From: Burkholderiales bacterium
GTDB taxonomy: Bacteria; Pseudomonadota; Gammaproteobacteria; Burkholderiales; Burkholderiaceae_E
Assembly: GCA_026399835.1 (NCBI GenBank)
Contig: JAPLQE010000066.1
Location: 124,001 to 188,000 of the forward strand
DNA: 64,000 nt
Direction of reading: 5' to 3'
A program made the translations under genes and the position numbers. Shown in pieces: positions 1 through 64,000 of this stretch. Positions within the stretch are counted from its first letter, which is position 1. Each line of letters starts with the position of its first letter. The notes beneath the pieces are model-generated. The model ran no database searches, was not told the DNA's origin, and saw nothing but the letters and a program-made list of their open reading frames with translations.

Positions 1-648
1 GTCGCGGTCCTGCTGCTGCAGCTCTGGTTCCTCGCCCATGTCGTCTGGTTCAAGTACAACGCGCCGACCAGCACCGCCTTCATGCGCGTGCAGCTCGCCG
101 CGCTGCGCGAGCAGGACCCGAAGGCCGAGATCCGCCACACCTGGACCCCGTACGCCCGGATCTCGCCGCACCTCAAGCGCGCGGTGATCGCCGCCGAGGA
201 TGCCAACTTCACCGAGCACGACGGCGTCGACTGGGAGGCGATCGAGCGCGCCCACGAGCGCAACCAGAAGCGCGGCAAGGTCACGCACGGCGGCTCCACC
301 ATCACCATGCAGCTCGCCAAGAACCTGTTCCTGTCGGGCGAGCGCAGCTACCTGCGCAAGGCGCAGGAGCTGGTCATCACCTTCATGCTCGAGGCGGTGC
401 TCTCCAAGGAGCGCATCCTCGAGCTGTACCTGAACGTCGCCGAGTGGGGCACGGGCGTGTTCGGCTGCGAGGCGGCCGCACAGCGCTGGTTCCGCAGCTC
501 GGCCGAGCGGCTCGGGCCCTCGCAGGCCGCGCGGCTCGCGGCGATGCTGCCCCGGCCCCGCTACTACGACCGCAACCCCGGCTCGGCCACGCTGGCCCGC
601 CGGGCCGAGACCATCCAGCGCTGGATGGGCGGCATCGCGCCACCCTGA
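1..648 (+). CDS. mtgA: Monofunctional peptidoglycan glycosyltransferase MtgA (5' end outside window)
   Basis: Polymerises lipid II into glycan strands on the periplasmic face of the inner membrane. The frame is open from base 1 and starts inside the N-terminal membrane anchor (VAVLLLQLWFLAHVVWF), so the true start lies upstream of the window; the ATG at 82 is internal. GT51 signatures follow in order: EDANFTEHDGVDW with the first catalytic Glu, GGSTITMQLAKNLFLSG, RKAQELVITFMLE and KERILELYLN. No transpeptidase domain follows, and the protein ends about 190 residues after the anchor, which fits MtgA rather than a class A penicillin-binding protein. The next gene on the same strand is 235 bp away and has its own promoter-like sequence. 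Confidence 0.95.
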   Translation, partial: VAVLLLQLWFLAHVVWFKYNAPTSTAFMRVQLAALREQDPKAEIRHTWTPYARISPHLKRAVIAAEDANFTEHDGVDWEAIERAHERNQKRGKVTHGGSTITMQLAKNLFLSGERSYLRKAQELVITFMLEAVLSKERILELYLNVAEWGTGVFGCEAAAQRWFRSSAERLGPSQAARLAAMLPRPRYYDRNPGSATLARRAETIQRWMGGIAPP

Positions 649-731
649 TCACGCCACCCTCAGCGCACACGCCTGGCCGTGCAATTCCGCGTCCGGTCGG
701 CGAAGTGGTGGCGCCTGTCACATCCCGCGCC

Positions 732-858
732 TAGAATGCGCGGCACCGAAGCCACCGCAGCCCCGTCGGGGCTGTGCCGAACGTGAACACGATGTCCGCG
801 TTCGCCCGGACCGCCTCCCGCCGCCTGCGCTGACCCGCGTCGCCCGGCATGGGGCGAC
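732..858 (+). promoter_or_regulatory. mgtE promoter (-10 TAGAAT) and structured 5' leader
   Basis: TAGAAT at 732-737 is a good -10 hexamer; no convincing -35 is visible. The predicted transcript would begin near 744 and carry a leader of about 140 nt. That leader opens with a nested hairpin: outer arms CGGCA (741-745) and TGCCG (775-779), inner arms CAGCCCC (758-764) and GGGGCTG (768-774). A second hairpin, GTCGCCC (839-845) with GGGCGAC (852-858), ends 25 nt before the mgtE start codon. Neither hairpin has a T run. Leaders of magnesium transporters are often regulatory, but this one does not match an M-box that I can recognise. Confidence 0.45.
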
Positions 859-883
859 GGGCGACCCCGATCGACCCGATCCC

Positions 884-2419
884 ATGCCCGAGCCCCATCC
901 GATCCCGGAGACCGACCGCGATCCCGTCGGCGCCGTGCCCCAGCGGCACGACGGGCGCGACGTCGCGACCCCGCGCGACCCCGAGGACGCGCAGCGCGCG
1001 CTGGCCGAGGTCGAGGACCTGCTGCGCCGGTACGAGGTGGTGCGCGAGCAGGCGCGCCACGAGGGGCATTCGCTCGACCCCGAACGGCAGATGCTGGTCG
1101 AGCAGGTGGCGGTCGCCCAGCATCTGGCGCACTTGCGCCTGCGGCTCGATCGGCTGCACCCCGCGGACGTCGCCTACATCCTCGAGGCCCTGCCGCGCGA
1201 CCAGCGGCTGGTGGTCTGGGAACTCGTCAAGGCCGAGCGCGACGGCGAGATCCTGGTCGAGGTGTCCGACTCGGTCCGCGAGACGCTGATCGCCTCGATG
1301 GACCGCGACGAGCTCGTCGCGGCCGCTGGCACGCTCGACACCGACGACCTGGCCGAGATCGCCGAGGACCTGCCGGACGACGTCGTCGAGCAGGTGCGCC
1401 GGCGCCTCACGCCCGAGGAGCGCGAGCAGCTGCGCGCGGCGCTGTCCTATCCCGACGAGTCGGTCGGGGCGCGGATGGACTTCGACCTGGTGACGGTGCG
1501 CGAGGACGTCACGCTCGAGGTGGTGCTGCGCTATCTGCGCCGCTTCGACGCGCTGCCCGACCACACCGACCAGGTCTTCGTCGTCGACCGCCACGACGTG
1601 CTCAAGGGCGCGCTGCCGCTCGACCGGCTGGTGATCAACGATCCCGACGCGCTGGTCGAGGACGTGATGAAGCGCGACGTGCTGTCGCTGCAGGCCTTCG
1701 ACGAGGCCGGCGAGGCCGCGCAGGCCTTCGAGCGCTACGACCTGATCACCGCGCCCGTGGTCGATGCGCGCGGGCGGCTGATCGGGCGCCTGACCGTCGA
1801 CGAGGTGGTCGACGTGATCCGGGAGGAGGGCGAGTCGGAGGTGCTGTCGGCCGCCGGCCTGCGCGACGAGGAGGACCTCTTCGCGTCGATCTGGAACTCG
1901 GCCAAGAACCGCTGGCTGTGGCTGGCGGTGAACCTGGGCACCGCGTTCTTCGCGTCGCGGGTGATCGGTGCGTTCGAGGGCACGATCGAGCGGGTGGTCG
2001 CGCTCGCCGCACTCATGCCGATCGTGGCCGGCATCGCCGGCAACTCGGGCAACCAGACGATGACGCTGTTCATCCGGTCGCTGGCGCTCGGGCAGGTCAC
2101 CGCCGGCAACGCGCTGCGGCTCGCCCGCAAGGAGATGCTGATCGCGCTGCTCAACGGCCTGGTGTGGGGCGGCATCGCCGGCACCTTCGCGTGGCTGCTC
2201 TACCGCGACACGCCGCAGGGGGTCATGCTCGGCGTGACGATGATGCTGGCGATGGTGCTCAACCTGCTGCTGGCGGCGGTGGTCGCGATGGGCGTGCCGC
2301 TCGCGCTGCAGCGGATGGACCGCGACCCCGCGCTCGGCTCCTCGGTGCTGCTGACCTTCTCGACCGACAGCATGGGGTTCTTCATCTTCCTGGGGCTGGC
2401 GACGCTGTTCTTCCGCTGA
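884..2419 (+). CDS. mgtE: Magnesium transporter MgtE
   Basis: Homodimeric Mg2+ channel of the inner membrane, gated by cytosolic Mg2+. The 511-residue protein has the expected order: a charged N-terminal helical domain (about 40-200), two CBS domains (the second around LVEDVMKRDVLSLQAFDEAG and ITAPVVDARGRLIGRLTVDEV), then a C-terminal block of about five membrane segments containing GNSGNQTMTLFIRSLALGQ, the conserved pore-region motif. Residues 1-40 are a variable, Pro/Asp-rich extension; the ATG at 884 is the first start in frame. It is a single gene, convergent with the metallohydrolase that follows (14 bp gap), and is preceded by a structured leader. Confidence 0.95.
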   Translation: MPEPHPIPETDRDPVGAVPQRHDGRDVATPRDPEDAQRALAEVEDLLRRYEVVREQARHEGHSLDPERQMLVEQVAVAQHLAHLRLRLDRLHPADVAYILEALPRDQRLVVWELVKAERDGEILVEVSDSVRETLIASMDRDELVAAAGTLDTDDLAEIAEDLPDDVVEQVRRRLTPEEREQLRAALSYPDESVGARMDFDLVTVREDVTLEVVLRYLRRFDALPDHTDQVFVVDRHDVLKGALPLDRLVINDPDALVEDVMKRDVLSLQAFDEAGEAAQAFERYDLITAPVVDARGRLIGRLTVDEVVDVIREEGESEVLSAAGLRDEEDLFASIWNSAKNRWLWLAVNLGTAFFASRVIGAFEGTIERVVALAALMPIVAGIAGNSGNQTMTLFIRSLALGQVTAGNALRLARKEMLIALLNGLVWGGIAGTFAWLLYRDTPQGVMLGVTMMLAMVLNLLLAAVVAMGVPLALQRMDRDPALGSSVLLTFSTDSMGFFIFLGLATLFFR

Positions 2420-2433
2420 CGCGGCGGGCCGCT

Positions 2434-3795
2434 TCAGGCGAGGTCGGTGGTGTCGCCCATCGCCGGCACCTCGGTGCGCCAGCCGAGCGCCTCGTGCAGC
2501 CGTGCAGCCAGCGCCTGAGCCGCCGCCGGCTCGCCGTGCGTGACCAGCACGCGGCGCGGCGCGGCGGGCATCGCGCGGGCCCAGCGCAGCAGGTCGTCGG
2601 CGTCGGCGTGCGCCGACAGCCCGTGCAGCGTCGCCACCTCCGCGCGGATCTCGTGGTCGGCGCCGTGGATGCGCAGCGTGCGCCGCCCGGCCTGCAGGTC
2701 GGCGCCGCGGGTGCCCGCCGCCTGGTAGCCGGCCAGGACGATCGCATTGCGCGCATCGGGGCCGAGCGCCTTGAGGTGATGGAGCACCCGCCCGCCGGTG
2801 GCCATGCCGCTGGCGGAGATCACGATGCTCGGGAAGCGGCTGCGCACCAGCGCCTTGGAGGCCTCGACGTCGCGCACCATGGTCGCGACCGTGGCCATCG
2901 CCTGCAGCTCGGTGTCGTCGAGACGGTGTCCCTTCGGGAAGCGGCGGTAGAGCTCGGTGGTGTCGACCGCCATCGGGCTGTTCAGGAACACCGGCACGTC
3001 GGGGATCGCGTCGCGCGCCTTGAGCCGCGCGATGACATGCAGCAGCAGCTGCGCGCGGCCCACGGCGAAGGCCGGCATCAGCACCGTGCCGCCGCGCGCG
3101 ACCGTGCGGCGCACGATGGCGGCGAGCGCCTCGGACGGATCGTCTCCGGCGTGCAGCCGGTCGCCGTAGGTGCTCTCGATCACGAGCGTGTCGGCCGCCG
3201 GCGGGTCGGCGGGGTCGCGCATCAGCAGGTCGTCGTAGCGGCCGAGGTCGCCCGAGAACAGCACCGAGGCGCCGTCGAGCGCGAGCCGGACGCTGGACGC
3301 GCCGAGGATGTGGCCGGCGTGGGTCAGGCGCGCGGCCGCGCCCTGCCCGAGCGGCAGGTCCTCGCCGAAGCGCACCGTGCGCAGGCGCTTGAGCGCACGC
3401 CGCGCGTCCTCCTCGGTGTACAGGGGCAGCGCGGGATGGTGCTTCGAGAAGCCCTTGCGGTTCGCGTACTCGGCGTCCTCCTCCTGGAGGTGGCCGCTGT
3501 CCGGCAGCAGCAGGCCGCACAGCTCGCTCGTCGCATGGGTGCACCAGACCGGGCCGGCGAAGCCGTCCCGCACCAGCGCCGGCAGGTAGCCGGAGTGATC
3601 GAGGTGGGCATGGGTGAGGATCACCGCGTCGAGCGAGCGCGGATCGACGGGCGGTGCGGCCCAGTTCATCAGCCGCAGCGACTTCAGCCCCTGGAACAGC
3701 CCGCAGTCGACGAGCACGCGCAGGCCGCGATGCTCGATGAGGTACTTCGAGCCGGTGACGGTGCCGGCGGCGCCGAGGACGCTCAGCCGCGGCAT
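2434..3795 (-). CDS. Beta-CASP metallo-beta-lactamase-fold nuclease-like protein
   Basis: Zinc-dependent hydrolase of the MBL-fold/beta-CASP group (YSH1/CPSF73-like; bacterial members are RNA-processing exonucleases). In the 453 residues the metal motif THAHLDHSG covers residues 61-69 (H62, H64, D66, H67). Further ligands and beta-CASP signatures follow: LTHAGHILGASS, FSGDLGRYDD, VIESTYGDR, VFLNSPMAVDTTELY, ISASGMATGGRVLHHL and the C-terminal GLSAHAD and LVTHGEP. Length and motif order are complete. It is transcribed away from the Bug receptor gene; a TATGAT -10-like sequence on this strand at 3848-3843 gives a leader of about 40 nt. Whether the substrate is RNA cannot be read from the sequence. 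Confidence 0.9.
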   Translation of the reverse strand: MPRLSVLGAAGTVTGSKYLIEHRGLRVLVDCGLFQGLKSLRLMNWAAPPVDPRSLDAVILTHAHLDHSGYLPALVRDGFAGPVWCTHATSELCGLLLPDSGHLQEEDAEYANRKGFSKHHPALPLYTEEDARRALKRLRTVRFGEDLPLGQGAAARLTHAGHILGASSVRLALDGASVLFSGDLGRYDDLLMRDPADPPAADTLVIESTYGDRLHAGDDPSEALAAIVRRTVARGGTVLMPAFAVGRAQLLLHVIARLKARDAIPDVPVFLNSPMAVDTTELYRRFPKGHRLDDTELQAMATVATMVRDVEASKALVRSRFPSIVISASGMATGGRVLHHLKALGPDARNAIVLAGYQAAGTRGADLQAGRRTLRIHGADHEIRAEVATLHGLSAHADADDLLRWARAMPAAPRRVLVTHGEPAAAQALAARLHEALGWRTEVPAMGDTTDLA

Positions 3796-3974
3796 CGTCG
3801 GGAGACCGGGACTGCGGTCGGGCGCGCAAGGTGCATCGGTCGATCATACGCGCGGTGCGAGCGTGGCCGCGGCCCTGTCCGGCGCAGGGTGGCTCGTGGC
3901 ACGCGCGGTACCATGCGCCGAAGCCGGCGACCGACCGGCCGACCACCGTCGGCACGCATCCGAGGAGCCGCCCC

Positions 3975-4979
3975 ATGTCCCGACCGCTGCGCCGCCGCGC
4001 ACTGATCGCCATTACCGCCGCGACCGCGTCGCCGCTGCTGGCACCCGCCGCTGCCCGCGCCCAGTCGCAGCCGGGCGGGGCCTGGCCCTCGAAGCCGCTT
4101 CGCATCATGGTCGGCGCCAATGCCGGCGGCGGCACCGACATCATCGCGCGCATGCTCGCCGAGAAGCTGTCGGCCGCGCTCGGCCAGCAGGTCGTGGTCG
4201 AGAACCGGCCGGGTGCCTCGAACACCATCGCGGCGGACCTCACCGCCAAGGCGCCGCCCGACGGCCACACGCTGCTCGCCGCGACGAACACCGGGCAGGC
4301 GATCGCGCCGCACCTGATCAAGCTCGCCTTCGATCCGATCCGCGACATCGCGCCGATCGCGCTGATCGTCAACGTGCCGAACGTGCTGGTGATCAACCCG
4401 GCGCTGCCGGTCAAGAGCGTCGCCGACCTGGTCGCGCTCGCGAAGGCGAAGCCCGGCGAGCTGAAGTACGCCTCCTCCGGCGTCGGCAGCACCCAGCACA
4501 TCGCCGGCGAGGCCTTCGCCGCCGCCACCGGCACGAAGCTCGTGCACGTGCCCTACAAGGGCAGCGCGCAGGCCCACCTCGACCTGATGTCGGGGCAGGT
4601 CGAGACGATGTTCGACACCACCTCGTCGGCGATCCAGCACATCCGCTCGGGCAAGCTGCGCGCGCTCGCGATCACGACGCCGAAGCGCTCGCCCGAGCTG
4701 CCCGAGCTGCCGACGCTCGCCGAGGCCGGCGTGGCCGGTGCCGAGATGGCCACCTGGTACGGCCTGTTCGTGACCGGCGGCACGCCGCAGCCGGTGATCG
4801 ACCGGCTCACCGCCGAGGTCGGCCGAGTGCTGCAGATGCCCGACGTGCAGGCCAGGCTGCGCGGGCTGGGCGGCGAGCCCGGCACGCTCACGCGCGAGCA
4901 GTTCGGCGCGCTCAATCGGGCCGAGTTCGAGCGCTTCGGCAAGCTGATCCGGGACGCCGGGATCAAGCTCGACCAGTGA
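3975..4979 (+). CDS. Bug-family (TctC-like) periplasmic solute-binding protein
   Basis: Extracytoplasmic receptor of the Bug family, which is greatly expanded in Burkholderiales and binds carboxylates or related small solutes; most members have no linked transporter, and none is present here. The start is the ATG at 3975, preceded by GAGGAG at 3962-3967; it gives MSRPLRRRALIA followed by a hydrophobic stretch ending in AARAQ, a secretion signal with an RRR cluster that may be Tat-type. Mature-domain signatures are complete: WPSKPLRIMVGANAGGGTD, VVENRPGASNTIAAD, KPGELKYASSG, HVPYKGSAQAHLDL and a C-terminal LPTLAEAGV region. At 334 residues it is a normal length, and it serves as the internal reference for the damaged paralogue at 57198-58094. 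Confidence 0.9.
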   Translation: MSRPLRRRALIAITAATASPLLAPAAARAQSQPGGAWPSKPLRIMVGANAGGGTDIIARMLAEKLSAALGQQVVVENRPGASNTIAADLTAKAPPDGHTLLAATNTGQAIAPHLIKLAFDPIRDIAPIALIVNVPNVLVINPALPVKSVADLVALAKAKPGELKYASSGVGSTQHIAGEAFAAATGTKLVHVPYKGSAQAHLDLMSGQVETMFDTTSSAIQHIRSGKLRALAITTPKRSPELPELPTLAEAGVAGAEMATWYGLFVTGGTPQPVIDRLTAEVGRVLQMPDVQARLRGLGGEPGTLTREQFGALNRAEFERFGKLIRDAGIKLDQ

Positions 4980-5034
4980 GCCGGGCCGGGCCGCGCGGAC
5001 GGGGCCGGCGCGCACCCCGCGCCCGTCGCGAGGC

Positions 5035-5841
5035 TCAGGTCAGCAGCGTCTCGCGCAGCGCCTCGCGCAGCGGCGCATCCACGCCCGCGGCCGTCAGGTA
5101 GCCGTCCAGCGAGCCGTGCCCGCGCTCGGCGGTGCGCAGGGCGGTGTCCAGCCAGTCGGCGCGCACGTCGGCGATCGTCTCGATCGCCTCGCGCATGCGC
5201 GCGCTCGGCGTCTCCCCGGACAGCGCGATCAGCATGTCGGCGAGCGCGGCGGGCGGACGCCTGCGGGCGCTCTCGAGGTAGTCGTCGACGATCGCCTCGC
5301 GTGGCACGCCGAGCGCGGCCAGCAGCATCGCGACCACGAATCCGGTGCGGTCCTTGCCGGCCGTGCAGTGCACCAGCACCCGGGCCGGGCCCTCGCCGCG
5401 CCGCGCCAGCCGTCGCGCGGCCTCGTGCACCGCGGGTGCGAGCGCCGCCGGCATCCGGCCGTAGGTCTCGGTCATCCAGCGGTGCGCGCCGCCCGCGTCG
5501 AACTCCGTCTCGGCGAGCTGCACCCGCCAGCCGCCGGCGCGGACCGCCTGCAGGTCGGGCAGCACGTCGAAGGTCAGGACCTCGCGCGGCGCGCGCGCCG
5601 GCCAGCGGCTCGGCATCTGGCTGCGCTCGTCGTCGCGCCGCAGGTCGAGCACCGCGCCGATGTCCAGCGAGGCGAAGGTCTCGCGGTCGGCATCGGTGAG
5701 GCGGTGCAGCGCGTCGGAGCGGAAGATGCGCGCCGCGCGCAGCCGGCCGCCCGCCACGGGCAGCGGTTCGACGGCGCGGAAGTTGGGGGCGCCTTCGAGG
5801 CGCGGGACCGGGTCGGGGGAGGCGGGGGGGGCGTCTTGCAT
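5035..5841 (-). CDS. Tyrosine/dual-specificity protein phosphatase family (Y_phosphatase3)
   Basis: Cysteine-dependent phosphatase. The P-loop HCTAGKDRTGF puts the nucleophile at C159 and the phosphate-binding Arg at R165. The N-terminal FRSDALHRLTDAD and VLDLRRDDER blocks are characteristic of the bacterial tyrosine/serine phosphatase family related to MptpB. No signal peptide is seen, so it is probably cytoplasmic. It is 268 residues long. It lies 71 bp downstream of the marR gene on the same strand and might be read from the marR promoter; an independent function is equally possible. The physiological substrate cannot be inferred. Confidence 0.88.
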   Translation of the reverse strand: MQDAPPASPDPVPRLEGAPNFRAVEPLPVAGGRLRAARIFRSDALHRLTDADRETFASLDIGAVLDLRRDDERSQMPSRWPARAPREVLTFDVLPDLQAVRAGGWRVQLAETEFDAGGAHRWMTETYGRMPAALAPAVHEAARRLARRGEGPARVLVHCTAGKDRTGFVVAMLLAALGVPREAIVDDYLESARRRPPAALADMLIALSGETPSARMREAIETIADVRADWLDTALRTAERGHGSLDGYLTAAGVDAPLREALRETLLT

Positions 5842-5912
5842 TCACCGAGTATCGCACCGACGCCGCGGCGGACTCCGGGCGCGTTCCGGTGCGCCGGGGC
5901 CGCAACGCCCCG

Positions 5913-6377
5913 TCAGGCCCGGTCCGCGTCCGGGTCCGCCTCGCCGTCGTCGAGCAGGGCCAGCCCGTCGTCGATCAGCGCGTGCAGCGCCGCGACGCGC
6001 TCGGCACCGAGCCGCTCGCGCAGCGCGAACTGGGCGCGCTTCCAGTGGCGGCGTGCCTCGAGCTGCTTGGCCCGCCCGGCGGCGGTCGGCGTCACCAGCC
6101 GGCTGCGGGCATCGGCGCCTGGGCCCTGCTCGACCCAGCCCTGATCGATCAGCACGCGCAGGTTGCGGGTCAGCGTGGAGGCGTCCAGCCCCATGCTGCG
6201 CGCCAGCTCGGCCGGCTGCACCGGCGCCCGCTCGATCACGTTCGACAGCAGCGAGAACTGCGTGCCCTTGAGGCCCGCCTGCGCGAATTCGGCGTCGTAG
6301 AGGCGGGCGACCGCGCGCAGCAGCTGGCGCAGCTTGAAGTTCGTGCAGCCCCTCGGTTGGACAACGGCGTCGGCCAT
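5913..6377 (-). CDS. MarR-family transcriptional regulator
   Basis: Winged-helix regulator of 154 residues. CTNFKLRQLLRAVARLYDAE at the N-terminus is typical of a MarR subgroup; the DNA-binding core is PVQPAELARSMGLDASTLTR followed by NLRVLIDQGWVEQ and the wing GADARSRLVTPTAAG. It is transcribed away from a MATE efflux gene, the usual arrangement for a MarR repressor and the pump it controls. Its own promoter (6384-6411) holds a perfect 19-bp palindrome between the -35 and -10, a likely autoregulatory operator. The predicted transcription start falls on or next to the ATG at 6377, so the mRNA may be leaderless. Confidence 0.92.
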   Translation of the reverse strand: MADAVVQPRGCTNFKLRQLLRAVARLYDAEFAQAGLKGTQFSLLSNVIERAPVQPAELARSMGLDASTLTRNLRVLIDQGWVEQGPGADARSRLVTPTAAGRAKQLEARRHWKRAQFALRERLGAERVAALHALIDDGLALLDDGEADPDADRA

Positions 6378-6383
6378 GGGTAC

Positions 6384-6411
6384 ATTGTATCTGCAACGAT
6401 TGCAGATGCAA
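6384..6411 (-). promoter_or_regulatory. marR promoter with a perfect 19-bp palindromic operator
   Basis: On the minus strand TTGCAT (6411-6406) and TACAAT (6389-6384) are separated by 16 bp, a near-consensus sigma70 promoter. Within and just overlapping it lies ATCTGCAACGATTGCAGAT (6389-6407), a perfect inverted repeat with 8-bp arms and a 3-bp centre. A palindrome between -35 and -10 of a marR gene, facing a pump gene, is the classical position for MarR repression. The divergent MATE gene starts 57 bp from the palindrome, so one bound dimer could affect both directions. Confidence 0.8.
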
Positions 6412-6463
6412 CCTTCACGGGGCGGTCCGCCTGCCCGCCCATCCGCGCCGATCCCGAGGCCTC

Positions 6464-7855
6464 ATGTCGCTCACCTCCGGCCCGATCCTGCCGACCCTGC
6501 TTCGCCTGGCGCTGCCCAATGTGCTGGCGATGACGATGACGGTCGCGGTCGGCGTCGCAGAGACGCGCTACGTCGGCCTGCTCGGCACCGCGCCGCTCGC
6601 CGCGATGGCGCTGGTGTTCCCGTTCGCGATGCTGGTGCAGATGATGTCGGCCGGCGCGATGGGCGGCGGGGTCTCGTCCGCCGTGAGCCGCGCGCTCGGC
6701 GCGAAGGATCCCGAGCGCGCGCGCACCCTCGCCCTGCACGCGGTGGTGATCGGCGCGGTCGCAGGGCTGCTCACCTCGGTGCTCTTCCTCGCGTTCGGTC
6801 CGGCGCTCTATCACGCGCTCGGCGGCCGCGGCGAGGTGCTCGAGCAGGCCGCCCGCTACTCCGGCGTGCTGTTCTTCGGCGCGGTGCTGATCTGGCTGCT
6901 CAACACGCTCGCCTCAGTGCTGCGAGGCACCGGCGACATGCGCGTGCCCTCGGTCACGCTGCTGGTGTCGTCGGCGCTGCAGATCGCGATCGGCGGAGCG
7001 CTCGGCCTCGGCCTCGGCCCGATCCCGAGCTACGGCATGCCCGGCATCGCGGTCGGCCAGATCGTCGCGACCGGCGTTGGCGTCGCCTTCCTCGTCTGGT
7101 GGCTCGGCAGCGGCCGGGCGCGGATGACCCTGAGCCTGCGCGGCTTCACGATGCGCGGCGACATGTTCGCCGACATCCTGAAGGTGGGGGCGCTCGCCTG
7201 CCTGTCGCCGGTGCAGTCGGTGCTGACCGTGCTGATCTTCACCGGGCTGGTCGCGCGGCTCGGCGTGGCCGAGCTCGCCGGCTACGGCATCGGGCAGCGG
7301 CTCGAGTTCCTGCTGATCCCGATCGCCTTCGGCATCGGTGTCGCATCGGTGCCGATGGTCGGCATGGCGATCGGGGCCGGCGACGTCGCCCGGGCGCGGC
7401 GCGTGGCCTGGACCGCCGGCAGCGTGTCGGCGGTGATGCTCGGCGTGCTCGGCGCGATCGTGTCCATCGCGCCGGACGCTTGGGCGATGCTGTTCACCCG
7501 CGACGAGACGGTGCTCGTCCACGCGCGCTCGTACCTGCGCTGGGCGGGTCCCGCATTCGCCGCCTTCGGCTTCGGGCTCACCCTCTACTTCGCGTCGCAG
7601 GGGTCCGGCAAGGTGCTCGGCCCGGTGCTCGCCTCCACCGTTCGGCTGGTGCTGGTCGCCGCGGTCGGTGGCTGGCTGGCGACCCACCATGCCGAGGCGT
7701 GGCAGTACTTCGCGCTGGTCGCGGCGGCGATGCTCGTCTACGGTGCCGGCACCGCGCTGGCGATCCGGGTGACGCCCTGGCGGGCGACGCCTCGGGCGGC
7801 CGCGCCGCCCTCGCCCCCCGGCCCCTCGGCGCCTTCCTCAACCGTGTCCCGGTGA
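6464..7855 (+). CDS. MATE-family multidrug/cation efflux transporter
   Basis: Twelve-segment inner-membrane antiporter of the MATE superfamily, normally exporting cationic drugs or dyes in exchange for Na+ or H+. The 463-residue protein has the two-fold repeat of the family: the first half opens with GPILPTLLRLALPNVLAMTM and MGGGVSSAVSRALGAKDPERA, and the second half with LVARLGVAELAGYGIGQRLE. The C-terminal tail is Ala/Pro-rich and cytoplasmic. The start at 6464 follows a GAGG purine run. The divergent marR gene with its palindromic operator suggests ligand-responsive control. The substrate is unknown. Confidence 0.92.
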   Translation: MSLTSGPILPTLLRLALPNVLAMTMTVAVGVAETRYVGLLGTAPLAAMALVFPFAMLVQMMSAGAMGGGVSSAVSRALGAKDPERARTLALHAVVIGAVAGLLTSVLFLAFGPALYHALGGRGEVLEQAARYSGVLFFGAVLIWLLNTLASVLRGTGDMRVPSVTLLVSSALQIAIGGALGLGLGPIPSYGMPGIAVGQIVATGVGVAFLVWWLGSGRARMTLSLRGFTMRGDMFADILKVGALACLSPVQSVLTVLIFTGLVARLGVAELAGYGIGQRLEFLLIPIAFGIGVASVPMVGMAIGAGDVARARRVAWTAGSVSAVMLGVLGAIVSIAPDAWAMLFTRDETVLVHARSYLRWAGPAFAAFGFGLTLYFASQGSGKVLGPVLASTVRLVLVAAVGGWLATHHAEAWQYFALVAAAMLVYGAGTALAIRVTPWRATPRAAAPPSPPGPSAPSSTVSR

Positions 7856-7883
7856 CGCCGAACCCCTCCGCCGCACCGCTGCC

Positions 7884-8556
7884 ATGACCGACGCCCCCAT
7901 TCCCGTGCATCCCCTCGACCAGGCCCTGCACCTCGCCCCGCTCGGCGAGCACCGCTTCCGGGGCGAGACCACCGCACCCTGGGCGAACATGGTCGGTCCG
8001 TTCGGCGGGGTCACGGCAGCCGTGCTGCTGCGGGCTGCGATGGACCATCCCGAGCGGCTGGGCGACCCGCTGGCGCTGACCGTCGACGATGCCGGTCCGG
8101 TCGCGGCCGGCGCGTTCGAGATCGAGGCGCGGCCGGCGCGCACCAACCGCGGCACCCAGCACTGGAGCCTCGTGCAGCTCCAGGGCGGGCAGCTCGCCAC
8201 GACCGCGACCGCGGTGTTCGCGGTGCGCCGCGACACCTGGTCCGCGTCCGAGCTGACGATGCCCGAGGTGCCGCCCGCGGCGCAGGTCGCGATCGCCGCG
8301 CCGCGCCAAGGGCTCGAATGGCCGAATCGCTACGAGATGCGCTTCGTCGAGGGCGGCTGGCCCGACCTGGAGGCTGGCGACGAGCTGCCCGACTCGCGCA
8401 CCGCGATGTGGATCCGCGACCTGCCCGAGCGCCCGCTGGACGCCCCGGCGCTCGCCGCGATCTGCGATGCCTTCTACCCCAGGGTGTTCCGGCGCCGCCG
8501 GCGCTTCACGCCGATCGGCACGGTGTCGATCCCAGGTCGTCTACTACCGGGACTGA
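7884..8556 (+). pseudogene. Acyl-CoA thioesterase-like (double hot-dog) gene with internal frameshifting deletion
   Basis: The first about 210 residues read as a TesB-like thioesterase-family protein (GHRFRGETT-like N-terminus, NMVGPFGGVTAAVLLRA, NRGTQHWSLVQLQ, FTPIGTVS). Family members then continue with the rest of the second hot-dog domain and end in a motif close to QVVYYRD. Here that ending is present at 8533-8556 but in a different frame, directly after FTPIGTVS at about 8530. The present frame instead runs on to 8612 with an unrelated tail (IPGRLLPGLTG and so on). The simplest reading is a deletion of roughly 60 codons, not a multiple of three, joining the middle of the gene to its 3' end. 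An assembly error would look the same. It follows the MATE gene by 28 bp. Confidence 0.72.
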
Positions 8557-8683
8557 CCGGTACCGGGCGCCCCGATGCGGCGCGCCGGCAACAGTTGTCT
8601 TTATGCCTGTGAAATCGGGTATCTCCGCACACTCGTGGGGCCGGCCCGGGGTTACGCTTGCCGTTCCTCAAGAAAGAAACGCC

Positions 8684-8806
8684 ATGCGCCGCATCATGTC
8701 CCGTCCTGTCTCGCTCCAGACCGGCTCCGCTCTGGCTTCGTGGTCGATCGCGCTGGCTTCTGTCGGCTTCGTCGCGCTGGCTGCGCTCAACCTGCTCCGG
8801 GGCTGA
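8684..8806 (+). CDS. Small single-span membrane protein (40 aa), unknown function
   Basis: Short open frame starting at ATG 8684 behind a purine-rich AAGAAAGAAAC ribosome-binding stretch (8670-8680). The product begins MRRIMSRPVSLQTG and has one hydrophobic segment, SWSIALASVGFVALAALNLL, near the C-terminus, followed by RG. Positive charges before the segment predict an N-in orientation. It lies downstream of the decayed thioesterase gene and overlaps the 3' end of the convergent oxygenase gene by 20 bp. I do not recognise the family. The clear start context and codon pattern make it more likely real than not. Confidence 0.5.
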   Translation: MRRIMSRPVSLQTGSALASWSIALASVGFVALAALNLLRG

Positions 8807-9992
8807 GCGCCGGCGTGCCGCCTTCCCGGGCCGCTGGGGTGCCCGGGGTCGTCTCCTCCGGGCGGTACGGCTCGAAGCCTTCCGCCATGAACGCGTTGTT
8901 CGCCTCGCGCACCTGCGCGGCGGCGTCGTCGTAGAGGAAGGGCAGGAACGCCAGGCGCCGACCGCGGGTGACCGGGGTCACCGCGTGCAGCAGCGAGCAG
9001 GAGAACACCAGCGCCGTGCCGGGTGCCGGCTTGAAGGTGCGGGGTCCGTACTCCGGGAAGCCGATCTCGCCGCCCTCGAACCCGGCGTTCAGGTTGATCG
9101 ATACCGCGAAGCGCCGGTGTGCCGTGCCGCGGGTCGAGTTGTCCCGGTGCGCATTGAAGTGTCCGGCGTCCTGCGCGTCGTAGCAGGCGACGATGTAACG
9201 CTCCATCCGGGTCACCGCGAACTGGTGGACCTTGCGGATCTCGGGCACCACCCGCCGGCGGATCCGGGCCTGGATCCGCGCGAGCAGCTCGGGCGCCTCG
9301 ACGTGGCAGTCGCGTCGCCGCTTGTGGCCCGGATCGTGAACCAGGACCGTGCGGCCGTCGACCTGCCGCATGAAGCCCGAGGGCGTGCCGCCGATGCGCT
9401 CGTAGGTGTCGATCAGGGCCTCGCAGAGCGAGGGCTCGAACACGTCGGGCAGCATCAGGATCGGCGCCTGCAGCTCGATGCCGGCGTGCCGGCCGGGTGC
9501 CGGCAGCCGCTCGATCATCTCGATCGCCTCGCGGTGACCGGCGCCGTCGGGGCCGAACGGAATCTTCGCGACGATGCGCAGCGTCGGGTCGATCACGAAC
9601 CAGAAGCGCTGCACCGGCACGCGACCGCCGCCCGGGCTCGCATCGTCGGGAATCGCGCCGTACGCTCGCGACACGCTGCCGTCGAAGTCCAGGATGAAGC
9701 GCACCCCCGGCATGCTGTCGCGGATGCGGCCGCGCTTCTCGTCGCCCGGATCGAGCGTCACGCCGAAGAAGCTCGCATGCGTGTCGTCGAACAGGTCCCG
9801 GCGATCGAGTGCCGCGGCCAGTGCCTCGCGTCCCACCGGGTCGGAGGCCGATGCGAAGAAACACAGCACCAGCCAGCGGCCGGCGGCGGTGTCGAAGACG
9901 TGGCGGGTGTTCTCCCAGCCGCGCTGCTCGAACCAGGGCGCGGGATCGCCGGGCTGCAGGTCGACGTATCGTCGGACGGCTTCGCCCGACAT
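8787..9992 (-). CDS. Redoxin-like / prolyl-4-hydroxylase-type 2OG-Fe(II) oxygenase fusion
   Basis: 401 residues in two parts. Residues about 5-160 resemble a peroxiredoxin/AhpC-TSA fold (LQPGDPAPWFEQ, GRWLVLCFFASASDP, FFGVTLDPGDEKRGRI, RFWFVIDPTLRIV), but no Cys occupies the peroxidatic position after the FFASASDP strand. Residues about 185-375 are a P4H-type oxygenase: the iron ligands are the His and Asp of HFNAHRD and the distal His of SLLHAVTPVTRGRR, the last Arg being the usual 2-oxoglutarate contact; GGEIGFPEYG precedes it. It probably hydroxylates a protein or small molecule. It ends 1 bp before moaC on the same strand and may be cotranscribed. The last 30 residues are disordered. Confidence 0.82.
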   Translation of the reverse strand: MSGEAVRRYVDLQPGDPAPWFEQRGWENTRHVFDTAAGRWLVLCFFASASDPVGREALAAALDRRDLFDDTHASFFGVTLDPGDEKRGRIRDSMPGVRFILDFDGSVSRAYGAIPDDASPGGGRVPVQRFWFVIDPTLRIVAKIPFGPDGAGHREAIEMIERLPAPGRHAGIELQAPILMLPDVFEPSLCEALIDTYERIGGTPSGFMRQVDGRTVLVHDPGHKRRRDCHVEAPELLARIQARIRRRVVPEIRKVHQFAVTRMERYIVACYDAQDAGHFNAHRDNSTRGTAHRRFAVSINLNAGFEGGEIGFPEYGPRTFKPAPGTALVFSCSLLHAVTPVTRGRRLAFLPFLYDDAAAQVREANNAFMAEGFEPYRPEETTPGTPAAREGGTPALSPGAG

Positions 9993-9993
9993 C

Positions 9994-10515
9994 TCAGGCG
10001 GGGACGACGAAGCTGCCGCTCTTGCCGCCGTGCTTCTCCAGCAGCCGCACGTCGGTCATGGTCATGCCGCGGTCCACCGCCTTGCACATGTCGTAGACCG
10101 TGAGCAGGCCGACCTGGACCGCGGTCAGGGCCTCCATCTCGACGCCGGTCTTGCCGTCGCATTCGACGGTCGCGGTGCACACCACCGCGAGCGCATCGGC
10201 ATCGAGCTCGAGCGTCACGGCGACGCGGGTCAACGCGATCGGGTGGCACAGCGGGATCAGGTCGGCGGTGCGCTTGGCGCCCTGGATGGCGGCGATCCGG
10301 GCGATGCCGAGGACGTCGCCCTTCTTCGCGCCGCCATTGCGGACCAGCTCGAAGGTTTCGGCGCGCATCGTGATGCGCCCGCTCGCGACCGCACGGCGAC
10401 GCGTGACCGCCTTGGCGCCGACGTCGACCATGTGGGCCTGTCCGGACGCGTCGAAATGGGTGAGCGGCGAGTCCGGCATCACCGGTGGCGCGGGGCGGGT
10501 CGAGGGCTCGGTCAT
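9994..10515 (-). CDS. moaC: Cyclic pyranopterin monophosphate synthase MoaC
   Basis: Second step of molybdenum cofactor synthesis: converts the MoaA product (3',8-cyclo-GTP) to cyclic pyranopterin monophosphate. The 173-residue protein has the expected blocks [58 protein letters not shown] and [12 protein letters not shown], which hold the conserved catalytic Lys/His/Glu set. An N-terminal extension of about 20 residues precedes the core. The gene starts 20 bp from the divergent M48 peptidase gene; the two share a symmetrical -10 region at 10524-10530, and the predicted leader is only a few nucleotides long. Confidence 0.96.
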
Positions 10516-10523
10516 GGCGCGCC

Positions 10524-10530
10524 TATCATA
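10524..10530. promoter_or_regulatory. Symmetrical bidirectional -10 element between moaC and the M48 peptidase gene
   Basis: The start codons of the two divergent genes are only 20 bp apart. The sequence between them contains TATCATA, which reads TATCAT on the plus strand (10524-10529) and TATGAT on the minus strand (10530-10525). Transcription starting 7 bp downstream in each direction would begin at or within a few nucleotides of each ATG (10536 and 10515), implying leaderless or almost leaderless mRNAs. No good -35 hexamers are visible, and any would have to lie inside the opposing coding regions. Confidence 0.55.
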
Positions 10531-10535
10531 GCAAC

Positions 10536-12041
10536 ATGCCCCACCCCCTCCGCCCGGTCGGCCTGCTCGCGCGCGGCATCGCGGCCGTCGTCGCCGCGAC
10601 GCTGGCGCTCGGCCCCGTGCCGGTCGCCGCGCAGTTCGACAACCTGCCGCGGCTGGGCGATCCCTCGGCCGACGACCTGTCGCCGCAGGCCGAGCGGCGG
10701 CTGGGCGAATCGATCATGCGTCAGATCCGTCGGGACCCGCTGTGGCTCGACGACGCCGACCTGGTCGACTACCTGAACCGGTTCGCCGCGCCCCTGACCG
10801 CGACGCCCGCAGCCGGTTCGACCAGCTTCGAGTTCTTCGCGCTGGCCGAGCCCTCGATCAACGCGTTCGCGCTGCCCGGCGGCTACATCGGCGTGCACAC
10901 CGGGCTGCTGATGGCCGCCGACTCGGAGTCCGAGGTCGCGGCGGTGCTCGCCCACGAGATCGGGCACGTCACGCAGCGGCACATCGCGCGGATGCTCGCG
11001 CAGCAGAAGCAGGTGTCGCTGGTGACCATGGCCGGCATGGTGCTGGCCCTGCTCGCGGCGCGCTCCAACCCGCAGGCCGCCATGGGCGGCCTGATGCTCG
11101 GGTCGGAGATGGCCCGCAGCAGCATGCTGTCGTTCTCGCGCGAGGCCGAGCGCGAGGCCGATCGCGTGGGCTTCGAGATCCTGCGGCAGGCCGGCTTCGA
11201 CATGCAGTCGATGGTGAGCTTCTTCAGCCGGCTGCAGCAGGCGAGCCGCTTCTACGAGACCAACGCACCGGCCTACCTGCGCACCCACCCGGTCACCGGC
11301 GAGCGCATCGGCGACATGCAGCTGCGGCTGCGCGAGAGCCGCTACCGGCAGCGCGCCGACTCGATCGAGTTCCAGCTGCTGCGCGCCCGGCTGCGCGCGC
11401 TGGCCGACGCCAGCAGCGAGGGGCGGCGCACGGCCCGCGCGCTCCTCGAGCAGTCGGTGCGGCAGAGCCCGAGGGCCGGTCCGGCGCCCTGGTATGCCCT
11501 GGCGAGCGTGGCGGCCGCGCAGCGCGACTGGCCGCGGGTCGATGCGGCGCTCACGCAGGCGCAGGCGCTCGCGGGCGGCACGCATCCGTACTTCGAGACG
11601 CTCGGCGCGGGCGCGCGGCTCGCCGCGGGCGATGCGCGCGGTGCCGCCGAGCGCGCGGCCCGCGGGCTCGCCCGCTTTCCGGACGCACGCGGCCTCGCGC
11701 GGCTGCAGGGCGAGGCGCTGCTCGCCGCCGGGCAGCCGGCCGAGGCCCTGCGGGTGCTGCGCGATCACCTGCTGGTGTGGCGCGGCGATGCGCGCCTGTG
11801 GCAGCTGAGCTCGCAGGCCTACTTCGCGCTCGACCAGCGCGCCGAGGCCCACCGTGCGGTCGCCGAGCAGTACCTGCTGCTCGGCTCGCCGATGGCCGCG
11901 CTCGACCAGCTGCGGCGCGGCCAGAAGGCGGGCGATTCGGACTTCTACGCGGCCTCGACCATCGACGCCCGGATCCGCGAGATCGAGCCCGACGCGCTGC
12001 GCGAGCTCGAGGAGACGCGTCAGCAGGGCCAGCAGCGCTGA
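10536..12041 (+). CDS. Periplasmic M48-family metalloprotease with TPR tail (BepA-like)
   Basis: Zinc protease/chaperone that maintains outer-membrane assembly in the BepA group. The chosen ATG at 10536 gives a signal peptide ([20 protein letters not shown], cleavage near VAAQ). The zinc motif HEIGH is at residues 140-144, the third ligand lies in the [14 protein letters not shown] block, and [15 protein letters not shown] precedes the active site. Residues about 290-490 are Ala/Leu-rich helical repeats of TPR type. Length 501 aa. An upstream in-frame start exists at 10485 but would lie within moaC and destroy the signal peptide. Convergent with the following gene, 10 bp apart. Confidence 0.9.
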
Positions 12042-12051
12042 GCGGCCGCGC

Positions 12052-12621
12052 TCAGCGCGGCGTCGGCTCGAATCCGAACGACCGCGCGGGCGGCGCGTCG
12101 AGCGTGAGCACCGCGTGCTCGCCCATCAGCCGCAGCGTGCCCGCGCGGCCTTGCGCATCGGGCGCCTCGAGCAGCGACAGGTCCAGGGCCCCGAGGTCGC
12201 GGTCGTCGATGCAGCCGGCGCCGAGCTCGGTCTCGAGCCACAGGTTGCCGTCGGCGTCGGCGGCGGCGTGCGAGATCCGCGCCACCGGATAGCCGGTGTG
12301 CGTGACCAGCGACTGTGCCGGCGCCTCGCCCATCACGCGGAAGTAGAGTGGCGCGAGCTCGAGGTCGACGAACACCCGCTGCGGGCCGTTCTGCCAGTGC
12401 CATCGGCCCTGCGCGTCGGCCGAGTAGTTGCGGCCGATGAAGTCGACGATCGGCGGGCTGGTGATCTCGCTGCCGGCGCCGTGCAGCGCCTCGTCGAAGC
12501 CCGGTGCGCCGCGGTCGATCAGCAGCCAGCGACCGCGCCGTCCGAGCCTGAGCCAGCCGTGCACCGCCGGCACGTTCGGCCAGCGCGCCATCGCCTGCAC
12601 CACCTGCTCGTCGATCGGCAC
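12052..12621 (-). CDS. Conserved betaproteobacterial protein of unknown function (189 aa)
   Basis: Soluble protein without signal peptide or membrane segment. Recognisable stretches are MARWPNVPAVHGWLRLGRRG, VDFIGRNYSADAQGRWHWQ and NGPQRVFVDLELAPLYFRVM, a pattern I associate with an uncharacterised betaproteobacterial family (a DUF; its exact number is not certain). It is the last gene of a reverse-strand cluster and starts 10 bp after the stop of the alpha/beta hydrolase gene, so it is probably co-expressed with it. No catalytic motif is evident. Confidence 0.8.
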   Translation of the reverse strand: MPIDEQVVQAMARWPNVPAVHGWLRLGRRGRWLLIDRGAPGFDEALHGAGSEITSPPIVDFIGRNYSADAQGRWHWQNGPQRVFVDLELAPLYFRVMGEAPAQSLVTHTGYPVARISHAAADADGNLWLETELGAGCIDDRDLGALDLSLLEAPDAQGRAGTLRLMGEHAVLTLDAPPARSFGFEPTPR

Positions 12622-12631
12622 GGGCCGCTCC

Positions 12632-13750
12632 TCAGCGCTCGGGCACGCGCACGGCGGCGGCGCCGAGCACGTCGGTGAAATGATCGAAGGCCCGCCGCGG
12701 CAGCCAGTCGAGGCGCCCGGGCGGGCGCCCGGTCAGGAAGCCGACGTGGCCGCCCTGCGCGGGGTACTCGAGCCGCACCGCGGCCGAGACCTCGGTCGGA
12801 GCGGCGAGGGCGGACGGCGGCAGGAATGGATCGTTGAGCGCGTTGATCACCAGCGTGGGGACCGAGATGCCGCCGAGGTACTGCCGGCAGGACGAGCGGG
12901 TCCAGTAGTCGATCGCGCCCGCGAAGCCGTGCAGCGGCGCGGTCACGTGCTCGTCGAAGTCGAAGAAGTCGCGGCTGGCGGCGACGCGCCGGGGGTCGAA
13001 CAGGCCGGGGTGGCGCTCGAGCATCGCCAGGCTCTTGCTGCGCAGCGTGCGCAGGAAGTTCTCGGCGTAGAGCCGGTTGAAGCCGCGCGACAGCGCGATC
13101 GCGCCGGCGTGCAGGTCCTGCGGCGGCGACACCGCCACCGCGGCGGCGACGAGGCCCGCTGCCGCGCCGCGCTCGCCCAGCCACTTGAGCAGCACGTTGC
13201 CGCCGAGCGAGACGCCCGCGGCGAGCAGCGGCCCCGGGGGCGCGCCGTCCTCGGCGGGGCGCGCGGCCAGCCGGCGCAGCACCCAGTCGGCCTCGTCGGA
13301 GTCCCCCGAGTGATAGGCCCGCGGCAGCCGGTTCGGCGTCCCGCTGCAGCCGCGGAAGTGGATCACCACGCCGTCCAGGTCGCGCCGCAGGGCCTCGGCC
13401 ATCAGCACGCGCGCGTAGGGGCTGTCCGAGCTGCCCTCCAGGCCGTGGAACAGTGCGAGCAGGGGCCGGGCAGGGGCTCGGGCGGTGCCGGGCGGCGACA
13501 CGGTCCAGTCGAGGTCGACGAAGTCGCCGTCGGGCGCATCCCAGCGCTCGCGCCGCCAGGCGATCGTCGGGCGCGGTGCGAGCAGCGCCGGCCAGAGCGT
13601 CTGCGCATGCCGGCCGGGCAGCCACGACGGCGCCCGGTAGTCGCCGGCGGGCGCGCTGCCGGGCACGAGCGAGGCAGGGGCCGCGGGCGCCTCGCCCCCG
13701 AAGGCGTGGCCGGGTGTCGCGCCCGACCCGATGCCTCCGGATCCGGCCAT
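12632..13750 (-). CDS. YheT-family alpha/beta hydrolase
   Basis: Cytoplasmic esterase-like hydrolase of the YheT/ABHD1-3 group. The sequence YRAPSWLPGRHAQTLWPALL at the N-terminus is the family hallmark. The oxyanion strand is LALFHGLEGSSDSPYAR, followed by FRGCSGTPN, the nucleophile elbow GVSLGGNVLLKWLGE, the acid region INALNDPFLPP and the catalytic His in GGHVGFL. Start: the cat at 13748-13750; the open frame extends further upstream to 13906, but that part overlaps the preceding gene and is low-complexity Thr/Arg. 372 aa. It begins 13 bp after the stop of the NTF2-like gene. Confidence 0.9.
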   Translation of the reverse strand: MAGSGGIGSGATPGHAFGGEAPAAPASLVPGSAPAGDYRAPSWLPGRHAQTLWPALLAPRPTIAWRRERWDAPDGDFVDLDWTVSPPGTARAPARPLLALFHGLEGSSDSPYARVLMAEALRRDLDGVVIHFRGCSGTPNRLPRAYHSGDSDEADWVLRRLAARPAEDGAPPGPLLAAGVSLGGNVLLKWLGERGAAAGLVAAAVAVSPPQDLHAGAIALSRGFNRLYAENFLRTLRSKSLAMLERHPGLFDPRRVAASRDFFDFDEHVTAPLHGFAGAIDYWTRSSCRQYLGGISVPTLVINALNDPFLPPSALAAPTEVSAAVRLEYPAQGGHVGFLTGRPPGRLDWLPRRAFDHFTDVLGAAAVRVPER

Positions 13751-13763
13751 CACGCGCCGAGCG

Positions 13764-14303
13764 TCAGTGGAGTCGGCCAGGCGGCGGACGCCGGGGATCG
13801 GCGTCGGGCACGTCGTCCTCGTCGGCATCGGGCCGCTCGATGCCGAGGCGTGCGCCGATCCAGCCGGGGGTCTCGTCGTCGTCGTCGTCCTCGTCGTCGT
13901 CGGCATCCTCGGTCTCGCCGGACTCGGAGACGCCGGCGTGATGCACGAGGATCAGCCAGCCGCCGCCGGAGCGCACGAAGACGTTGGTCGTGACGACCTC
14001 GACCGTCTCGGAGCCGCCGCGCCCCTCGACCGTGATGCGCTCGATCAGGCTGTGCACCGCGACGTCGGCGCTGCGCCAGGCATGCACCGCCGCGACGGCG
14101 ACGCGGATGCCGCCCGCCGCGAAGATCTCGCGGAAGGATCCGGTGATGGCCTCGCGGCCGATGAGGCGGGGGCCGCCGGGATGGTTGCAGACCGCGGCGT
14201 CGTCGTCGGCCCAGAGGGCCATCATCCGGTCGAGGTCACCGTCGGCCATGGCGGCGTAGAACGCGCGCTCGGCAGCCTCGGCAGTGGCGTGAAGGCGTTG
14301 CAT
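13764..14303 (-). CDS. SnoaL/NTF2-like domain protein with acidic C-terminal tail
   Basis: The first about 125 residues form an NTF2-like alpha+beta barrel (AAERAFYAAMADGDLDRMMA, ALWADDDAAVCNHPGGPRLI, GREAITGSFREIF, WLILVHHAGV), a DUF4440/SnoaL-type pocket of unknown ligand. The remaining about 50 residues are disordered and strongly acidic (ETEDADDDEDDDDDETPG), encoded by GAC/GAG trinucleotide runs. Members of this group often end soon after the barrel, so the tail is unusual. It lies between waaF and the hydrolase gene with 12-13 bp gaps on either side, consistent with one transcript. Confidence 0.82.
   Translation of the reverse strand: MQRLHATAEAAERAFYAAMADGDLDRMMALWADDDAAVCNHPGGPRLIGREAITGSFREIFAAGGIRVAVAAVHAWRSADVAVHSLIERITVEGRGGSETVEVVTTNVFVRSGGGWLILVHHAGVSESGETEDADDDEDDDDDETPGWIGARLGIERPDADEDDVPDADPRRPPPGRLH
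13873..13899. repeat. TCG/TCC trinucleotide run coding for the acidic tail
   Basis: The plus strand reads as almost uninterrupted TCG repeats with one TCC interruption; on the coding (minus) strand these are GAC/GAG codons for a poly-Asp stretch. Such runs can change length by slippage in multiples of three without breaking the frame, so tail length may vary among relatives. Confidence 0.6.
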
Positions 14304-14315
14304 GCGGCCTTCATC

Positions 14316-15374
14316 TTATCGGATGTCGCGGCTGGGGAACCGGGCGGCGGCCCGCAGCGAGGCGAAGACCGACTCGGGACGCACCCCGCTCGTGCATCGG
14401 CCGTGGGCGTACCGGCAGACGGGGTCGTTGCAGGGGCTGCAGGCCTCGTGCAGCCACTCGACCTTCGCCCGCGGCGAGCGTGGCGGTGCGAAGCGCGGGT
14501 CGGTGGGCCCGAACACTGCGACCATCGGCCGCGAGTAGGCGGCCGCGACATGCATCAGGCCGCAGTCGTGCGCGACCACCGCCTCGGACTGCGCGATCAG
14601 GGCCACCGCGTCGCCCAGCGACTGCCGGCCGCACAGGTTCGGGACGGCCCCGCCGCTCAGCGCGGCGATCTCGGTCGCGAAGGCCCGGTCGGCGGCGTCA
14701 CCGATCAGCACCGGAGCGAGGCCCGGCCATTCGCGGGCGGCGATCGCGATCAGCGAGGCCCAGTGGCGCGCCGGCCAGCGTCGGCTCGGGCCGGCCTCGG
14801 CGCCGACGCACAGCGTCAGCAGCCGGGCGTCGGCGGCGAGCCCGGCGCGCGCGCGGGTGCCGGCCTCGCGGACCTCGTCGCGCGACATCACCGGATTCGG
14901 GACGTGCCCCGGCAGCGGCTGCGAGGCGTCGAAGGCGAGGTGCGCAAAGCGCTCGACCGCGGGGCGGCCGGCGTCCACACCCTGGCGTTCGCCGCCGGCG
15001 TGGATCGTGCAGTGCGGCTGGTTGATCAGCCCCCAGCGGGTGCCGCAGTGCAGGCCGATCCGGATCGGGATGCCGGCCAGCCAGGGCACGAGGGCGGCGC
15101 GCTTGGAGCCCGGCAGCACGAACACCCTGTCATGGCGGTGCCGGTCGAGCCGACGGGCCAGCTGGAACTTTCCCCAGGGCTGCACCGGGCCGAACGCATG
15201 ACCCGAGGTGAACACCTCGTCGATGTCGGCCATCGCCTCGAAGACCGGCGCGACGGCCGGATCGGCCAGCACGTCGATGCGGCCGGCCGGGTCGAGGCCG
15301 CGCAGCAGCGCGGCCAGCGGCTGGGTCATCACCGATTCGGCGAGAGTGTCTGGAGCAACGATCAGGGTTCGCAT
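14316..15374 (-). CDS. waaF: ADP-heptose:LPS heptosyltransferase II (WaaF)
   Basis: GT9 glycosyltransferase that adds the second heptose to the lipopolysaccharide inner core at the cytoplasmic face of the inner membrane. Start chosen at 15374: MRTLIVAPDTLAESVMTQPL matches the family N-terminus; nine extra upstream residues are possible but atypical. Signatures: FVLPGSKRAALVPWLAGIP, the ADP-heptose site GAEAGPSRRWPARHWASL, HDCGLMHVAAAYSRPMVAVF and the Cys-rich C-terminal block CSPCNDPVCRYAHGRC. 352 aa. A GAGAAT -10-like sequence on this strand (15418-15413) and a hairpin (15390-15408) precede it, so it may have its own promoter inside the ilvE cluster. Confidence 0.93.
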   Translation of the reverse strand: MRTLIVAPDTLAESVMTQPLAALLRGLDPAGRIDVLADPAVAPVFEAMADIDEVFTSGHAFGPVQPWGKFQLARRLDRHRHDRVFVLPGSKRAALVPWLAGIPIRIGLHCGTRWGLINQPHCTIHAGGERQGVDAGRPAVERFAHLAFDASQPLPGHVPNPVMSRDEVREAGTRARAGLAADARLLTLCVGAEAGPSRRWPARHWASLIAIAAREWPGLAPVLIGDAADRAFATEIAALSGGAVPNLCGRQSLGDAVALIAQSEAVVAHDCGLMHVAAAYSRPMVAVFGPTDPRFAPPRSPRAKVEWLHEACSPCNDPVCRYAHGRCTSGVRPESVFASLRAAARFPSRDIR

Positions 15375-15497
15375 CGGCCAAGGGGTCGTCGGGGGCCACA
15401 TGCCCCCGGCCGATTCTCGCCGTGCCTTACCCGACCCGGTGTGACGGATTCACGCTACTGCTCGAAGGGATGCGTGACCGAATCCCGCCGCTGACGA

Positions 15498-15716
15498 TCA
15501 GTGACCCTTGACCACCGTCCCGGGCGCGAGCCGGTACTCGGTGCCGCAGTACGGGCAGAGCGCCCGGCCGGTGTGCGCGACGTCGAGGAAGACCCGCGGA
15601 TGCTGGTTCCAGACGGTCATCTTGCGGTTCGGGCAGAACGCCGGCAGGTCGCCGGCCCCGAGCTCGATCACCGCGGCCGCGCGGCCGCTGCCCGAAGGCG
15701 TGTGGGTGTCGGACAT
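15498..15716 (-). CDS. CHCC-type zinc-finger domain protein (72 aa)
   Basis: Small soluble protein with a single zinc site of order C-H-C-C: C28, H39, C54 and C57, in AFCPNRKMTVWNQHP and LCPYCGTEY. The fold is shared with the NDUFS6 zinc-finger subunit of complex I, but free-standing copies next to ilvE and waaF are a conserved feature of betaproteobacteria and their role is unknown. It starts 16 bp downstream of the ilvE stop. The N-terminal about 20 residues are disordered. Confidence 0.9.
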   Translation of the reverse strand: MSDTHTPSGSGRAAAVIELGAGDLPAFCPNRKMTVWNQHPRVFLDVAHTGRALCPYCGTEYRLAPGTVVKGH

Positions 15717-15732
15717 GGCCGGGTCTCCGTGC

Positions 15733-16653
15733 TCAGACCGGAGTCAGCCAGCTGGCGTACCGGTCCGACTTGCCGCCGACCACGTCGAAGAACAGCGACT
15801 GCAGCCGGGCGGTGATCGGGCCGCGGCTGCCCGCGCCGATCGTCCGGTCGTCGAGTTCGCGGATCGGCGTGATCTCGGCGGCGGTGCCGGTGAAGAAGGC
15901 CTCGTCGGCGCAGTACATCTCGTCGCGCGTGATGCGCTTCTCGATGACGGTCAGCCCCATGTCGCGCGCCATCGTGATGACCGAGTTGCGCGTGATGCCG
16001 TCGAGGCACGAGGCCACGTCCGGCGTGTAGACGACGCCGTCGCGGACCATGAAGACGTTCTCGCCCGCGCCTTCGGACACGTAGCCCTCGGTGTCGAGCA
16101 GCAGCGCTTCGTCGTAGCCGTGCGCGGTCACTTCCTGGTTGGCCAGGATCGAGTTGACGTAGTAGCCGCTCGCCTTGGCGCGCACCAGCGACGCGTTGAC
16201 GTGGTGCCGGGTGTACGAGGAGGTCTTGACGCGGATGCCCTTGGCGAGGCCGTCCTCGCCGAGGTAGGCCCCCCAGGGCCAGGCCGCGACCGCGACGTGG
16301 ATGGTGTTGCCGCGCGGCGAGACGCCGAGCTTCTCGGAGCCGATCCAGGCGATCGGGCGCAGGTAGCAGGACTCGAGCGCGTTGGCCCGCACGACCTCCT
16401 TCTGCGCGTCCATCATCTGCTCGGGCGTGTACGGCAGCTTCATCTGGAAGATGTGCGCCGAGTTGAACAGCCGGCGGGTGTGCTCGGCGAGCCGGAAGAT
16501 CGCGGTGCCGGACACGGTCTTGTAGGCGCGCACGCCCTCGAAGACGCCCATTCCGTAATGCAGCGAATGCGTCAGCACGTGGATCTTGGCGTCGCGCCAG
16601 TCAACCAGCTTGCCGTCGAACCAGATGTGCCCGTCGCGATCGGCCATCGACAT
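15733..16653 (-). CDS. ilvE: Branched-chain amino acid aminotransferase IlvE
   Basis: PLP-dependent class IV transaminase that makes Leu, Ile and Val from their 2-oxo acids. The PLP lysine is K160 in RAKASGYYVNSIL; other family blocks are HYGMGVFEGVRAY, EGYVSEGAGENVF and YCADEAFFTGTAAEITPI. 306 aa, normal length. The start at 16653 follows a GGGGGAGAG Shine-Dalgarno. A TAGAAT -10 lies at 16700-16695, giving a leader of about 35 nt. It heads a reverse-strand cluster ilvE, zinc finger, waaF, NTF2-like, YheT-like, unknown, with short gaps except before waaF. Confidence 0.96.
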   Translation of the reverse strand: MSMADRDGHIWFDGKLVDWRDAKIHVLTHSLHYGMGVFEGVRAYKTVSGTAIFRLAEHTRRLFNSAHIFQMKLPYTPEQMMDAQKEVVRANALESCYLRPIAWIGSEKLGVSPRGNTIHVAVAAWPWGAYLGEDGLAKGIRVKTSSYTRHHVNASLVRAKASGYYVNSILANQEVTAHGYDEALLLDTEGYVSEGAGENVFMVRDGVVYTPDVASCLDGITRNSVITMARDMGLTVIEKRITRDEMYCADEAFFTGTAAEITPIRELDDRTIGAGSRGPITARLQSLFFDVVGGKSDRYASWLTPV

Positions 16654-16694
16654 GATTCTCTCCCCCGTCCGTGTCCTCGGTGCGTAGACCGTGG

Positions 16695-16749
16695 ATTCTA
16701 TCGGAAAGGCCTGCCCCGGGCCGGCGCCCGCAAGTGGCCCGGATAGAAT
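16695..16749. promoter_or_regulatory. Divergent TAGAAT -10 elements for ilvE and the MFS operon
   Basis: TAGAAT occurs on the minus strand at 16700-16695 (for ilvE) and on the plus strand at 16744-16749 (for the MFS gene). Both lie 20-45 bp from the start codon they serve. The same hexamer recurs before mgtE, the DauA-like gene and the cobalamin adenosyltransferase gene. No strong -35 is visible at either site. Confidence 0.55.
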
Positions 16750-16771
16750 GGGGGGCTTGGGGAGAGTGCCG

Positions 16772-17989
16772 GTGAAGATCGAATCCTTGCGCTTTCAGGT
16801 CGGCCTGATCGCGCTGCTGCAGGCGCTCCTGCTGACGAACAACGTCACGCTGATCGCGATCAACGGGCTGGCCGGTGCGGCGCTGGCCGCCGACCCGACC
16901 TTCGCGACCCTGCCGGTCACCGGCTACGTGCTCGGCGCCGCGCTCTCGAGCATGGGCGCCGCCCGCGTGATGCGCCTGCGCGGCCGGCGGGTCGGCTACA
17001 CGGTGGGTGCGCTGTTCGCGCTCGCCGGCAGCCTGCTGGCGGGCTGGGCGGTGCTCGAGCGCAGCCTGCCGATGCTGGTGGGCGCCACCTTCGTGCTCGG
17101 CATCTACAACGCGTTCGGCGCGAGCTACCGCTTCGCTGCCGCGGATGCCGCCGATGCCTGGAAGCCGTCGTTCCGGGCGCGCGCCATCTCGCTGGTGCTG
17201 GCGGCCGGGATCGTCGGCGGCGTCGTCGGGCCCGAGCTCTCGAAGCTCACCCGCGAGGCGCTGCCGACGATGTTCGCCGGCTCCTACCTCGCGCTGACGG
17301 TGTTCGCGCTCGCGTCGCTGGCGCTCTCGCAGCTGCTGCGCCTGCCCGAGCCGAAGCCGGGCGCCGCCGCGGCCGCGGCCGCGCAGGGGCCGGCCCGACC
17401 GCTCGCCGCGATCCTCGCGCAGCCGACCGCCTGGGTGTCGGTGCTGGTGGCCGCGCTCGCCTACGGCGTGATGAACCTGGTGATGGTGGCCACGCCGCTC
17501 GCGATGCAGGTCTGCAGCCATCCGTACGTCGCGGCGGCCTGGGTGCTCGAGTGGCATGTGATCGGGATGTTCGGCCCGGGCCTGGTGACCGGTTCGATCA
17601 TCGGGCGCGTCGGCATCGTGCCGGTGATCCTCGCCGGCTGCGTGCTGATGCTCGTCAGTGCCGCCGTCGCGCTGTCCGGCGTGGGGCTGACCGAGTTCAC
17701 GGTGGCGCTGGCCGCGCTCGGCGTCGGCTGGAACTTCATGTACACCGGCGCGACCGCGCTGCTCACCACCTGCTACCGCCCGAGCGAGAAGAACCGGGTG
17801 CAGGGCTTCAACGACGCCTGCGTGTTCGCGACGATGGTCACCTCCTCGCTGTCGTCGGGCGCGCTGCTGCACGTGCAGGGCTGGTACACCATCAACGCGA
17901 TGTCGGTGCCGTTCGTGCTCGCCGCGCTCGGCGCCACGCTCTGGGCGGCGCGCTCCGCCGGCTGGAAGGTGGGGCGTGTCGCGGCCTGA
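16772..17989 (+). CDS. Major facilitator superfamily transporter
   Basis: Twelve-segment inner-membrane permease. Start chosen at GTG 16772 because a GGGGAGAG Shine-Dalgarno (16758-16765) sits 6 bp upstream and the next residues (VKIESLRFQVGLIALLQALL) lead straight into the first membrane span; an ATG at 16748 overlaps the -10 element. Both halves are visible, with the conserved cytoplasmic loop around GAARVMRLRGRRVGYTVG and a central loop at about 210-225 containing an Ala run. 405 aa. The substrate cannot be predicted. It is the first gene of an operon whose next gene overlaps it by 14 bp. Confidence 0.85.
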   Translation: MKIESLRFQVGLIALLQALLLTNNVTLIAINGLAGAALAADPTFATLPVTGYVLGAALSSMGAARVMRLRGRRVGYTVGALFALAGSLLAGWAVLERSLPMLVGATFVLGIYNAFGASYRFAAADAADAWKPSFRARAISLVLAAGIVGGVVGPELSKLTREALPTMFAGSYLALTVFALASLALSQLLRLPEPKPGAAAAAAAQGPARPLAAILAQPTAWVSVLVAALAYGVMNLVMVATPLAMQVCSHPYVAAAWVLEWHVIGMFGPGLVTGSIIGRVGIVPVILAGCVLMLVSAAVALSGVGLTEFTVALAALGVGWNFMYTGATALLTTCYRPSEKNRVQGFNDACVFATMVTSSLSSGALLHVQGWYTINAMSVPFVLAALGATLWAARSAGWKVGRVAA

Positions 17990-18770
17990 GGCGAACGGTC
18001 CGACGCGGCCCGCCGAGGCCCTGCCCGAGCGCCAGCCCTTCCCGTGGGGCGCGTTCGCCGTCGGCGCCCGCTCGATGGGGTCGACGGTGATCGGCACGTT
18101 CTGCTGGGGCCTGGTGACCGGCGTCGCGCTGGTCAAGGGCGGCCTGTCCACGTCCCAGGCGCTGGGCATGCTGGTGCTGGTGTACTCGGGCACCGCCCAG
18201 CTCGCCGCGCTGCCGCTGATGGCGGCGGGTGCCGCGCTCGGCGCCGTCTGGGTGACCGCGCTGCTCGCCAACCTGCGCTTCGTCGTCTACAGCGCCGTGG
18301 TCGCCACCGAGTTCCGCGGGTTGCCGCTCGCGCGGCGGCTGGCGCTCGGATGGATGACCACCGACACCGCACTCGCCGGCTACTACGGACGCGCGGGTGG
18401 CGGCTGGGAGGCATCGACCGGCGACGAGCCGCTGCGCGAGCGCGAGGCACGCTTCCTCGGCACGAACCTCGCCGTCTATGCCGGCTGGTCGCTGGGCAGC
18501 ATCGTCGGCGTGGGGCTCGCCGGGCTGATTCCCGACTCGCCCCGGATCGCGTTCGTCGGCGTGCTCGCGATCATGGCCCTGATCGGCCCGATGCTCGCCG
18601 CCCGCCCGGCGCTCGGCGCCGCACTCGCCGCCGGCACCGTCGCGCTGATCGGGCGCGACTGGCCGTGGCGGATGGGGATGTTCGCCGCGATCGCGGCGGG
18701 CATCGCGGCGGCGGTCGTGATGTCGAGGCGCCCGCCGCCCGCATCGGCGGGCGCAGGGGCCGGGCGGTGA
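17976..18770 (+). CDS. azlC: AzlC-family branched-chain amino acid exporter, large subunit
   Basis: AzlC/YgaZ-type inner-membrane protein; with a small AzlD/YgaH partner, members export branched-chain amino acids or related compounds. GTG start at 17976, 14 bp inside the MFS gene, giving MSRPEANGPTRPAEALPERQ before the first span. Family blocks: GLVTGVALVKGG, LVYSGTAQLAALPL and TALLANLRFVVYSA. The C-terminal half has three more hydrophobic segments. 264 aa. Its TGA overlaps the GTG start of azlD, so the two subunits are translationally coupled. Confidence 0.9.
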   Translation: MSRPEANGPTRPAEALPERQPFPWGAFAVGARSMGSTVIGTFCWGLVTGVALVKGGLSTSQALGMLVLVYSGTAQLAALPLMAAGAALGAVWVTALLANLRFVVYSAVVATEFRGLPLARRLALGWMTTDTALAGYYGRAGGGWEASTGDEPLREREARFLGTNLAVYAGWSLGSIVGVGLAGLIPDSPRIAFVGVLAIMALIGPMLAARPALGAALAAGTVALIGRDWPWRMGMFAAIAAGIAAAVVMSRRPPPASAGAGAGR

Positions 18771-19108
18771 CGCTGCCCGACGGCTACGCATGGGCGGCGA
18801 TCGCCGGGCTGGTCGTCGTCGTCTTCGTCACGCGCAACGCCTTCATGGCGCTGCCCAGGCGCTTCCAGCCCACCGGAGCCTTCGAGCGTGCGCTGCGGTT
18901 CGCGCCGCTGGCCGCGCTGGTGGCGCTGACGGTGCCGGCCGCGGCCGAGGCCTGGCTGGTGCCGGGCGCCGGCTGGCTGGATGCCTGGCAGGACGGGCGG
19001 CTGCCTGCGGCGGTCGCGACCGTGGCGGTCGCGCGCATCGCGCGCTCGCCGTTCGCCGGGCTGGCGGCGGGCGTCGCCGTGCTGCTGGCCATCGGAGGTC
19101 TCGGGTGA
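18767..19108 (+). CDS. azlD: AzlD-family small transport subunit
   Basis: Small four-segment membrane protein that pairs with AzlC. GTG start at 18767 within the overlap GTGA with the azlC stop. Characteristic sequence: AAIAGLVVVVFVTRNAFMAL at the first span and RFAPLAALVALTVPAAAEAW; Arg/Pro loops separate short hydrophobic helices. 113 aa. The stop overlaps the GTG start of the next gene (GTGA again). Confidence 0.88.
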   Translation: MTLPDGYAWAAIAGLVVVVFVTRNAFMALPRRFQPTGAFERALRFAPLAALVALTVPAAAEAWLVPGAGWLDAWQDGRLPAAVATVAVARIARSPFAGLAAGVAVLLAIGGLG

Positions 19109-19713
19109 ACGCCGCCGATGAGCCGTCCGCCGGCGTGCCGCCCGCGCGGCCGCGACCACGGCCGGCGTCGCTGACCGAGCTGTTCCTGGTCTTCAGCGCG
19201 CTCGCGCTGCGCGGCTTCGGCGGTGTGCTGCCCTGGGCGCAGCGCGTGCTGGTCGACGACCGCGGCTGGCTGACCCGCGAGGAGTTCGTCGAGATGCTCG
19301 CCTTCGGCCAGATGCTGCCGGGCCCGAACGTCTGCAACGTCGCGCTGATGGTCGGCGACCGCTGGTTCGGCTGGCGCGGCGCGGTGGCCGCGCTGGGCGG
19401 CATGCTCTCGGCCCCGTGCGTGGTGGTGCTCTCGCTCGCGGTGCTCTACGGGCAGGTCGCCGACGATCCGGTCGTGCGGCGCGCGCTGATCGGCATGGGC
19501 GCGGTCGCCGGCGGCATGATCCTGGGCACCGCGCTGCGGCTGGCCACGACGCAGCGTAGGCGCGCGCCCTGGCTCGTGTTCGGCGCGCTCGCGTTCGCCG
19601 GGGTCGCGCTGCTGCGCATCGAGCTCGCCTGGGTCGTGCTGGCCCTCGGGCCGGTCGCGGTGCTCGCCGCCTGGCTCACGAACCGGCGGCGCGGCGGCGG
19701 GGCGGCGCGATGA
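19105..19713 (+). CDS. Chromate transporter family protein, N-terminal-type half
   Basis: Short-chain CHR-family protein (about 200 residues, one CHR domain). GTG start at 19105 in a GTGA overlap with azlD; GGAGGT lies at 19096-19101. After a Pro/Arg-rich leader of about 25 residues come the signatures LFLVFSALALRGFGGVLPWA, REEFVEMLAFGQMLPGPNVC and ALGGMLSAPCVVVLSLAVLY. CHR proteins export chromate by analogy with sulfate, or act as heterodimers of two short chains encoded in tandem, as here. The real anion is unproven. Confidence 0.9.
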   Translation: MNAADEPSAGVPPARPRPRPASLTELFLVFSALALRGFGGVLPWAQRVLVDDRGWLTREEFVEMLAFGQMLPGPNVCNVALMVGDRWFGWRGAVAALGGMLSAPCVVVLSLAVLYGQVADDPVVRRALIGMGAVAGGMILGTALRLATTQRRRAPWLVFGALAFAGVALLRIELAWVVLALGPVAVLAAWLTNRRRGGGAAR

Positions 19714-20243
19714 GCGGCGCCGGCCTGCTCGATCTCTTCGTGCATTTCGCGTCGCTGTCGCTGCTGGCGATCGGCGGCGCGCTCGCGGTGTCACCGGAGA
19801 TGAACCGCTACCTCGTCGACGAGCGCGGCTGGCTGTCGACGCCGCAGTTCAACGACGCGATCGCGATCGCGCAGGCCGCGCCCGGCCCGAACATCCTCTT
19901 CGTCACGCTGCTCGGCTGGCAGGTCGGCGGCATGGCGGGCGCGCTCGCCGCCACCGTCGGGCAGCTCCTGCCCTCGAGCCTGGTCACCCTCGCATGCTGG
20001 CGCTGGAAGAGCGCCCGCGAGGACGCGCCGCTGGTGGCCGCGATCCGCCTCGGGCTGTCGCCGATCGCGATCGGTCTGACCGCATCGGCCGGCTGGGTCA
20101 TCGCCTCGGGCGCCAGCGGCACCGATCCGGCACTGTGGGCGATGACGGCGGTCGCCGCGCTCGTGGTGTGGCGCACGCGCGTGAACCTGCTGTGGCTGGT
20201 CGGCGCGGGGGCGCTCCTCGGGGCGCTCGGGGTCGTCGGATGA
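19710..20243 (+). CDS. Chromate transporter family protein, second half
   Basis: Partner CHR-domain chain, 177 aa, starting ATG 19710 in an ATGA overlap with the first chain. Signatures: LFVHFASLSLLAIGGALAVS, EMNRYLVDERGWLSTPQFND and AQAAPGPNILFVTLLGWQVG. The two short chains together equal one long-chain ChrA. They end a five-gene operon in which every junction overlaps, implying fixed stoichiometry. Coupling to AzlCD and an MFS permease suggests a general solute or anion export unit. Confidence 0.9.
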   Translation: MSGAGLLDLFVHFASLSLLAIGGALAVSPEMNRYLVDERGWLSTPQFNDAIAIAQAAPGPNILFVTLLGWQVGGMAGALAATVGQLLPSSLVTLACWRWKSAREDAPLVAAIRLGLSPIAIGLTASAGWVIASGASGTDPALWAMTAVAALVVWRTRVNLLWLVGAGALLGALGVVG

Positions 20244-20339
20244 GGCGCCGCGAGGCCCGGCGAGGCCCGGCGCGCGCGCGGCGCCGCAGCGTGATGGCAT
20301 CATGAAGGGCCCGCCGCACCCACACTCCACGGAGCGCTC

Positions 20340-21293
20340 ATGAACCCGGTCTTCGTCGACGGCCAGGAAGGCACCACCGGCCTGCAGATCCGCGATCGGC
20401 TCGCATCGCACGGCGGCGTGCGCGTGCTCGAGATCGAGCCGGATCGCCGCAAGGACGCCGTGCGCCGCGCCGAGCTGATCAACCAGGCCGACGTGGTGTT
20501 CCTGTGCCTGCCGGACGCGGCCGCACGCGAAGCGGTCGCGCTGATCGAGCCTGGCAACACCCGCACCCGCGTGATCGATGCGAGCACCGCGCACCGCGTC
20601 GCCGACGGCTGGACCTTCGGGCTGCCGGAGCTCGGCCGCGAGCAGCGGGCCGCGGTCGCCGGGGCGCGCCGCGTGGCCAATCCCGGCTGCCATGCCGCGG
20701 GCTTCATCCTGGCGCTCGCGCCCCTGGTGGCCACCGGGCTGGTGCCGCGCGACTATCCGGTCACCTGCCATTCGCTGACCGGCTACTCGGGCGGCGGCAA
20801 GTCCATGATCGCCGAGTACGAGGCGGCCCGCGAGTCGCGCACGCTCGACGCCGCGCGGATGTACGGCCTGGGCCTGGTGCACAAGCATCTGCCCGAGATG
20901 CGGGTCTACTCCGGCCTCGCCCACGCGCCGGTGTTCGTGCCGATCGTCGACAACTTCTACAAGGGCATGGCGGTCGCGGTGCCGCTTCACCTGCGGCTGC
21001 TCGCACCGGGCACGACGCGTGCGCGGATCCACGAGACGCTCGCCGCGCACTACGAGGGCGAGCGCTTCGTGCGGGTGCTGCCGCTCGACGACGAGGCGGG
21101 CACCGACCGCGGCTTCTTCGACGCGCTGGCCGCCAACGGCACGAACCGCAACGACGTGGTGGTATTCGGCAACGACGAGCGCGTCGTGGTGGTCTCGCGC
21201 CTCGACAACCTCGGCAAGGGCGCCTCGGGCTCGGCGGTGCAGTGCATGAACCTGATGCTCGGGTTCGACGAGGGCACCGCGCTGACGGCCTAG
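20340..21293 (+). CDS. argC: N-acetyl-gamma-glutamyl-phosphate reductase, type 2 (ArgC)
   Basis: NADPH-dependent reduction of N-acetylglutamyl phosphate, third step of arginine synthesis. The 317-residue length and the N-terminus VFVDGQEGTTGLQIRDRL (Rossmann loop) identify the short type 2 form. The catalytic Cys is in VANPGCHAAGF; GYSGGGKSMIAEYE and HKHLPEMRVYSGL are further family blocks. GGAG at 20331-20334 is well placed for ATG 20340. The gene is convergent with glnE and their stop codons overlap within the sequence CTAG. Confidence 0.95.
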   Translation: MNPVFVDGQEGTTGLQIRDRLASHGGVRVLEIEPDRRKDAVRRAELINQADVVFLCLPDAAAREAVALIEPGNTRTRVIDASTAHRVADGWTFGLPELGREQRAAVAGARRVANPGCHAAGFILALAPLVATGLVPRDYPVTCHSLTGYSGGGKSMIAEYEAARESRTLDAARMYGLGLVHKHLPEMRVYSGLAHAPVFVPIVDNFYKGMAVAVPLHLRLLAPGTTRARIHETLAAHYEGERFVRVLPLDDEAGTDRGFFDALAANGTNRNDVVVFGNDERVVVVSRLDNLGKGASGSAVQCMNLMLGFDEGTALTA

Positions 21294-24067
21294 TCCGTTC
21301 CGAGCACCGCCTCCCACAGCGCCCGCACCGCCTCGCGCTGCGCGGCCACCGAGGCCGGCTCCACCCGCGCGTAGCGCGCATCGTTGAGCCGCAGCACGTG
21401 CTGCAGCCGCCGGAAGTCGCGGTAGGCCTGCGCGACGTCGGCCGCCGACTGCGGATCGAGCAGCCCGGCGCGCGCGGCGCGTTCGAGCAGCGCGATGTTG
21501 CCCGCATCGTCGATCAGCTCCGGGTGCGCGTTCGCATGCGCGAGCACGAGGTACTGCACCAGGAACTCGATGTCGACCATGCCGCCCGGATCATGCTTGA
21601 CGTCGAAGAGCTCGCTGCGGTTCGGATGGCCGTCGAGCATCTTGCGCCGCATCGTGCGGACCTCGGTGGCGAGCGCCACCGGGTCGCGCGGCTGGGCGAG
21701 GATGTCCCGGCGCAGCGCCTCGAAGCGCGCGCCGAGCGCCGCATCGCCGGCCGCGAAGCGCGCGCGGGTGAGCGCCTGGTGCTCCCAGACCCAGGCGGAT
21801 TCGCGCTGGTAGGTCTCGAAGGCGCGCAGGCTCGACACCATGAGCCCGGCGTTGCCGTTGGGCCGCAGCCTCAGGTCGATCTCGAACAGCAGTCCCGCCG
21901 CGGTGCGGGTCGACAGCCACACCGACAGGCGCTGGGCGAGCTGTGCGTAGGCGGGCTGCGCGCGTTCGTCATCGTCCTCGTCCTCGTGGACGAAGACCAG
22001 GTCGAGGTCCGACGCGTAGCCGAGCTCCTTGCCGCCATGCTTGCCGTAGGCGATGACGGCGAACGCCGGCGTCTCTCGGTGGCGCCCGCGGACCTGCGCC
22101 CAGCCGAGGTCGAGCACGATCGCGAGCACCCGGTCGGCGAGCTCGGACAGATGGTCCGACAGCCGCTCGACGGTCAGCCGTCCGGCGAGGTCCTGGGCGA
22201 GCAGGCGGAAGACCTGCGCGTGATGGGCCTCGCGCAGCACGTCCATGCGCCGCTCGAAGTCGGGTTCGCCTTCGCGCGTCATCGTGGCGGCCAGGCTGCG
22301 GCGCAGCTCGTGCTCCCAGGCCGCGAGGTCGGCGCGTTCGAGGATCTGGCCGTCGAGCAGCTCGTCGAGCACCACCGGATGGCGCATCAGGTAGTCGGCC
22401 GCCCACTTCGCCTGGCCGATCATCTCAAGCAGCCTGCGGAAGGCCGCCGGATACTGCAGCAGCAGCGCGAGGTAGGCAGGTCGCCCCGCCACGGTCTCGA
22501 GCAGGTCGATCAGGCGACCGAGCCAGGTGCCGTCGGCGGTGCGCGGGGCCCCGGGTGCGCCGGGCGCGGCCTCGCCGTCGCGCAGCGCCTGCTCGAGGAG
22601 CTGGTCGATGCGCCGCTGCGTGTCGGGGCGCGCGAGCCGGTAGCGGCGGCCCTCGTGCAGCGCGGCCACGCGGGCCCGGCCCGTGTCGTCGAGCTCGAGC
22701 AGCGGCGCGGGCGCCGCCTCGGTCGCCGGCGTCTCGCGCACCGGCTCGGCGAGCAGCGCGTCGAAGACCCCCTCGACGTCGTCGCGCGCCGCGCGCAGTG
22801 CCGCGGCGAAGCCCTCCGGCGTCATCGCCAGCATTCCGGCGATGCGCGCCTGCACCTGGGGGTCGTCGGGCAGCCGATGGGTCTGCGCATCCTCCTGGTA
22901 CTGCACCGCGTGCTCCACCCGGCGCAGCAGCATGTACGCGTTGGCCAGCCGGTCGGCGGCGGCGGGTTCGAGCAGGCGGCGCTGCGCGATCGACTCCAGC
23001 GTGACCAGCGTGCGGCGGTCGCGCAGCTGCGCATCTCGACCGCCGCGCACGATCTGGAACAGCTGCGCGCAGAACTCGACCTCGCGGATGCCGCCGCGCC
23101 CGAGCTTGACGTCGATGCCGCCGCCGTCGCTGCTGTCGCGCCGTGCGCTGCGACGCTGCGCTTCGCTGCGGATCATCGCGTGCAGCTCGCGCATCGCGCC
23201 GAAGGCCGCGAAGTCCAGGTAGCGGCGGAACACGAAGGGCTGCACGATCCCGCCCAGCGCCGCCTCGTCGCGTCTTCGCGCCTCGGGGCCGGCCAGGCCC
23301 GAGTCGGCGATCACGGTGGACTTGAGCCACGCGAAGCGCTCCCACTCGCGGCCCTGGTCGTAGAAGTACTGCTCGAGCATCGGCAGCGAGACCACCAGCG
23401 GCCCGGACTCGCCGTTCGGCCGCAGCCGGGTGTCGACGCGAAAGACGAAGCCGTCCTCGGTGACGTCCGACAGCAGCCCCGAGGCGCGCCGCGCCAGCCG
23501 GTGGAAGAACTCGCCCGAGGACAGCGCGCGGCCCGTGCCACCGGCGGTCACGCCGTCGTCGCGGTGAACGAAGACCAGATCGATGTCGGAGGACACGTTG
23601 AGCTCGTCGCCGCCGAGCTTGCCCATGCCGACCACCAGCAGGTCCTGCGGATGGCCGTCTGCGTCGGCGGGCAGCCCGTGCACCTCGGCCAGCTCGGCAC
23701 CGGCGTGACGGACCGCGACCGCGGTGGCGATCCGGGCCCAGGCGCTGATCGCGCCGCAGACCTCGGCGAGCGGCGCGAGCTGCCGGACATCGCGCTCGAT
23801 GATCGCCAGCACGAGAAGCTGGCGGGCCCGGCGCAGCGCGGGGCCGGGGTCCGCGGCCGCCCGACCCGTGCCGGCGGCCGGCGAGCCCGCCGGCGTCGAC
23901 AGGGCGACGACGCGGTCCCAGCATCGGGCGATCGCGTCGGGATCCAGCGGCTTCGCGACCAGTCCGGGCAGCAGCGCGGCGATCTCGGGCTGCCGCCGCG
24001 ACAGCGCGTCGAGCGTCCGGTCGAACCAGGCCGAGCCGGCGCGTGCCGTGTAACTGTCCGTCAACAT
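21290..24067 (-). CDS. glnE: Bifunctional glutamine synthetase adenylyltransferase/removase GlnE
   Basis: Adenylylates and deadenylylates glutamine synthetase according to PII signalling, the post-translational switch of nitrogen assimilation. 925 aa with the tandem nucleotidyltransferase layout: the N-terminal removase domain has GMGKLGGDELNVSSDIDLVF, and the C-terminal transferase domain has AYGKHGGKELGYASDLDLVF followed by an acidic DEDDDE loop. The central region is helical. Start at 24067. It is divergent from yhdP, with a symmetrical -10 region (24115-24122), and ends inside the argC stop codon. Confidence 0.96.
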   Translation of the reverse strand: MLTDSYTARAGSAWFDRTLDALSRRQPEIAALLPGLVAKPLDPDAIARCWDRVVALSTPAGSPAAGTGRAAADPGPALRRARQLLVLAIIERDVRQLAPLAEVCGAISAWARIATAVAVRHAGAELAEVHGLPADADGHPQDLLVVGMGKLGGDELNVSSDIDLVFVHRDDGVTAGGTGRALSSGEFFHRLARRASGLLSDVTEDGFVFRVDTRLRPNGESGPLVVSLPMLEQYFYDQGREWERFAWLKSTVIADSGLAGPEARRRDEAALGGIVQPFVFRRYLDFAAFGAMRELHAMIRSEAQRRSARRDSSDGGGIDVKLGRGGIREVEFCAQLFQIVRGGRDAQLRDRRTLVTLESIAQRRLLEPAAADRLANAYMLLRRVEHAVQYQEDAQTHRLPDDPQVQARIAGMLAMTPEGFAAALRAARDDVEGVFDALLAEPVRETPATEAAPAPLLELDDTGRARVAALHEGRRYRLARPDTQRRIDQLLEQALRDGEAAPGAPGAPRTADGTWLGRLIDLLETVAGRPAYLALLLQYPAAFRRLLEMIGQAKWAADYLMRHPVVLDELLDGQILERADLAAWEHELRRSLAATMTREGEPDFERRMDVLREAHHAQVFRLLAQDLAGRLTVERLSDHLSELADRVLAIVLDLGWAQVRGRHRETPAFAVIAYGKHGGKELGYASDLDLVFVHEDEDDDERAQPAYAQLAQRLSVWLSTRTAAGLLFEIDLRLRPNGNAGLMVSSLRAFETYQRESAWVWEHQALTRARFAAGDAALGARFEALRRDILAQPRDPVALATEVRTMRRKMLDGHPNRSELFDVKHDPGGMVDIEFLVQYLVLAHANAHPELIDDAGNIALLERAARAGLLDPQSAADVAQAYRDFRRLQHVLRLNDARYARVEPASVAAQREAVRALWEAVLGTD

Positions 24068-24114
24068 CGGGTCCGATCGGAGCGGGGAGGCCCTGGAAGG
24101 GGGCCGGTCATCCG

Positions 24115-24122
24115 TATGCTAC
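24115..24122. promoter_or_regulatory. Symmetrical -10 region between glnE and yhdP
   Basis: TATGCTAC gives TATGCT on the plus strand (24115-24120), about 75 bp upstream of yhdP, and TAGCAT on the minus strand (24122-24117), about 50 bp upstream of glnE. This resembles the shared -10 between moaC and the M48 gene. No palindromic operator is evident beside it. Confidence 0.4.
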
Positions 24123-24193
24123 ATTCCAACGACCCTCGGACGACGGCTGGCCGCGGGGCCTCGTCCCCGGACCCGCGCGCCGGACCCCGATCC

Positions 24194-27100
24194 ATGACCG
24201 TCCACTCGACGCCGCTCTCGTCCAGGCTGGCCGGCGTCCTGCTCGGCCTGCTCGGGCTCGTGCTCTGCGCCGTCTTCGGCACCTACCTCGCCGTCCGGCA
24301 CGTGCTGTGGCCCCGGGTCGATGCCTGGCGCCCGGAGCTCGTCGCGCAGATCGAGCGCCAGCTCGGCCGCCCGGTCGCCATCGACGCGCTGCATCCGGGC
24401 TGGGACGGCCTGCATCCGTCCCTGCGCATCGACGGCCTGCGCCTCGATGGCGCCGACGGCGCATCACGCCTTGAGGTGGCCTCGGCCTTCGCCCGCGTGT
24501 CCTGGCGCTCGCTCGCCCTCGGGCACCTTCGCTTCGCGACGCTGCGGCTGAGCGCGCCGCAGGTGGTGGTCGAGCGGCTCGCTGCCGGACGCTTCGCGGT
24601 GGCCGGCTTCGAGCTCGCCCTCGACGGCCCGGGAGACGGCCGCGCGGCCGACTGGCTGCTCATGCAGGGCGAGATCGACGTGGTCGATGCGGCGGTGCGC
24701 TTCGTCGACCGCAGCGGCACCTTCGCGCCGCTCGGGGTCGACGGCGTGTCGCTGCGGCTGCGGGGCGCGGGGCGCAGGCACCAGGCGAGCCTGACGGTCG
24801 CCCGCGGCGGCGACGCCGCCCGCTCGCTGTCCGCGCTCGCCGAGGTCTATCGCGAGCCGTTCTCGCGGCCCTCGGAATGGCGGCGCTGGATCGGCGAAGC
24901 CCACCTCGCGGGCCAGGGCGTGGAGCTCGCGCGCGTCGCCGAGCTGGCCGAGGCGTTCGGCGTCGAGCTGGCGCCGGCGGCGGCGAGCGCCGAGGGGCAG
25001 CTCGATGCGCTGGCCTGGCTGCGCTTCGCCGACGCGACGCTGGTCGACGCGACCCTCAAGGCGCGTGCCGAACATGCCGCGACCCGGCTCGAGGCCGGAC
25101 CGATCGCCTTCGACGCGATCGCCGGCGAGCTGCGCATCGAGCGGCAGCGCGACGGCGGCCATGTGCTGCGCATCGCCGGACTGTCGGCCGCCGACGCCAC
25201 CGGGTTCGCCCTCGCGGCCGACGGCGACGCCGAGCTCGGGCTCGACCGCGACCATGCGCTGCGCGCCGCGTGGCTGCGCCTGAAGGCCTTCGACGCGGCG
25301 AGCGCCCTGCAGGCGGTGCGCCGTCTGCCCCTGGCCGCCGGGCTGCGCGAACGCGTCGCGCAGGTCGGCGTGTCCGGCGACGTGCGCGACCTGACGCTGC
25401 GCTGGACGCGGCCCGATGCGCCGGCGGCCGAGGTGCGCCCCGCCGACCGCAGCGACGACGTGCGGCGGGCCCTTCCGGAGGTCCCGCGCTTCGAGCTGAG
25501 CGCCTCGTTCCAGCGCTTCGGCCTGCAGTTCGGCGAGACCTCTCGGGGTCACCGGCTGCCCGGCTTCGGCAACCTCTCCGGCTCGCTGCGGGCGAGCGAG
25601 CGCGACGGCAGGCTCACGCTCGCCGCCCGCAACGCGACGCTCGGCGTGCCGGGCCTGTTCGAGGACCCGGTCTTCCCGCTCGAGCGTCTGGACGCCGAGC
25701 TCGAATGGGTGCGGGACGAGGGCGACGGCGCCTGGCGCGTGAGCCTGCCGCGGCTGGCGGTCGTCACCGCCGACGTCCGCGGCACCGCCTCGGGCACCTG
25801 GCGCAGCGCGCCGGCGGGCCCGGGCATTCTCGAGCTCGCCGCGCGCGTCGATCGCGTCGATGCGCGCAACGTGTCCCGGTACCTGCCGACGGGGCTGGCG
25901 GCCTACGTCCGCGACTGGGTCGCGCACGCGCTGGTGGGCGGCAGCGCCGAGGACCTGCGCTTCGAGGTCCGGGGCGACCTGAGCCAGTTCCCGTTCCACG
26001 AGCCCGCCGACGGGCGCTTCCGGCTGACGGCGGCGCTGCGCGACGTCTCGCTCGCCTACGCGCCGCAGTGGCCCCGGATCGACCAGATCCGCGGCGACCT
26101 GAGCCTGGACGGCACCGGCATGTCGCTGCGCGCGCCGACCGCCCTCACCCACGGCGTGCGGCTGGTCGACATGCAGGCGCGGATCGCGGACTGGCGCGAG
26201 TCGGTGCTGGCCCTCGAGGGGCGCGCGACGGGCGCTGCGCAAGACATGCTCGGCTTCGTCGACGCGACCCCGCTCGCCGCGAACGTCTCCGCCTTCACCC
26301 GCGACCTGAAGGTCGGCGGCGATGCGCGGCTCGCGATGAAGCTCGCGCTGCCGCTCCACGAGATCGCCGCGTCCCGGGTCGGCGTCACCGTCGAGCTGCC
26401 CGGCAACGACGTCGCCCTCGACAGCACGCTGCCGCCATTCGGGGGCGTGAGCGGCCGGCTCGAGTTCACCGAGCGCGGCCTGACGCTGCCCGAGCTGCGC
26501 GGCACGCTGCTCGGCGGCCCCATCCGGGTCGAGGGGCGCCCGAGCGGCGAGGGCCGGCTGCACATCGAGGCCACCGGCGCGGTCGACGCGGCCGGTCTGC
26601 GCCAGCTCGTCGACAACCCGCTCACGCGTCGCATCGAGGGCCGCACCGAGTACCGTGCGAGCGTCGACGTCGACCGGCGCGCCTCGACGCTGCGCATCGA
26701 GTCCGACCTGGTCGGTCTGGCCAGCACGCTGCCCGCGCCGTTCGACAAGCGCGCGGGCGACGTCTGGCCGCTGCGCGTGGCGTCGCGTCCGCTCGCGCCG
26801 TCCGGCCCGGCGGCCCGCCCGCCGGGCGACCGTCTCGACGTGCGGGTCCGCGACGACATCGCGCTCGCCTTCGAGCGCGAACGCGATCCCGCCAGCGAGC
26901 GCCTCCTCGTGCGGCGCGCCGGCTTCGCGGTCGGCGGCGACCCGGTGCTGCGCGACGGCGGGCTGGCGGTGCTGGTGCGCACCCGCGCGCTCGACGTCGA
27001 CGCCTGGCGCGCCGTGCTCGGCGACGGCGAGCTCGAGCGCCTCGAGCGTCAGGCCAAGGCGGGCGGCCCGGACGGCATGTCGCTCGTGCCCGACCTGGTG

Positions 27101-28273
27101 TCGGTGGTGGCCGATGATCTGCGGATCGCCGGGCGCGACCTGCACGAGGTGGTGGTCGGCGCCTCGCGCGTCGACGGCCGCTGGCGCGCCAACATGGCCT
27201 CGCGCGAGATCGAGGGCCACTTCGAGTGGCGCGACGCCCGCCCGGGCGAGCGCATCGGCACGCTCACCGCGCGCTTCGCGCGGCTGGTCCTGCCGCGCTC
27301 GCGGATCGGCGAGGTCGAGTCGGTCCTGTCGGCCTCGCCCGGCCAGCTGCCCGGCCTCGACATCGCCGCCGACGAACTGGTGCTCGGCACGCTGCCGATG
27401 GGCCGGCTCGCCCTCACCGCAACCAACGGCGGCAGCGCGGCGCAGCCGGTCTGGAAGCTCGACCGGCTGGTGATCACCAATCCGTCGGCGCGTCTCGAGG
27501 CGCACGGGCAGTGGTCCTTCGCGGGCATCCCCCGGCCGCGGCCGGGCGCACCCACCGCCTCGATCGGCGCCGACCCCGCCGGCGCCGCGCCCGCGGGCGG
27601 CGATGCCCGCAGCACGGCCCTCGAATTCGAGCTGGAGGTGCTCGACGCCGGCCGGCTGCTCGCCGGCCTGGGCCTGAAGGACACCGTGCACGGCGGCTCG
27701 GGCTCGCTCGGCGGCTCGGTGCACTGGCAGGGCTCGCCGGTCGCCATCGACTTCGGCTCGCTCGACGGGCAGGTCAGTCTCGAGCTGGGCAAGGGCGAGT
27801 TCCTGAAGGTCGACCCGGGGGCGGCCAAGCTGATCGGCGTGCTCAACATGCAGTCGCTGCCCAAGCGGCTGTCCGGCGATTTCCGCGACCTGTTCAGCGA
27901 GGGCTTCGCCTTCGACACCATCGACGGCCGGGTGCGCATCGACAACGGCGTGGCGTACAGCGAGGCGTTCCGCATCCGCGGCCTGCAGGCCCAGGTCAGG
28001 ATCCGCGGCGAGGCCGACCTGCAGCGCGAGACCCAGCGGCTCAACGTCGAGGTGGTGCCCGAGCTGAACGCCGGCCTCGCCTCGATCGCGTTCGGCGCGA
28101 TGGTCAACCCGCTGATCGGGCTCGGCTCGTTCGCCGCGCAGTACGTGCTGCGCAAGCCGCTGCAGGAGGCCCTCGCCTACGACGTCGACGTCACCGGCTC
28201 CTGGACCGACCCCACGGTGAGCGAGCGCAACCGCCGCCGGCTGCCCGGCCGCGCCGATCCCGCCTCGCCCTGA
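24194..28273 (+). CDS. yhdP: YhdP-family AsmA-like envelope protein
   Basis: Very large (1359 aa) AsmA-superfamily protein anchored in the inner membrane and spanning the periplasm; YhdP, TamB and YdbH together move phospholipid to the outer membrane in E. coli. ATG 24194 gives a short cytoplasmic start and one membrane segment (LAGVLLGLLGLVLCAVFGTYLAVR cut here into LAGVLLGLLGLVLC and AVFGTYLAVR). The rest is repetitive beta-rich sequence, with the C-terminal AsmA block around GLASIAFGAMVNPLIGLGSF. The open frame continues upstream to 20504 through the antisense of glnE, but that part has no homology-like features. A hairpin directly follows the stop. Confidence 0.9.
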   Translation: MTVHSTPLSSRLAGVLLGLLGLVLCAVFGTYLAVRHVLWPRVDAWRPELVAQIERQLGRPVAIDALHPGWDGLHPSLRIDGLRLDGADGASRLEVASAFARVSWRSLALGHLRFATLRLSAPQVVVERLAAGRFAVAGFELALDGPGDGRAADWLLMQGEIDVVDAAVRFVDRSGTFAPLGVDGVSLRLRGAGRRHQASLTVARGGDAARSLSALAEVYREPFSRPSEWRRWIGEAHLAGQGVELARVAELAEAFGVELAPAAASAEGQLDALAWLRFADATLVDATLKARAEHAATRLEAGPIAFDAIAGELRIERQRDGGHVLRIAGLSAADATGFALAADGDAELGLDRDHALRAAWLRLKAFDAASALQAVRRLPLAAGLRERVAQVGVSGDVRDLTLRWTRPDAPAAEVRPADRSDDVRRALPEVPRFELSASFQRFGLQFGETSRGHRLPGFGNLSGSLRASERDGRLTLAARNATLGVPGLFEDPVFPLERLDAELEWVRDEGDGAWRVSLPRLAVVTADVRGTASGTWRSAPAGPGILELAARVDRVDARNVSRYLPTGLAAYVRDWVAHALVGGSAEDLRFEVRGDLSQFPFHEPADGRFRLTAALRDVSLAYAPQWPRIDQIRGDLSLDGTGMSLRAPTALTHGVRLVDMQARIADWRESVLALEGRATGAAQDMLGFVDATPLAANVSAFTRDLKVGGDARLAMKLALPLHEIAASRVGVTVELPGNDVALDSTLPPFGGVSGRLEFTERGLTLPELRGTLLGGPIRVEGRPSGEGRLHIEATGAVDAAGLRQLVDNPLTRRIEGRTEYRASVDVDRRASTLRIESDLVGLASTLPAPFDKRAGDVWPLRVASRPLAPSGPAARPPGDRLDVRVRDDIALAFERERDPASERLLVRRAGFAVGGDPVLRDGGLAVLVRTRALDVDAWRAVLGDGELERLERQAKAGGPDGMSLVPDLVSVVADDLRIAGRDLHEVVVGASRVDGRWRANMASREIEGHFEWRDARPGERIGTLTARFARLVLPRSRIGEVESVLSASPGQLPGLDIAADELVLGTLPMGRLALTATNGGSAAQPVWKLDRLVITNPSARLEAHGQWSFAGIPRPRPGAPTASIGADPAGAAPAGGDARSTALEFELEVLDAGRLLAGLGLKDTVHGGSGSLGGSVHWQGSPVAIDFGSLDGQVSLELGKGEFLKVDPGAAKLIGVLNMQSLPKRLSGDFRDLFSEGFAFDTIDGRVRIDNGVAYSEAFRIRGLQAQVRIRGEADLQRETQRLNVEVVPELNAGLASIAFGAMVNPLIGLGSFAAQYVLRKPLQEALAYDVDVTGSWTDPTVSERNRRRLPGRADPASP

Positions 28274-28294
28274 GCCGGTCCCGCCCGGACCGGC
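28274..28294 (+). terminator. Hairpin immediately after yhdP
   Basis: GCCGGTCC and GGACCGGC form a perfect 8-bp stem around a 5-nt loop, starting at the base after the yhdP stop codon. No T run follows, so it is a weak or Rho-assisted terminator, or an mRNA 3'-end stabiliser. Confidence 0.45.
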
Positions 28295-28407
28295 GCCTGC
28301 GCCGGCCTCGATCGCCGGCCCGAACCGCCGGCCCGCAGCCCGGGACGCGCGGGCGCGGATGCTACCCTCGGCGCTCCCCCCACCCCCCCATCCCCCAGGA
28401 CCCGGAC

Positions 28408-29229
28408 ATGACGGCGAAGCTCGCGATCGCGGCCATCCAGATGGTGTCGGCCGCCTCGGTCGGCCCCAACCTCGAGACGGCCCGGCGCCTGGTGCGCGAG
28501 GCCGCCGAGGGCGGCGCGACCCTGGTCGTGCTGCCCGAGTTCTTCTGCCTGCTCGGCCGCAAGGACACCGACAAGGTGGACGCGAAGGAGCCGGCCGGCG
28601 AGGGTCCGATCCAGCAGGCGCTCGCCGACATCGCCCGCGAGGCCGGCGTGTGGCTGATCGGCGGCACCGTGCCGATCGCCTCCAGCGAGCCCCGCCGCAT
28701 CCGCAACGCCTGCCTGGTGCTGCGCCCCGACGGCACGACCTCGGCGCGCTACGACAAGGTGCACCTCTTCGGCCTCAAGCGCGACGGCCTGCGCTTCGAC
28801 GAGTCGGCGACCATCCAGCCCGGCAGCACGCCGACGGTCGCCGACCTCGCCGGCCCCGACGGCGCGCCCTGGCGCGTCGGCCTGTCGGTCTGCTACGACC
28901 TGCGGTTCCCCGAGTTCTACCGGGCGCTGGGCACCGTCGACCTGATCGTCGTGCCCTCGGCGTTCACCTATCCCACCGGCCAGGCGCACTGGGAGGTGCT
29001 GCTGCGGGCGCGCGCCATCGAGAACCAGTGCTACGTGCTGGCGCCCGCGCAGGGCGGCACCCACGAGAACGGCCGGCGCACCTGGGGGCACACGATGCTG
29101 ATCGACCCCTGGGGCGAGGTGCTGGCGCGCCTGCCCGAGGGCGAGGGGGTCGTGGCCGGCACGCTGTCGGCCGAGCGGATCGCCGAAGTCCGGGCCCAGC
29201 TGCCCGCGCTCGCGCACCGGACGATGTGA
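28408..29229 (+). CDS. Carbon-nitrogen hydrolase (Nit/omega-amidase-like)
   Basis: Nitrilase-superfamily amidase with the full catalytic triad: E44 (VVLPEFFCLLG), K117 (RYDKVHLFG) and C162 (SVCYDLRFPEFYR). The sequence is closest in style to the Nit1/NitFhit branch, whose bacterial and mammalian members remove deaminated glutathione. 273 aa, complete. AGGA lies 7 bp before ATG 28408. The position between yhdP and tldD is a conserved order that I recall from Burkholderiales, so it is probably a housekeeping repair enzyme rather than a nitrile catabolic gene. Confidence 0.9.
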   Translation: MTAKLAIAAIQMVSAASVGPNLETARRLVREAAEGGATLVVLPEFFCLLGRKDTDKVDAKEPAGEGPIQQALADIAREAGVWLIGGTVPIASSEPRRIRNACLVLRPDGTTSARYDKVHLFGLKRDGLRFDESATIQPGSTPTVADLAGPDGAPWRVGLSVCYDLRFPEFYRALGTVDLIVVPSAFTYPTGQAHWEVLLRARAIENQCYVLAPAQGGTHENGRRTWGHTMLIDPWGEVLARLPEGEGVVAGTLSAERIAEVRAQLPALAHRTM

Positions 29230-29276
29230 GGGCGGTGGCGACCAGGGCCGGGGCGCGGAGGCGTCCGGGCCTGCGT

Positions 29277-29282
29277 TAGACT
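29277..29282 (+). promoter_or_regulatory. tldD -10 element (TAGACT), predicted leaderless
   Basis: TAGACT ends 6 bp before the tldD ATG at 29289. Initiation about 7 bp downstream would start the mRNA at the A of the start codon. No purine-rich Shine-Dalgarno is visible upstream of the ATG, which supports a leaderless message. Confidence 0.4.
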
Positions 29283-29288
29283 CACCGG

Positions 29289-30752
29289 ATGAATACCGTC
29301 GCCGACCCCGCCCTCTCGCGCCTCGCCCACGCCCGCAGCCTGCTGCTCGAGCCGTACGAGCTCGACGAGTCCAGGCTGTCCGAGGCGATCGCCGAGGTCT
29401 TCCGCCACCGCGTCGACTACGCCGACCTGTACTTCCAGTACACGCGCAGCGAGGGCTGGAGCCTCGACGAGGGCATCGTCAAGGCAGGCAGCTTCTCCAT
29501 CGACCAGGGCGTCGGCGTGCGCGCCGTCTCGGGCGAGAAGACCGCCTTCGCCTACTCCGACGAGATCGGTTTCGATGCGCTGATCTCGGCGGCGCGGGCC
29601 ACCCGCACCATCGCCCGCAGCGGCGCCGGCAAGGTCAAGGTCGCCGCCTCCATGAAGCCCTCGGCCGGCCGCGTGCTCTACGGCACCGCCGACCCGATCG
29701 CCTCGCTCGATGCCACCGCCAAGGTCGAGCTGCTGCACAAGGTCGAGCAGCTCGCCCGCAGGAAGGACCCGCGTATCGTCCAGGTCATGGCCGGCCTCGC
29801 CGCCGAATGGGACGTCGTGCTGGTCGCGCGCTCCGACGGCGTCATCGCCGCCGACGTGCGCCCGCTGGTGCGCCTGTCGGTCACCGTCATCGCCGAGCAT
29901 GCCGGTCGTCGCGAGCAGGGCACCGGCGGCGGCGGCGGGCGCGTCGACTTCGCCTACTTCACCGACGCGCTCATCGAACGCTACGTCGACGACGCGGTGC
30001 ACGCCGCGCTGGTCAACCTCGAGGCGCGCCCCGCGCCCGCCGGCATGATGAGCGTCGTGCTCGGGCCGGGCTGGCCGGGCGTGCTGCTGCACGAGGCCAT
30101 CGGCCACGGCCTCGAGGGCGACTTCAACCGCAAGGGCTCGTCCGCGTTCGCCGGCCGCCTGGGCGAGCGTGTCGCGGCCAAGGGCGTGACCGTGGTCGAC
30201 GACGGCACCATCCCCGACCGCCGCGGTTCGCTCAACGTCGACGACGAGGGCAACCCGACGCAGCGCAACGTGCTGATCGAGGACGGCATCCTGAAGAACT
30301 ATATCCAGGACTCGCTGAACGCGCGGCTGATGAAGGTGCCGGTCACCGGCAACGGTCGCCGCGAGTCGTTCGCGCACCTGCCGATGCCGCGGATGACCAA
30401 CACCTTCATGATGGGCGGCGACCGCGACCCGAAGGAGATCGTCGAGTCGCTCGAGCGCGGGCTGTACGCGGTGAACTTCGGCGGCGGCCAGGTCGACATC
30501 ACCAACGGCAAGTTCGTCTTCTCGGCGAGCGAGGCCTACTGGGTCGAGAACGGCAAGATCCAGTACCCGGTCAAGGGCGCGACGATCATCGGCAACGGGC
30601 CGGATGCGCTGACCCGCGTGACCCTGATCGGCAACGACATGCGGCTCGACACCGGCGTGGGCGTCTGCGGCAAGGACGGGCAGTCGGTACCGGTCGGCGT
30701 GGGCCAGCCCACGCTGCGGCTCGAAGGCCTGACGGTCGGCGGCACGGCCTGA
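29289..30752 (+). CDS. tldD: Metalloprotease TldD
   Basis: Large subunit of the TldD/TldE (PmbA) protease that degrades unfolded leader peptides, as in microcin B17 maturation and CcdA turnover. The zinc motif is HEAIGH (268-273) in [17 protein letters not shown], with the downstream metal-binding region in [16 protein letters not shown]. 487 aa, complete. The partner tldE is not in the window. In other Burkholderiales I recall aroG following tldD directly; here 6.6 kb of accessory genes separates them. Confidence 0.96.
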
Positions 30753-30798
30753 GGTCGGGCCGCGGCGCGGGGTGCCGGCCCGCGAAGGAGGGCAGGAC

Positions 30799-31500
30799 AT
30801 GACGACCGCATCGGACCCGACCGAGCTGATCGGCCGCGCACCGGTCTTCGAGCCACTCGCCGGCCACGTCGAGCGCACGCCCGACGCGCTGCTCGAACGC
30901 GCCCGCGCGTTCGCCGACGAACTGGCCCGCCGCCGCACGGTCCGCGAGTTCAGCGACCGGCCGGTTCCGCGCGAGGTCATCGAGCACTGCCTGCGCGCGG
31001 CGGGCGGTGCCCCCTCGGGCGCGAACCTGCAGCCCTGGTACTTCGTCGTCGTCACCGACCCCGCGATCAAGCGGACGATCCGCGTGGAGGCCGAGCGCGA
31101 AGAGCGCGAGTTCTACGAGCGCCGCGCGCCGCGCGAGTGGCTCGAGGCGCTCGCGCCGCTCGGCACCGACGCCGACAAGCCCTTCCTCGAGACCGCGCCG
31201 GTGCTGATCGCGATCTTCGCGCGCAAGCACGGCGAGACGCCGTCGGGCACGCGGGTGAAGAACTACTACGTGACCGAGTCGGTGGGCATCGCCACCGGCT
31301 TCCTGATCGCCGCGCTCCATCACGCGGGGCTCGTCACCCTGACGCACACGCCGAGCCCGATGGGCTTCCTCAACGAGATCCTCGGCGTCGAGTCCGACGC
31401 GAAGCCGGCGATCCTGCTGGTCGTCGGCCATCCCGCGCCCGACTGCAAGGTGCCGGTGATCGTGAAGAAGCCGCTCGAGCGCATCGCGAGGTTCCTGTGA
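30799..31500 (+). CDS. Nitroreductase-family flavoprotein
   Basis: FMN-dependent oxidoreductase of the nitroreductase superfamily, nearest to the iodotyrosine-deiodinase/BluB-like branch. FMN-binding sequence: [20 protein letters not shown] and [19 protein letters not shown], with a C-terminal block [19 protein letters not shown]. The start is ATG 30799, supported by AAGGAGG at 30785-30791; a GTG at 30772 is less likely. 233 aa. Substrate unknown. It is the first gene of the segment between tldD and aroG and is followed by a strong hairpin. Confidence 0.88.
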
Positions 31501-31504
31501 ACGC

Positions 31505-31527
31505 ACCCGCCGCCCGCTGCGGCGGGT
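31505..31527. terminator. Hairpin between convergent nitroreductase and lyase genes
   Basis: ACCCGCCGC (31505-31513) pairs perfectly with GCGGCGGGT (31519-31527) around a 5-nt loop. There is no T run on either side; it may work with Rho or block read-through between the convergent genes. Confidence 0.45.
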
Positions 31528-31595
31528 AACGAGCCGACCCTCGCACGAACGCCGACGAGCGTACCCACGTCTCTCGGCGCCGCGCGCCAACCGTC

Positions 31596-31616
31596 GAACG
31601 ACGAACAACGAACGAC
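31596..31616. repeat. Three tandem 7-bp units GAACGAC / GAACAAC / GAACGAC
   Basis: Short direct repeat in the otherwise plain convergent intergenic region, just outside the lyase stop codon. It has lower GC than its surroundings. No function is evident. Confidence 0.4.
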
Positions 31617-31626
31617 CGAGCTGGAT

Positions 31627-32487
31627 TCAGTCCTCGGCGTGGCGCTTGTCGAACTCCCAAACCGCCTCGAACCCCATCATCCTGCTGAACGCCATGAAGT
31701 CCGCCATCGGCACCGGGCTGCCGATCGACGAGCGCGTCGACTTCACCTGCCCGTAGGCCTGCTCCAGCGCGTAGCCCGCCGACAGGAAGCCCGCCGCGGG
31801 ATAGATCGCGATCGCGAAGCCCATCTGCTCGAGCACCGCCGGCGGCAGCACCGGCGTGCGGCCGCCCTCGACGACGTTGATCAGCATCGGCAGGTCGAAG
31901 CTCGACGCGATCTTTGCCATCTCCGCCTCGGTCTCCGGCGACTCGACGAACAGCACGTCCGCACCTGCCGTCGCATAGGCCTCCGCGCGGCGCAGGGCCT
32001 CGTCCAGGCCGAGCGTCGTGCGCGCGTCGGTACGCGCGACGATCAGCATGTCGCCGGTGCGTGCCTCCTTGGCGACGCGGATCTTGCGGACCATGTCGGC
32101 CATCGGGATCACCCGCCGGCCCGGCGTGTGGCCGCATTTCTTCGGGAACTCCTGGTCCTCGAGCTGGATGCCGGCGGCGCCCGCTGCCTCGTAGCCCGCG
32201 ACCGTGTGCGCGACGTTCAGCAGGCCGCCGTAGCCGGTGTCGCCGTCGCAGATCACCGGCGTCTTCGCCATCGTGCACATCGCGCGCACCCGGTCGACCA
32301 TGTCGGAGTACGTGGCCAGGCCCGCGTCGGGCAGGCCGAGGTGCGAGGCCACCGTGCCGTAGCCGGTCATGTACAGCGACTCGAAGCCCATCCGGTCGGC
32401 GATGCGCAGCGACACCATGTCGTAGACGCCCGGCGCGGCGATCAGGCGGCCCTTCTTCAGCACGCCCTTCAGCGACGTCTTGCTCAT
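31627..32487 (-). CDS. Isocitrate lyase/PEP mutase superfamily C-C lyase
   Basis: TIM-barrel enzyme that cleaves or forms C-C (or P-C) bonds in 2-hydroxydicarboxylic acids. The motif FPKKCGH (114-120) keeps the catalytic Cys (C118), which is found in isocitrate, methylisocitrate and dimethylmalate lyases but absent from oxaloacetate decarboxylases and PEP mutases. Mg-binding DGDTGYGG (81-88) and ARTDAR are present. ATG 32487 has AGGGAG about 8 bp upstream. 286 aa. It overlaps the TauD-like gene by 4 bp (ATGA), so they share a transcript and probably a pathway. Confidence 0.87.
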   Translation of the reverse strand: MSKTSLKGVLKKGRLIAAPGVYDMVSLRIADRMGFESLYMTGYGTVASHLGLPDAGLATYSDMVDRVRAMCTMAKTPVICDGDTGYGGLLNVAHTVAGYEAAGAAGIQLEDQEFPKKCGHTPGRRVIPMADMVRKIRVAKEARTGDMLIVARTDARTTLGLDEALRRAEAYATAGADVLFVESPETEAEMAKIASSFDLPMLINVVEGGRTPVLPPAVLEQMGFAIAIYPAAGFLSAGYALEQAYGQVKSTRSSIGSPVPMADFMAFSRMMGFEAVWEFDKRHAED

Positions 32488-33491
32488 GCTCGAACTCCCT
32501 GTGTGTGCGCGCGGTCCGCGTAGATGCGGAAGGCCATCGCGTGGTGCGCGGCCATCCGCGCCTCGAACGATTCGATCTGCGGCGTGATGCCGAGGCCGCG
32601 GAAGCCGCCGCGCACCGCGCACGCCTCCACGTCCTTGTAGGCCAGGCGCCACGACTCGGGCAGCGCGGGCGCGCCCGGCAGCGACAGCCACAGCCGCAGC
32701 AGGTGGCGCTTGCGCTCGGGCGCGTCGTGGTCGACGTAGTCGGTGCGCGAATGCAGCATCACGTGGTTGCGGATATGGCGGCAGGCGAAGCGCCCGTCGC
32801 GCACGCCGATGATCGCCGCCATGTACCAGGCTGGCTCCTCCGGCGCATGCTCGCCCTGCCGGCTGAAGGGCACCGGCTCGTAGAGCCGCGCGAGCAGGTC
32901 GGGGCGCTCGGCCAGCATCGTGTTGTGCGCGGTGATCGACGACGCGATCAGGCTCTCGCCACCGGAGACGCCGGTGCGCAGGCACATCAGCCCGACCAGG
33001 TCGCTGCCGTCGGCATGGAAGTCGAACGCCGACTTGGTGTTGTAGCCGCGGCCCTGCACGCTGCGGTAGGTGCCGCCGGCATCGCGCACGTCCGACATGT
33101 ACTGGCTCGCGCGGCCCTGCGGGCGCGGCACGCCCAGGTGCAGCCCGAGCCCCCAGAAGAACAGGCGCGCATCCTCCACCGACCAGCGATCGACCGGCAG
33201 GCCGCGCAGCATCTGGAAGCCGCGCCCCTGCTGCGTCTCGGCGAGCGCGCGCGCCAGCCGCTCGAGCGCCGCTTCGCCGAACGGAAAGTCGCCGGGCGCG
33301 AGGTCCCAGAAGCCCTTGCCGCTCGCGCGTGCGTGAACCAGCCCGCGCTCGAACGCGGCGATCTCGGCGGCGTCCAGCCGATGCGCCCAGCCTGTGTCGC
33401 GCCGCAGGTCCTCGGGTGTCCAGCCGCCGGGCTGCACGACGGGCCCGACCCCGGGCGGAGCCCCGGACGCGCTCATCGCCGACGCGCCCAT
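32484..33491 (-). CDS. TauD/TfdA-type 2-oxoglutarate dioxygenase-like protein
   Basis: Non-haem iron oxygenase family. The HxD ligands lie in SAFDFHADGSDLVG, the distal His in HSRTDYVDHDAPERKRH and the 2OG-binding Arg in the RHLLRLWLSLPG block. The N-terminal half (WAHRLDAAEIAAFERGL, GRGFQMLRGLPVDRW) matches a TauD-like group common in Burkholderiales. 335 aa from 33491; a second Met lies five codons later. It sits between a Bug receptor (10 bp upstream) and the lyase, suggesting uptake, hydroxylation and cleavage of one carboxylate. Substrate not predictable. Confidence 0.85.
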   Translation of the reverse strand: MGASAMSASGAPPGVGPVVQPGGWTPEDLRRDTGWAHRLDAAEIAAFERGLVHARASGKGFWDLAPGDFPFGEAALERLARALAETQQGRGFQMLRGLPVDRWSVEDARLFFWGLGLHLGVPRPQGRASQYMSDVRDAGGTYRSVQGRGYNTKSAFDFHADGSDLVGLMCLRTGVSGGESLIASSITAHNTMLAERPDLLARLYEPVPFSRQGEHAPEEPAWYMAAIIGVRDGRFACRHIRNHVMLHSRTDYVDHDAPERKRHLLRLWLSLPGAPALPESWRLAYKDVEACAVRGGFRGLGITPQIESFEARMAAHHAMAFRIYADRAHTQGVRA

Positions 33492-33501
33492 CGCGCGTCC
33501 C

Positions 33502-34503
33502 TCATTCCGCCTTGAGGCCGACGTCCGCGACGACCTTCTGCCAGAAGAGGAAGTCCTTCTTCACCTGTGCGTCGGTGTCGGCCACCGACGCGCCGCCGGG
33601 CACCGCCGCCTGCTCGGCGAGGATGCGGACCATCTCGGGCGAGTTCACCACCTCCGACACCTCCTTCTGCAGGCGCTCGAGGATCGCGCGCGGCGTCGCC
33701 GACGGCGCGTACAGCGTGTAGTCGGTGTTCGCGACGACGTCCGGCGCGCCTTCCTCGACCATCGTCGGCACGTTCGGCAGCGCGTCGGTGCGCCGGGCAC
33801 CGGTCACCGCGATCGGGCGCAGCTTGCCCGAGGTGATGAAGGGCCGCGCCGTCAGGATGCTGGTCACGCCGATGGTGGTGGCGCCGGCGGCGACGTCGGC
33901 CATCAGCGGCGCGCCGCCCTTGTAGGCCACGTGCACCGCGTCGGCGGCGCCCTGCGAGCGCACGAACATCGCGCCGACCAGCCGCGTCATGTTCTCCGAG
34001 CTGCCGTACGAGCCCTTGTCGGGACCCTTCTTCAGCAGGGCGGACAGGTCCTTCACGTTGGTCGCGGGCAGGTCCGAGTTGACCACGATCACCATCGGCG
34101 AGGTGGCGACCTTGGTGATCGGCGTCAGGTCCTTGAAGGTGTCGTAGGGCAGCTGCTTCATCAGCAGCGGATTGAGCAGGTGGGTGTTCACCACCAGCAC
34201 GATCGTCGTGCCGTCGGGCGCCGACTTCGCGACGATCTCGGTGCCGATCACGCCGTTGGCGCCCGGCTTGTTGTCGACCACCACCGACTGCCCGAGCCGG
34301 GCGCGCAGCCGCTCGGCGACGTGGCGCGCGAGGATGTCGGTGCCGCCGCCGGCCGAGTAGGGCACGACGAGCCGGATCGGCTTGTCGAACATCGGCTTGG
34401 CGGTCTGGGCCTGGGCGAGGACGGCGGGGGCGCACAGCGCGCCCGCGCAGGCCGCGAGGGCGAGCGCGAGGCGGCCGAGCACGGGGCGGCGCGGGTGGTT
34501 CAT
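33502..34503 (-). CDS. Bug-family periplasmic solute-binding protein
   Basis: Second Bug receptor, 333 aa and complete. Signal peptide PRRPVLGRLALALAACAGAL ending near LAQAQ; mature signatures KPIRLVVPYSAGGGTDILAR, VVDNKPGANGVIGTE, DKGSYGSSENMT, HVAYKGGAPLMADVAAG and LPNVPTMVEEG. Start at 34503, with AGGAGA upstream. It is the first gene of a three-gene reverse-strand operon (receptor, TauD-like oxygenase, lyase) and probably delivers or senses the substrate of those enzymes. Confidence 0.9.
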   Translation of the reverse strand: MNHPRRPVLGRLALALAACAGALCAPAVLAQAQTAKPMFDKPIRLVVPYSAGGGTDILARHVAERLRARLGQSVVVDNKPGANGVIGTEIVAKSAPDGTTIVLVVNTHLLNPLLMKQLPYDTFKDLTPITKVATSPMVIVVNSDLPATNVKDLSALLKKGPDKGSYGSSENMTRLVGAMFVRSQGAADAVHVAYKGGAPLMADVAAGATTIGVTSILTARPFITSGKLRPIAVTGARRTDALPNVPTMVEEGAPDVVANTDYTLYAPSATPRAILERLQKEVSEVVNSPEMVRILAEQAAVPGGASVADTDAQVKKDFLFWQKVVADVGLKAE

Positions 34504-34741
34504 GGAGTCTCCTCTCGATGCGGGTGAGGGGCTCCGGCCCCGTCGGACGGGGGCCGTGAGCGAGGCGGCGCGCGGCGACCGGGCGTGCCCGGCGTCGTCC
34601 GGCCGAGCGTAGGGGGGTGCCCGGCGCCCGTCAATCCGGACGGCGTTCCGAGTTCGCCTCGGGCGAGGCGACCCGCGACGCAGCCCCCTGGCCGGCCGGC
34701 TGCGTAGAATCGTCCCGATCCACTCACTTCCGGGCACGCCC
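34504..34741. promoter_or_regulatory. Divergent promoter region (Bug operon / DauA-like gene)
   Basis: TAGAAT at 34705-34710 is the likely -10 for the forward flavoprotein gene (leader about 25 nt). Two hairpin-forming inverted repeats lie in the middle: GGCCCCGTC with its complement at 34536-34554, and TCGCCTC/GAGGCGA at 34654-34671. Either may be an operator or just GC-rich chance. No regulator gene is adjacent. Confidence 0.4.
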
Positions 34742-35884
34742 ATGCCGCAGGTCGATGTCGTCGTGGTCGGGGCCGGCATCGCCGGCGCCTCGATCGCCTA
34801 CTTCCTCGCGCCGCACGTGCGCGTCGTGGTGCTCGAGCGCGAGGCGCATCCGGGCTACCACAGCACCGGCCGCTCGGCCGCGCTGTTCTCCGAGACCTAC
34901 GGCACGCCGCAGGTGCGGGCGCTGTCGCGCGCGAGCCGGGCCTTTCTCGAGCATCCGCCGGCCGGCTTCGCCGAGTCGCCGATCCTGACCCGGCGCGGCG
35001 CGCTGATGGTCGGCGGGCCCGGCGACGAGGCGCTGCTCGCCGCGGAGCTCGCCTCGATGCAGCGGATCACCCCGGAGGTGCGGCGCGTCGAGGCCGCCGA
35101 GGTGCTCGCGATGGTGCCGGTGATGCGGCCCGAAGCCACCGGCGCCGCGATCCTCGAGCCGGGCGCCTGCGACATCGACGTGCACACCCTGCACCAGGGC
35201 TTCCTGCGCGGCCTGAAGGCACGCGGCGGCGAGCTCGTCTGCGGCGCCGAGGTCACCGCGGTCGAGCGCGGCGCGGCGGGCTGGACGGTGCGCTGCGGCG
35301 AGCGGTCCTGGCAGGCCGCGGTACTCGTCGACGCCGCCGGTGCCTGGGCGGACGTGCTCGCCCGCATGGCCGGGGTGCGTCCGATCGGCCTGCAGCCGCG
35401 CCGCCGCGCCGCGTTCACCTTCGCGCCGCCGGCCGGGGTCGACCCGCGCGCCTGGCCCGCGGTCATCGCGCTCGACGAGCACTGGTACATCAAGCCCGAC
35501 GCCGGCGTGCTGATCGGCTCGCCCGCGAACGCCGACCCGGTCGAGCCGCACGACGTGGTGCCCGAGGAGCTGGACATCGCGATCGCGATCGACCGCATCC
35601 AGACGGCCACCACGCTCGAGATCCGCCGCCCGATCCGCACCTGGGCGGGCCTGCGCTCCTTCGTCGCCGACGGCGACCTGGTCGGCGGCCCCGCGCCCGA
35701 CGACCCGGCCTTCGTCTGGTCGGCCGCCCAGGGCGGCTACGGCATCCAGACCTGCGCGGCGATGGGCGAGGCCTGCGCCGCGCTCGCCCGCGGCGTGCCG
35801 ATCCCCGACCACCTGGCCGCGCACGGCATCGATGCGGCGATGCTGTCGCCCGCGCGCCTGCAGGCCGCGGGAGGCGCCGCATGA
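34742..35884 (+). CDS. dauA: FAD-dependent D-amino-acid dehydrogenase, D-arginine dehydrogenase (DauA)-like
   Basis: DAO-family flavoprotein. It tracks P. aeruginosa D-arginine dehydrogenase, as I remember that sequence, along its whole length: VVVGAGIAGASIAYFLA (FAD loop), HPGYHSTGRSAALFSETYG, ACDIDVHTLHQGFLRGL, GLQPRRRAAFTFAPP, LIGSPANADPVEPHDV, TWAGLRSFVADGDLV and AAQGGYGIQTCAAMGEA. DauA oxidises D-arginine and other D-amino acids to 2-oxo acids and passes electrons to the respiratory chain. 380 aa. It overlaps the M81 peptidase gene by 4 bp (ATGA), so the two are coexpressed. The exact substrate could differ. Confidence 0.82.
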   Translation: MPQVDVVVVGAGIAGASIAYFLAPHVRVVVLEREAHPGYHSTGRSAALFSETYGTPQVRALSRASRAFLEHPPAGFAESPILTRRGALMVGGPGDEALLAAELASMQRITPEVRRVEAAEVLAMVPVMRPEATGAAILEPGACDIDVHTLHQGFLRGLKARGGELVCGAEVTAVERGAAGWTVRCGERSWQAAVLVDAAGAWADVLARMAGVRPIGLQPRRRAAFTFAPPAGVDPRAWPAVIALDEHWYIKPDAGVLIGSPANADPVEPHDVVPEELDIAIAIDRIQTATTLEIRRPIRTWAGLRSFVADGDLVGGPAPDDPAFVWSAAQGGYGIQTCAAMGEACAALARGVPIPDHLAAHGIDAAMLSPARLQAAGGAA

Positions 35885-37323
35885 AGGTCTTCAGCGCCAC
35901 CCTCGCCACCGAGACCAACACCTTCGCGCCGCTGCCCACCGGGCTCGACGCGTTCCGCGACCGCGGCTACTTCCCCGCCGGCACCCACCCCGACGCGCCG
36001 CAGCTCTTCACCGGCCCGCTGTGGGCCGCGCGGCTGCGCGCCGCGCAGCACGGCCTCGTGCTCGCCGAGGGGCTGTGCGCCTCGGCGATGCCCGCCGGCC
36101 CGACCACGCGCCTCGCGCACGAGACCCTGCGCGACGAACTCCTCGCCGACCTTCGCGCGGCGATGCCGGTGAACATCGTGCTGCTCGGGCTGCACGGCGC
36201 GATGGTCGCCGACGGCTGCGACGACTGCGAGGGCGACCTGCTGGCGCGGGTGCGCGCGATCGTCGGGCCGGCGGTGGTGGTCGGCGCCGAGCTCGACCCG
36301 CACACCCACCTCACCGACGCGATGGTCGCGAACGCCGACCTGCTGGTCGCCTTCCGCGAGTATCCGCACACCGACGCGCTCGAGCGCGGGCTGGAACTCG
36401 TCGACGCCTGCGTGCGCGTCGCGCGCGGCGAGATCCGCCCGGTGCCCGCCGTGTACGACACCGGCACGCTGCGCACCCTGCACACCTCGCGCGAGCCGAT
36501 GCGCGGCTTCGTCGACCGCACGAAGGCGATGGAGGGCCGCGACGGCATCGTGTCGATCTCCGCGATCCACGGGTTCCCGTGGGCCGACGTCGCCGAGCTC
36601 GGCACGAGGCTGCTGGTCTACGCCGATGGCGACGCGGCGCTCGCGCGCCGCACCGCCGACCGCCTGGGTGCCGAGCTGCGCACGGTCTGCGACGCGATGT
36701 GCACCAAGGGCCCGTCGATCGACGCGGCCCTCGACGACGCGCTGGCCGGCCCCGCCTGGCCGGTGGTGCTCGCCGACGGCGCCGACAACGCCGGCGGCGG
36801 CGCCCCGAGCGACGCCACCTTCGTGCTGCGCCGCCTGGTGGAACGCCGCGTCGAGGGCGCGGTGATCGGCCCGCTCTGGGATCCGGTGGCGGTGTCGATC
36901 GCGATGCAGGCGGGCGAGGGCGCCCGCATCGCGCTGCGCATCGGCGGCAAGGTGGCGCCGGTCTCGGGCGATCCGCTCGATGCGACCGTGGAGGTCCGGG
37001 CACTGAGGCGCGACGCGACCATGCCCGGCCTGTCGGGCAGCGTCGAGCCCCTCGGCGACTGCGCGCTGGTCGCGATCGGTGGCGTCGAGGTGCTGCTCAA
37101 CGCCCGTCGCACGCAGGGCTTCTCGACCGAGATGTTCACGCGGATGGGCGTCGACCTCGCGATGCGCCGCGTCGTCGTGACCAAGTCCTCGCAGCATTTC
37201 TTTGCGTCGTTCTCGCGGATCGCGGCGCGCACGATCTACGTGGACGCGCCGGGCACGCTGACCTCGGCCCTCACGACCCTGCCCTACCGCAAGGCCCGGC
37301 GGGCGGTGATCGAAGGCTACTGA
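35881..37323 (+). CDS. M81-family metallopeptidase (MlrC-like)
   Basis: Zinc peptidase family named after microcystinase C; most members are of unknown substrate and occur beside amidohydrolase or amino acid genes. 480 aa with the MlrC N- and C-terminal domains. Candidate metal ligands lie in GLHGAMVADGCDDCEGDLL, GAELDPHTHLTDAM and FREYPHTDA; the C-terminal domain contains DGADNAGGGAPSDATFVLR and TKSSQHFFASF. Coupled to the DauA-like gene: a peptidase or amidase acting on D-amino-acid-containing compounds is a reasonable guess. No signal peptide. Confidence 0.87.
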   Translation: MKVFSATLATETNTFAPLPTGLDAFRDRGYFPAGTHPDAPQLFTGPLWAARLRAAQHGLVLAEGLCASAMPAGPTTRLAHETLRDELLADLRAAMPVNIVLLGLHGAMVADGCDDCEGDLLARVRAIVGPAVVVGAELDPHTHLTDAMVANADLLVAFREYPHTDALERGLELVDACVRVARGEIRPVPAVYDTGTLRTLHTSREPMRGFVDRTKAMEGRDGIVSISAIHGFPWADVAELGTRLLVYADGDAALARRTADRLGAELRTVCDAMCTKGPSIDAALDDALAGPAWPVVLADGADNAGGGAPSDATFVLRRLVERRVEGAVIGPLWDPVAVSIAMQAGEGARIALRIGGKVAPVSGDPLDATVEVRALRRDATMPGLSGSVEPLGDCALVAIGGVEVLLNARRTQGFSTEMFTRMGVDLAMRRVVVTKSSQHFFASFSRIAARTIYVDAPGTLTSALTTLPYRKARRAVIEGY

Positions 37324-37351
37324 GCGCGGCCGGCGGCCGTGGATCCGCGAC

Positions 37352-37380
37352 TTGCGGCGTCCGGCCGATCCGGCTAGAGT
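37352..37380 (+). promoter_or_regulatory. aroG leader promoter
   Basis: TTGCGG (37352-37357) and TAGAGT (37375-37380) with an ideal 17-bp spacer. Transcription would start near 37387, only about 3 nt before the leader-peptide ATG, so the leader peptide would be read from an almost leaderless message. This is one of the better-spaced sigma70 promoters in the window. Confidence 0.7.
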
Positions 37381-37389
37381 GCTTCCACC

Positions 37390-37473
37390 ATGCCGCGCAT
37401 CTGGTTTTACGCGTTCTTCTTTTTCGGCTTTCCGCCCGCTGGCGGACTGAGTCGGGAGCGCGCGCAAGCCTAG
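37390..37473 (+). CDS. Aromatic-rich leader peptide of the aroG attenuator (27 aa)
   Basis: ATG at 37390, stop TAG at 37471-37473. Residues 5-14 are W-F-Y-A-F-F-F-F-G-F: six Phe, one Trp and one Tyr in ten codons, all the aromatic amino acids made from the pathway that the downstream gene begins. The rest (PPAGGLSRERAQA) is ordinary. The codon block ends exactly where the first arm of the attenuator begins. The peptide itself probably has no function; ribosome stalling at the aromatic codons is the signal, as in pheL of enteric bacteria. Confidence 0.88.
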   Translation: MPRIWFYAFFFFGFPPAGGLSRERAQA

Positions 37474-37529
37474 CAGCACACAGCACCCGAACAGAACCGC
37501 CAGCCCGAGAGGCCTGGCGGTTTTTGTTT
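37431..37529 (+). terminator. aroG attenuator: pause, antiterminator and intrinsic terminator hairpins
   Basis: Four segments can pair in exclusive ways. 1:2 is TCCGCC (37431-37436) with GGCGGA (37441-37446). 2:3 is GCTGGCGG (37438-37445) with CCGCCAGC (37497-37504), a perfect 8-bp antiterminator. 3:4 is AACCGCCAG (37495-37503) with CTGGCGGTT (37514-37522), followed by TTTTTGTTT, an intrinsic terminator 49 bp upstream of aroG. A ribosome stalled on the Phe codons would cover segment 1 and free 2 to pair with 3, allowing read-through; fast translation, or none, favours 3:4 and termination. Confidence 0.88.
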
Positions 37530-37577
37530 CTGGGGCCGGCACCGAACGACACAGGGAACGGGAACGAGGATCCACCG

Positions 37578-38648
37578 ATGAACGCCCAGCACGCCACCGA
37601 CGACGTCCGAATCCGCGCGATGAAGGAGCTCTCGCCGCCTTCGCACCTGATCCGCGAGTTCCCGCTGCGCGAGCGCCCGGCGCAGCTCGTCTACGAGACC
37701 CGGCAGTCGATCCACCGGATCCTGCACGGCATGGACGACCGGCTGCTGGTGGTGGTCGGCCCCTGCTCGATCCACGACACGAAGGCTGCGATGGAGTACG
37801 CCCGCCGCCTGGCCGGCGAGCGCGAGCGCCTCAAGGACCGGCTCGAGATCGTGATGCGCGTGTACTTCGAGAAGCCGCGTACCACGGTCGGCTGGAAGGG
37901 CCTGATCAACGACCCCGGCCTGGACAACAGCTTCGACATCAACCGCGGCCTGCGCCTGGCGCGCGAGCTGCTGGTCGAGATCAATGAGCTCGACCTGCCT
38001 GCGGGCACCGAGTTCCTCGACATGATCACGCCGCAGTACGTCGCCGACCTGATCTCCTGGGGTGCGATCGGCGCGCGCACCACCGAGTCGCAGGTGCATC
38101 GCGAGCTGGCCTCGGGGCTGTCCTGCCCGGTCGGCTTCAAGAACGGCACCGACGGCAACGTGCGGATCGCGCTCGACGCGATCAAGGCCGCCTCGCAGCC
38201 GCACCACTTCCTGTCGGTCACCAAGGGCGGTCACTCGGCGATCGTCTCGACCAACGGCAACGAGGACTGCCACCTGATCCTGCGCGGCGGCAAGGCGCCC
38301 AACTACGACCGCGCCAGCATCGACGCGGCCTGCCGCGAGGCCGGCTCCGCGGCGCTCGCCTGCCGGCTGATGGTCGACGCCAGCCACGGCAACAGCCAGA
38401 AGAAGCACGAGAACCAGCTCGCGGTCGCGCGCGACCTCGCCGAGCAGCTCGCCGACGGCGAGTCGCGGGTCTTCGGCGTGATGCTCGAGAGTCATCTGGT
38501 CGCGGGCCGGCAGGACCTGCAGGTCGGGCGGCCGCTCGCCTACGGGCAGAGCGTCACCGATGCCTGCCTGGGCTGGGAGGACACGATCGCGGCGATCGAC
38601 ACGCTCGCCGAGGGCGTCGCCGAGCGGCGGGTCGCGCTGGCGAACTGA
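37578..38648 (+). CDS. aroG: 3-deoxy-7-phosphoheptulonate (DAHP) synthase, class I AroF/G/H type
   Basis: First committed step of aromatic amino acid synthesis: condenses phosphoenolpyruvate and erythrose 4-phosphate. 356 aa, complete, with family blocks VVVGPCSIHDTKAAMEYA, VYFEKPRTTVGWKGLINDP, ISWGAIGARTTESQVHRELA, GLSCPVGFKNGTDGN, ILRGGKAPNY, DASHGNSQKKHENQ and GVMLESHLVAG. These carry the PEP-binding Arg/Lys and the metal Cys, His, Glu and Asp. GAGGA (37566-37570) precedes ATG 37578. Transcription is predicted to be attenuated through the Phe/Tyr/Trp-rich leader peptide upstream. Which amino acid also inhibits the enzyme cannot be read with confidence. Confidence 0.96.
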   Translation: MNAQHATDDVRIRAMKELSPPSHLIREFPLRERPAQLVYETRQSIHRILHGMDDRLLVVVGPCSIHDTKAAMEYARRLAGERERLKDRLEIVMRVYFEKPRTTVGWKGLINDPGLDNSFDINRGLRLARELLVEINELDLPAGTEFLDMITPQYVADLISWGAIGARTTESQVHRELASGLSCPVGFKNGTDGNVRIALDAIKAASQPHHFLSVTKGGHSAIVSTNGNEDCHLILRGGKAPNYDRASIDAACREAGSAALACRLMVDASHGNSQKKHENQLAVARDLAEQLADGESRVFGVMLESHLVAGRQDLQVGRPLAYGQSVTDACLGWEDTIAAIDTLAEGVAERRVALAN

Positions 38649-38757
38649 GGGCGCGGTACGGCGCACGCGCGAGCGACTGCATCACAGGCCGTCGCGGGCT
38701 CGTCGGGCGCGGCTGCCCGTTCGTCGGATCGCCCGCCGCAGCCGATCGGATGCCGCA

Positions 38758-38804
38758 ATTCGAAGGGATCGTGCGCCTGAAGCCCATGCTATAACCGATT
38801 CGAA
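38758..38804. promoter_or_regulatory. Possible promoter and paired ATTCGAA sites before the cNMP-binding gene
   Basis: TATAAC (38790-38795) is a plausible -10 about 30 bp before the ATG at 38822. ATTCGAA occurs at 38758-38764 and again at 38798-38804, 40 bp apart and flanking the -10; the TTCGAA core is itself palindromic. Paired sites in this position could bind a regulator, but two copies of a 7-mer are weak evidence. Confidence 0.3.
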
Positions 38805-38821
38805 CCAACACGGAGGACGCC

Positions 38822-39412
38822 ATGGAGGCATCCACGCTCAGGTCCCCCGGGGGCCCCGCCCGCCCCGAGACCGCGATCCGGCAGACGCCGCACGAGCGCC
38901 TGAGCGCCATCGGCCTGCGCCCGATCGGCCGGGCGAGCGAGTTCGCCGACGACATCCACGGGCTGATGGCCAAGACCCCGCTGTTCTCGGGCCTGGACCT
39001 CGAAGAGACCCGCAAGCTCGGGGCCTTCATGTACGTCTACGAGGCCCCGGCCGGCGTCACCATCATCTCCGAGGGCGAGACCGGCGACTTCATGATGCTG
39101 CTGATGGGCGGCATGGTCGACGTGCTGCGCCGCAACCGCTACAACTTCCCGTCGCGGATCGCGGTCGCCCACTCGGGCCACGCGCTCGGCGAGATGTCGA
39201 TGTTCGACGGCGAGCCGCGCTTCGCGTCCTGCGTGACGATCGAGCCCTCGCGGATCGCGGTCCTCACCCGCGACGCGATGCTGCTGGTCCTGCACGACGA
39301 GCCGCGGCTCGGCAGCAAGATCCTGCTGAAGCTGGTGCAGCTGCTCTCCGACCGGCTTCGCCAGACCAGCGCGAAGCTGGTGTCCTACCTCGAGGCCTCG
39401 CGCGAGGCCTGA
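38822..39412 (+). CDS. Cyclic-nucleotide-binding domain protein without DNA-binding domain
   Basis: 196 aa. Residues about 50-185 form a CRP-type cNMP-binding barrel: TPLFSGLDLEETRKLGAFMY, AGVTIISEGETGDFMMLLM and the phosphate-binding cassette LGEMSMFDGEPRFASC (the Arg is present). A C-terminal helix (LRQTSAKLVSYLEAS) follows where CRP would carry a helix-turn-helix; none is present. The N-terminal about 40 residues are disordered. GGAGGA lies just upstream of the ATG. It is probably a stand-alone nucleotide sensor whose partner is unknown. It precedes the sigma54 activator gene on the same strand by 175 bp. Confidence 0.85.
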   Translation: MEASTLRSPGGPARPETAIRQTPHERLSAIGLRPIGRASEFADDIHGLMAKTPLFSGLDLEETRKLGAFMYVYEAPAGVTIISEGETGDFMMLLMGGMVDVLRRNRYNFPSRIAVAHSGHALGEMSMFDGEPRFASCVTIEPSRIAVLTRDAMLLVLHDEPRLGSKILLKLVQLLSDRLRQTSAKLVSYLEASREA

Positions 39413-39524
39413 GCGTCCTCGACCTGCGGGTCGATCCCCGGCGGTGCCGGCGGGTGCCACCCCCCGCGGCGCGCACCCTTCCGCGCACCATCCGGCGGCG
39501 CGAAGCGCCTCGCCACGGGGCGCC

Positions 39525-39541
39525 GTGGACACTTTGTTCAC
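39525..39541. promoter_or_regulatory. 17-bp inverted repeat at the sigma54 activator promoter
   Basis: GTGGACACTTTGTTCAC: arms GTGnACA and TGTnCAC around CTT. It has the same 17-bp geometry and right half-site (GTTCAC) as the repeat at 46296-46312 upstream of the cyn operon. Here it abuts the -24 element (3 bp away), a position better suited to autorepression than to activation. Confidence 0.5.
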
Positions 39542-39542
39542 C

Positions 39543-39558
39543 CGGCATCGACTTTGCT
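39543..39558 (+). promoter_or_regulatory. Candidate sigma54 (-24/-12) promoter of the activator gene
   Basis: CGGCATCGACTTTGCT matches 9 of 12 defined positions of TGGCACGNNNNTTGCW with the essential GG and GC exactly 12 bp apart (39544-45 and 39556-57). Initiation near 39569 leaves room for the GAGGAGA ribosome-binding site (39577-39583) before ATG 39588. It suggests that the activator may be autoregulated. Confidence 0.5.
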
Positions 39559-39587
39559 TGGGCTCGGTCTCCCCCCGAGGAGACACG

Positions 39588-41219
<1,632 letters not shown>

Positions 41220-41252
41220 GCTCGCGGCGTCTGTTCACATTCCGTTCGCAGG

Positions 41253-41269
41253 CTGTCCAATTTGTGCGG
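41253..41269. promoter_or_regulatory. Possible activator site upstream of the OsmC operon
   Basis: CTGTCCAATTTGTGCGG has a CCAATTTGT core that is partly palindromic and shares TG-CCAAT with the repeat at 46296. A separate TGTTCACATT at 41232-41241 repeats the right half of that same site. Centred about 145 bp upstream of the predicted start, it is in the range for sigma54 enhancers. Match quality is modest. Confidence 0.3.
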
Positions 41270-41379
41270 CGCACGGTCGGGTCCGGCCGGCTGTCCGGGC
41301 ACGCCTGCGGACGGCCGGCAGGCGCGCGAGGCCGACGCGGTGCGGATCTCGCACGCGGGGCAGGTGCCGGGCACGCAGG

Positions 41380-41395
41380 TGGCACGGCGATTGCA
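41380..41395 (+). promoter_or_regulatory. Perfect sigma54 promoter of the OsmC operon
   Basis: TGGCACGGCGATTGCA matches every defined position of the -24/-12 consensus TGGCACGNNNNTTGCW. Predicted start near 41406, 28 bp before the ATG at 41434. The adjacent upstream gene encodes a sigma54 activator, so cis and trans elements are side by side. Confidence 0.9.
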
Positions 41396-41433
41396 GTGGT
41401 GTGGCCATCCAACCCCACGCTAGGACGTTCGCC

Positions 41434-41982
41434 ATGGCTGCAGTGCCGCAAACGGTGGTCGAGACCACCTGGGTCAAACCGATCGACGCGACCGGCCTCG
41501 CGGCCTTCGCCGAGAAGGGCCGCAACAACCCCGAATCGCGCGGCACGGTCAGGAGCCGCACGGTCTACGACGGCCAGTTCCGCTCGCTGACCTATGTCGG
41601 CGCGCACACCCCGGTGGTGGTGGACGAGCCGCCGCACCTGTTCGGCCAGGACACCGCGCCCGCGCCGTCCGAGATCCTGCTGTCGGCGCTCGGCGGCTGC
41701 CTGTGCGTCGGCATCCATGCCGTCGCCACGCACAAGGGCGTGAACATCTCGAAGATGGAGGTGCTGCTCGAGGGCGACATCGGCAACCCGGCCGCCTGGG
41801 GCGCGGGCGGCGCGCAGAAGGCGCCGCACCAGATGGGTTTCCAGGCCGTGCGCGCCAAGGTGATCCTCGAGGCCGACGCGCCGCGCGAGCTGCTCGCCGA
41901 GATCGTCCGCGAGGCCGACTACGCCTCGCCGATGGCCAACTGCTTCCGCAACCCGATCCCGACCGACGTCGCGCTGGTCTGA
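41434..41982 (+). CDS. OsmC/Ohr-family protein
   Basis: Probable thiol-dependent peroxidase fold. 182 aa: GRNNPESRGTVRSRTVYDGQ, HTPVVVDEPPHLFGQDTAPA, SEILLSALGGCLCVGIHAVA and the C-terminal DYASPMANCFRNPIP. The two Cys of the family correspond to the Cys pair in GGCLCVG (or one of them) and the Cys in MANCFRNP. Members of this OsmC subgroup often sit beside flavin enzymes rather than act as general peroxidases. ATG 41434 has AGGA 8 bp upstream. First gene of a four-gene operon behind a perfect sigma54 promoter. Confidence 0.88.
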   Translation: MAAVPQTVVETTWVKPIDATGLAAFAEKGRNNPESRGTVRSRTVYDGQFRSLTYVGAHTPVVVDEPPHLFGQDTAPAPSEILLSALGGCLCVGIHAVATHKGVNISKMEVLLEGDIGNPAAWGAGGAQKAPHQMGFQAVRAKVILEADAPRELLAEIVREADYASPMANCFRNPIPTDVALV

Positions 41983-42001
41983 GGACCGGGAAGGACACGC
42001 C

Positions 42002-43141
42002 ATGGGTGCCATCGACACCGAACTCGCCTGCATCGACCCGGCCGCGCTGGCCGCGGCGGTCACGCGCGAGCTCGACCCGCTGGTCGGCCGCATCGACCGC
42101 GGCCTGTATCCGGGCGACGCGCTGCGTGCGCTGGGCGCACAGGGTGCGTTCCGCCACCACCTCGCCACGCAGCGCCCCGACGGGCGTCGTGACGTGGCGG
42201 GCGCGATCGACGCGCTCGCCGCGATCGGCCGCAGCTGCGGCTCGAGCGCGTTCATGGGCTGGTGCCAGGACGCCTGTGCCTGGTATGTCGAGCAGGGCGC
42301 CTCCGACACGCTGCGGCGCGAGCTGCTGCCGCGGCTGGCGAGCGGCGAGGTGCTCGGCGGCACCGGCATGTCCAACCCGATGAAGTACTTCGCGTCGATC
42401 GAGCGGCTCGCGCTGCAGGGCACGCGGGTGCCCGGCGGCTGGCGGGTCTCCGGCCGGCTGCCCTGGGTGTCGAACCTCGGGCCCGACCATGTGTTCGGCA
42501 CCGCGTTCATGCCGCTCGGGCCGGATGGTGCGCCGCGCACCGGGGCCGGCGTCGAGGTGATGGCGCTGGTGCGCTGCGACTGGCCCGGCGTGACGATGAC
42601 CGAGGTGCCGCCCTTTCTCGCGATGGACGGCACCGGCACCTACGGGCTGGCCTTCGACGGGGTCTTCGTGCCCGACGACCACGTGCTCGCCGACCCGATC
42701 GGCCCGTGGCTCAAGCGCATCCGCAACGGCTTCGTGCTGATGCAGGTCGGCATCGGTGCCGGCATCGTCGAGGGCTGCGTCGAGCTGATGCGCGAGTCGA
42801 ACCTTCGGCTCGGCCACGTCAACGCCTTCCTCGAGGACGGCCCCGACCAGATCGAGGACGAGCTCGGTGCCCTGCACGATCGCGTCGCGGTGCTCGCCGA
42901 GGCGGTGCTCGATCCGGCGGATGCGCGCTTCGCCGAAGTGCTGACCGCACGGCTCATGGCCTCCGAGCTCACGCTGCGCGCCACGCAGTCGGCGATGCTG
43001 CACACCGGCGCCGGCGGCTATTCGCTCGCGTCGCCCGCGCAGCGCCGGCTGCGCGAGGGCTACTTCGTCGCGATCGTCACGCCCGCGATCAAGCACCTGC
43101 GCAAGGAGCTCGACCGGCTGATGCGCGCGGGCGTGCGATGA
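42002..43141 (+). CDS. Acyl-CoA-dehydrogenase-fold flavoprotein
   Basis: 379 aa, alpha-beta-alpha acyl-CoA dehydrogenase fold: helical N-terminus (ALRALGAQGAFRHHLATQRP, AIGRSCGSSAFMGWCQDACA), the beta-domain region LGGTGMSNPMKYFASIERLA and WRVSGRLPWVSNLGPDHVFG, and a helical C-terminus (TLRATQSAMLHTGAGGYS). This superfamily includes both dehydrogenases and flavin-dependent oxygenases such as DszC and SfnB-like proteins of organosulfur metabolism; no CoA pocket or catalytic Glu can be assigned safely. It is followed by a rubredoxin reductase with a 4-bp overlap, suggesting the two exchange electrons. Confidence 0.85.
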   Translation: MGAIDTELACIDPAALAAAVTRELDPLVGRIDRGLYPGDALRALGAQGAFRHHLATQRPDGRRDVAGAIDALAAIGRSCGSSAFMGWCQDACAWYVEQGASDTLRRELLPRLASGEVLGGTGMSNPMKYFASIERLALQGTRVPGGWRVSGRLPWVSNLGPDHVFGTAFMPLGPDGAPRTGAGVEVMALVRCDWPGVTMTEVPPFLAMDGTGTYGLAFDGVFVPDDHVLADPIGPWLKRIRNGFVLMQVGIGAGIVEGCVELMRESNLRLGHVNAFLEDGPDQIEDELGALHDRVAVLAEAVLDPADARFAEVLTARLMASELTLRATQSAMLHTGAGGYSLASPAQRRLREGYFVAIVTPAIKHLRKELDRLMRAGVR

Positions 43142-44445
43142 GCGAGGCGACGCGGGCGCTCAAGCGCTGGCTGTGCGAGGCCTGCGGGCTCGTCTACGAC
43201 GAGGCCCGCGGCGACGCGGACAGCGGGCTGGCGCCCGGCACGCGCTTCGAGGACATCCCCGCGGACTGGTGCTGCCCGGTCTGCGGCGTGACCAAGGCCG
43301 ACTTCCGGCCGATCGATCCGGCGCCGCCGCGGCTGGGTGCCTCGGCCGCGGCGGCCCGTGCGCTGCGGCCGTCCGCGGATGGCGTGGTGGTGGTCGGTGC
43401 GGGCACCGCGGGCTGGTCGGTCGCACGCGCGTTGCGCGAGGCCGGCTGGAGCGGCCCGATCACGCTCGCCACCGCCTGTGACGGCACGCTGTACGCCAAG
43501 CCGATGCTGTCGGTCGCGCTCGCGCGCGGGCTCGACGCGCAGGCACTGGCCGAGCGCACCGGTGCCGAGCTCGCCGACGAGCTCGGCGTGCGGCTGCTCG
43601 CACACGCCTGGGCGCTCGAGCTCGACGTCGCCCGCGGCCGGGTGGTCACCACCCGCGGCACGGTGCGCGGCGCACACGTCGTGCTGGCGACCGGCGCGCG
43701 CGCGCGCCGTCCGGCGCTGCCGGGTGCGGGCGTGGCACGGCTGCTCTCGGTCAACGACCTCGCCGCGTACGCACGGTTGCGCGAGGCCTTCGAGGCGGCC
43801 CGCGTGCGAGCGCTCGCCGAGCGGCGTGCGCCGCGGCTGGTGATCGTCGGCGCGGGCCTGGTCGGCTGCGAGCTGGCCGACGACTTCGCCGGAGCCGGTG
43901 CCGAGGTGACGCTGATCGAAGCCCGCGCGCTGCCGCTCGCCGAGCGCCTCGATGCCGACACCGGCGCGCGGCTGCGCAATGCGCTGGCCACGCGCGGCGT
44001 ACGCTTCTCGGGCGGTGCCGCGGTCCGCGAGGTGCTGGTGCCGAGCGCTGCGGCCGCCGACGATGCGCAGGTCGGCCTGGTCTGGGATGCGGGCGGCGCC
44101 TCGCACGCTGGGCGCTTCGACCTCGGGCTGGTCGCCGCCGGCATCGAGCCGGAGCTTCGGCTCGCGCGTCGGGCCGGCCTGCCGCTCGCACGCGGCGTCG
44201 TCGTCGACGCACGGACGCTGTCGTGCGCCGACGGCCGCGTCTTCGCGCTCGGCGACTGCGCCGAGGTCGACGGCCGGCTCGGCTGCACCGTCGAGCCGAT
44301 CGGCCGCCAGGCGCGGACCATCGCGGGCGCCATCGTCGGCCGGCCCGAGCCCTACGTCGCGAGCGATCCGGTGTGGGTCGTGAAGACGCCGAGCCTGCCG
44401 CTGACGATCCGCCCTGCGCCCGCCGCCGACGCACGGTCCGCCTGA
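43138..44445 (+). CDS. Rubredoxin fused to FAD/NAD(P)-dependent rubredoxin reductase-like domain
   Basis: 435 aa fusion. Residues 9-57 are a rubredoxin: ligands C13, C16, C46 and C49 (LCEACGLVYDEARGD, DWCCPVCGVTKADF). Residues about 80-430 are a pyridine-nucleotide-disulfide-type reductase with two dinucleotide loops (VVVVGAGTAGWSVARAL and LVIVGAGLVGCELADDFAG) and the FAD end motif GRVFALGDCAEVDGRLG. It would transfer NAD(P)H electrons through FAD to the attached rubredoxin and on to a partner oxygenase or reductase, plausibly the preceding flavoprotein. ATG 43138 overlaps the previous stop (ATGA). Confidence 0.92.
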   Translation: MSEATRALKRWLCEACGLVYDEARGDADSGLAPGTRFEDIPADWCCPVCGVTKADFRPIDPAPPRLGASAAAARALRPSADGVVVVGAGTAGWSVARALREAGWSGPITLATACDGTLYAKPMLSVALARGLDAQALAERTGAELADELGVRLLAHAWALELDVARGRVVTTRGTVRGAHVVLATGARARRPALPGAGVARLLSVNDLAAYARLREAFEAARVRALAERRAPRLVIVGAGLVGCELADDFAGAGAEVTLIEARALPLAERLDADTGARLRNALATRGVRFSGGAAVREVLVPSAAAADDAQVGLVWDAGGASHAGRFDLGLVAAGIEPELRLARRAGLPLARGVVVDARTLSCADGRVFALGDCAEVDGRLGCTVEPIGRQARTIAGAIVGRPEPYVASDPVWVVKTPSLPLTIRPAPAADARSA

Positions 44446-44485
44446 CGGGCATGCAGCGGCGGTCATCGCCCCGAGGGGACCTGAA

Positions 44486-45109
44486 GTGACCGTCACGCGC
44501 GTGCTCCACGCATTCCCGCCCTCGGGCAACTGCCAGCGGGTGCGCGTCTTCCTGTCGATGCTCGGGCTGCCGTTCGAGGAGCGCCTGGTCGACATCCGGA
44601 GCGGCGCGCAACGCGAGCCGTCGTTCGTCGCGCTGAACCCCTCGGGCCTGGTGCCGGTGCTGGTGGAGGACGGCCGCGTGCTGCGCGACAGTCACGCGAT
44701 CCTGCTCTACCTCGCACGCGAGCACGGCGGCGAGCGCTGGTGGCCGCGGGATGCCTGGGCGCTCGGCGAGCGCATGCAGTGGATCGCCTTCTCGATGAAC
44801 GAGATCCACCACGGCCCGAACATGCTGCGCCGGCACCATCGGCTGGGCCTCGCGATCGACGTCGAGGCGACCACGCGGCGCACCCTCGACGCGATGGCGG
44901 TGCTGGAGGCGAGGCTCGCGATGCGCGAGTGGCTCGAGGGCGATGCGGTGTCGATCGCCGACATCGCCGTCTATCCGTACGTCGAGGCGCTGCCCGACGC
45001 GAAGCTGTCGCTTGAGCCGTGGCCCGCGGTCCGCGCATGGCTCGCGCGGATCTCGGCGCTGCCCGGCTGGCTGCCGATGCCCGGGCCGCAGCCGCGGCCC
45101 GCGCCCTGA
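44486..45109 (+). CDS. Glutathione S-transferase family protein
   Basis: 207 aa. Thioredoxin-fold N-domain: LHAFPPSGNCQRVRVFLSML with the Ser/Asn of PPSGN at the catalytic position, ALNPSGLVPVLVEDG and the glutathione-binding DSHAILLYLA. All-helical C-domain with GDAVSIADIAVYPY. GTG start at 44486 behind GAGGGGAC; 40 bp after the rubredoxin reductase, so the last gene of the sigma54-driven operon. Possible roles are glutathione conjugation or lysis of a reactive sulfur or nitrile intermediate. A long hairpin follows. Confidence 0.9.
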   Translation: MTVTRVLHAFPPSGNCQRVRVFLSMLGLPFEERLVDIRSGAQREPSFVALNPSGLVPVLVEDGRVLRDSHAILLYLAREHGGERWWPRDAWALGERMQWIAFSMNEIHHGPNMLRRHHRLGLAIDVEATTRRTLDAMAVLEARLAMREWLEGDAVSIADIAVYPYVEALPDAKLSLEPWPAVRAWLARISALPGWLPMPGPQPRPAP

Positions 45110-45131
45110 ACTCGCGGCCGACGGCCCGAAA

Positions 45132-45164
45132 GGCGGCCGGCACCCCGAGCGGGTACCGGCCGCC
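45132..45164. terminator. Long hairpin between convergent GST and sulfurtransferase genes
   Basis: GGCGGCCGG (45132-45140) pairs perfectly with CCGGCCGCC (45156-45164), and inside it ACCC pairs with GGGT. It is symmetric in both directions and sits in the 63-bp convergent gap, the expected place for a shared terminator. There is no strong T run on either strand. Confidence 0.55.
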
Positions 45165-45172
45165 CGTCCCGC

Positions 45173-46027
45173 TCAGTTCGACGGGAACCCGCTCTCGATC
45201 GGCAGCCCCGGCTCGCGCGACCACTCGTTCCACGAGCCGAAGTACATCCGGACGTCCGAGAAGCCGGCCTCCTTCAGCGCGACGTAGCTGTTCGACGCGC
45301 GCGCACCCTTGAAGCAGTACAGGTACACCGTGTCCTTCGGCGAGATGCCGGCGGTGCGGCAGTCGGCGAGGATCTCCGACGGGCTCTTGAAGATCGGCCC
45401 GGTGGCCGAGGGCTTCATGAAGCGGTACCACTCGATCCACTTGGCGCCGGGGATGCGGCCCTTGCGCGGCGCGAAGTCCGGGCCGTAGGGCGAGGAACTG
45501 GTGCCGATCCACTCGTCGACGTCGCGCACGTCGAGCAGCACCACGTCGGTGTCGAGCGCGGCCAGCATCTCCTCCTTGGTCACCATCAGCGAGGCCATCG
45601 ACTCGGGCAGCGGGAAGCTCGCCGGCGCGGGCGAGACCGGCGCGGTGTCGACCGGCAGGCCGGCGGCCTTCCAGCCGGCGAGGCCGCCGTGCAGGATGCG
45701 GACCTTCGGGTACCTCAGCCACGACAGCAGGAAGTAGCCGCGGCACGACTGGCCGAAGCCGCTGTTCATCGACTCCTCGTAGAGCACCGCGGTCTCGGTG
45801 CCCGACAGGCCCGCGGAGCCGAACGCGTCGGCGAAGGTCTGCTTGAGCTCGCCCAGCCCTTCGGCGGTCGAGGTCGCGAGGAAGGTGAAGATCTCGCGCA
45901 GGTTCACCGCGCCGGGCAGGTGCCCGCAGGCGTAGGCCTCGGGGTCGCGCGTGTCGATGAGCACGACGCGTTCGGACGACATCAGCGTCGCGAGGTCGGT
46001 GGGCGAGATCAGCACGGGGTCGGACAT
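45173..46027 (-). CDS. Two-domain sulfurtransferase (thiosulfate/3-mercaptopyruvate type)
   Basis: Tandem rhodanese domains in 284 aa. The N-terminal domain (LIDTRDPEAYACGHLPGAVN) is structural; the C-terminal active-site loop is YCFKGARASNS with the persulfide Cys at C238. The loop CFKGAR differs from the CRxGxT/S loops of typical thiosulfate or mercaptopyruvate enzymes, so the sulfur donor is uncertain. Rhodaneses convert cyanide to thiocyanate, relevant beside a cyanase operon. Divergent from the cyn operon across 385 bp; a 10-of-12 sigma54 promoter lies 39 bp upstream. Confidence 0.87.
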   Translation of the reverse strand: MSDPVLISPTDLATLMSSERVVLIDTRDPEAYACGHLPGAVNLREIFTFLATSTAEGLGELKQTFADAFGSAGLSGTETAVLYEESMNSGFGQSCRGYFLLSWLRYPKVRILHGGLAGWKAAGLPVDTAPVSPAPASFPLPESMASLMVTKEEMLAALDTDVVLLDVRDVDEWIGTSSSPYGPDFAPRKGRIPGAKWIEWYRFMKPSATGPIFKSPSEILADCRTAGISPKDTVYLYCFKGARASNSYVALKEAGFSDVRMYFGSWNEWSREPGLPIESGFPSN

Positions 46028-46065
46028 GGCGCAGTTCCAGCGGTGGGGGAGGGAATCCGCTCATG

Positions 46066-46081
46066 CGCAAGCGGCATGCCA
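46066..46081 (-). promoter_or_regulatory. Sigma54 promoter of the sulfurtransferase gene
   Basis: On the minus strand TGGCATGCCGCTTGCG: 10 of 12 defined consensus positions, with GG and GC correctly spaced. Predicted start near 46055, 28 bp before the ATG at 46027. It is weaker than the two perfect sites but similarly placed relative to its gene. Confidence 0.7.
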
Positions 46082-46295
46082 CGGTGCGCGGCGCACCGGG
46101 CGCGTCCTGCAGCGCGCGCGCCGTGCCCGCCGCCGGCCCGAACATCGACCCGCGCCGGTGCGGCCGCGACAGGTCCGGACCGGCCCGGTGCGTGCGCCGC
46201 CCCGGCGCGGGGCCGATGCCCTTGTCGCGTGCGGGGCGATGTGCAGACCCTGCGCCGCGCTTCGTCGCGATCGTCCGTCCGTCGCTGCGCGCTGT

Positions 46296-46312
46296 GTGAC
46301 CAATCGGTTCAC
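46296..46312. promoter_or_regulatory. 17-bp inverted repeat, candidate enhancer (UAS) of the cyn operon
   Basis: GTGACCAATCGGTTCAC: the outer arms GTGA and TCAC pair, with one further pair inside. Its centre is about 89 bp upstream of the predicted sigma54 start, the classical enhancer distance. It shares geometry and the GTTCAC half-site with the repeat at the activator's own promoter (39525-39541). Confidence 0.55.
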
Positions 46313-46366
46313 ATTGGGCGATCGCGACCGCATGGTGTCGTCGATTGGCGCCTGCAACCGCCGCGA

Positions 46367-46382
46367 TGGCACGCCCCTTGCA
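46367..46382 (+). promoter_or_regulatory. Perfect sigma54 promoter of the cyanate transport/cyanase operon
   Basis: TGGCACGCCCCTTGCA matches every defined position of TGGCACGNNNNTTGCW. Predicted start near 46394, about 20 bp before the ATG at 46413. Confidence 0.9.
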
Positions 46383-46412
46383 AGAGAGGCGGACCTCCGA
46401 CGGAACCCCTCC

Positions 46413-47810
46413 ATGACCAACGTCTACCGCCCCTACGACGCCTATCGCCGCCTCGGTCACGCCTGCGGACGCTGCGGCGCCGTGCACGCGCCCGGTGACT
46501 CGGATCCGCATGCCGCCGACGACGAGGCCGCGCTCGCGCAGTCGCGTGCGGTGATCGACGCCGAGCGCCTGTCCAACGACGTCGTCGAGACCGCGCTGGT
46601 ACGCGCGCTGTTTCCGAACGACGCGCTGCGCCGCCGCTTCCTGCGCGCCGTCGGTGCCAACACCGCACGGGCCGCGATCGCCTCGGTGCTGCCCCTGGGC
46701 GCGCTGCAGGCGATGGCCCAGGACAAGGGCAAGCTCGAGAAGACCGACCTGAAGATCGGCTTCATCCCGATCACCTGCGCGACGCCGCTGATCATGGCCG
46801 ACCCGCTCGGCTTCTACAAACGCCAGGGCCTGACCGTCTCGCTGCAGAAGACCGCGGGCTGGGCGCTGATCCGCGACCGCATGATCAACAAGGAGTACGA
46901 CGCCTCGCACTTCCTGTCGCCGATGCCGGTCGCGATCTCGATGGGCCTGGGTTCGGTCGCAGCGCCCATGCGCGTCGCGACCATCCAGAACATCAACGGC
47001 CAGGCGATCACGCTGTCGATCAAGCACAAGGACAAGCGCGATCCGAAGGACTGGAAGGGCTTCCGGTTCGCGATCCCGTTCGAGTACTCGATCCACAACT
47101 TCCTGCTGCGCTACTACCTGGCCGAGAACGGCCTCGATCCGGACAAGGACGTCCAGCTTCGCGTGACGCCGCCGGCCGAGATGGTCGCCAACCTGCGGGC
47201 CGGCAACATCGACGGCTTCCTCGGGCCCGATCCGTTCAACCAGCGCGCGGTCTTCGACGAGGTGGGCTTCATCCACGTGCTGTCCAAGGAAATCTGGGAC
47301 GGTCACCCGTGCTGCGCGTTCGGCACCTCCGAGGGCTTCATCAAGGAGAATCCGAACACCTTCGCCGCGCTGTACCGCGCGGTGCTCGAGTCGGCCGCGA
47401 TGGCGCGCGACCCGAAGAACCGGCCGCTGATCGCGAAGGTCATCTCGCCCGCGGCCTACCTGAACCAGCCCGAGATCATCGTCGAGCAGGTGCTGACCGG
47501 TCGCTTCGCGGACGGCCTGGGCGGCGTGAAGAACGTCCCCGATCGCACCGACTTCGACCCGATCCCGTGGTACTCAATGGCGGTCTGGATGCTGACCCAG
47601 ATGAAGCGCTGGGGCTACGTCAAGGGCGACGTCGCGTACAAGCAGATCGCCGAGCAGGTGTTCCTGCTGACCGATGCGAGAAAGCGCATGAAGGAGCTCG
47701 ACCAGAAGGCGCCGGACAACGGCTACCGCAAGTTCAAGGTGATGGGCAAGGAGTTCGACCCGGCGATGCCGCAGCAGTACGTCGACAGCTTCGCGATCAA
47801 GCGCAGCTGA
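46413..47810 (+). CDS. cynA: CmpA/NrtA-family ABC substrate-binding protein (probable cyanate receptor)
   Basis: 465 aa. Residues about 105-450 match nitrate/bicarbonate/cyanate receptors: LKIGFIPITCATPLIMADPL, GFYKRQGLTVSLQKTAGWAL, YDASHFLSPMPVAI, NINGQAITLSIKHKD and FLGPDPFNQRAV. The first 100 residues form an extension with CGRCG (a CxxC pair) and then RRRFLRAVGANTARAAIASV, which reads like an internal Tat or lipoprotein-style signal. A similar extension is, as I recall, usual in proteobacterial members. The symbol rests on linkage to cynS; nitrate is the main alternative. First gene of the operon. Confidence 0.85.
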   Translation: MTNVYRPYDAYRRLGHACGRCGAVHAPGDSDPHAADDEAALAQSRAVIDAERLSNDVVETALVRALFPNDALRRRFLRAVGANTARAAIASVLPLGALQAMAQDKGKLEKTDLKIGFIPITCATPLIMADPLGFYKRQGLTVSLQKTAGWALIRDRMINKEYDASHFLSPMPVAISMGLGSVAAPMRVATIQNINGQAITLSIKHKDKRDPKDWKGFRFAIPFEYSIHNFLLRYYLAENGLDPDKDVQLRVTPPAEMVANLRAGNIDGFLGPDPFNQRAVFDEVGFIHVLSKEIWDGHPCCAFGTSEGFIKENPNTFAALYRAVLESAAMARDPKNRPLIAKVISPAAYLNQPEIIVEQVLTGRFADGLGGVKNVPDRTDFDPIPWYSMAVWMLTQMKRWGYVKGDVAYKQIAEQVFLLTDARKRMKELDQKAPDNGYRKFKVMGKEFDPAMPQQYVDSFAIKRS

Positions 47811-47817
47811 GCCCGCG

Positions 47818-48672
47818 ATGAACCCGGAACGTTCCCTCTCCCTGCGGGCGGCCGCGCTGTCGCTGCTCATCCTCGTGGTGCTGCTCGGCGCCTGGCACCT
47901 CGCCACCGCGCCGAGCGGCGCGGCGGCGAGCACCGCCGACGACGAGTACGCCAAGCTGATGGGCCGTGCCGCGAGTTCGGCGGCCAAGACCGACGGCCTG
48001 CCGACGCTCGTGCAGATGGCCGAGACCACGGTCAAGCACCTGTCGGCGCCGTTCTACGACAACGGCCCGAACGACAAGGGCATCGGCATCCAGCTCGGGC
48101 ACTCGTTGCTGCGGGTAGGTGCGGGCTACCTGCTCGCCGCGCTGGTCGCGATCCCGGTCGGCTTCGTGATCGGCATGTCGCCGCTGCTCTACCGGGCGCT
48201 CAATCCGTTCATCCAGGTGCTCAAGCCGATCTCGCCGCTCGCCTGGATGCCGATCGCGCTCTACACGATCAAGGACTCCTCGGCCTCGGGCATCTTCGTG
48301 ATCTTCATCTGCTCGATCTGGCCGATGCTGATCAACACCGCGTTCGGCGTGGCCTCGGTCAGGCGCGACTGGCTCAACGTCGCGCGCACGCTCGAGGTCG
48401 GCCCGTTCCGGCGCGCCTTCGAGGTCATCCTGCCGGCGGCCGCGCCGACGATCCTCACCGGCATGCGCATCTCGATGGGCATCGCCTGGCTGGTCATCGT
48501 GGCGGCCGAGATGCTGGTCGGCGGCACCGGCATCGGCTACTTCGTGTGGAACGAGTGGAACAACCTGTCGCTGACCAACGTGATCTTCGCGATCCTGACG
48601 ATCGGCGTCGTCGGCATGCTGCTCGACCTCGCGTTCGCGGGCCTGCAGCAGTACGTCACCTGGAAGGAATGA
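47818..48672 (+). CDS. cynB: ABC transporter permease (NrtB/CynB type)
   Basis: Inner-membrane permease of 284 aa with an N-terminal span ([20 protein letters not shown]), a periplasmic stretch of about 60 residues and five further spans. The ATPase-contact EAA loop is [20 protein letters not shown] followed by [17 protein letters not shown]. It starts 7 bp after cynA and overlaps the ATPase gene by 4 bp. The spacing supports a dedicated three-component importer. Confidence 0.9.
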
Positions 48673-49586
48673 GCGTGAAGGACACCTTCCTGCGCGTCGA
48701 GGGGCTCGCCAAGCGCTTCCCGTCCTCGAAGGGCGAGCTGACCGTCTTCGACAAGGTCGACTTCGGCATCGCCCGCGGCGAGTTCGTCTGCATCATCGGC
48801 CACTCCGGCTGCGGCAAGACCACCATCCTGAACGTGCTCGCCGGGCTCGAGCAGCCCTCGGGCGGCTTCGTGTTCATGGACGGGCGCGAGGTCTCGGGCC
48901 CCGGGCTCGAGCGCGGCGTGGTGTTCCAGGGCCATGCGCTGATGCCGTGGATGACGGTGATGGGCAATGTCTCGTTCGCGGTGCGCTCGCGCTGGCCGTC
49001 GTGGAACCGCGCGAAGGTCGAGGCGCATGCGCGCCGCTTCATCGACCTGGTCGGGCTGTCGGGCGCCGAGCACAAGAAGCCGGCCGAGCTGTCGGGCGGC
49101 ATGAAGCAGCGCGTCGGCATCGCGCGCGCGTTCGCGATCGAGCCGAAGATGCTGCTGCTCGACGAGCCGTTCGGCGCGCTCGATGCGCTGACGCGCGGCG
49201 TGATCCAGGACGAGCTGCTGAAGATCTGCGCCGAGACCCACCAGACCGTCTTCATGATCACGCACGACGTCGACGAGGCCATCCTGCTCGCCGACCGGAT
49301 CCTGCTGATGAGCAACGGGCCGAACGCCCGCATCGCCGAGGTGGTGCGCAACACGCTGCCGCGCGACCGCACGCGCCTGACCATCCACCACGACCCGCAG
49401 TTCTACAAGATCCGCAACCACCTGGTGGACTTCCTCGTGCACCGCTCGAAGCTGATCCAGCAGGGCGGCGTCGACACCGCGGCCGGCGCCTCCGGCGGTC
49501 CGGTCGAGGTGTCGCCGGGCCTCGAGCCCGACCAGCCCGATCCGGTGCCGACCGTACCCGCCCCGAGGCTGCACGCGGTCCGCTGA
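48669..49586 (+). CDS. cynD: ABC transporter ATP-binding protein (NrtD/CynD type)
   Basis: 305 aa. Walker [11 protein letters not shown]-loop [15 protein letters not shown], signature [15 protein letters not shown], Walker [16 protein letters not shown], and the switch His in [11 protein letters not shown]-terminal extension of about 60 residues after the core contains the [20 protein letters not shown] block typical of nitrate/cyanate ATPases, then a Pro-rich tail. ATG 48669 in an ATGA overlap with the permease. Confidence 0.92.
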
Positions 49587-49653
49587 ACCCGTCGGCCAGG
49601 CATCCCGGCCGACCCCGACATCCCCCACGCATCCGACACTGGAGACCACAGAC

Positions 49654-50097
49654 ATGGATCGCAACGACGTCACCCGCAAGATCGTCGAGACGAAGGTCCG
49701 CAAGGGCATCAAATGGGCCGACGTGGCCAAGGCCGTCGGCGAGAGCAAGGAGTGGGTCACCGCCGGCTGCCTCGGCCAGATGACCTTCACCGCGAAGCAG
49801 GCCGAGACGGTCGGCGACATCTTCGGTCTGAGCGAAGACGACATCGCCTGGCTGCAGGTCGTGCCCTACAAGGGCTCGCTGCCGACCGCCGTGCCCACCG
49901 ACCCGCTGATCTACCGCTGGTACGAGATCGTCAGCGTCTACGGCATGACCATCAAGGAGCTGATCCACGAGGAGTTCGGCGACGGCATCATGTCGGCGAT
50001 CGACTTCTCGATGGACATCACGCGCGAGCCGGACCCCAAGGGCGACCGCGTGCACGTGGTGCTGAGCGGCAAGTTCCTGCCGTACAAGACCTACTGA
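49654..50097 (+). CDS. cynS: Cyanate hydratase (cyanase) CynS
   Basis: Decamer that converts cyanate and bicarbonate to ammonia and CO2 via carbamate. 147 aa, normal length. Active-site residues equivalent to E. coli R96, E99 and S122 are R88, E91 (LIYRWYEIVSVYG) and S114 (FGDGIMSAIDF). The N-terminal helical domain (IKWADVAKAVGESKEWVTAG) matches the family. ACTGGAG precedes the ATG. Last gene of the sigma54-driven operon, 67 bp after the ATPase gene; provides ammonium from imported or internally formed cyanate. Confidence 0.97.
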   Translation: MDRNDVTRKIVETKVRKGIKWADVAKAVGESKEWVTAGCLGQMTFTAKQAETVGDIFGLSEDDIAWLQVVPYKGSLPTAVPTDPLIYRWYEIVSVYGMTIKELIHEEFGDGIMSAIDFSMDITREPDPKGDRVHVVLSGKFLPYKTY

Positions 50098-50234
50098 GCG
50101 CGGCGCGTTCCGGCTGCGGCGGGCCGTTCTGCGCCTCGCCGATCCCGAGGAACGGACCGGGGGGGGGCGCTATGCTTCGGGGTGCCCGGGCCGATGCGCC
50201 CGCGCCCTTCTCCACCGCCGCCCGGGACCGACAC

Positions 50235-50975
50235 GTGAGCACCCTGCTGCTGATCAATCCGAACACCTCCACCTCGGTCACCGACCTGATGGCCGGCGTG
50301 ATGCGCCCGCTGCTGGGCGAGGACGTCGAGCTGGTGACGGTGACCGCGCGCTTCGGCGCGTCCTACATCGCCTCCGAGACCGCCTACGCGATCGCCGCGC
50401 ACGCGGTGCTGGACGCCTGGGCCGCGTTCGTCGCGGGCGGCGGGCGCTGCGACGCGATCTGCATCGGCTGCTTCGGCGACCCCGGGGTGGCGGCGCTGCG
50501 CGAGGCGGCCGGCGTGCCGGTGATGGGGCTGGCCGAGGCCGCGCTGCGCGAGGCCGCCGCGCGCGGCCTGCACGGCATCGTGACCGGCGGTGCCGCATGG
50601 CGGCCGATGCTCGAGCGCTTCGCCGCGGCGAACGACCTGCAGCACGGGCTCGAGGGCATCCACGTCGTCGAGAAGAGCGGCGTGGAGCTGATGCAGCAGC
50701 CCGACGGTGGCGCGGCCGAGATCCTCGGCGCGCTGCAGGCCGCGATCGGGCCGGGCACCGCGGCGCTGGTGATCGGCGGTGCGGCGCTCGGCGGCATCGC
50801 CAAGCAGGTCGCGCCGCGCGTGCCGGTGGCGGTGATCGACAGCGTGCAGGCGGGCGCGCGCTGGGCCGCCGCGGCGCTGAGCGGCACCGATCCGCATGCG
50901 GCCTCGCGCGATGCCGGCGTTCGCTGGACCGGGCTGTCGGGCGAGCTGTCCGAGGTCCTCGGCCGCGCAGGCTGA
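50235..50975 (+). CDS. Asp/Glu/hydantoin racemase-family protein lacking the second catalytic Cys
   Basis: 246 aa starting GTG 50235: LLLINPNTSTSVTDLM is the family N-terminus, and CIGCFGDPG holds the first catalytic Cys (C79). In two-base racemases a second Cys follows in a GC(A/T)G motif; here the equivalent is VIGGAALGG, with Gly at about 182. A normal cofactor-independent racemisation is therefore doubtful. Hydantoin and allantoin racemases belong to this family, and a urate pathway lies 8 kb away, so a purine-linked role is possible. A TATGCT -10-like sequence is at 50171-50176. Confidence 0.83.
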   Translation: MSTLLLINPNTSTSVTDLMAGVMRPLLGEDVELVTVTARFGASYIASETAYAIAAHAVLDAWAAFVAGGGRCDAICIGCFGDPGVAALREAAGVPVMGLAEAALREAAARGLHGIVTGGAAWRPMLERFAAANDLQHGLEGIHVVEKSGVELMQQPDGGAAEILGALQAAIGPGTAALVIGGAALGGIAKQVAPRVPVAVIDSVQAGARWAAAALSGTDPHAASRDAGVRWTGLSGELSEVLGRAG

Positions 50976-50991
50976 GCGATCGCGGGCGGTG

Positions 50992-51009
50992 CGCGCCGGC
51001 GCCGGCGCG
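50992..51009. terminator. 18-bp perfect palindrome between convergent genes
   Basis: CGCGCCGGC joined directly to GCCGGCGCG, in the 46-bp gap between the racemase-family gene and the cobalamin adenosyltransferase gene. It could act as a shared transcription-end hairpin, though with no loop spacer and no T run it is not a clear intrinsic terminator. Confidence 0.35.
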
Positions 51010-51021
51010 TCGGCCGCTGCC

Positions 51022-51576
51022 TCAGCCCTTCGCGCGGCCCTTCTCCCACAGCACGTCGCTGCCGCCCGCATGCCGGTTGAGGACCCGGGCGAGCACGAAC
51101 ATCAGGTCGGAGAGCCGGTTCAGGTACTGCCGGCACAGCGGACGCACCGCTTCGGCGTGCCCGAGCGCCACGACCACCCGCTCGGCCCGCCGGCAGACGG
51201 TGCGCGCGACATGCGCGATGGCCGCTGCGCGCGAGCCGCCGGGCAGGATGAACTCCTGCAGCCGGGGCAGCGTCGCGTTGTGCTGCGCGAGCAGGGCGTC
51301 GAGCCGGGCGACCTGCGCCTCGGAGATGTTCTCGAAGCCGGGGATGCAGAGCTCGCCACCGAGGTCGAAGAGGTCGTGCTGGATGTCGAGGAGCGCGGCG
51401 CGGATGTCGTCGGGCAGCGGCTCGCACAGCAGCACGCCGATCGTGGAGTTGAGCTCGTCGACGTCGCCCATCGCTTCGACGCGCAGGCTGTCCTTGGAGG
51501 TGCGGCTGCCGTCGCCCAGGCCGGTGGTGCCGTCGTCGCCGGTGCGGGTGGCGATCTGCGTGAGGCGGTGTCCCAT
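51022..51576 (-). CDS. Cob(I)alamin adenosyltransferase, PduO type
   Basis: Transfers adenosyl from ATP to Co(I) corrinoid, making coenzyme B12. 184 aa from ATG 51576: the ATP-binding N-terminus IATRTGDDGTTGLGDG, EAMGDVDELNSTIGVLL, the helical region LPRLQEFILPGGSRAAAIAH and the signature ARTVCRRAERVV, then NRLSDLMFVLAR. An in-frame extension to 51657 exists but would run through the promoter: TAGAAT is at 51611-51606 on this strand. Convergent with the racemase-family gene. Confidence 0.94.
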   Translation of the reverse strand: MGHRLTQIATRTGDDGTTGLGDGSRTSKDSLRVEAMGDVDELNSTIGVLLCEPLPDDIRAALLDIQHDLFDLGGELCIPGFENISEAQVARLDALLAQHNATLPRLQEFILPGGSRAAAIAHVARTVCRRAERVVVALGHAEAVRPLCRQYLNRLSDLMFVLARVLNRHAGGSDVLWEKGRAKG

Positions 51577-51605
51577 GTGTGGTCCGGTACGTCGTGTGGT
51601 TCCGG

Positions 51606-51611
51606 ATTCTA
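51606..51611 (-). promoter_or_regulatory. -10 TAGAAT of the cobalamin adenosyltransferase gene
   Basis: TAGAAT on the minus strand, about 30 bp from the ATG; the -35 region is poor. No cobalamin-riboswitch-like structure fits in the leader of about 25 nt. Confidence 0.5.
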
Positions 51612-51768
51612 AGGGGCTTCCGCCGGGGCGCTCCGAATGGTCCAGCTTGGAACGCATCTTGCCTTATCCTGCCGTCCGCACCGCGATCGGGCCGATGCAC
51701 CGATGCGGCGCGGAACGACACGTGCCCGTCCTTCCCTGTTCGATGTTCACTTTTTCCGGAGAACCCCA

Positions 51769-52596
51769 ATGAAACTCGCCTCCCTGGTCGCAGCCGGCCT
51801 GATCGCCGCGACCGGCAGCACCTTCGCCGCCGACTTCAGCGACACCTGGATCGGCTACCGGTACAGCAGCGGCTACGCCGAGCCGGCGATCGCCGCCGAT
51901 GTGCCGAAGAACATCTACACGCTGGCTCACTTCAGCGGGTACAAGTACGGCACGAACTTCTTCTCCCTGGACATCCTGCGCTCGCTCGAGAACGACCCGG
52001 CGAACCGCAACAGCACCAGCCAGGCGCAGGAGCTCTACGTCGCGTACCGCAGCTCGGTCTCGTCGTCGAAGACCCTGGGCATGAAGTACGACCTGGGTCC
52101 GGTGCGCGACTTCTCGCTGACCTTCGGCTTCGACGCCGGCACCAAGGACACGGCCTTCGCGCCGAAGCCCCTGAAGCTGCTGATCGGCCCGACCGTGAAC
52201 CTCAACATCCCGATGGGCTTCCTGGACCTCAGCCTGCTGGCGTACAACGAGACCAACAACAACGGCATCGTCGGCAAGAAGGTCCAGTTCGACACGACCT
52301 ACCAGTTCGGCGCGCTGTGGGGCATGTTCTTCAACCTCGGTACCCCGGCCAAGTTCACCGGCTTCATGTCGATCACCGGTGCGAAGGGCAAGGACGGCTT
52401 CGGCGTCGAGACCGAGACCGAGACGCTGATGCGCACCTCGGTCCAGTGGGACCTCGGCACGCTGGCGGGCCTGAACAAGGGCACGTTCTTCGCTGGCGTC
52501 GGCTACGAGTACTGGAAGAACAAGTTCGGCAATCGGTCGGGCTCGACGGGCTCGAAGAACTCGGTGCCGGTCCTGGTCGCCGAATTCCACTTCTGA
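51769..52596 (+). CDS. Outer-membrane beta-barrel protein (Tsx-like / outer envelope protein)
   Basis: 275 aa. Sec signal peptide (MKLASLVAAGLIAATGSTFA, cleaved before ADFSDTW). The mature part has alternating strands such as WIGYRYSSGYAEP, NFFSLDILRSLENDP and VGYEYWKNKFGN, and ends in Phe (VLVAEFHF), the usual C-terminal signature of barrel proteins. The pattern resembles nucleoside-channel Tsx-like and betaproteobacterial outer envelope proteins; a nucleoside or base channel would fit the purine genes nearby. Its codon use (AAC, TTC, AAG, CTG) looks tuned for high expression. GGAGA precedes the ATG. Confidence 0.78.
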   Translation: MKLASLVAAGLIAATGSTFAADFSDTWIGYRYSSGYAEPAIAADVPKNIYTLAHFSGYKYGTNFFSLDILRSLENDPANRNSTSQAQELYVAYRSSVSSSKTLGMKYDLGPVRDFSLTFGFDAGTKDTAFAPKPLKLLIGPTVNLNIPMGFLDLSLLAYNETNNNGIVGKKVQFDTTYQFGALWGMFFNLGTPAKFTGFMSITGAKGKDGFGVETETETLMRTSVQWDLGTLAGLNKGTFFAGVGYEYWKNKFGNRSGSTGSKNSVPVLVAEFHF

Positions 52597-52603
52597 TCGG
52601 CCG

Positions 52604-52667
52604 ACGCGCGCTGCGGCGCGCGTGTGTGTTGCCCGGACAGACAGGACGGCCCGCGCGAGCGGGCCGT
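52604..52667 (+). terminator. Two consecutive hairpins after the outer-membrane protein gene
   Basis: ACGCGCGC/GCGCGCGT (52604-52623, followed by GTGTGTT) and ACGGCCCG/CGGGCCGT (52646-52667). Both are perfect 8-bp stems in the 107-bp gap before the convergent deaminase gene. Doubled hairpins are expected after a strongly expressed gene facing an opposing operon. Confidence 0.6.
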
Positions 52668-52703
52668 TCGCATTCCGGGCCGCTCGACGACGTACCGGTG
52701 CGC

Positions 52704-53201
52704 TCAGCGCGCCGACCAGAACCCGTCGTGAACGGCCGCGGCCTCGTCCTCGAGCAGCGGTCCGAAGACGTCGACGCGGCGCTGGCCGCTGGCGAACACC
52801 TGGCGGCAGGGCAGGTCGAGGGTCGGGTTCTCGGGATGCGCGCCGGTCAGCGTGCGCAGCCGTGTCTCCGACAGCCCGTAGACCACCGTCGACAGGCCCG
52901 CCCAGTACACCGCACCCGCGCACATCGCGCAGGGTTCGGCGCTGGTGACCAGCGCGCCGCCGGCGAGCGCCGCGCCGCCGTGCGCGGCCGCGGCCATCCG
53001 GATCGCGAGGGTCTCGGCGTGGGCCGTCGGATCCTCGCCGGTGGCGGACTCGTTGCCGGCGCGCGCGAGCACGCGGCCATCGGCCGCCACGACCATCGCG
53101 CCGAACGGATGACGGCCCGCCGCTCGGGCCGCGCGCGCCAGGCCGATCGCCTCGCGCAGTGCGGCGAGCTCGGCGGGGCCGGCGTCCGGGGAGGCGCTCA
53201 C
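52704..53201 (-). CDS. Nucleoside/guanine deaminase (CDA fold)
   Basis: Zinc-dependent deaminase of the CMP/dCMP/guanine group. The metal ligand and proton shuttle are H61 and E63 (TAHAE), with C91 and C94 (PCAMCAGAVYW); the combination and the N-terminal HPFGAMVVAADGRVLA resemble bacterial guanine deaminases and TadA relatives. 165 aa from GTG 53201, which overlaps the permease stop (GTGA). Translation coupling to the ABC importer suggests that the imported substrate is a nucleobase or nucleoside, which then enters the xanthine/urate route. Confidence 0.85.
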   Translation of the reverse strand: MSASPDAGPAELAALREAIGLARAARAAGRHPFGAMVVAADGRVLARAGNESATGEDPTAHAETLAIRMAAAAHGGAALAGGALVTSAEPCAMCAGAVYWAGLSTVVYGLSETRLRTLTGAHPENPTLDLPCRQVFASGQRRVDVFGPLLEDEAAAVHDGFWSAR

Positions 53202-53968
53202 GACGAGTGCTGGCCGCGATGGGCCCACGCGGTCGTGTGGCGCTCGATGTACGAGAACAGCTCGTACATCGCCATCGCCATCGCGCCGATCACCACCAGC
53301 CCGGCGAAGGCGAGCGGCATGCGCGACTGCGAGCCTGCGGTCAGCAGCAGCTGGCCGATGCCCTCGTTCGACGCGCTCATCTCCGAGACCGTGGTGCCGA
53401 CGAAGGCGAGCGTGATCGCGACCTTCAGCGACGCGAAGAAGTAGGGCATGGAGCGCGGCAGGCCGACCTTCAGCAGCACGTCGAGCCGCTTGGCGCCGAG
53501 CACCCGCAGCACGTCCTCGAGCTCGGGTTCGAGCGTGGCCAGCCCGGTGGCGATGTTCACCATGATCGGGAAGAACGAGATCAGGAACGCGGTGAGGATC
53601 GCCGGTCCCGCGCCGATGCCGAACCAGACCACGAGGATCGGCACGAGCGCGGCCTTGGGCACCGCGTTGAACGCGGTCATCAGCGGATACATCGCCGAGT
53701 AGGCGAACTTCGACGAGCCGATCAGGAAGCCGAGCGCCACGCCCACGACGATCGAGATCGCGAAGCCGATCATCGTCGTCCAGAAGGTGCGCCACGCGTT
53801 GGTCATGATCGGGCCGGCGTACTCGACGAGTGCCACCAGGATCGACGACGGCGAGGGCAGGATGTAGTCGCTGACGTTCAGGCCGCGGCACAGCAGCTCC
53901 CAGACGATCAGGATCGCCGAGAGCAGCAGCAGCGGCGCGTAGCGCTCGGCGGGGGTGGGGGCGGCCAT
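53198..53968 (-). CDS. ABC transporter permease
   Basis: 256 aa inner-membrane permease of the nitrate/taurine/thiamine-precursor type with about six spans. The EAA loop is LRVLGAKRLDVLLKVGLPRS, preceded by FISFFPIMVNIATGLATLEP; the first span is LLLLSAILIVWELLCRGL. It starts 10 bp after the ATPase gene and its TGA overlaps the start of the deaminase gene. Substrate inferred from context only. Confidence 0.9.
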   Translation of the reverse strand: MAAPTPAERYAPLLLLSAILIVWELLCRGLNVSDYILPSPSSILVALVEYAGPIMTNAWRTFWTTMIGFAISIVVGVALGFLIGSSKFAYSAMYPLMTAFNAVPKAALVPILVVWFGIGAGPAILTAFLISFFPIMVNIATGLATLEPELEDVLRVLGAKRLDVLLKVGLPRSMPYFFASLKVAITLAFVGTTVSEMSASNEGIGQLLLTAGSQSRMPLAFAGLVVIGAMAMAMYELFSYIERHTTAWAHRGQHSS

Positions 53969-53978
53969 CGGCGGGTCC

Positions 53979-54782
53979 TCAGCTCTTGCGGATCGAGCCG
54001 ATCCGCTCGCGCAGCTCGAGCACCAGCGCGGTGAACGGCTCGGTGTAGGTGATCTCGAGGTCGCGCGGGCGCGGCAGGTCGATCTGCCGGGTGGCGAGGA
54101 TGCGACCCGGGCGTTTGCTCATCACGTAGACGGTGTCGGCGAGGTAGACGGCCTCGCGAAGGTCGTGCGTGACCAGGATCACGTTGAAGCGCTGCACGGT
54201 CCAGAGGTCGCGCAGCACGTTCCACAGCTCCTCGCGGGTGAACGCGTCGAGCGCGCCGAAGGGCTCGTCGAGCAGCAGCATCCGCGGCTCGTGGATCAGC
54301 GCGCGGCAGATCGACGCCCGCTGCTGCATGCCGCCCGACAGCTGCCACGGGAACTTGTCCTCGTAGCCCTGCAGTCCGACCGTCGCCAGCAGCTTGCGGG
54401 CGCGCGCCGCGTACTCCTCGCGCTTGGCCTTGAAGCTCGAGCGGTACGGCTCGACGATCTCCAGCGGCAGCAGCACGTTGTCGAGCGTGGTGCGCCACGG
54501 CAGCAGCGTCGGCGCCTGGAACGCCATGCCGACGATCTTCAGCGGGCCGGTCACGTTCTGGCCGGCGATCGCGACGCTGCCCTTCGTGGGCTTCTTGAGC
54601 CCGGTCGCGAGCTTCATGAAGGTCGACTTGCCGCAGCCCGAGGGCCCGACGATCGCGATGAACTCGCCGTCGCGCGTCGACAGCGTGATGTCCTCGATCG
54701 CGAAGTCGTTGCGGGCAGCCAGTTCGTCGGAATAGGCGAGCCAGACGTCCTTGAAGTCGACGAACGCGGGCGCGGTGCTCAT
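53979..54782 (-). CDS. ABC transporter ATP-binding protein
   Basis: 267 aa with complete motifs: Walker A GPSGCGKST, Q-loop MAFQAPTLLPWRTTL, signature QLSGGMQQRASICRA, Walker [16 protein letters not shown] and switch LVTHDLREA. A short C-terminal extension follows. It lies between the receptor (10 bp upstream) and permease genes of the same reverse-strand operon. Confidence 0.92.
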   Translation of the reverse strand: MSTAPAFVDFKDVWLAYSDELAARNDFAIEDITLSTRDGEFIAIVGPSGCGKSTFMKLATGLKKPTKGSVAIAGQNVTGPLKIVGMAFQAPTLLPWRTTLDNVLLPLEIVEPYRSSFKAKREEYAARARKLLATVGLQGYEDKFPWQLSGGMQQRASICRALIHEPRMLLLDEPFGALDAFTREELWNVLRDLWTVQRFNVILVTHDLREAVYLADTVYVMSKRPGRILATRQIDLPRPRDLEITYTEPFTALVLELRERIGSIRKS

Positions 54783-54792
54783 GCGCGCCGCC

Positions 54793-55851
54793 TCACTTCG
54801 CGAAGATGTTGCGCAGGTCCTTCGCGGGCAGCAGTCCGGTGACGAACAGGCGGTCCGGCTGGATGCGCTCCTTCAGGCCGAACGCGTCGTTGACCTGCGA
54901 GGCCATCAGCGCCATGCGCGGGCCGTTGATGTCGCCGAAGCCCTCGGCCTTCGCATCGGGGGTCACGACGCTGCCGGCCAGCGCCAGCTTCAGTCGCCGC
55001 GTCTCGAGCGCGGTGTCGATCAGCGCGTCGCGGTCCTTGACGCTGGCCACGCCCGCGGCCGGGTCGGCGATCACGTCCTTGACGCCCTTGGTGAACGCGC
55101 GCAGGAACGCCTTGACCGCCTCCGGATTCTTCTTGAGGAAGTCCTCGGCGACGATGACCACGTTGCCGTAGAGCTTCACGCCGAACTGCGGGTAGGGCAG
55201 CACGACGATGTCCTCGTCCTTCACACCGCGCGCATTCAGGTTCAGCAGCGAGGTGAAGTAGAAGCCGGTGATCGCGTCGATGTCGCCGCGCACCAGCATC
55301 GTCTCGCGCAGCGGTGGGTCCATCGCCGTCCAGTTGATCTTGGCGAGGTCGATGCCGTTGGCCTTGGCGAAGATCGGGAAGGCCTTGCGGCCCGCGTCGA
55401 ACACCGGCGCGCCGAGCTTCTTGCCGACCAGGTCGGCCGGGGTCTTGATGCCCGACTTCTTGAGCGCGAGCACCGCGGCCGGCGTGTTGTTGTAGACCAT
55501 CATCACCGCGACCGGCTTGGACGGCGCGGTCGGGTTGTTGCCCCAGAACTCCATCAGCGCCGCCATGTCGGCGAAGCCCATGTCGTAGGTGCCGGTGGCC
55601 ACGCGGGTGATCGTGCCGCCCGAGCCGTTGCCCGCGTCGATGACGACGTCGAGCTTCTCGTCCTTGAAGTAGCCCTTCTTGGCCGGCAGCGTGAACAGCG
55701 CGGCGGGGCCCTCGAAGCGCCAGTCGAGCTGGAAGCGGATGCGGGTCTCCTGGGCGGCGGCGGGGACGGCGGCCACCAGACCGGCGCCGAGGACGAGGGC
55801 GGCGACGAGCCGGGTGGGCATCAGTCGGGCGGGAACGAGGCGGGCGAGCAT
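54793..55851 (-). CDS. ABC transporter substrate-binding protein (NMT1/THI5-like)
   Basis: Periplasmic receptor, 352 aa. Start chosen at 55851, with AGGAG about 9 bp upstream; signal peptide RLVAALVLGAGLVAAVPAAA, cleaved before QETRIRF. NMT1/THI5-like signatures: RIRFQLDWRFEGPAALFTLP, GGTITRVATGTYDMGFADMA and LVGKKLGAPVFDAGRKAFPI. This family binds pyrimidine-type or other nitrogenous ring compounds, taurine and nitrate. With a deaminase in the operon and urate genes nearby, a purine or pyrimidine base is a good guess. Two possible promoters lie upstream. Confidence 0.88.
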   Translation of the reverse strand: MLARLVPARLMPTRLVAALVLGAGLVAAVPAAAQETRIRFQLDWRFEGPAALFTLPAKKGYFKDEKLDVVIDAGNGSGGTITRVATGTYDMGFADMAALMEFWGNNPTAPSKPVAVMMVYNNTPAAVLALKKSGIKTPADLVGKKLGAPVFDAGRKAFPIFAKANGIDLAKINWTAMDPPLRETMLVRGDIDAITGFYFTSLLNLNARGVKDEDIVVLPYPQFGVKLYGNVVIVAEDFLKKNPEAVKAFLRAFTKGVKDVIADPAAGVASVKDRDALIDTALETRRLKLALAGSVVTPDAKAEGFGDINGPRMALMASQVNDAFGLKERIQPDRLFVTGLLPAKDLRNIFAK

Positions 55852-55926
55852 CGGCGGGAACTCCTGGGGTGGGGCGGCCGCGGTCCGGGGGGGCACGTCG
55901 GCTGCGGCGGGTCGGTCGGGCGAGGC

Positions 55927-55953
55927 TGCAAGACTTGTGCCGGCGCGGATTAT
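55927..55953 (-). promoter_or_regulatory. Promoter region of the ABC/deaminase operon: candidate sigma54 and sigma70 elements
   Basis: On the minus strand CGGCACAAGTCTTGCA (55942-55927) matches 10 of 12 sigma54 positions with correct GG-GC spacing, predicting a start near 55916, 65 bp before the ATG. Slightly upstream a CATAAT -10-like hexamer (about 55953-55948) could serve sigma70. Which is used cannot be decided here; the sigma54 match lies outside the main cluster and has no matching enhancer repeat. Confidence 0.45.
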
Positions 55954-56020
55954 GCCGCCGCCCCGCGCCGTTCTGGTGCGCCGTTGCACCGGATTCGGAC
56001 CACCGCGTCGGGTCCGGACC

Positions 56021-56050
56021 CGGAGCGGGCCGGAGCGGGCCGGTCCGGGC
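56021..56050. repeat. 10-bp tandem units CGGAGCGGGC (x2) and CGGTCCGGGC
   Basis: Two identical units and one variant between the CoA-transferase stop codon and the ABC operon promoter region. GC-rich simple repeat with no assigned function. Confidence 0.4.
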
Positions 56051-56055
56051 CGGTC

Positions 56056-57201
56056 TCAGTCGGGGATGTGCCGCGAGGTATCCGCCCCGAGCGCGGGTGC
56101 CGGCCCGCGGATGGCCGGCCGCTCGCCGTCGAAGGACAGCGGCAGCCCGGTCAGCGCGAAGTCGGTGCCGGGCACGGCCTGCACGATGCCGAGCGCGGCC
56201 ACCTGCGGCTGGGCGAGCGCCTCGGGCACCGAGTGGATCGGTGCGCAGGGCACGCCCGCGGCCTCGAGCGCGGCCATCCAGTCTGCGCGGGGCCGCGTGC
56301 GCAGCACCGCGCGGATCTGCCCGAGCAGCTCGGCCGTGTTGACGAGGCGGTCGCGGTTGCTGCGAAAGCGCGCGTCCGCCGGCCAGTCGGGGCGGCCGAG
56401 CACCTGGGCGAACTTCACGAACAGCCGGTCGTTGCCGACGCACAGCAGGAACGGGCCGTCCGAGCCGTCGAAGGCCTCGTAGGGGACGAAGCTCGGGTGA
56501 CCGGAGGCATGGCGCTCGGGGAGCTTGCCCTCGTTGGCGAACGCGTCGCTCTTCTGCGCGATCCAGGCGAGCGCGGTCTCGGCGAGCGAGCCCTGCACGA
56601 CGCCGCCGCGGCCGGTCAGCGTGCGCCGGTGCAGCAGCGACAGCGCGCCGATGACGATCCACATGCCGGTGCCCTGGTCGCAGATCGACGCGCCGCTGCG
56701 GATCGGCGGGCCGTCGGGTTCGCCGTTGATGCTCGACAGCCCGCTCCAGGCCTGCAGCAGCGGCTCGTAGCCGGGGCGCTGCGCGAGCGGGCCCGTGTGG
56801 CCGAACGCCGACATGCCGCAGTAGATCAGCCGCGGATGGCGGGCGCACAGCGTCGCGCCGTCGAGGCCGAGCGACTCGGGCACGCCGGGGCGCAGGTTGT
56901 GCACCAGGATGTCGGCGCCCGCGACGATGGTGTCGAGCGCGGCCAGCCCCTGCGGCGTCTTCAGGTCGACGATCACCGACTGCTTGCCGCGGTTGAACAC
57001 CTGGAAGGCGAGCGAGTCGCCGTCGCGAAACGGCGGGCCCATCTGGCGCGCGTCGTCGCCGACCTCGGGCCGCTCGATCTTGATCACCTCGGCGCCGAGG
57101 TCGGCGAAGATCGCGCCGGCGAACGGGCCGGCCAGCACCTGGCCGAGCTCGACGACGGTGAGGCCGGCGAGCGGCAGCGGCATGGGCGTGGTCATCGTCA
57201 T
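56056..57201 (-). CDS. CaiB/BaiF (class III) CoA-transferase family protein
   Basis: 381 aa. N-terminal CoA-transferase block LTVVELGQVLAGPFAGAIFA and DLGAEVIKIERPEVGDDARQ; NRGKQSVIVDLKTPQG; catalytic Asp probably D175 in SICDQGTGMW; C-terminal HPSFVPYEAFDGSDG and LEAAGVPCAPIHSV. Moves CoA between carboxylic acids. ATG 57201 overlaps the preceding Bug receptor stop (ATGA). A Bug receptor coupled to a CoA-transferase is a common Burkholderiales arrangement for activating an acid; here the receptor appears damaged. Confidence 0.9.
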   Translation of the reverse strand: MTMTTPMPLPLAGLTVVELGQVLAGPFAGAIFADLGAEVIKIERPEVGDDARQMGPPFRDGDSLAFQVFNRGKQSVIVDLKTPQGLAALDTIVAGADILVHNLRPGVPESLGLDGATLCARHPRLIYCGMSAFGHTGPLAQRPGYEPLLQAWSGLSSINGEPDGPPIRSGASICDQGTGMWIVIGALSLLHRRTLTGRGGVVQGSLAETALAWIAQKSDAFANEGKLPERHASGHPSFVPYEAFDGSDGPFLLCVGNDRLFVKFAQVLGRPDWPADARFRSNRDRLVNTAELLGQIRAVLRTRPRADWMAALEAAGVPCAPIHSVPEALAQPQVAALGIVQAVPGTDFALTGLPLSFDGERPAIRGPAPALGADTSRHIPD

Positions 57202-58094
57202 TCCACCTCGATCTTCGCCTGCGCGACGACGCGCTTCCACTTCGCGATCTCGGCATCGACGAAGGCGGCGAGCTGCTGCGGCGTGCCCGGTGCCCAGTCG
57301 GCGCCCGGTCCGGTCTTCGCGCGGAACTCGGGCGAACGCACGATGTCGACGATCTTCTGGTTGAGCGCGGTGACGATCGGCTCGGGCGTGCCCGCGGGCA
57401 GGAACACCGCGAACCAGGCGACCATCTCGTAGCCGGGCAGGCCGGACTCGGCCACCGTCGGCAGATCGGGTACCGAGGGCGAGCGCGCGAGGCTGGTGAC
57501 CGCGAGCGCGCGCACGCGTGCGCCTTGCACCTGCGGCAGCGCGGTGCCGGCGTCGCAGAACATCGCCTGCACCTGGCCGGCGGCGAGGTCGGCGATCGCC
57601 TGCGGGTTGCCCTTGTAGCTGACGTTGGTCATGTTGAACTCGGGAATCGTGCGGATCGGCAGCGACGGATGCACCAGCACCAGCAGCGGTGCGGTGCCCA
57701 GCAGCGTGACGGGCGCGAAGTCCTTGACCGGGTCGTAGGGCAGCTTGCGGCGCAGCGCCAGGTTCGAGGCGTGCGTGCTGTTGGAGGTGACGAACACCGT
57801 CTGGCCATCGGGCTTGCTGCGCGCGGCCGCCTCGGCGGCGATCGAGCCGTCGGCGCCGGGGCGGTTGTCGACCACCACCGGCACGCCGAGGGCCGCCGAC
57901 AGCCGCTCGCCGACGAGACGCGCGTTGAGGTCGGTGCCGCTGCCGGCGGGGAAGGGGACGATGAAGCGGACCGGGCCGGCGGGCCAGGCGGACTGGGCGA
58001 GCGCAGCGTTCGGGACCGCCTGGGCGAGCGAGGCCGCGGCGAGGCCGCGCAGGACGGCACGGCGGCCGCGGGTGGCGGGATGCGGATCGGTCAT
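57198..58094 (-). CDS. Bug-family solute-binding protein with in-frame internal deletion
   Basis: 298 aa, about 30 shorter than normal. The N-terminal part is intact: Tat-like TRGRRAVLRGLAAAS signal, FIVPFPAGSGTDLNA, VVDNRPGADGSIAAE and LPYDPVKDFAPVTL. After SLPIRTIPEF it jumps to NMTNVSYKGNPQAIADLAAG. In the complete paralogue at 3975 about 34 residues, including KPGELKYASSG, lie between these points, so the region around 57638 has lost about 100 bp in frame. The missing strand lines the ligand pocket, so binding is probably impaired. The ATG at 58094 is preceded by GGAG; coupled to the CoA-transferase gene. Confidence 0.8.
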   Translation of the reverse strand: MTDPHPATRGRRAVLRGLAAASLAQAVPNAALAQSAWPAGPVRFIVPFPAGSGTDLNARLVGERLSAALGVPVVVDNRPGADGSIAAEAAARSKPDGQTVFVTSNSTHASNLALRRKLPYDPVKDFAPVTLLGTAPLLVLVHPSLPIRTIPEFNMTNVSYKGNPQAIADLAAGQVQAMFCDAGTALPQVQGARVRALAVTSLARSPSVPDLPTVAESGLPGYEMVAWFAVFLPAGTPEPIVTALNQKIVDIVRSPEFRAKTGPGADWAPGTPQQLAAFVDAEIAKWKRVVAQAKIEVE

Positions 58095-58212
58095 GGCGGT
58101 CTCCGGTGCGACGCAGGCCGGATTATCGGCGCGCGGTGGCGCGCTGTCGCCGCGGCGTTCCGGTGCGCCGGCGTTCGGCGCCCGGTGGCGCACGCCGGGC
58201 GCCCGGTGCCCG

Positions 58213-59409
58213 CTAGGGCTTCGCGCCCGCCCGGTACCAGCCGTCGATCACCGCCCGCTCGGCCTCGGTGATCTGCGTGAGGTTGCCGATCGGCATCGCC
58301 TTCGTGACCACCGTCTGCTGATGGATCGCCTGCGCCTGACGCACGATCGCGTCGGCCGAGTCGAGCACCACGTTCTTGGGCGGCGATGCGAAGCCAGGGT
58401 ACGTGGGCTGGGCCGCGTGGCAGCTCACGCAGCGCTGCTCGACGACCGTGCGCACCTCGGCGAGCGTGGGCACGGCGGCGCCGGCCTGTGTCGGCGCGGG
58501 GCGCGGCATCGCGAGCACGAAGGTGCCCGCGAGCGACGCGAGGCCCACCGCCAGCAGCAGCGGCCTGGACTGCCCGCGGTGTCGCAGCACCAGGTACAGC
58601 CGGATCGTCGCGCCCGCCAGCGCCATGCCCACCAGCGCCAGCCACGCGAAGCGGTGCTGGGTCAGCACCGCGTAATGGTTGCTGATCATCGTGAACAGCA
58701 CCGGCAGCGTGAAGTAGGTGTTGTGCACGCTGCGCTGCTTGCCGCGCAGGCCGTGGATCGGGTCGGGCGCGCGGCCCTCCTGCTTGGCGCGCACCAGCGC
58801 CTTCTGACCCGGGATGATCACGAAGAACACGTTGGCGGCCATGATCGTGCCGAGCATCGCGCCGAAGTGGATGAACGCGCCGCGGCCCGAGAAGAGCTGG
58901 CACAGCCCCCAGGCGGCGAGCGAGCACAGCAGGAAGAGGATCGCGGCGAGCACCGGTTCGTCGTCGCCCAGGCGCGATCGGCACAGCGCGTCGTAGACCA
59001 GCCAGCCGCCGACCAGGAAGGCCGCGGCGATCGCGACCGCGGTGCCCGGGGCGAGTGCGGCGACCGCCGGATCGACCAGGTAGACGCCCGCGCCCAGCCA
59101 GTAGACGAGCACCAGCATGAACATGCCGGACATCCAGGTGCTGTAGGCCTCCCACTTGAACCAGTGCAGCGGCTCGGGCAGCTCGGGCGGCGCGACCCGG
59201 AACTTCTGCGCGCGATAGAAGCCGCCGCCGTGCACCGACCAGACCTCGCCGGCCAGGTCGAGGCGCGTGCCTTCCTCGCGGTCGCGCGGTGCGTGCAGGT
59301 GCGCGTCGAGCCACACGAAGTAGAACGAGGATCCGATCCAGGCGATGCCGGCGATCAGGTGGAACCAGCGGCCGAGGAGGTTCAGCCACTCGAGGACATA
59401 GGGCTCCAT
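58213..59409 (-). CDS. puuD: Urate hydroxylase PuuD (membrane urate oxidase with cytochrome c domain)
   Basis: 398 aa integral membrane enzyme that oxidises urate to 5-hydroxyisourate and passes electrons to the respiratory chain. The N-terminal about 290 residues carry eight or so spans (LLGRWFHLIAGIAWIGSSFY; HFGAMLGTIMAANVFFVIIP; NTYFTLPVLFTMISNHY). The C-terminal domain is a c-type cytochrome: haem motif CVSCH and axial Met in KAMPIGNLTQ. It starts 4 bp after the stop of uraH, whose product acts next in the pathway. Confidence 0.94.
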   Translation of the reverse strand: MEPYVLEWLNLLGRWFHLIAGIAWIGSSFYFVWLDAHLHAPRDREEGTRLDLAGEVWSVHGGGFYRAQKFRVAPPELPEPLHWFKWEAYSTWMSGMFMLVLVYWLGAGVYLVDPAVAALAPGTAVAIAAAFLVGGWLVYDALCRSRLGDDEPVLAAILFLLCSLAAWGLCQLFSGRGAFIHFGAMLGTIMAANVFFVIIPGQKALVRAKQEGRAPDPIHGLRGKQRSVHNTYFTLPVLFTMISNHYAVLTQHRFAWLALVGMALAGATIRLYLVLRHRGQSRPLLLAVGLASLAGTFVLAMPRPAPTQAGAAVPTLAEVRTVVEQRCVSCHAAQPTYPGFASPPKNVVLDSADAIVRQAQAIHQQTVVTKAMPIGNLTQITEAERAVIDGWYRAGAKP

Positions 59410-59413
59410 GCGC

Positions 59414-59767
59414 TCAGCTGCCGCGGTAGGTCGACCAGGCCCAGGGCGAGACCAGCAGCGGCACGTGGTAGTTGCCGCCGGCCTCGGCGATGCCGAAGTC
59501 GATGACGACCACGTCGACGAAGGGCGGCTCGGGCAGTTCGACGCCGGTGGCGCGGAAGTAGTCGCCGGCGGCGAAGCTCAGGCGGTAGCGCCCGGGGCGG
59601 ACGGCATCGCCGGCCAGCAGCGGCGCATCGGTGCGGCCGTCGGCGTTGGTGAGCGTGCGCACGAGCGGCGTCCAGCGCTCGCCGTCGGCGGCGGACAGCT
59701 CGATCGACACGCCGGGCGCCGGGCGGCCGCGGGCGGTGTCGAGCACGTGGGTGGAGAGTTTTGCCAT
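59414..59767 (-). CDS. uraH: 5-hydroxyisourate hydrolase UraH
   Basis: Transthyretin-like tetramer that opens 5-hydroxyisourate to OHCU. 117 aa from ATG 59767; signatures [16 protein letters not shown] at the N-terminus and [18 protein letters not shown] at the C-terminus (the YRGS ending is diagnostic), including the catalytic His and Arg positions. In-frame sequence further upstream to 59866 lacks family character. It heads the uraH-puuD pair. The next pathway enzymes (OHCU decarboxylase, allantoinase) are not in the window. Confidence 0.95.
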
Positions 59768-59918
59768 CGTTCGGTGCAGGGTTCGGGGGAGGCCCGGTCG
59801 GCGCGGGGCTGCGGCCAAGGTCGAGCAAGGATGATGCCACGCGCGGCGCCGACGCTCCCCGGGCATGCATCGTGCTGTAGCCGGGCCCGGGGGCGTGGCC
59901 GTGCGCCACCCCGGCAGG

Positions 59919-61112
59919 TCAGTAGGGCAGCGACAGGATCGTTGCGGTCAGGTCGTCGCTGACCAGCAGCGGCTGGCCGCCCCGGGTCGTCGGGATCATC
60001 CACGGCAGCCACTGCGCGCCGCGCCGCTGCAGCGGCACGCTCGAGGCGAGGCCCGGCCAGCCGACCTTCTGCACTGTCGCGCTCTGGTAGAAGGTGCCGT
60101 CGCCGCCCGAGGTCCGCAGCAGCCACACCGAGCGGGCATCGACCGGGCCGGTGACCGTGATGTCCAGCACCACGCCTTCCGACGGCACGGCGGGCAGGGT
60201 CCGTCCCACGGCCGACGAGAAGTCGTTCGAGCCGGGGTTCAGGAACACCACGGGCGCGCCGCCCTCCCACTCGTGGCCGGCGACGAACAGGTCGAATCGC
60301 CCGTCGCCGTCGACGTCCGGCAGGTCGACGGTGAAGAAGCCTGCCTGCACGGCCAGCGCCGGCGGCAGCAGGCCGTCGGTGGGCGTGAAGCCGCCCTTGC
60401 CGTCGCCGAGCCAGACGCGGACCGACGGGTTCGACATGTTGTCGGTCACCACGACGTCGATCCTGCCGTCGCGATCGAAGTCGGCGGCCGCGGCGCCATG
60501 GAAGAAGCCGACCGAGGCGCTCGCGTCGCGGATCACGTAGGTGCCGTCGGCGCGGCTGAGCACGACCTTGTTGCGCTCGCCCGGGAACGGCGCCGCGTCG
60601 AAGCCGTGGCAGGCCACGAACACGTCGAGCCGTCCGTCGCCGTTGAAGTCGCCGAGCACGGCCTTGCGCGGATGGATGCAGCCGGCGCTGCCTTCGGGCA
60701 GCAGCGCCACCGATTCGATGAAGCTGCCGTCGGGCTGACGCCGGTAGAACGCGAAGTGCGAGGGGGGCGCGGTGGCCGGAGTGCTGCGGGACACGTCGTA
60801 GCGCAGGCTGGCGCTGAAGACCTCCACGACGCCGTCGCCGTCGACGTCGAGATAGGTGCGGGCCAGGTCGAAGGGCTCGGGAATCGCCTGCGGCACGAGG
60901 CCGACCGCCTTGAAGGCGGCGTAGGACGTGGTGTACGGCGCGGGCGGCGCGGCGGCCGGGGCCGGGGCCGGGGCTGCGGCGGGGGTCGCGGCGGGGGTCG
61001 CTGCGGCGGTTGCCGCGCCGGTCGCATCCGTACCCGATCCGCCGCCGCAGGCGGCGAGCGAGGCAGACAGCAGGGCCGCGACCCATCGTGAGGTGGTTCG
61101 GGGTGATCTCAT
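59919..61112 (-). CDS. FG-GAP/VCBS-repeat lipoprotein
   Basis: 397 aa. Lipobox signal [17 protein letters not shown] (acylated Cys), then a disordered Ala/Thr/Pro linker (about 25-58; [20 protein letters not shown]). The rest is a beta-propeller-type array with Ca2+-binding FG-GAP/VCBS motifs: [48 protein letters not shown] and [17 protein letters not shown], four DxDGDG-like loops. Probably outer-membrane anchored and surface or periplasm exposed. No enzymatic domain seen; function unknown. Not obviously linked to its neighbours. Confidence 0.88.
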
Positions 61113-61255
61113 GGCGCCCTCTCATCGAGGCCCGGGCGTCGGAGGCGCTTCCGCGGCACGCCTGTTATCGACCTCGTGCGCCTGCCGTGGCAGCCCGGCC
61201 CGCCCGGGGGAGGTGCCCGGTCGACGCCCGGCCGGGCGGGTGCGCGGCGCGGCCG

Positions 61256-61897
61256 CTATGCCCCGGGGCGGGCGGCCGTGCGCATCGCCAGCGCCCGGTC
61301 GACGAAGTCGAGCCGGTCCTGGCCCCAGAAGCGCTCGCCGTCGAGCACGAAGGTCGGCGAGCCGAACACGCCCAGCCGCTCGGCCTCGGCGGTGTTGGCG
61401 GCATAGGCGGCCTGCACCTCGGCACTGCCCTCCATCGCGTGCAGCGCGGCACCGTCGTAGCCGTTCTCGTCGGCGATCGCGATCCGCTCGGCCGCCTCCG
61501 AGGTGTCACGCTCCTCGGCCCACAGCGCGCGCAGCAGCGCGTGCGACAGCACGAAGGCGTCCTCGCCGCGCAGCTGCGCGGCGATCACCGTCCAGCCCGG
61601 GCGCTTGTTCCAGTCGGGCGGCTGGCCGTCGGACCGGTAGTGCTTCGGCACGAGGTTCAGCGGCAGGCCGAGGTGGCGGCGCCAGCGGTCGAGCTCGAGG
61701 GCGTGATAGCTGCGGCGCGGTTCGGGGCGCGTGCGCAGCGGGATGCCGCCGGTGCGCGGCACGACGGCCTGGAAGTCGTACGGCTTGAGCAGCAGCCGCA
61801 CCCGATGGCGGCGCACGATGTCCTGCAGCTGCGGGCCGCCGAGATAGGCCCAGGGCGATGACAGGCTGTAGAAGCAGTGCAGGTCGGTGTCGGTCAT
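61256..61897 (-). CDS. DsbA-fold 2-hydroxychromene-2-carboxylate isomerase family protein
   Basis: 213 aa. Kappa-GST/HCCA isomerase architecture: FYSLSSPWAYLGGPQLQDIV with the catalytic Ser, LPLNLVPKHYRSDGQPPDWN, and the C-terminal GVFGSPTFVLDGERFWGQDR (the cis-Pro region). These glutathione-dependent isomerases act in naphthalene and other aromatic degradation, but many orphan copies have unknown substrates. ATG 61897. Divergent from the flavoprotein gene at 61928 with only 30 bp between starts. Confidence 0.88.
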   Translation of the reverse strand: MTDTDLHCFYSLSSPWAYLGGPQLQDIVRRHRVRLLLKPYDFQAVVPRTGGIPLRTRPEPRRSYHALELDRWRRHLGLPLNLVPKHYRSDGQPPDWNKRPGWTVIAAQLRGEDAFVLSHALLRALWAEERDTSEAAERIAIADENGYDGAALHAMEGSAEVQAAYAANTAEAERLGVFGSPTFVLDGERFWGQDRLDFVDRALAMRTAARPGA

Positions 61898-61927
61898 GGC
61901 GGCGGCGCAGGCAGAATGGCGGTCATT

Positions 61928-63532
61928 ATGGCCCGACCCGATCCGACGTCCGACGCACCCGGCGTGCCCCGCGTGTCCTCCGCAGGCGCTACGCGCGACT
62001 TCGGCCTGCTCGCCTCGTCGCCGGGCGCCGACGCCTTCCGGCGCGCACGGCGCGAGGACCCTGCCGCGCTGCGCGTGCTCGAGGCGCGCGTCGCGCACGA
62101 CCTCGCCTGCCTGAACTATCCGCCCGCCGATTGGGTACCGCCCCGCGCCGGGCCCGACGGCGCGCCGGTGCTCGACGTGCTGGTCGCCGGCGGCGGCATG
62201 TGCGGGCAGACCGCCGCCTATGCGCTGCGCCGCGAGGGCCTGCACCGCGTGCGCACGATCGACGCGCGCGGCGAAGGGTTCGAGGGCCCGTGGGCGACCT
62301 TCGCCCGCATGGAGATGCTGCGCTCGCCCAAGCACCTCACCGGCCCCGACCTGGGTGTGCCATCGCTGACCTTCCGCGCCTGGTACGAGGCGCGATTCGG
62401 GCTCGAGGCCTGGGGCGCGCTGCACAAGGTCTGGCGGCTCGACTGGCGCGACTACCTGCTGTGGGTCCGCCGCCAGGTCGGCGTCGCGGTCGACGGCGGG
62501 GTCGGGCTGGTCTCGGTGGCGCCCGCGCGGGGCGCGCTCGCGCTGAGCGTCGCCGGGCCCGGCGGCAAGGTGCACGTCGTGCATGCGCGAAAGCTCGTGC
62601 TCGCGCTCGGCCGCGAGGGCAGCGGCCAGCCGCGCCGACCCGGGTTCCCCTCGCTCGCCGCCGATCCGGCGGCGGCACGCGGTCGCGTCTTCCATTCGAT
62701 GGACGAGATCGACTTCGCGTCGCTGTCGGGCGCGCGCATCGGCGTGCTCGGGGTCGGCGCTTCGGCCTTCGACAACGCCGGCCTCGCGCTCGAGCACGGT
62801 GCCTCGTCGGTGACGATGTTCGCGCGGCGTGCGCGCCTGCCGCAGGTCAACAAGTCGAAGTGGACCTCGTTCACCGGCTTCTTCCGCGGCTATCCGGCGC
62901 TGCCCGATGCCGAGCGCCAGCGCTTCTACGCCCACGTGTTCGACGAGCAGGTGCCGCCGCCCTTCGAGAGCGTGCTGCGCTGCGACCGGCATCCCGGTTT
63001 CGCGCTGCGGCTCGGCGAGCCCTGGCTCGACGTCGCCGCCGAAGCGCAGGGCGTGCGCGTGACGACACCTTCGGGCGAGCACCGGTTCGACGCGGTGATC
63101 TTCGGCACCGGCTTCGACGTGAACCTCGTCGACCGGCCGGAGCTCGGTGCGCTCGCCGCGAGCGTGCTCGCCTGGGGCGATCGCCTCGCTCCCGACGGCA
63201 GCGCGGTCGGTGCCGAGCTGTCGCGCTTCCCCTACCTCGGCGACGGCTTCCAGCTGATCGCGAAGGACGGCAGCGATGCGGCGGTCGCCGAGGCGCTCGG
63301 GCGCATCCACCTGTTCTCGTGGGGCAGCACGCTCAGCCACGGCGCGGTGGCGGGTGACATTCCCGGCCTCGCGATCGGCGCCACGCGCCTGTCCGGCGCG
63401 ATCGTGCGCGACCTGTTCGTCGAGGACGCGGAGCGCCACCACGAGCGGCTGCTCGCGCATGACGAGCAGGAGCTGCGGCCGACCCGCTGGTGGGGCGGCG
63501 ACGCCGGAGCGGGGCCGGCGGGGACGGCCTGA
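61928..63532 (+). CDS. FAD/NAD(P)-binding flavoprotein (monooxygenase-like)
   Basis: Two-dinucleotide-fold protein of 534 aa: FAD loop LVAGGGMCGQTAAYALRREG, the block RMEMLRSPKHLTGPDLG, NAD(P) loop IGVLGVGASAFDNAGLALEH and FGTGFDVNLVDRPEL. The pattern is that of flavin monooxygenase/lysine hydroxylase-like oxidoreductases. The start is uncertain: ATG 61928 is used because the alternative ATG at 61916 lies inside a CAGAAT -10-like hexamer, which would make the mRNA nearly leaderless. The stop codon is inside the first unit of a 13-bp tandem repeat. Substrate unknown. Confidence 0.82.
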   Translation: MARPDPTSDAPGVPRVSSAGATRDFGLLASSPGADAFRRARREDPAALRVLEARVAHDLACLNYPPADWVPPRAGPDGAPVLDVLVAGGGMCGQTAAYALRREGLHRVRTIDARGEGFEGPWATFARMEMLRSPKHLTGPDLGVPSLTFRAWYEARFGLEAWGALHKVWRLDWRDYLLWVRRQVGVAVDGGVGLVSVAPARGALALSVAGPGGKVHVVHARKLVLALGREGSGQPRRPGFPSLAADPAAARGRVFHSMDEIDFASLSGARIGVLGVGASAFDNAGLALEHGASSVTMFARRARLPQVNKSKWTSFTGFFRGYPALPDAERQRFYAHVFDEQVPPPFESVLRCDRHPGFALRLGEPWLDVAAEAQGVRVTTPSGEHRFDAVIFGTGFDVNLVDRPELGALAASVLAWGDRLAPDGSAVGAELSRFPYLGDGFQLIAKDGSDAAVAEALGRIHLFSWGSTLSHGAVAGDIPGLAIGATRLSGAIVRDLFVEDAERHHERLLAHDEQELRPTRWWGGDAGAGPAGTA

Positions 63533-63593
63533 GGGGGCTGGCTGAGGGGGCTGGCCGAGGGGGCTGGCCGAGGGGACGGCCTGAGGGGCGGCC
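63529..63593. repeat. Five tandem 13-bp units (CTGAGGGGGCTGG and variants)
   Basis: Units: CTGAGGGGGCTGG twice, CCGAGGGGGCTGG, CCGAGGGGACGGC, CTGAGGGGCGGCC. The array starts at the flavoprotein stop codon (TGA is part of unit 1) and ends 12 bp before the stop of the LysR gene. The sequence just before it (GGGGACGGC) looks like a further degenerate unit, so the repeat probably expanded from the 3' end of the gene. Copy number is likely variable. Confidence 0.85.
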
Positions 63594-63605
63594 TCTGCCG
63601 GGGCC

Positions 63606-64000
63606 TCAGCCCTCCGGCGGACCCAGCACCTCCGCTTCGGGGCGCCGCAGCAGCGCCTTGAGGAGCGGTGGCTCGAAGTGCCGCTTCACCGTGATCGCAT
63701 AGAAGGTCTCGCTCAGCTCGGGCACCACCGCGTACTCGACCAGCCGGCCCGCGCGCAGCTCGTCCTGCACGACGATCGTCGGCAGCAGCGCCACGCTGTC
63801 GGAGTCGCGCGCAAGCAGCCGCAGCATCGCCATGTCGTCGACCTCGGCGCGCAGCCGGTAGCGGATGCCGAGCTGCTCGCACATCAGGTCGAAGCCGGCT
63901 CGGATGTCGTTGTCGGGGCCGGGCAGCAGCAGCGGCACCTCCGCGAGTTCGTCGGGGAAGCGGAACGCGCGACGCTTGGGCCGCGGCCGCCCGACCAGGC
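63606..64000 (-). CDS. LysR-family transcriptional regulator, C-terminal part (5' end outside window)
   Basis: The frame is open to the window edge. Visible residues form the effector-binding domain of a LysR-type regulator: LPGPDNDIRAGFDLMCEQLG, LRAEVDDMAMLRLLARDSDS, VALLPTIVVQDELRAGRLVE and FYAITVKRHFEPPLLKALL. The DNA-binding half lies beyond 64000. LPGPDND and DSDSVALLP resemble a NhaR/CysB-like branch, but the effector is unknown. A Met codon at 63938 is internal. Confidence 0.88.
   Translation of the reverse strand, partial: LVGRPRPKRRAFRFPDELAEVPLLLPGPDNDIRAGFDLMCEQLGIRYRLRAEVDDMAMLRLLARDSDSVALLPTIVVQDELRAGRLVEYAVVPELSETFYAITVKRHFEPPLLKALLRRPEAEVLGPPEG

Follow-up and report, generated by a model that had tools for sequence, protein, structure and literature searches.

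The window analysed here, a 64,000-nucleotide stretch of a contig from a Burkholderiales bacterium, carries on its forward strand a class I DAHP synthase gene, aroG, behind a short reading frame rich in aromatic codons and a set of RNA segments that can pair in mutually exclusive ways. The features are laid out as follows:

37352..37380, + strand: putative promoter, -35 box TTGCGG (37352-37357), 17-nt spacer and -10 box TAGAGT (37375-37380)
37390..37473, + strand: leader peptide ORF MPRIWFYAFFFFGFPPAGGLSRERAQA, 27 codons and TAG, translation read from the DNA
37421..37436, + strand: segment 1, 5' arm of the 1:2 hairpin, within Phe/Gly/Phe/Pro codons; drawn from fold energy, alignment consensus weak
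37438..37458, + strand: segment 2, GCTGGCGG followed by CTG and TCGGG, partner of segment 1 or segment 3
37486..37504, + strand: segment 3, CCCGA, CAG and CCGCCAGC, partner of segment 2 or, via 37495-37503, of segment 4
37495..37529, + strand: intrinsic terminator 3:4, with its 5' arm at 37495-37503, its 3' arm (segment 4) at 37514-37522 and a T tract at 37521-37529
37578..38648, + strand: aroG, class I 3-deoxy-7-phosphoheptulonate (DAHP) synthase, 356 aa, the proposed regulated gene

A candidate ribosome-binding site (GAGG, 37566-37569) precedes the aroG ATG at 37578. The encoded enzyme narrowly passes the NCBIfam model NF006723 (570.3 bits, cut-off 568) and also exceeds the cut-offs of three other DAHP synthase models, one of them of the Trp-sensitive type, while its best-scoring solved chains include Phe-sensitive DAHP synthases; as several models are passed, their names do not settle the feedback type of AroG. 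Adjoining the leader upstream is an MlrC-like ORF (35881-37323) which scores 396 bits against microcystinase MlrC, far below the cut-off of 999. Elsewhere in the window, at 39444-41219 and downstream of an ORF with weak matches to cyclic-nucleotide regulators (38822-39412), lies a gene for a sigma-54-type activator nearest NifA (454.8 bits, below the 528.85 cut-off).

A sequence-only reading of this DNA had proposed a 27-codon leader before aroG followed by exclusive 1:2, 2:3 and 3:4 pairings, the last an intrinsic terminator, and the re-read coordinates bear this out. The antiterminator helix it described as perfect indeed forms eight of eight pairs between GCTGGCGG (37438-37445) and CCGCCAGC (37497-37504), but the inner helices CTG/CAG and TCGGG/CCCGA had been overlooked; the 2:3 pairing has a fold energy of -31.3 kcal/mol. 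Likewise, the 1:2 hairpin exists but is larger than the CCGCC/GGCGG stem first given, pairing about 37421-37436 with 37441-37458 (-19.8 kcal/mol), and Phe codons 11, 12 and 14 lie in or at its 5' arm. The terminator (-18.7 kcal/mol) joins arms AACCGCCAG (37495-37503) and CTGGCGGTT (37514-37522) with one mismatch inside the stem, and its T tract TTTTTGTTT (37521-37529) ends 48 nt before the aroG ATG. None of 200 dinucleotide shuffles folds as stably as the region 37388-37535 (z -3.29).

Conservation of these pairings was assessed at 111 loci, comprising 30 matches from 74 genomes of the bacterium's own family (69 with a match), the genome's own paralogue, and the best 80 named contigs listed. 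Leaders were sought within 330 nt of the gene as at least four aromatic codons in ten. Ten loci had no such leader, including two at contig ends and the own paralogue, and 16 were duplicates. From the remaining 85 candidates five were dropped, three as spurious ORFs with no terminator (L072, L096, L106) and two as weak or interrupted (L077, L097), and L062 was removed as identical, giving an alignment (A1) of 79 distinct sequences. The terminator is paired in 90% of the cells of this alignment, the outer antiterminator helix in 85% and the inner helix in 58%. At terminator columns 131/145, A-U is replaced by G-C in 21 rows, and column 131 with segment-2 column 42 reads U-A in 34 rows, C-G in 21, G-C in one and unpaired in 23, a change that links all three of segments 2, 3 and 4. 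For both helices the covariation scores lie above all 500 shuffles, which ignore relatedness, and above all slid versions; counts of 2:3 pairs with two-sided change were reached by 417 of the 500 shuffles, of further 2:3 pair types by 354 and of further 3:4 pair types by 309. In folds of single sequences, segment 2 pairs with segment 3 in the minimum-energy structure of 76 of the 79 relatives, and the linker is modestly more stable than its shuffled versions (mean z -1.1, 37/79 below -1). The 1:2 pairing has a weak alignment consensus, with a different hairpin in the Oxalobacteraceae set when clade subsets were folded by RNAalifold, and was therefore assessed by per-sequence folds in place of those subsets; at least three of the five GGCGG bases are paired, to any partner, in 68 of 79 local folds (mean z -0.7).

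The segment-2 motif GG(C/T)GG falls in reading frames 0, 1 and 2 of 23, 13 and 44 of 80 leaders, respectively (L017 excluded; an arm-3 pattern, which mis-picks CCGAC in a few rows, was not used for frames). As the frame shifts, the motif appears to be kept for pairing and not for the peptide, that is, as an RNA constraint within a coding leader. Differences between similar leaders (223 non-independent pairs) differ in pattern along the leader: upstream of segment 2 they number 329, 259 and 565 at codon positions 1, 2 and 3, with 420 changed codons synonymous and 472 non-synonymous, and downstream 268, 362 and 337. Such a pattern is compatible with, but no proof of, an aromatic stretch that is translated and a later stretch constrained as RNA.

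We built a covariance model (R1) for the aroG attenuator and searched it across genome samples. In the bacterium's own genome the only full-length match is the aroG leader locus. Within the order, a cut-off of E 0.01 gave at least one match in 180 of 300 genomes; 78 strong matches (E ≤1.5e-6) were spread over 14 families. All 72 strong matches that were fetched lie upstream of aroG in the sense orientation and three more lie directly before aroG by their coordinates, so that 75 of the 78 are covered (G130, G337 and G204 being left out). Among 17 weaker order matches (L188-L204), three precede aroG in sense and 14 do not, six of these 14 spanning the full model (E 7.9e-6 to 5e-4); no second target gene was apparent among the unannotated downstream ORFs viewed at ten of the 14, though one may exist. 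Carriers include Paraburkholderia, Pandoraea, Caballeronia, Collimonas, Herbaspirillum, Massilia, Janthinobacterium, Undibacterium, Lautropia, Quisquiliibacterium and Pigmentiphaga, and the leader is absent from the aroG loci examined in Rhodocyclaceae, Sterolibacteriaceae and Zoogloeaceae. A full-length match before aroG (L137, E 1.4e-13) also occurs in a 1.2 Mb genome of family f30 (G248); it was left out of the leader counts since the wrong ORF had been picked there, with a Phe/Tyr-coding run visible just upstream of that ORF.

Outside the order, 13 genomes among 276 sampled across the class matched at E up to 1e-4, four of them before aroG; at class level, nine of 15 loci with E 9e-7 or worse lie elsewhere than before aroG. 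The order to which one of these matches belongs, here called the second order and perhaps Xanthomonadales, gave 32 matches at E below 1e-6 in 150 genomes, and all 30 checked (G770 and G740 left out) precede aroG; with the f65 locus added this becomes 31 of 31. Across 299 genomes of the phylum, 14 matches at E up to 1e-6 lie outside the class, and the 12 fetched (G825 and G938 left out) all precede aroG. The sequence-only reading had named recurrence in relatives as the check on its proposal; the leader, segments 2, 3 and 4 and their place before aroG do recur in 14 families, and the same holds in the second order and outside the class. Its attenuator reading is thereby supported, with the refinement that the element is widespread rather than peculiar to one betaproteobacterium.

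The same distribution bears on a simpler account, in which the hairpin terminates the upstream peptidase-like gene (stop at 37323) and the leader ORF arose by chance. A terminator between two genes on the same strand would be unremarkable, and short ORFs are common in GC-rich DNA. However, the element stands before aroG in every strong match checked, and the non-conservation that this account predicts was not found. The Phe/Tyr codons of similar leaders, counted over non-independent pairs, show 305 differences that retain the residue, 21 that swap one aromatic residue for another and 86 that change to other residues, and at least eight Phe, Trp or Tyr codons in ten have a probability of about 4e-8 if a 7.5% background is assumed. 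We regard this simpler account as extremely improbable.

Three loci of family f42, in genus g76 (L190, L193 and L201), keep a terminator and a segment-2-like sequence before aroG, but the leader either has few of its aromatic codons left or cannot be made out by eye, possibly through decay of the sensor; a Phe/Tyr leader is still present at another g76 locus (L185).

The promoter had been claimed as well spaced, and its spacer is 17 nt long. Its boxes are weak (three of six consensus matches for TTGCGG, four of six for TAGAGT), and a simple consensus scan called neither promoter nor terminator at the aroG leader at its thresholds. We base the promoter call on its conserved place in relatives rather than on match strength. 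The -10 box ends 9 nt upstream of the leader ATG. Of 29 distinct own-family loci, 28 have a TAnnnT box whose end lies 6-10 nt short of that ATG, where shuffles lead one to expect 1.2. The box occupies the same place in families f4 (7/8), f11 (3/3), f21 (9/9), f42 (4/5) and f48 (7/8), in none of 53 upstream regions from f30 (Paraburkholderia/Pandoraea) and f7 (Oxalobacteraceae) and in none of 15 from f3, f9, f18 and f28 combined; the total is 64 of 140 regions, against 17.9 expected. Many rows of f30 and f7 show by eye TATAAAG- or TATAGT-like boxes about 25-40 nt upstream. Because the own-family -10 boxes end 6-10 nt before the ATG, the leader is probably leaderless or nearly leaderless here, though not in all lineages.

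Eight of the 27 leader codons are aromatic, and W5, F6, Y7, F9, F10, F11 and F12 are the likely control codons, F14 being too near segment 2. The order contributes 124 distinct leaders, of which all 124 contain Phe, 120 Tyr and 47 Trp, with means of 4.7, 2.0 and 0.4 residues per leader; since leaders were chosen by aromatic density, the presence of Phe and Tyr is partly by construction, and the composition describes the leaders and is no independent test. In the second order and f65, where leaders were sought within 300 nt as at least three aromatic codons in ten, all 26 distinct leaders contain Phe, Tyr and Trp, and outside the class all 12 contain Trp (for example MITVATSYFWYFSYDSSLAAGGSRSI). 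The core sensor in the order thus looks like Phe/Tyr, with Trp an extra input in some leaders, which refines the mixed Phe/Tyr/Trp sensor originally proposed. For this particular leader it is quite conceivable, if somewhat short of probable, that only Phe and Tyr are sensed and the single Trp codon has no role. Such a reading accords with the scarcity of Trp relative to Phe and Tyr in the order and with the position of the Trp codon, which comes first and farthest from segment 2, but a ribosome on codon 5 also frees the 2:3 pairing in the masking model described below, and Trp is present in every distinct leader seen in the second order and f65 and in all 12 outside the class.

E. coli trp and pheA are classical ribosome-mediated attenuators. 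With its leader, exclusive and conserved pairings and constant place before aroG, the element described here very probably controls aroG as a transcription attenuator of this classical kind. RNA polymerase would start some 0-4 nt from the leader ATG, and the leader would be translated off a leaderless or nearly leaderless transcript. A shortage of charged tRNA-Phe or tRNA-Tyr, or with this leader of charged tRNA-Trp, would stall the ribosome at codons 5-12, in segment 1 or before reaching it, so that segment 2 stays free to pair with segment 3. Were 2:3 to form before segment 4 is made, no terminator could arise and aroG would be transcribed, hence starvation would induce the gene. With charged tRNAs at hand, the ribosome would pass codons 14-24 and cover segment 2, or 1:2 would form behind it, and with segment 2 so occupied 3:4 would pair and transcription would end near 37529.

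We examined these steps in a masking model in which the ribosome hides 15 nt on the 5' side and 14 nt on the 3' side of the A-site codon's first base. In the absence of segment 4, the modelled probability of 2:3 is 1.0 with the ribosome on codons 3-12, 0.62 at codon 13, 0.09 at codon 14, 0.0 on codons 15-23, 0.06 at codon 24 and 0.79-1.0 from codon 25 to the stop, and this profile identifies codons 5-12 (W F Y A F F F F) as the likely control codons. On codons 3-7 segment 1 is hardly or not masked and 2:3 still wins (probability of 1:2, 0.0), so a need for stalling to open 1:2 does not follow from the model. Once the transcript is complete, 3:4 prevails at any ribosome position (0.91-0.98) with no equilibrium switching, therefore antitermination must be kinetic. 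A ribosome on the stop codon leaves segment 2 unmasked and 2:3 at 1.0, and the securing of termination under plenty is the least certain step of the mechanism.

These properties of the model, in which 1:2 opens without stalling and a ribosome at the stop codon leaves segment 2 free, would suit an attenuator read by an RNA-binding protein, a small RNA or a metabolite, with the aromatic codons secondary, as would the retention of segment 2 as nucleotides in shifting frames. Against such a reader, aromatic codons are kept in the leaders of distant lineages, and upstream of segment 2 most changes fall at third codon positions (565 against 329 and 259 at the first and second), even though non-synonymous and synonymous codon changes there are about equal in number. 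No riboswitch, T-box or leader family of Rfam matches either: Rfam 15 at gathering scores gave no match in the window, amino-acid leaders, T-box and riboswitches included, and at E up to 10 the best hit within 37340-37600 was to an unrelated family (E 3.4). We consider a reader other than the ribosome very improbable, and favour control by the translating ribosome.

The genome holds a second aroG-type gene, 64-65% identical (L002, G000:C68:71195-72259), and no aromatic leader was found within 330 nt before it. In AroG trees, which are midpoint-rooted, with weak support near the root and some long branches, the attenuator-bearing enzymes of f60, f216, f65 and those from outside the class form one group (100/99), and this group adjoins an Alcaligenaceae enzyme and one f4 enzyme (97/95). 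The arrangement suggests that gene and attenuator were transferred together, unless the root lies inside that group. There are exceptions, as the f208 enzyme L226 of the second order groups with f21 and the f4 enzyme L160 falls elsewhere. A second AroG clade mixes element-bearing enzymes of f48, f9, f10, f3 and f38 with the own paralogue, which lacks the element, hence the element is not tied to one paralogue. The AroG of a Sphingosinicella contig (L088, Sphingosinicellaceae) groups with own-family AroGs and has no leader, a possible case of transfer without the switch.

The trees can be read as the history of a self-regulating cassette, in which aroG and its attenuator, with its own two- or three-aromatic sensor and an almost leaderless transcript, would have arisen in Betaproteobacteria lacking TyrR and mostly lacking TrpR, and been passed on together into the second order and beyond the class, with the mix of Phe, Tyr and Trp codons readjusted in each lineage. 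The uncertain root and the L226 exception lower our confidence in this history, and we find belief and doubt about evenly matched. Regarding the regulators themselves, the TyrR-type helix-turn-helix model (TIGR04381) exceeded its cut-off in none of 80 genomes of the order (two weaker matches) and TrpR in two of 80 (one weaker match), with E. coli positive in both control searches. A TrpR match in family f40 (G112:C7:354302-354553) reads through one TAA stop. In the parts of the literature consulted, TrpR and TyrR are described as conserved in many gammaproteobacterial groups and absent in other classes (PMC5343134), and TyrR/TrpR control of aromatic synthesis is described mainly for gammaproteobacteria having these regulators.

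The mechanism of ribosome-mediated attenuation is set out in PMC7298713 and PMC5343134. The E. coli trp and pheA attenuators resemble the aroG element: cognate codons fill a leader ORF, the hairpins exclude one another, an intrinsic terminator follows, and the gene downstream belongs to the cognate pathway. The aroG element differs from them in targeting the first common enzyme, DAHP synthase, in its mixed Phe/Tyr/Trp codons, in a 5' UTR predicted to be very short in many lineages, and in matching no Rfam family. A similar case by target is uORFC-13-1 before Acholeplasma aroF, likewise a predicted Phe-codon uORF with a terminator ahead of a DAHP synthase gene, described from 24 representatives in Acholeplasma and environmental sequence, with a ribosome-binding site (PMC8632094); the comparison covers this description. 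Sinorhizobium meliloti trpL/rnTrpL, in the corresponding part of PMC7298713, offers a leaderless attenuator in Proteobacteria whose transcript begins at the leader ATG, as we propose for aroG, but it contains Trp codons only, precedes trpE(G), and its RNA and peptide act in trans. Attenuation has also been proposed for class I DAHP synthase genes in Vibrio (DAHP synthase > tyrA; PMC1173090, Table 7) and Shewanella (aroF; PMC2659441), in the sections consulted for Tyr-type enzymes of other gammaproteobacteria; as the table in PMC1173090 covers tyrA-linked attenuators only, its silence on aroG is uninformative. In the literature searched, which excluded supplements and most subscription papers, we found no published attenuator before aroG for Burkholderiales or the other carrier lineages, although the list of 82 short 5' UTRs of B. 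cenocepacia (Table S3, PMC5688073) may include one. The kind of attenuator is known, and the aroG family appears to be undescribed.

A conserved RNA element before aroG would explain how the entry step of aromatic synthesis is controlled where TyrR and TrpR are mostly absent, and the aroG attenuator would make a family of its own of the Rfam type. If it spread along with aroG, enzyme and sensor have travelled together, and in harmless Paraburkholderia hosts it would be an obvious control point for the production of aromatic compounds.
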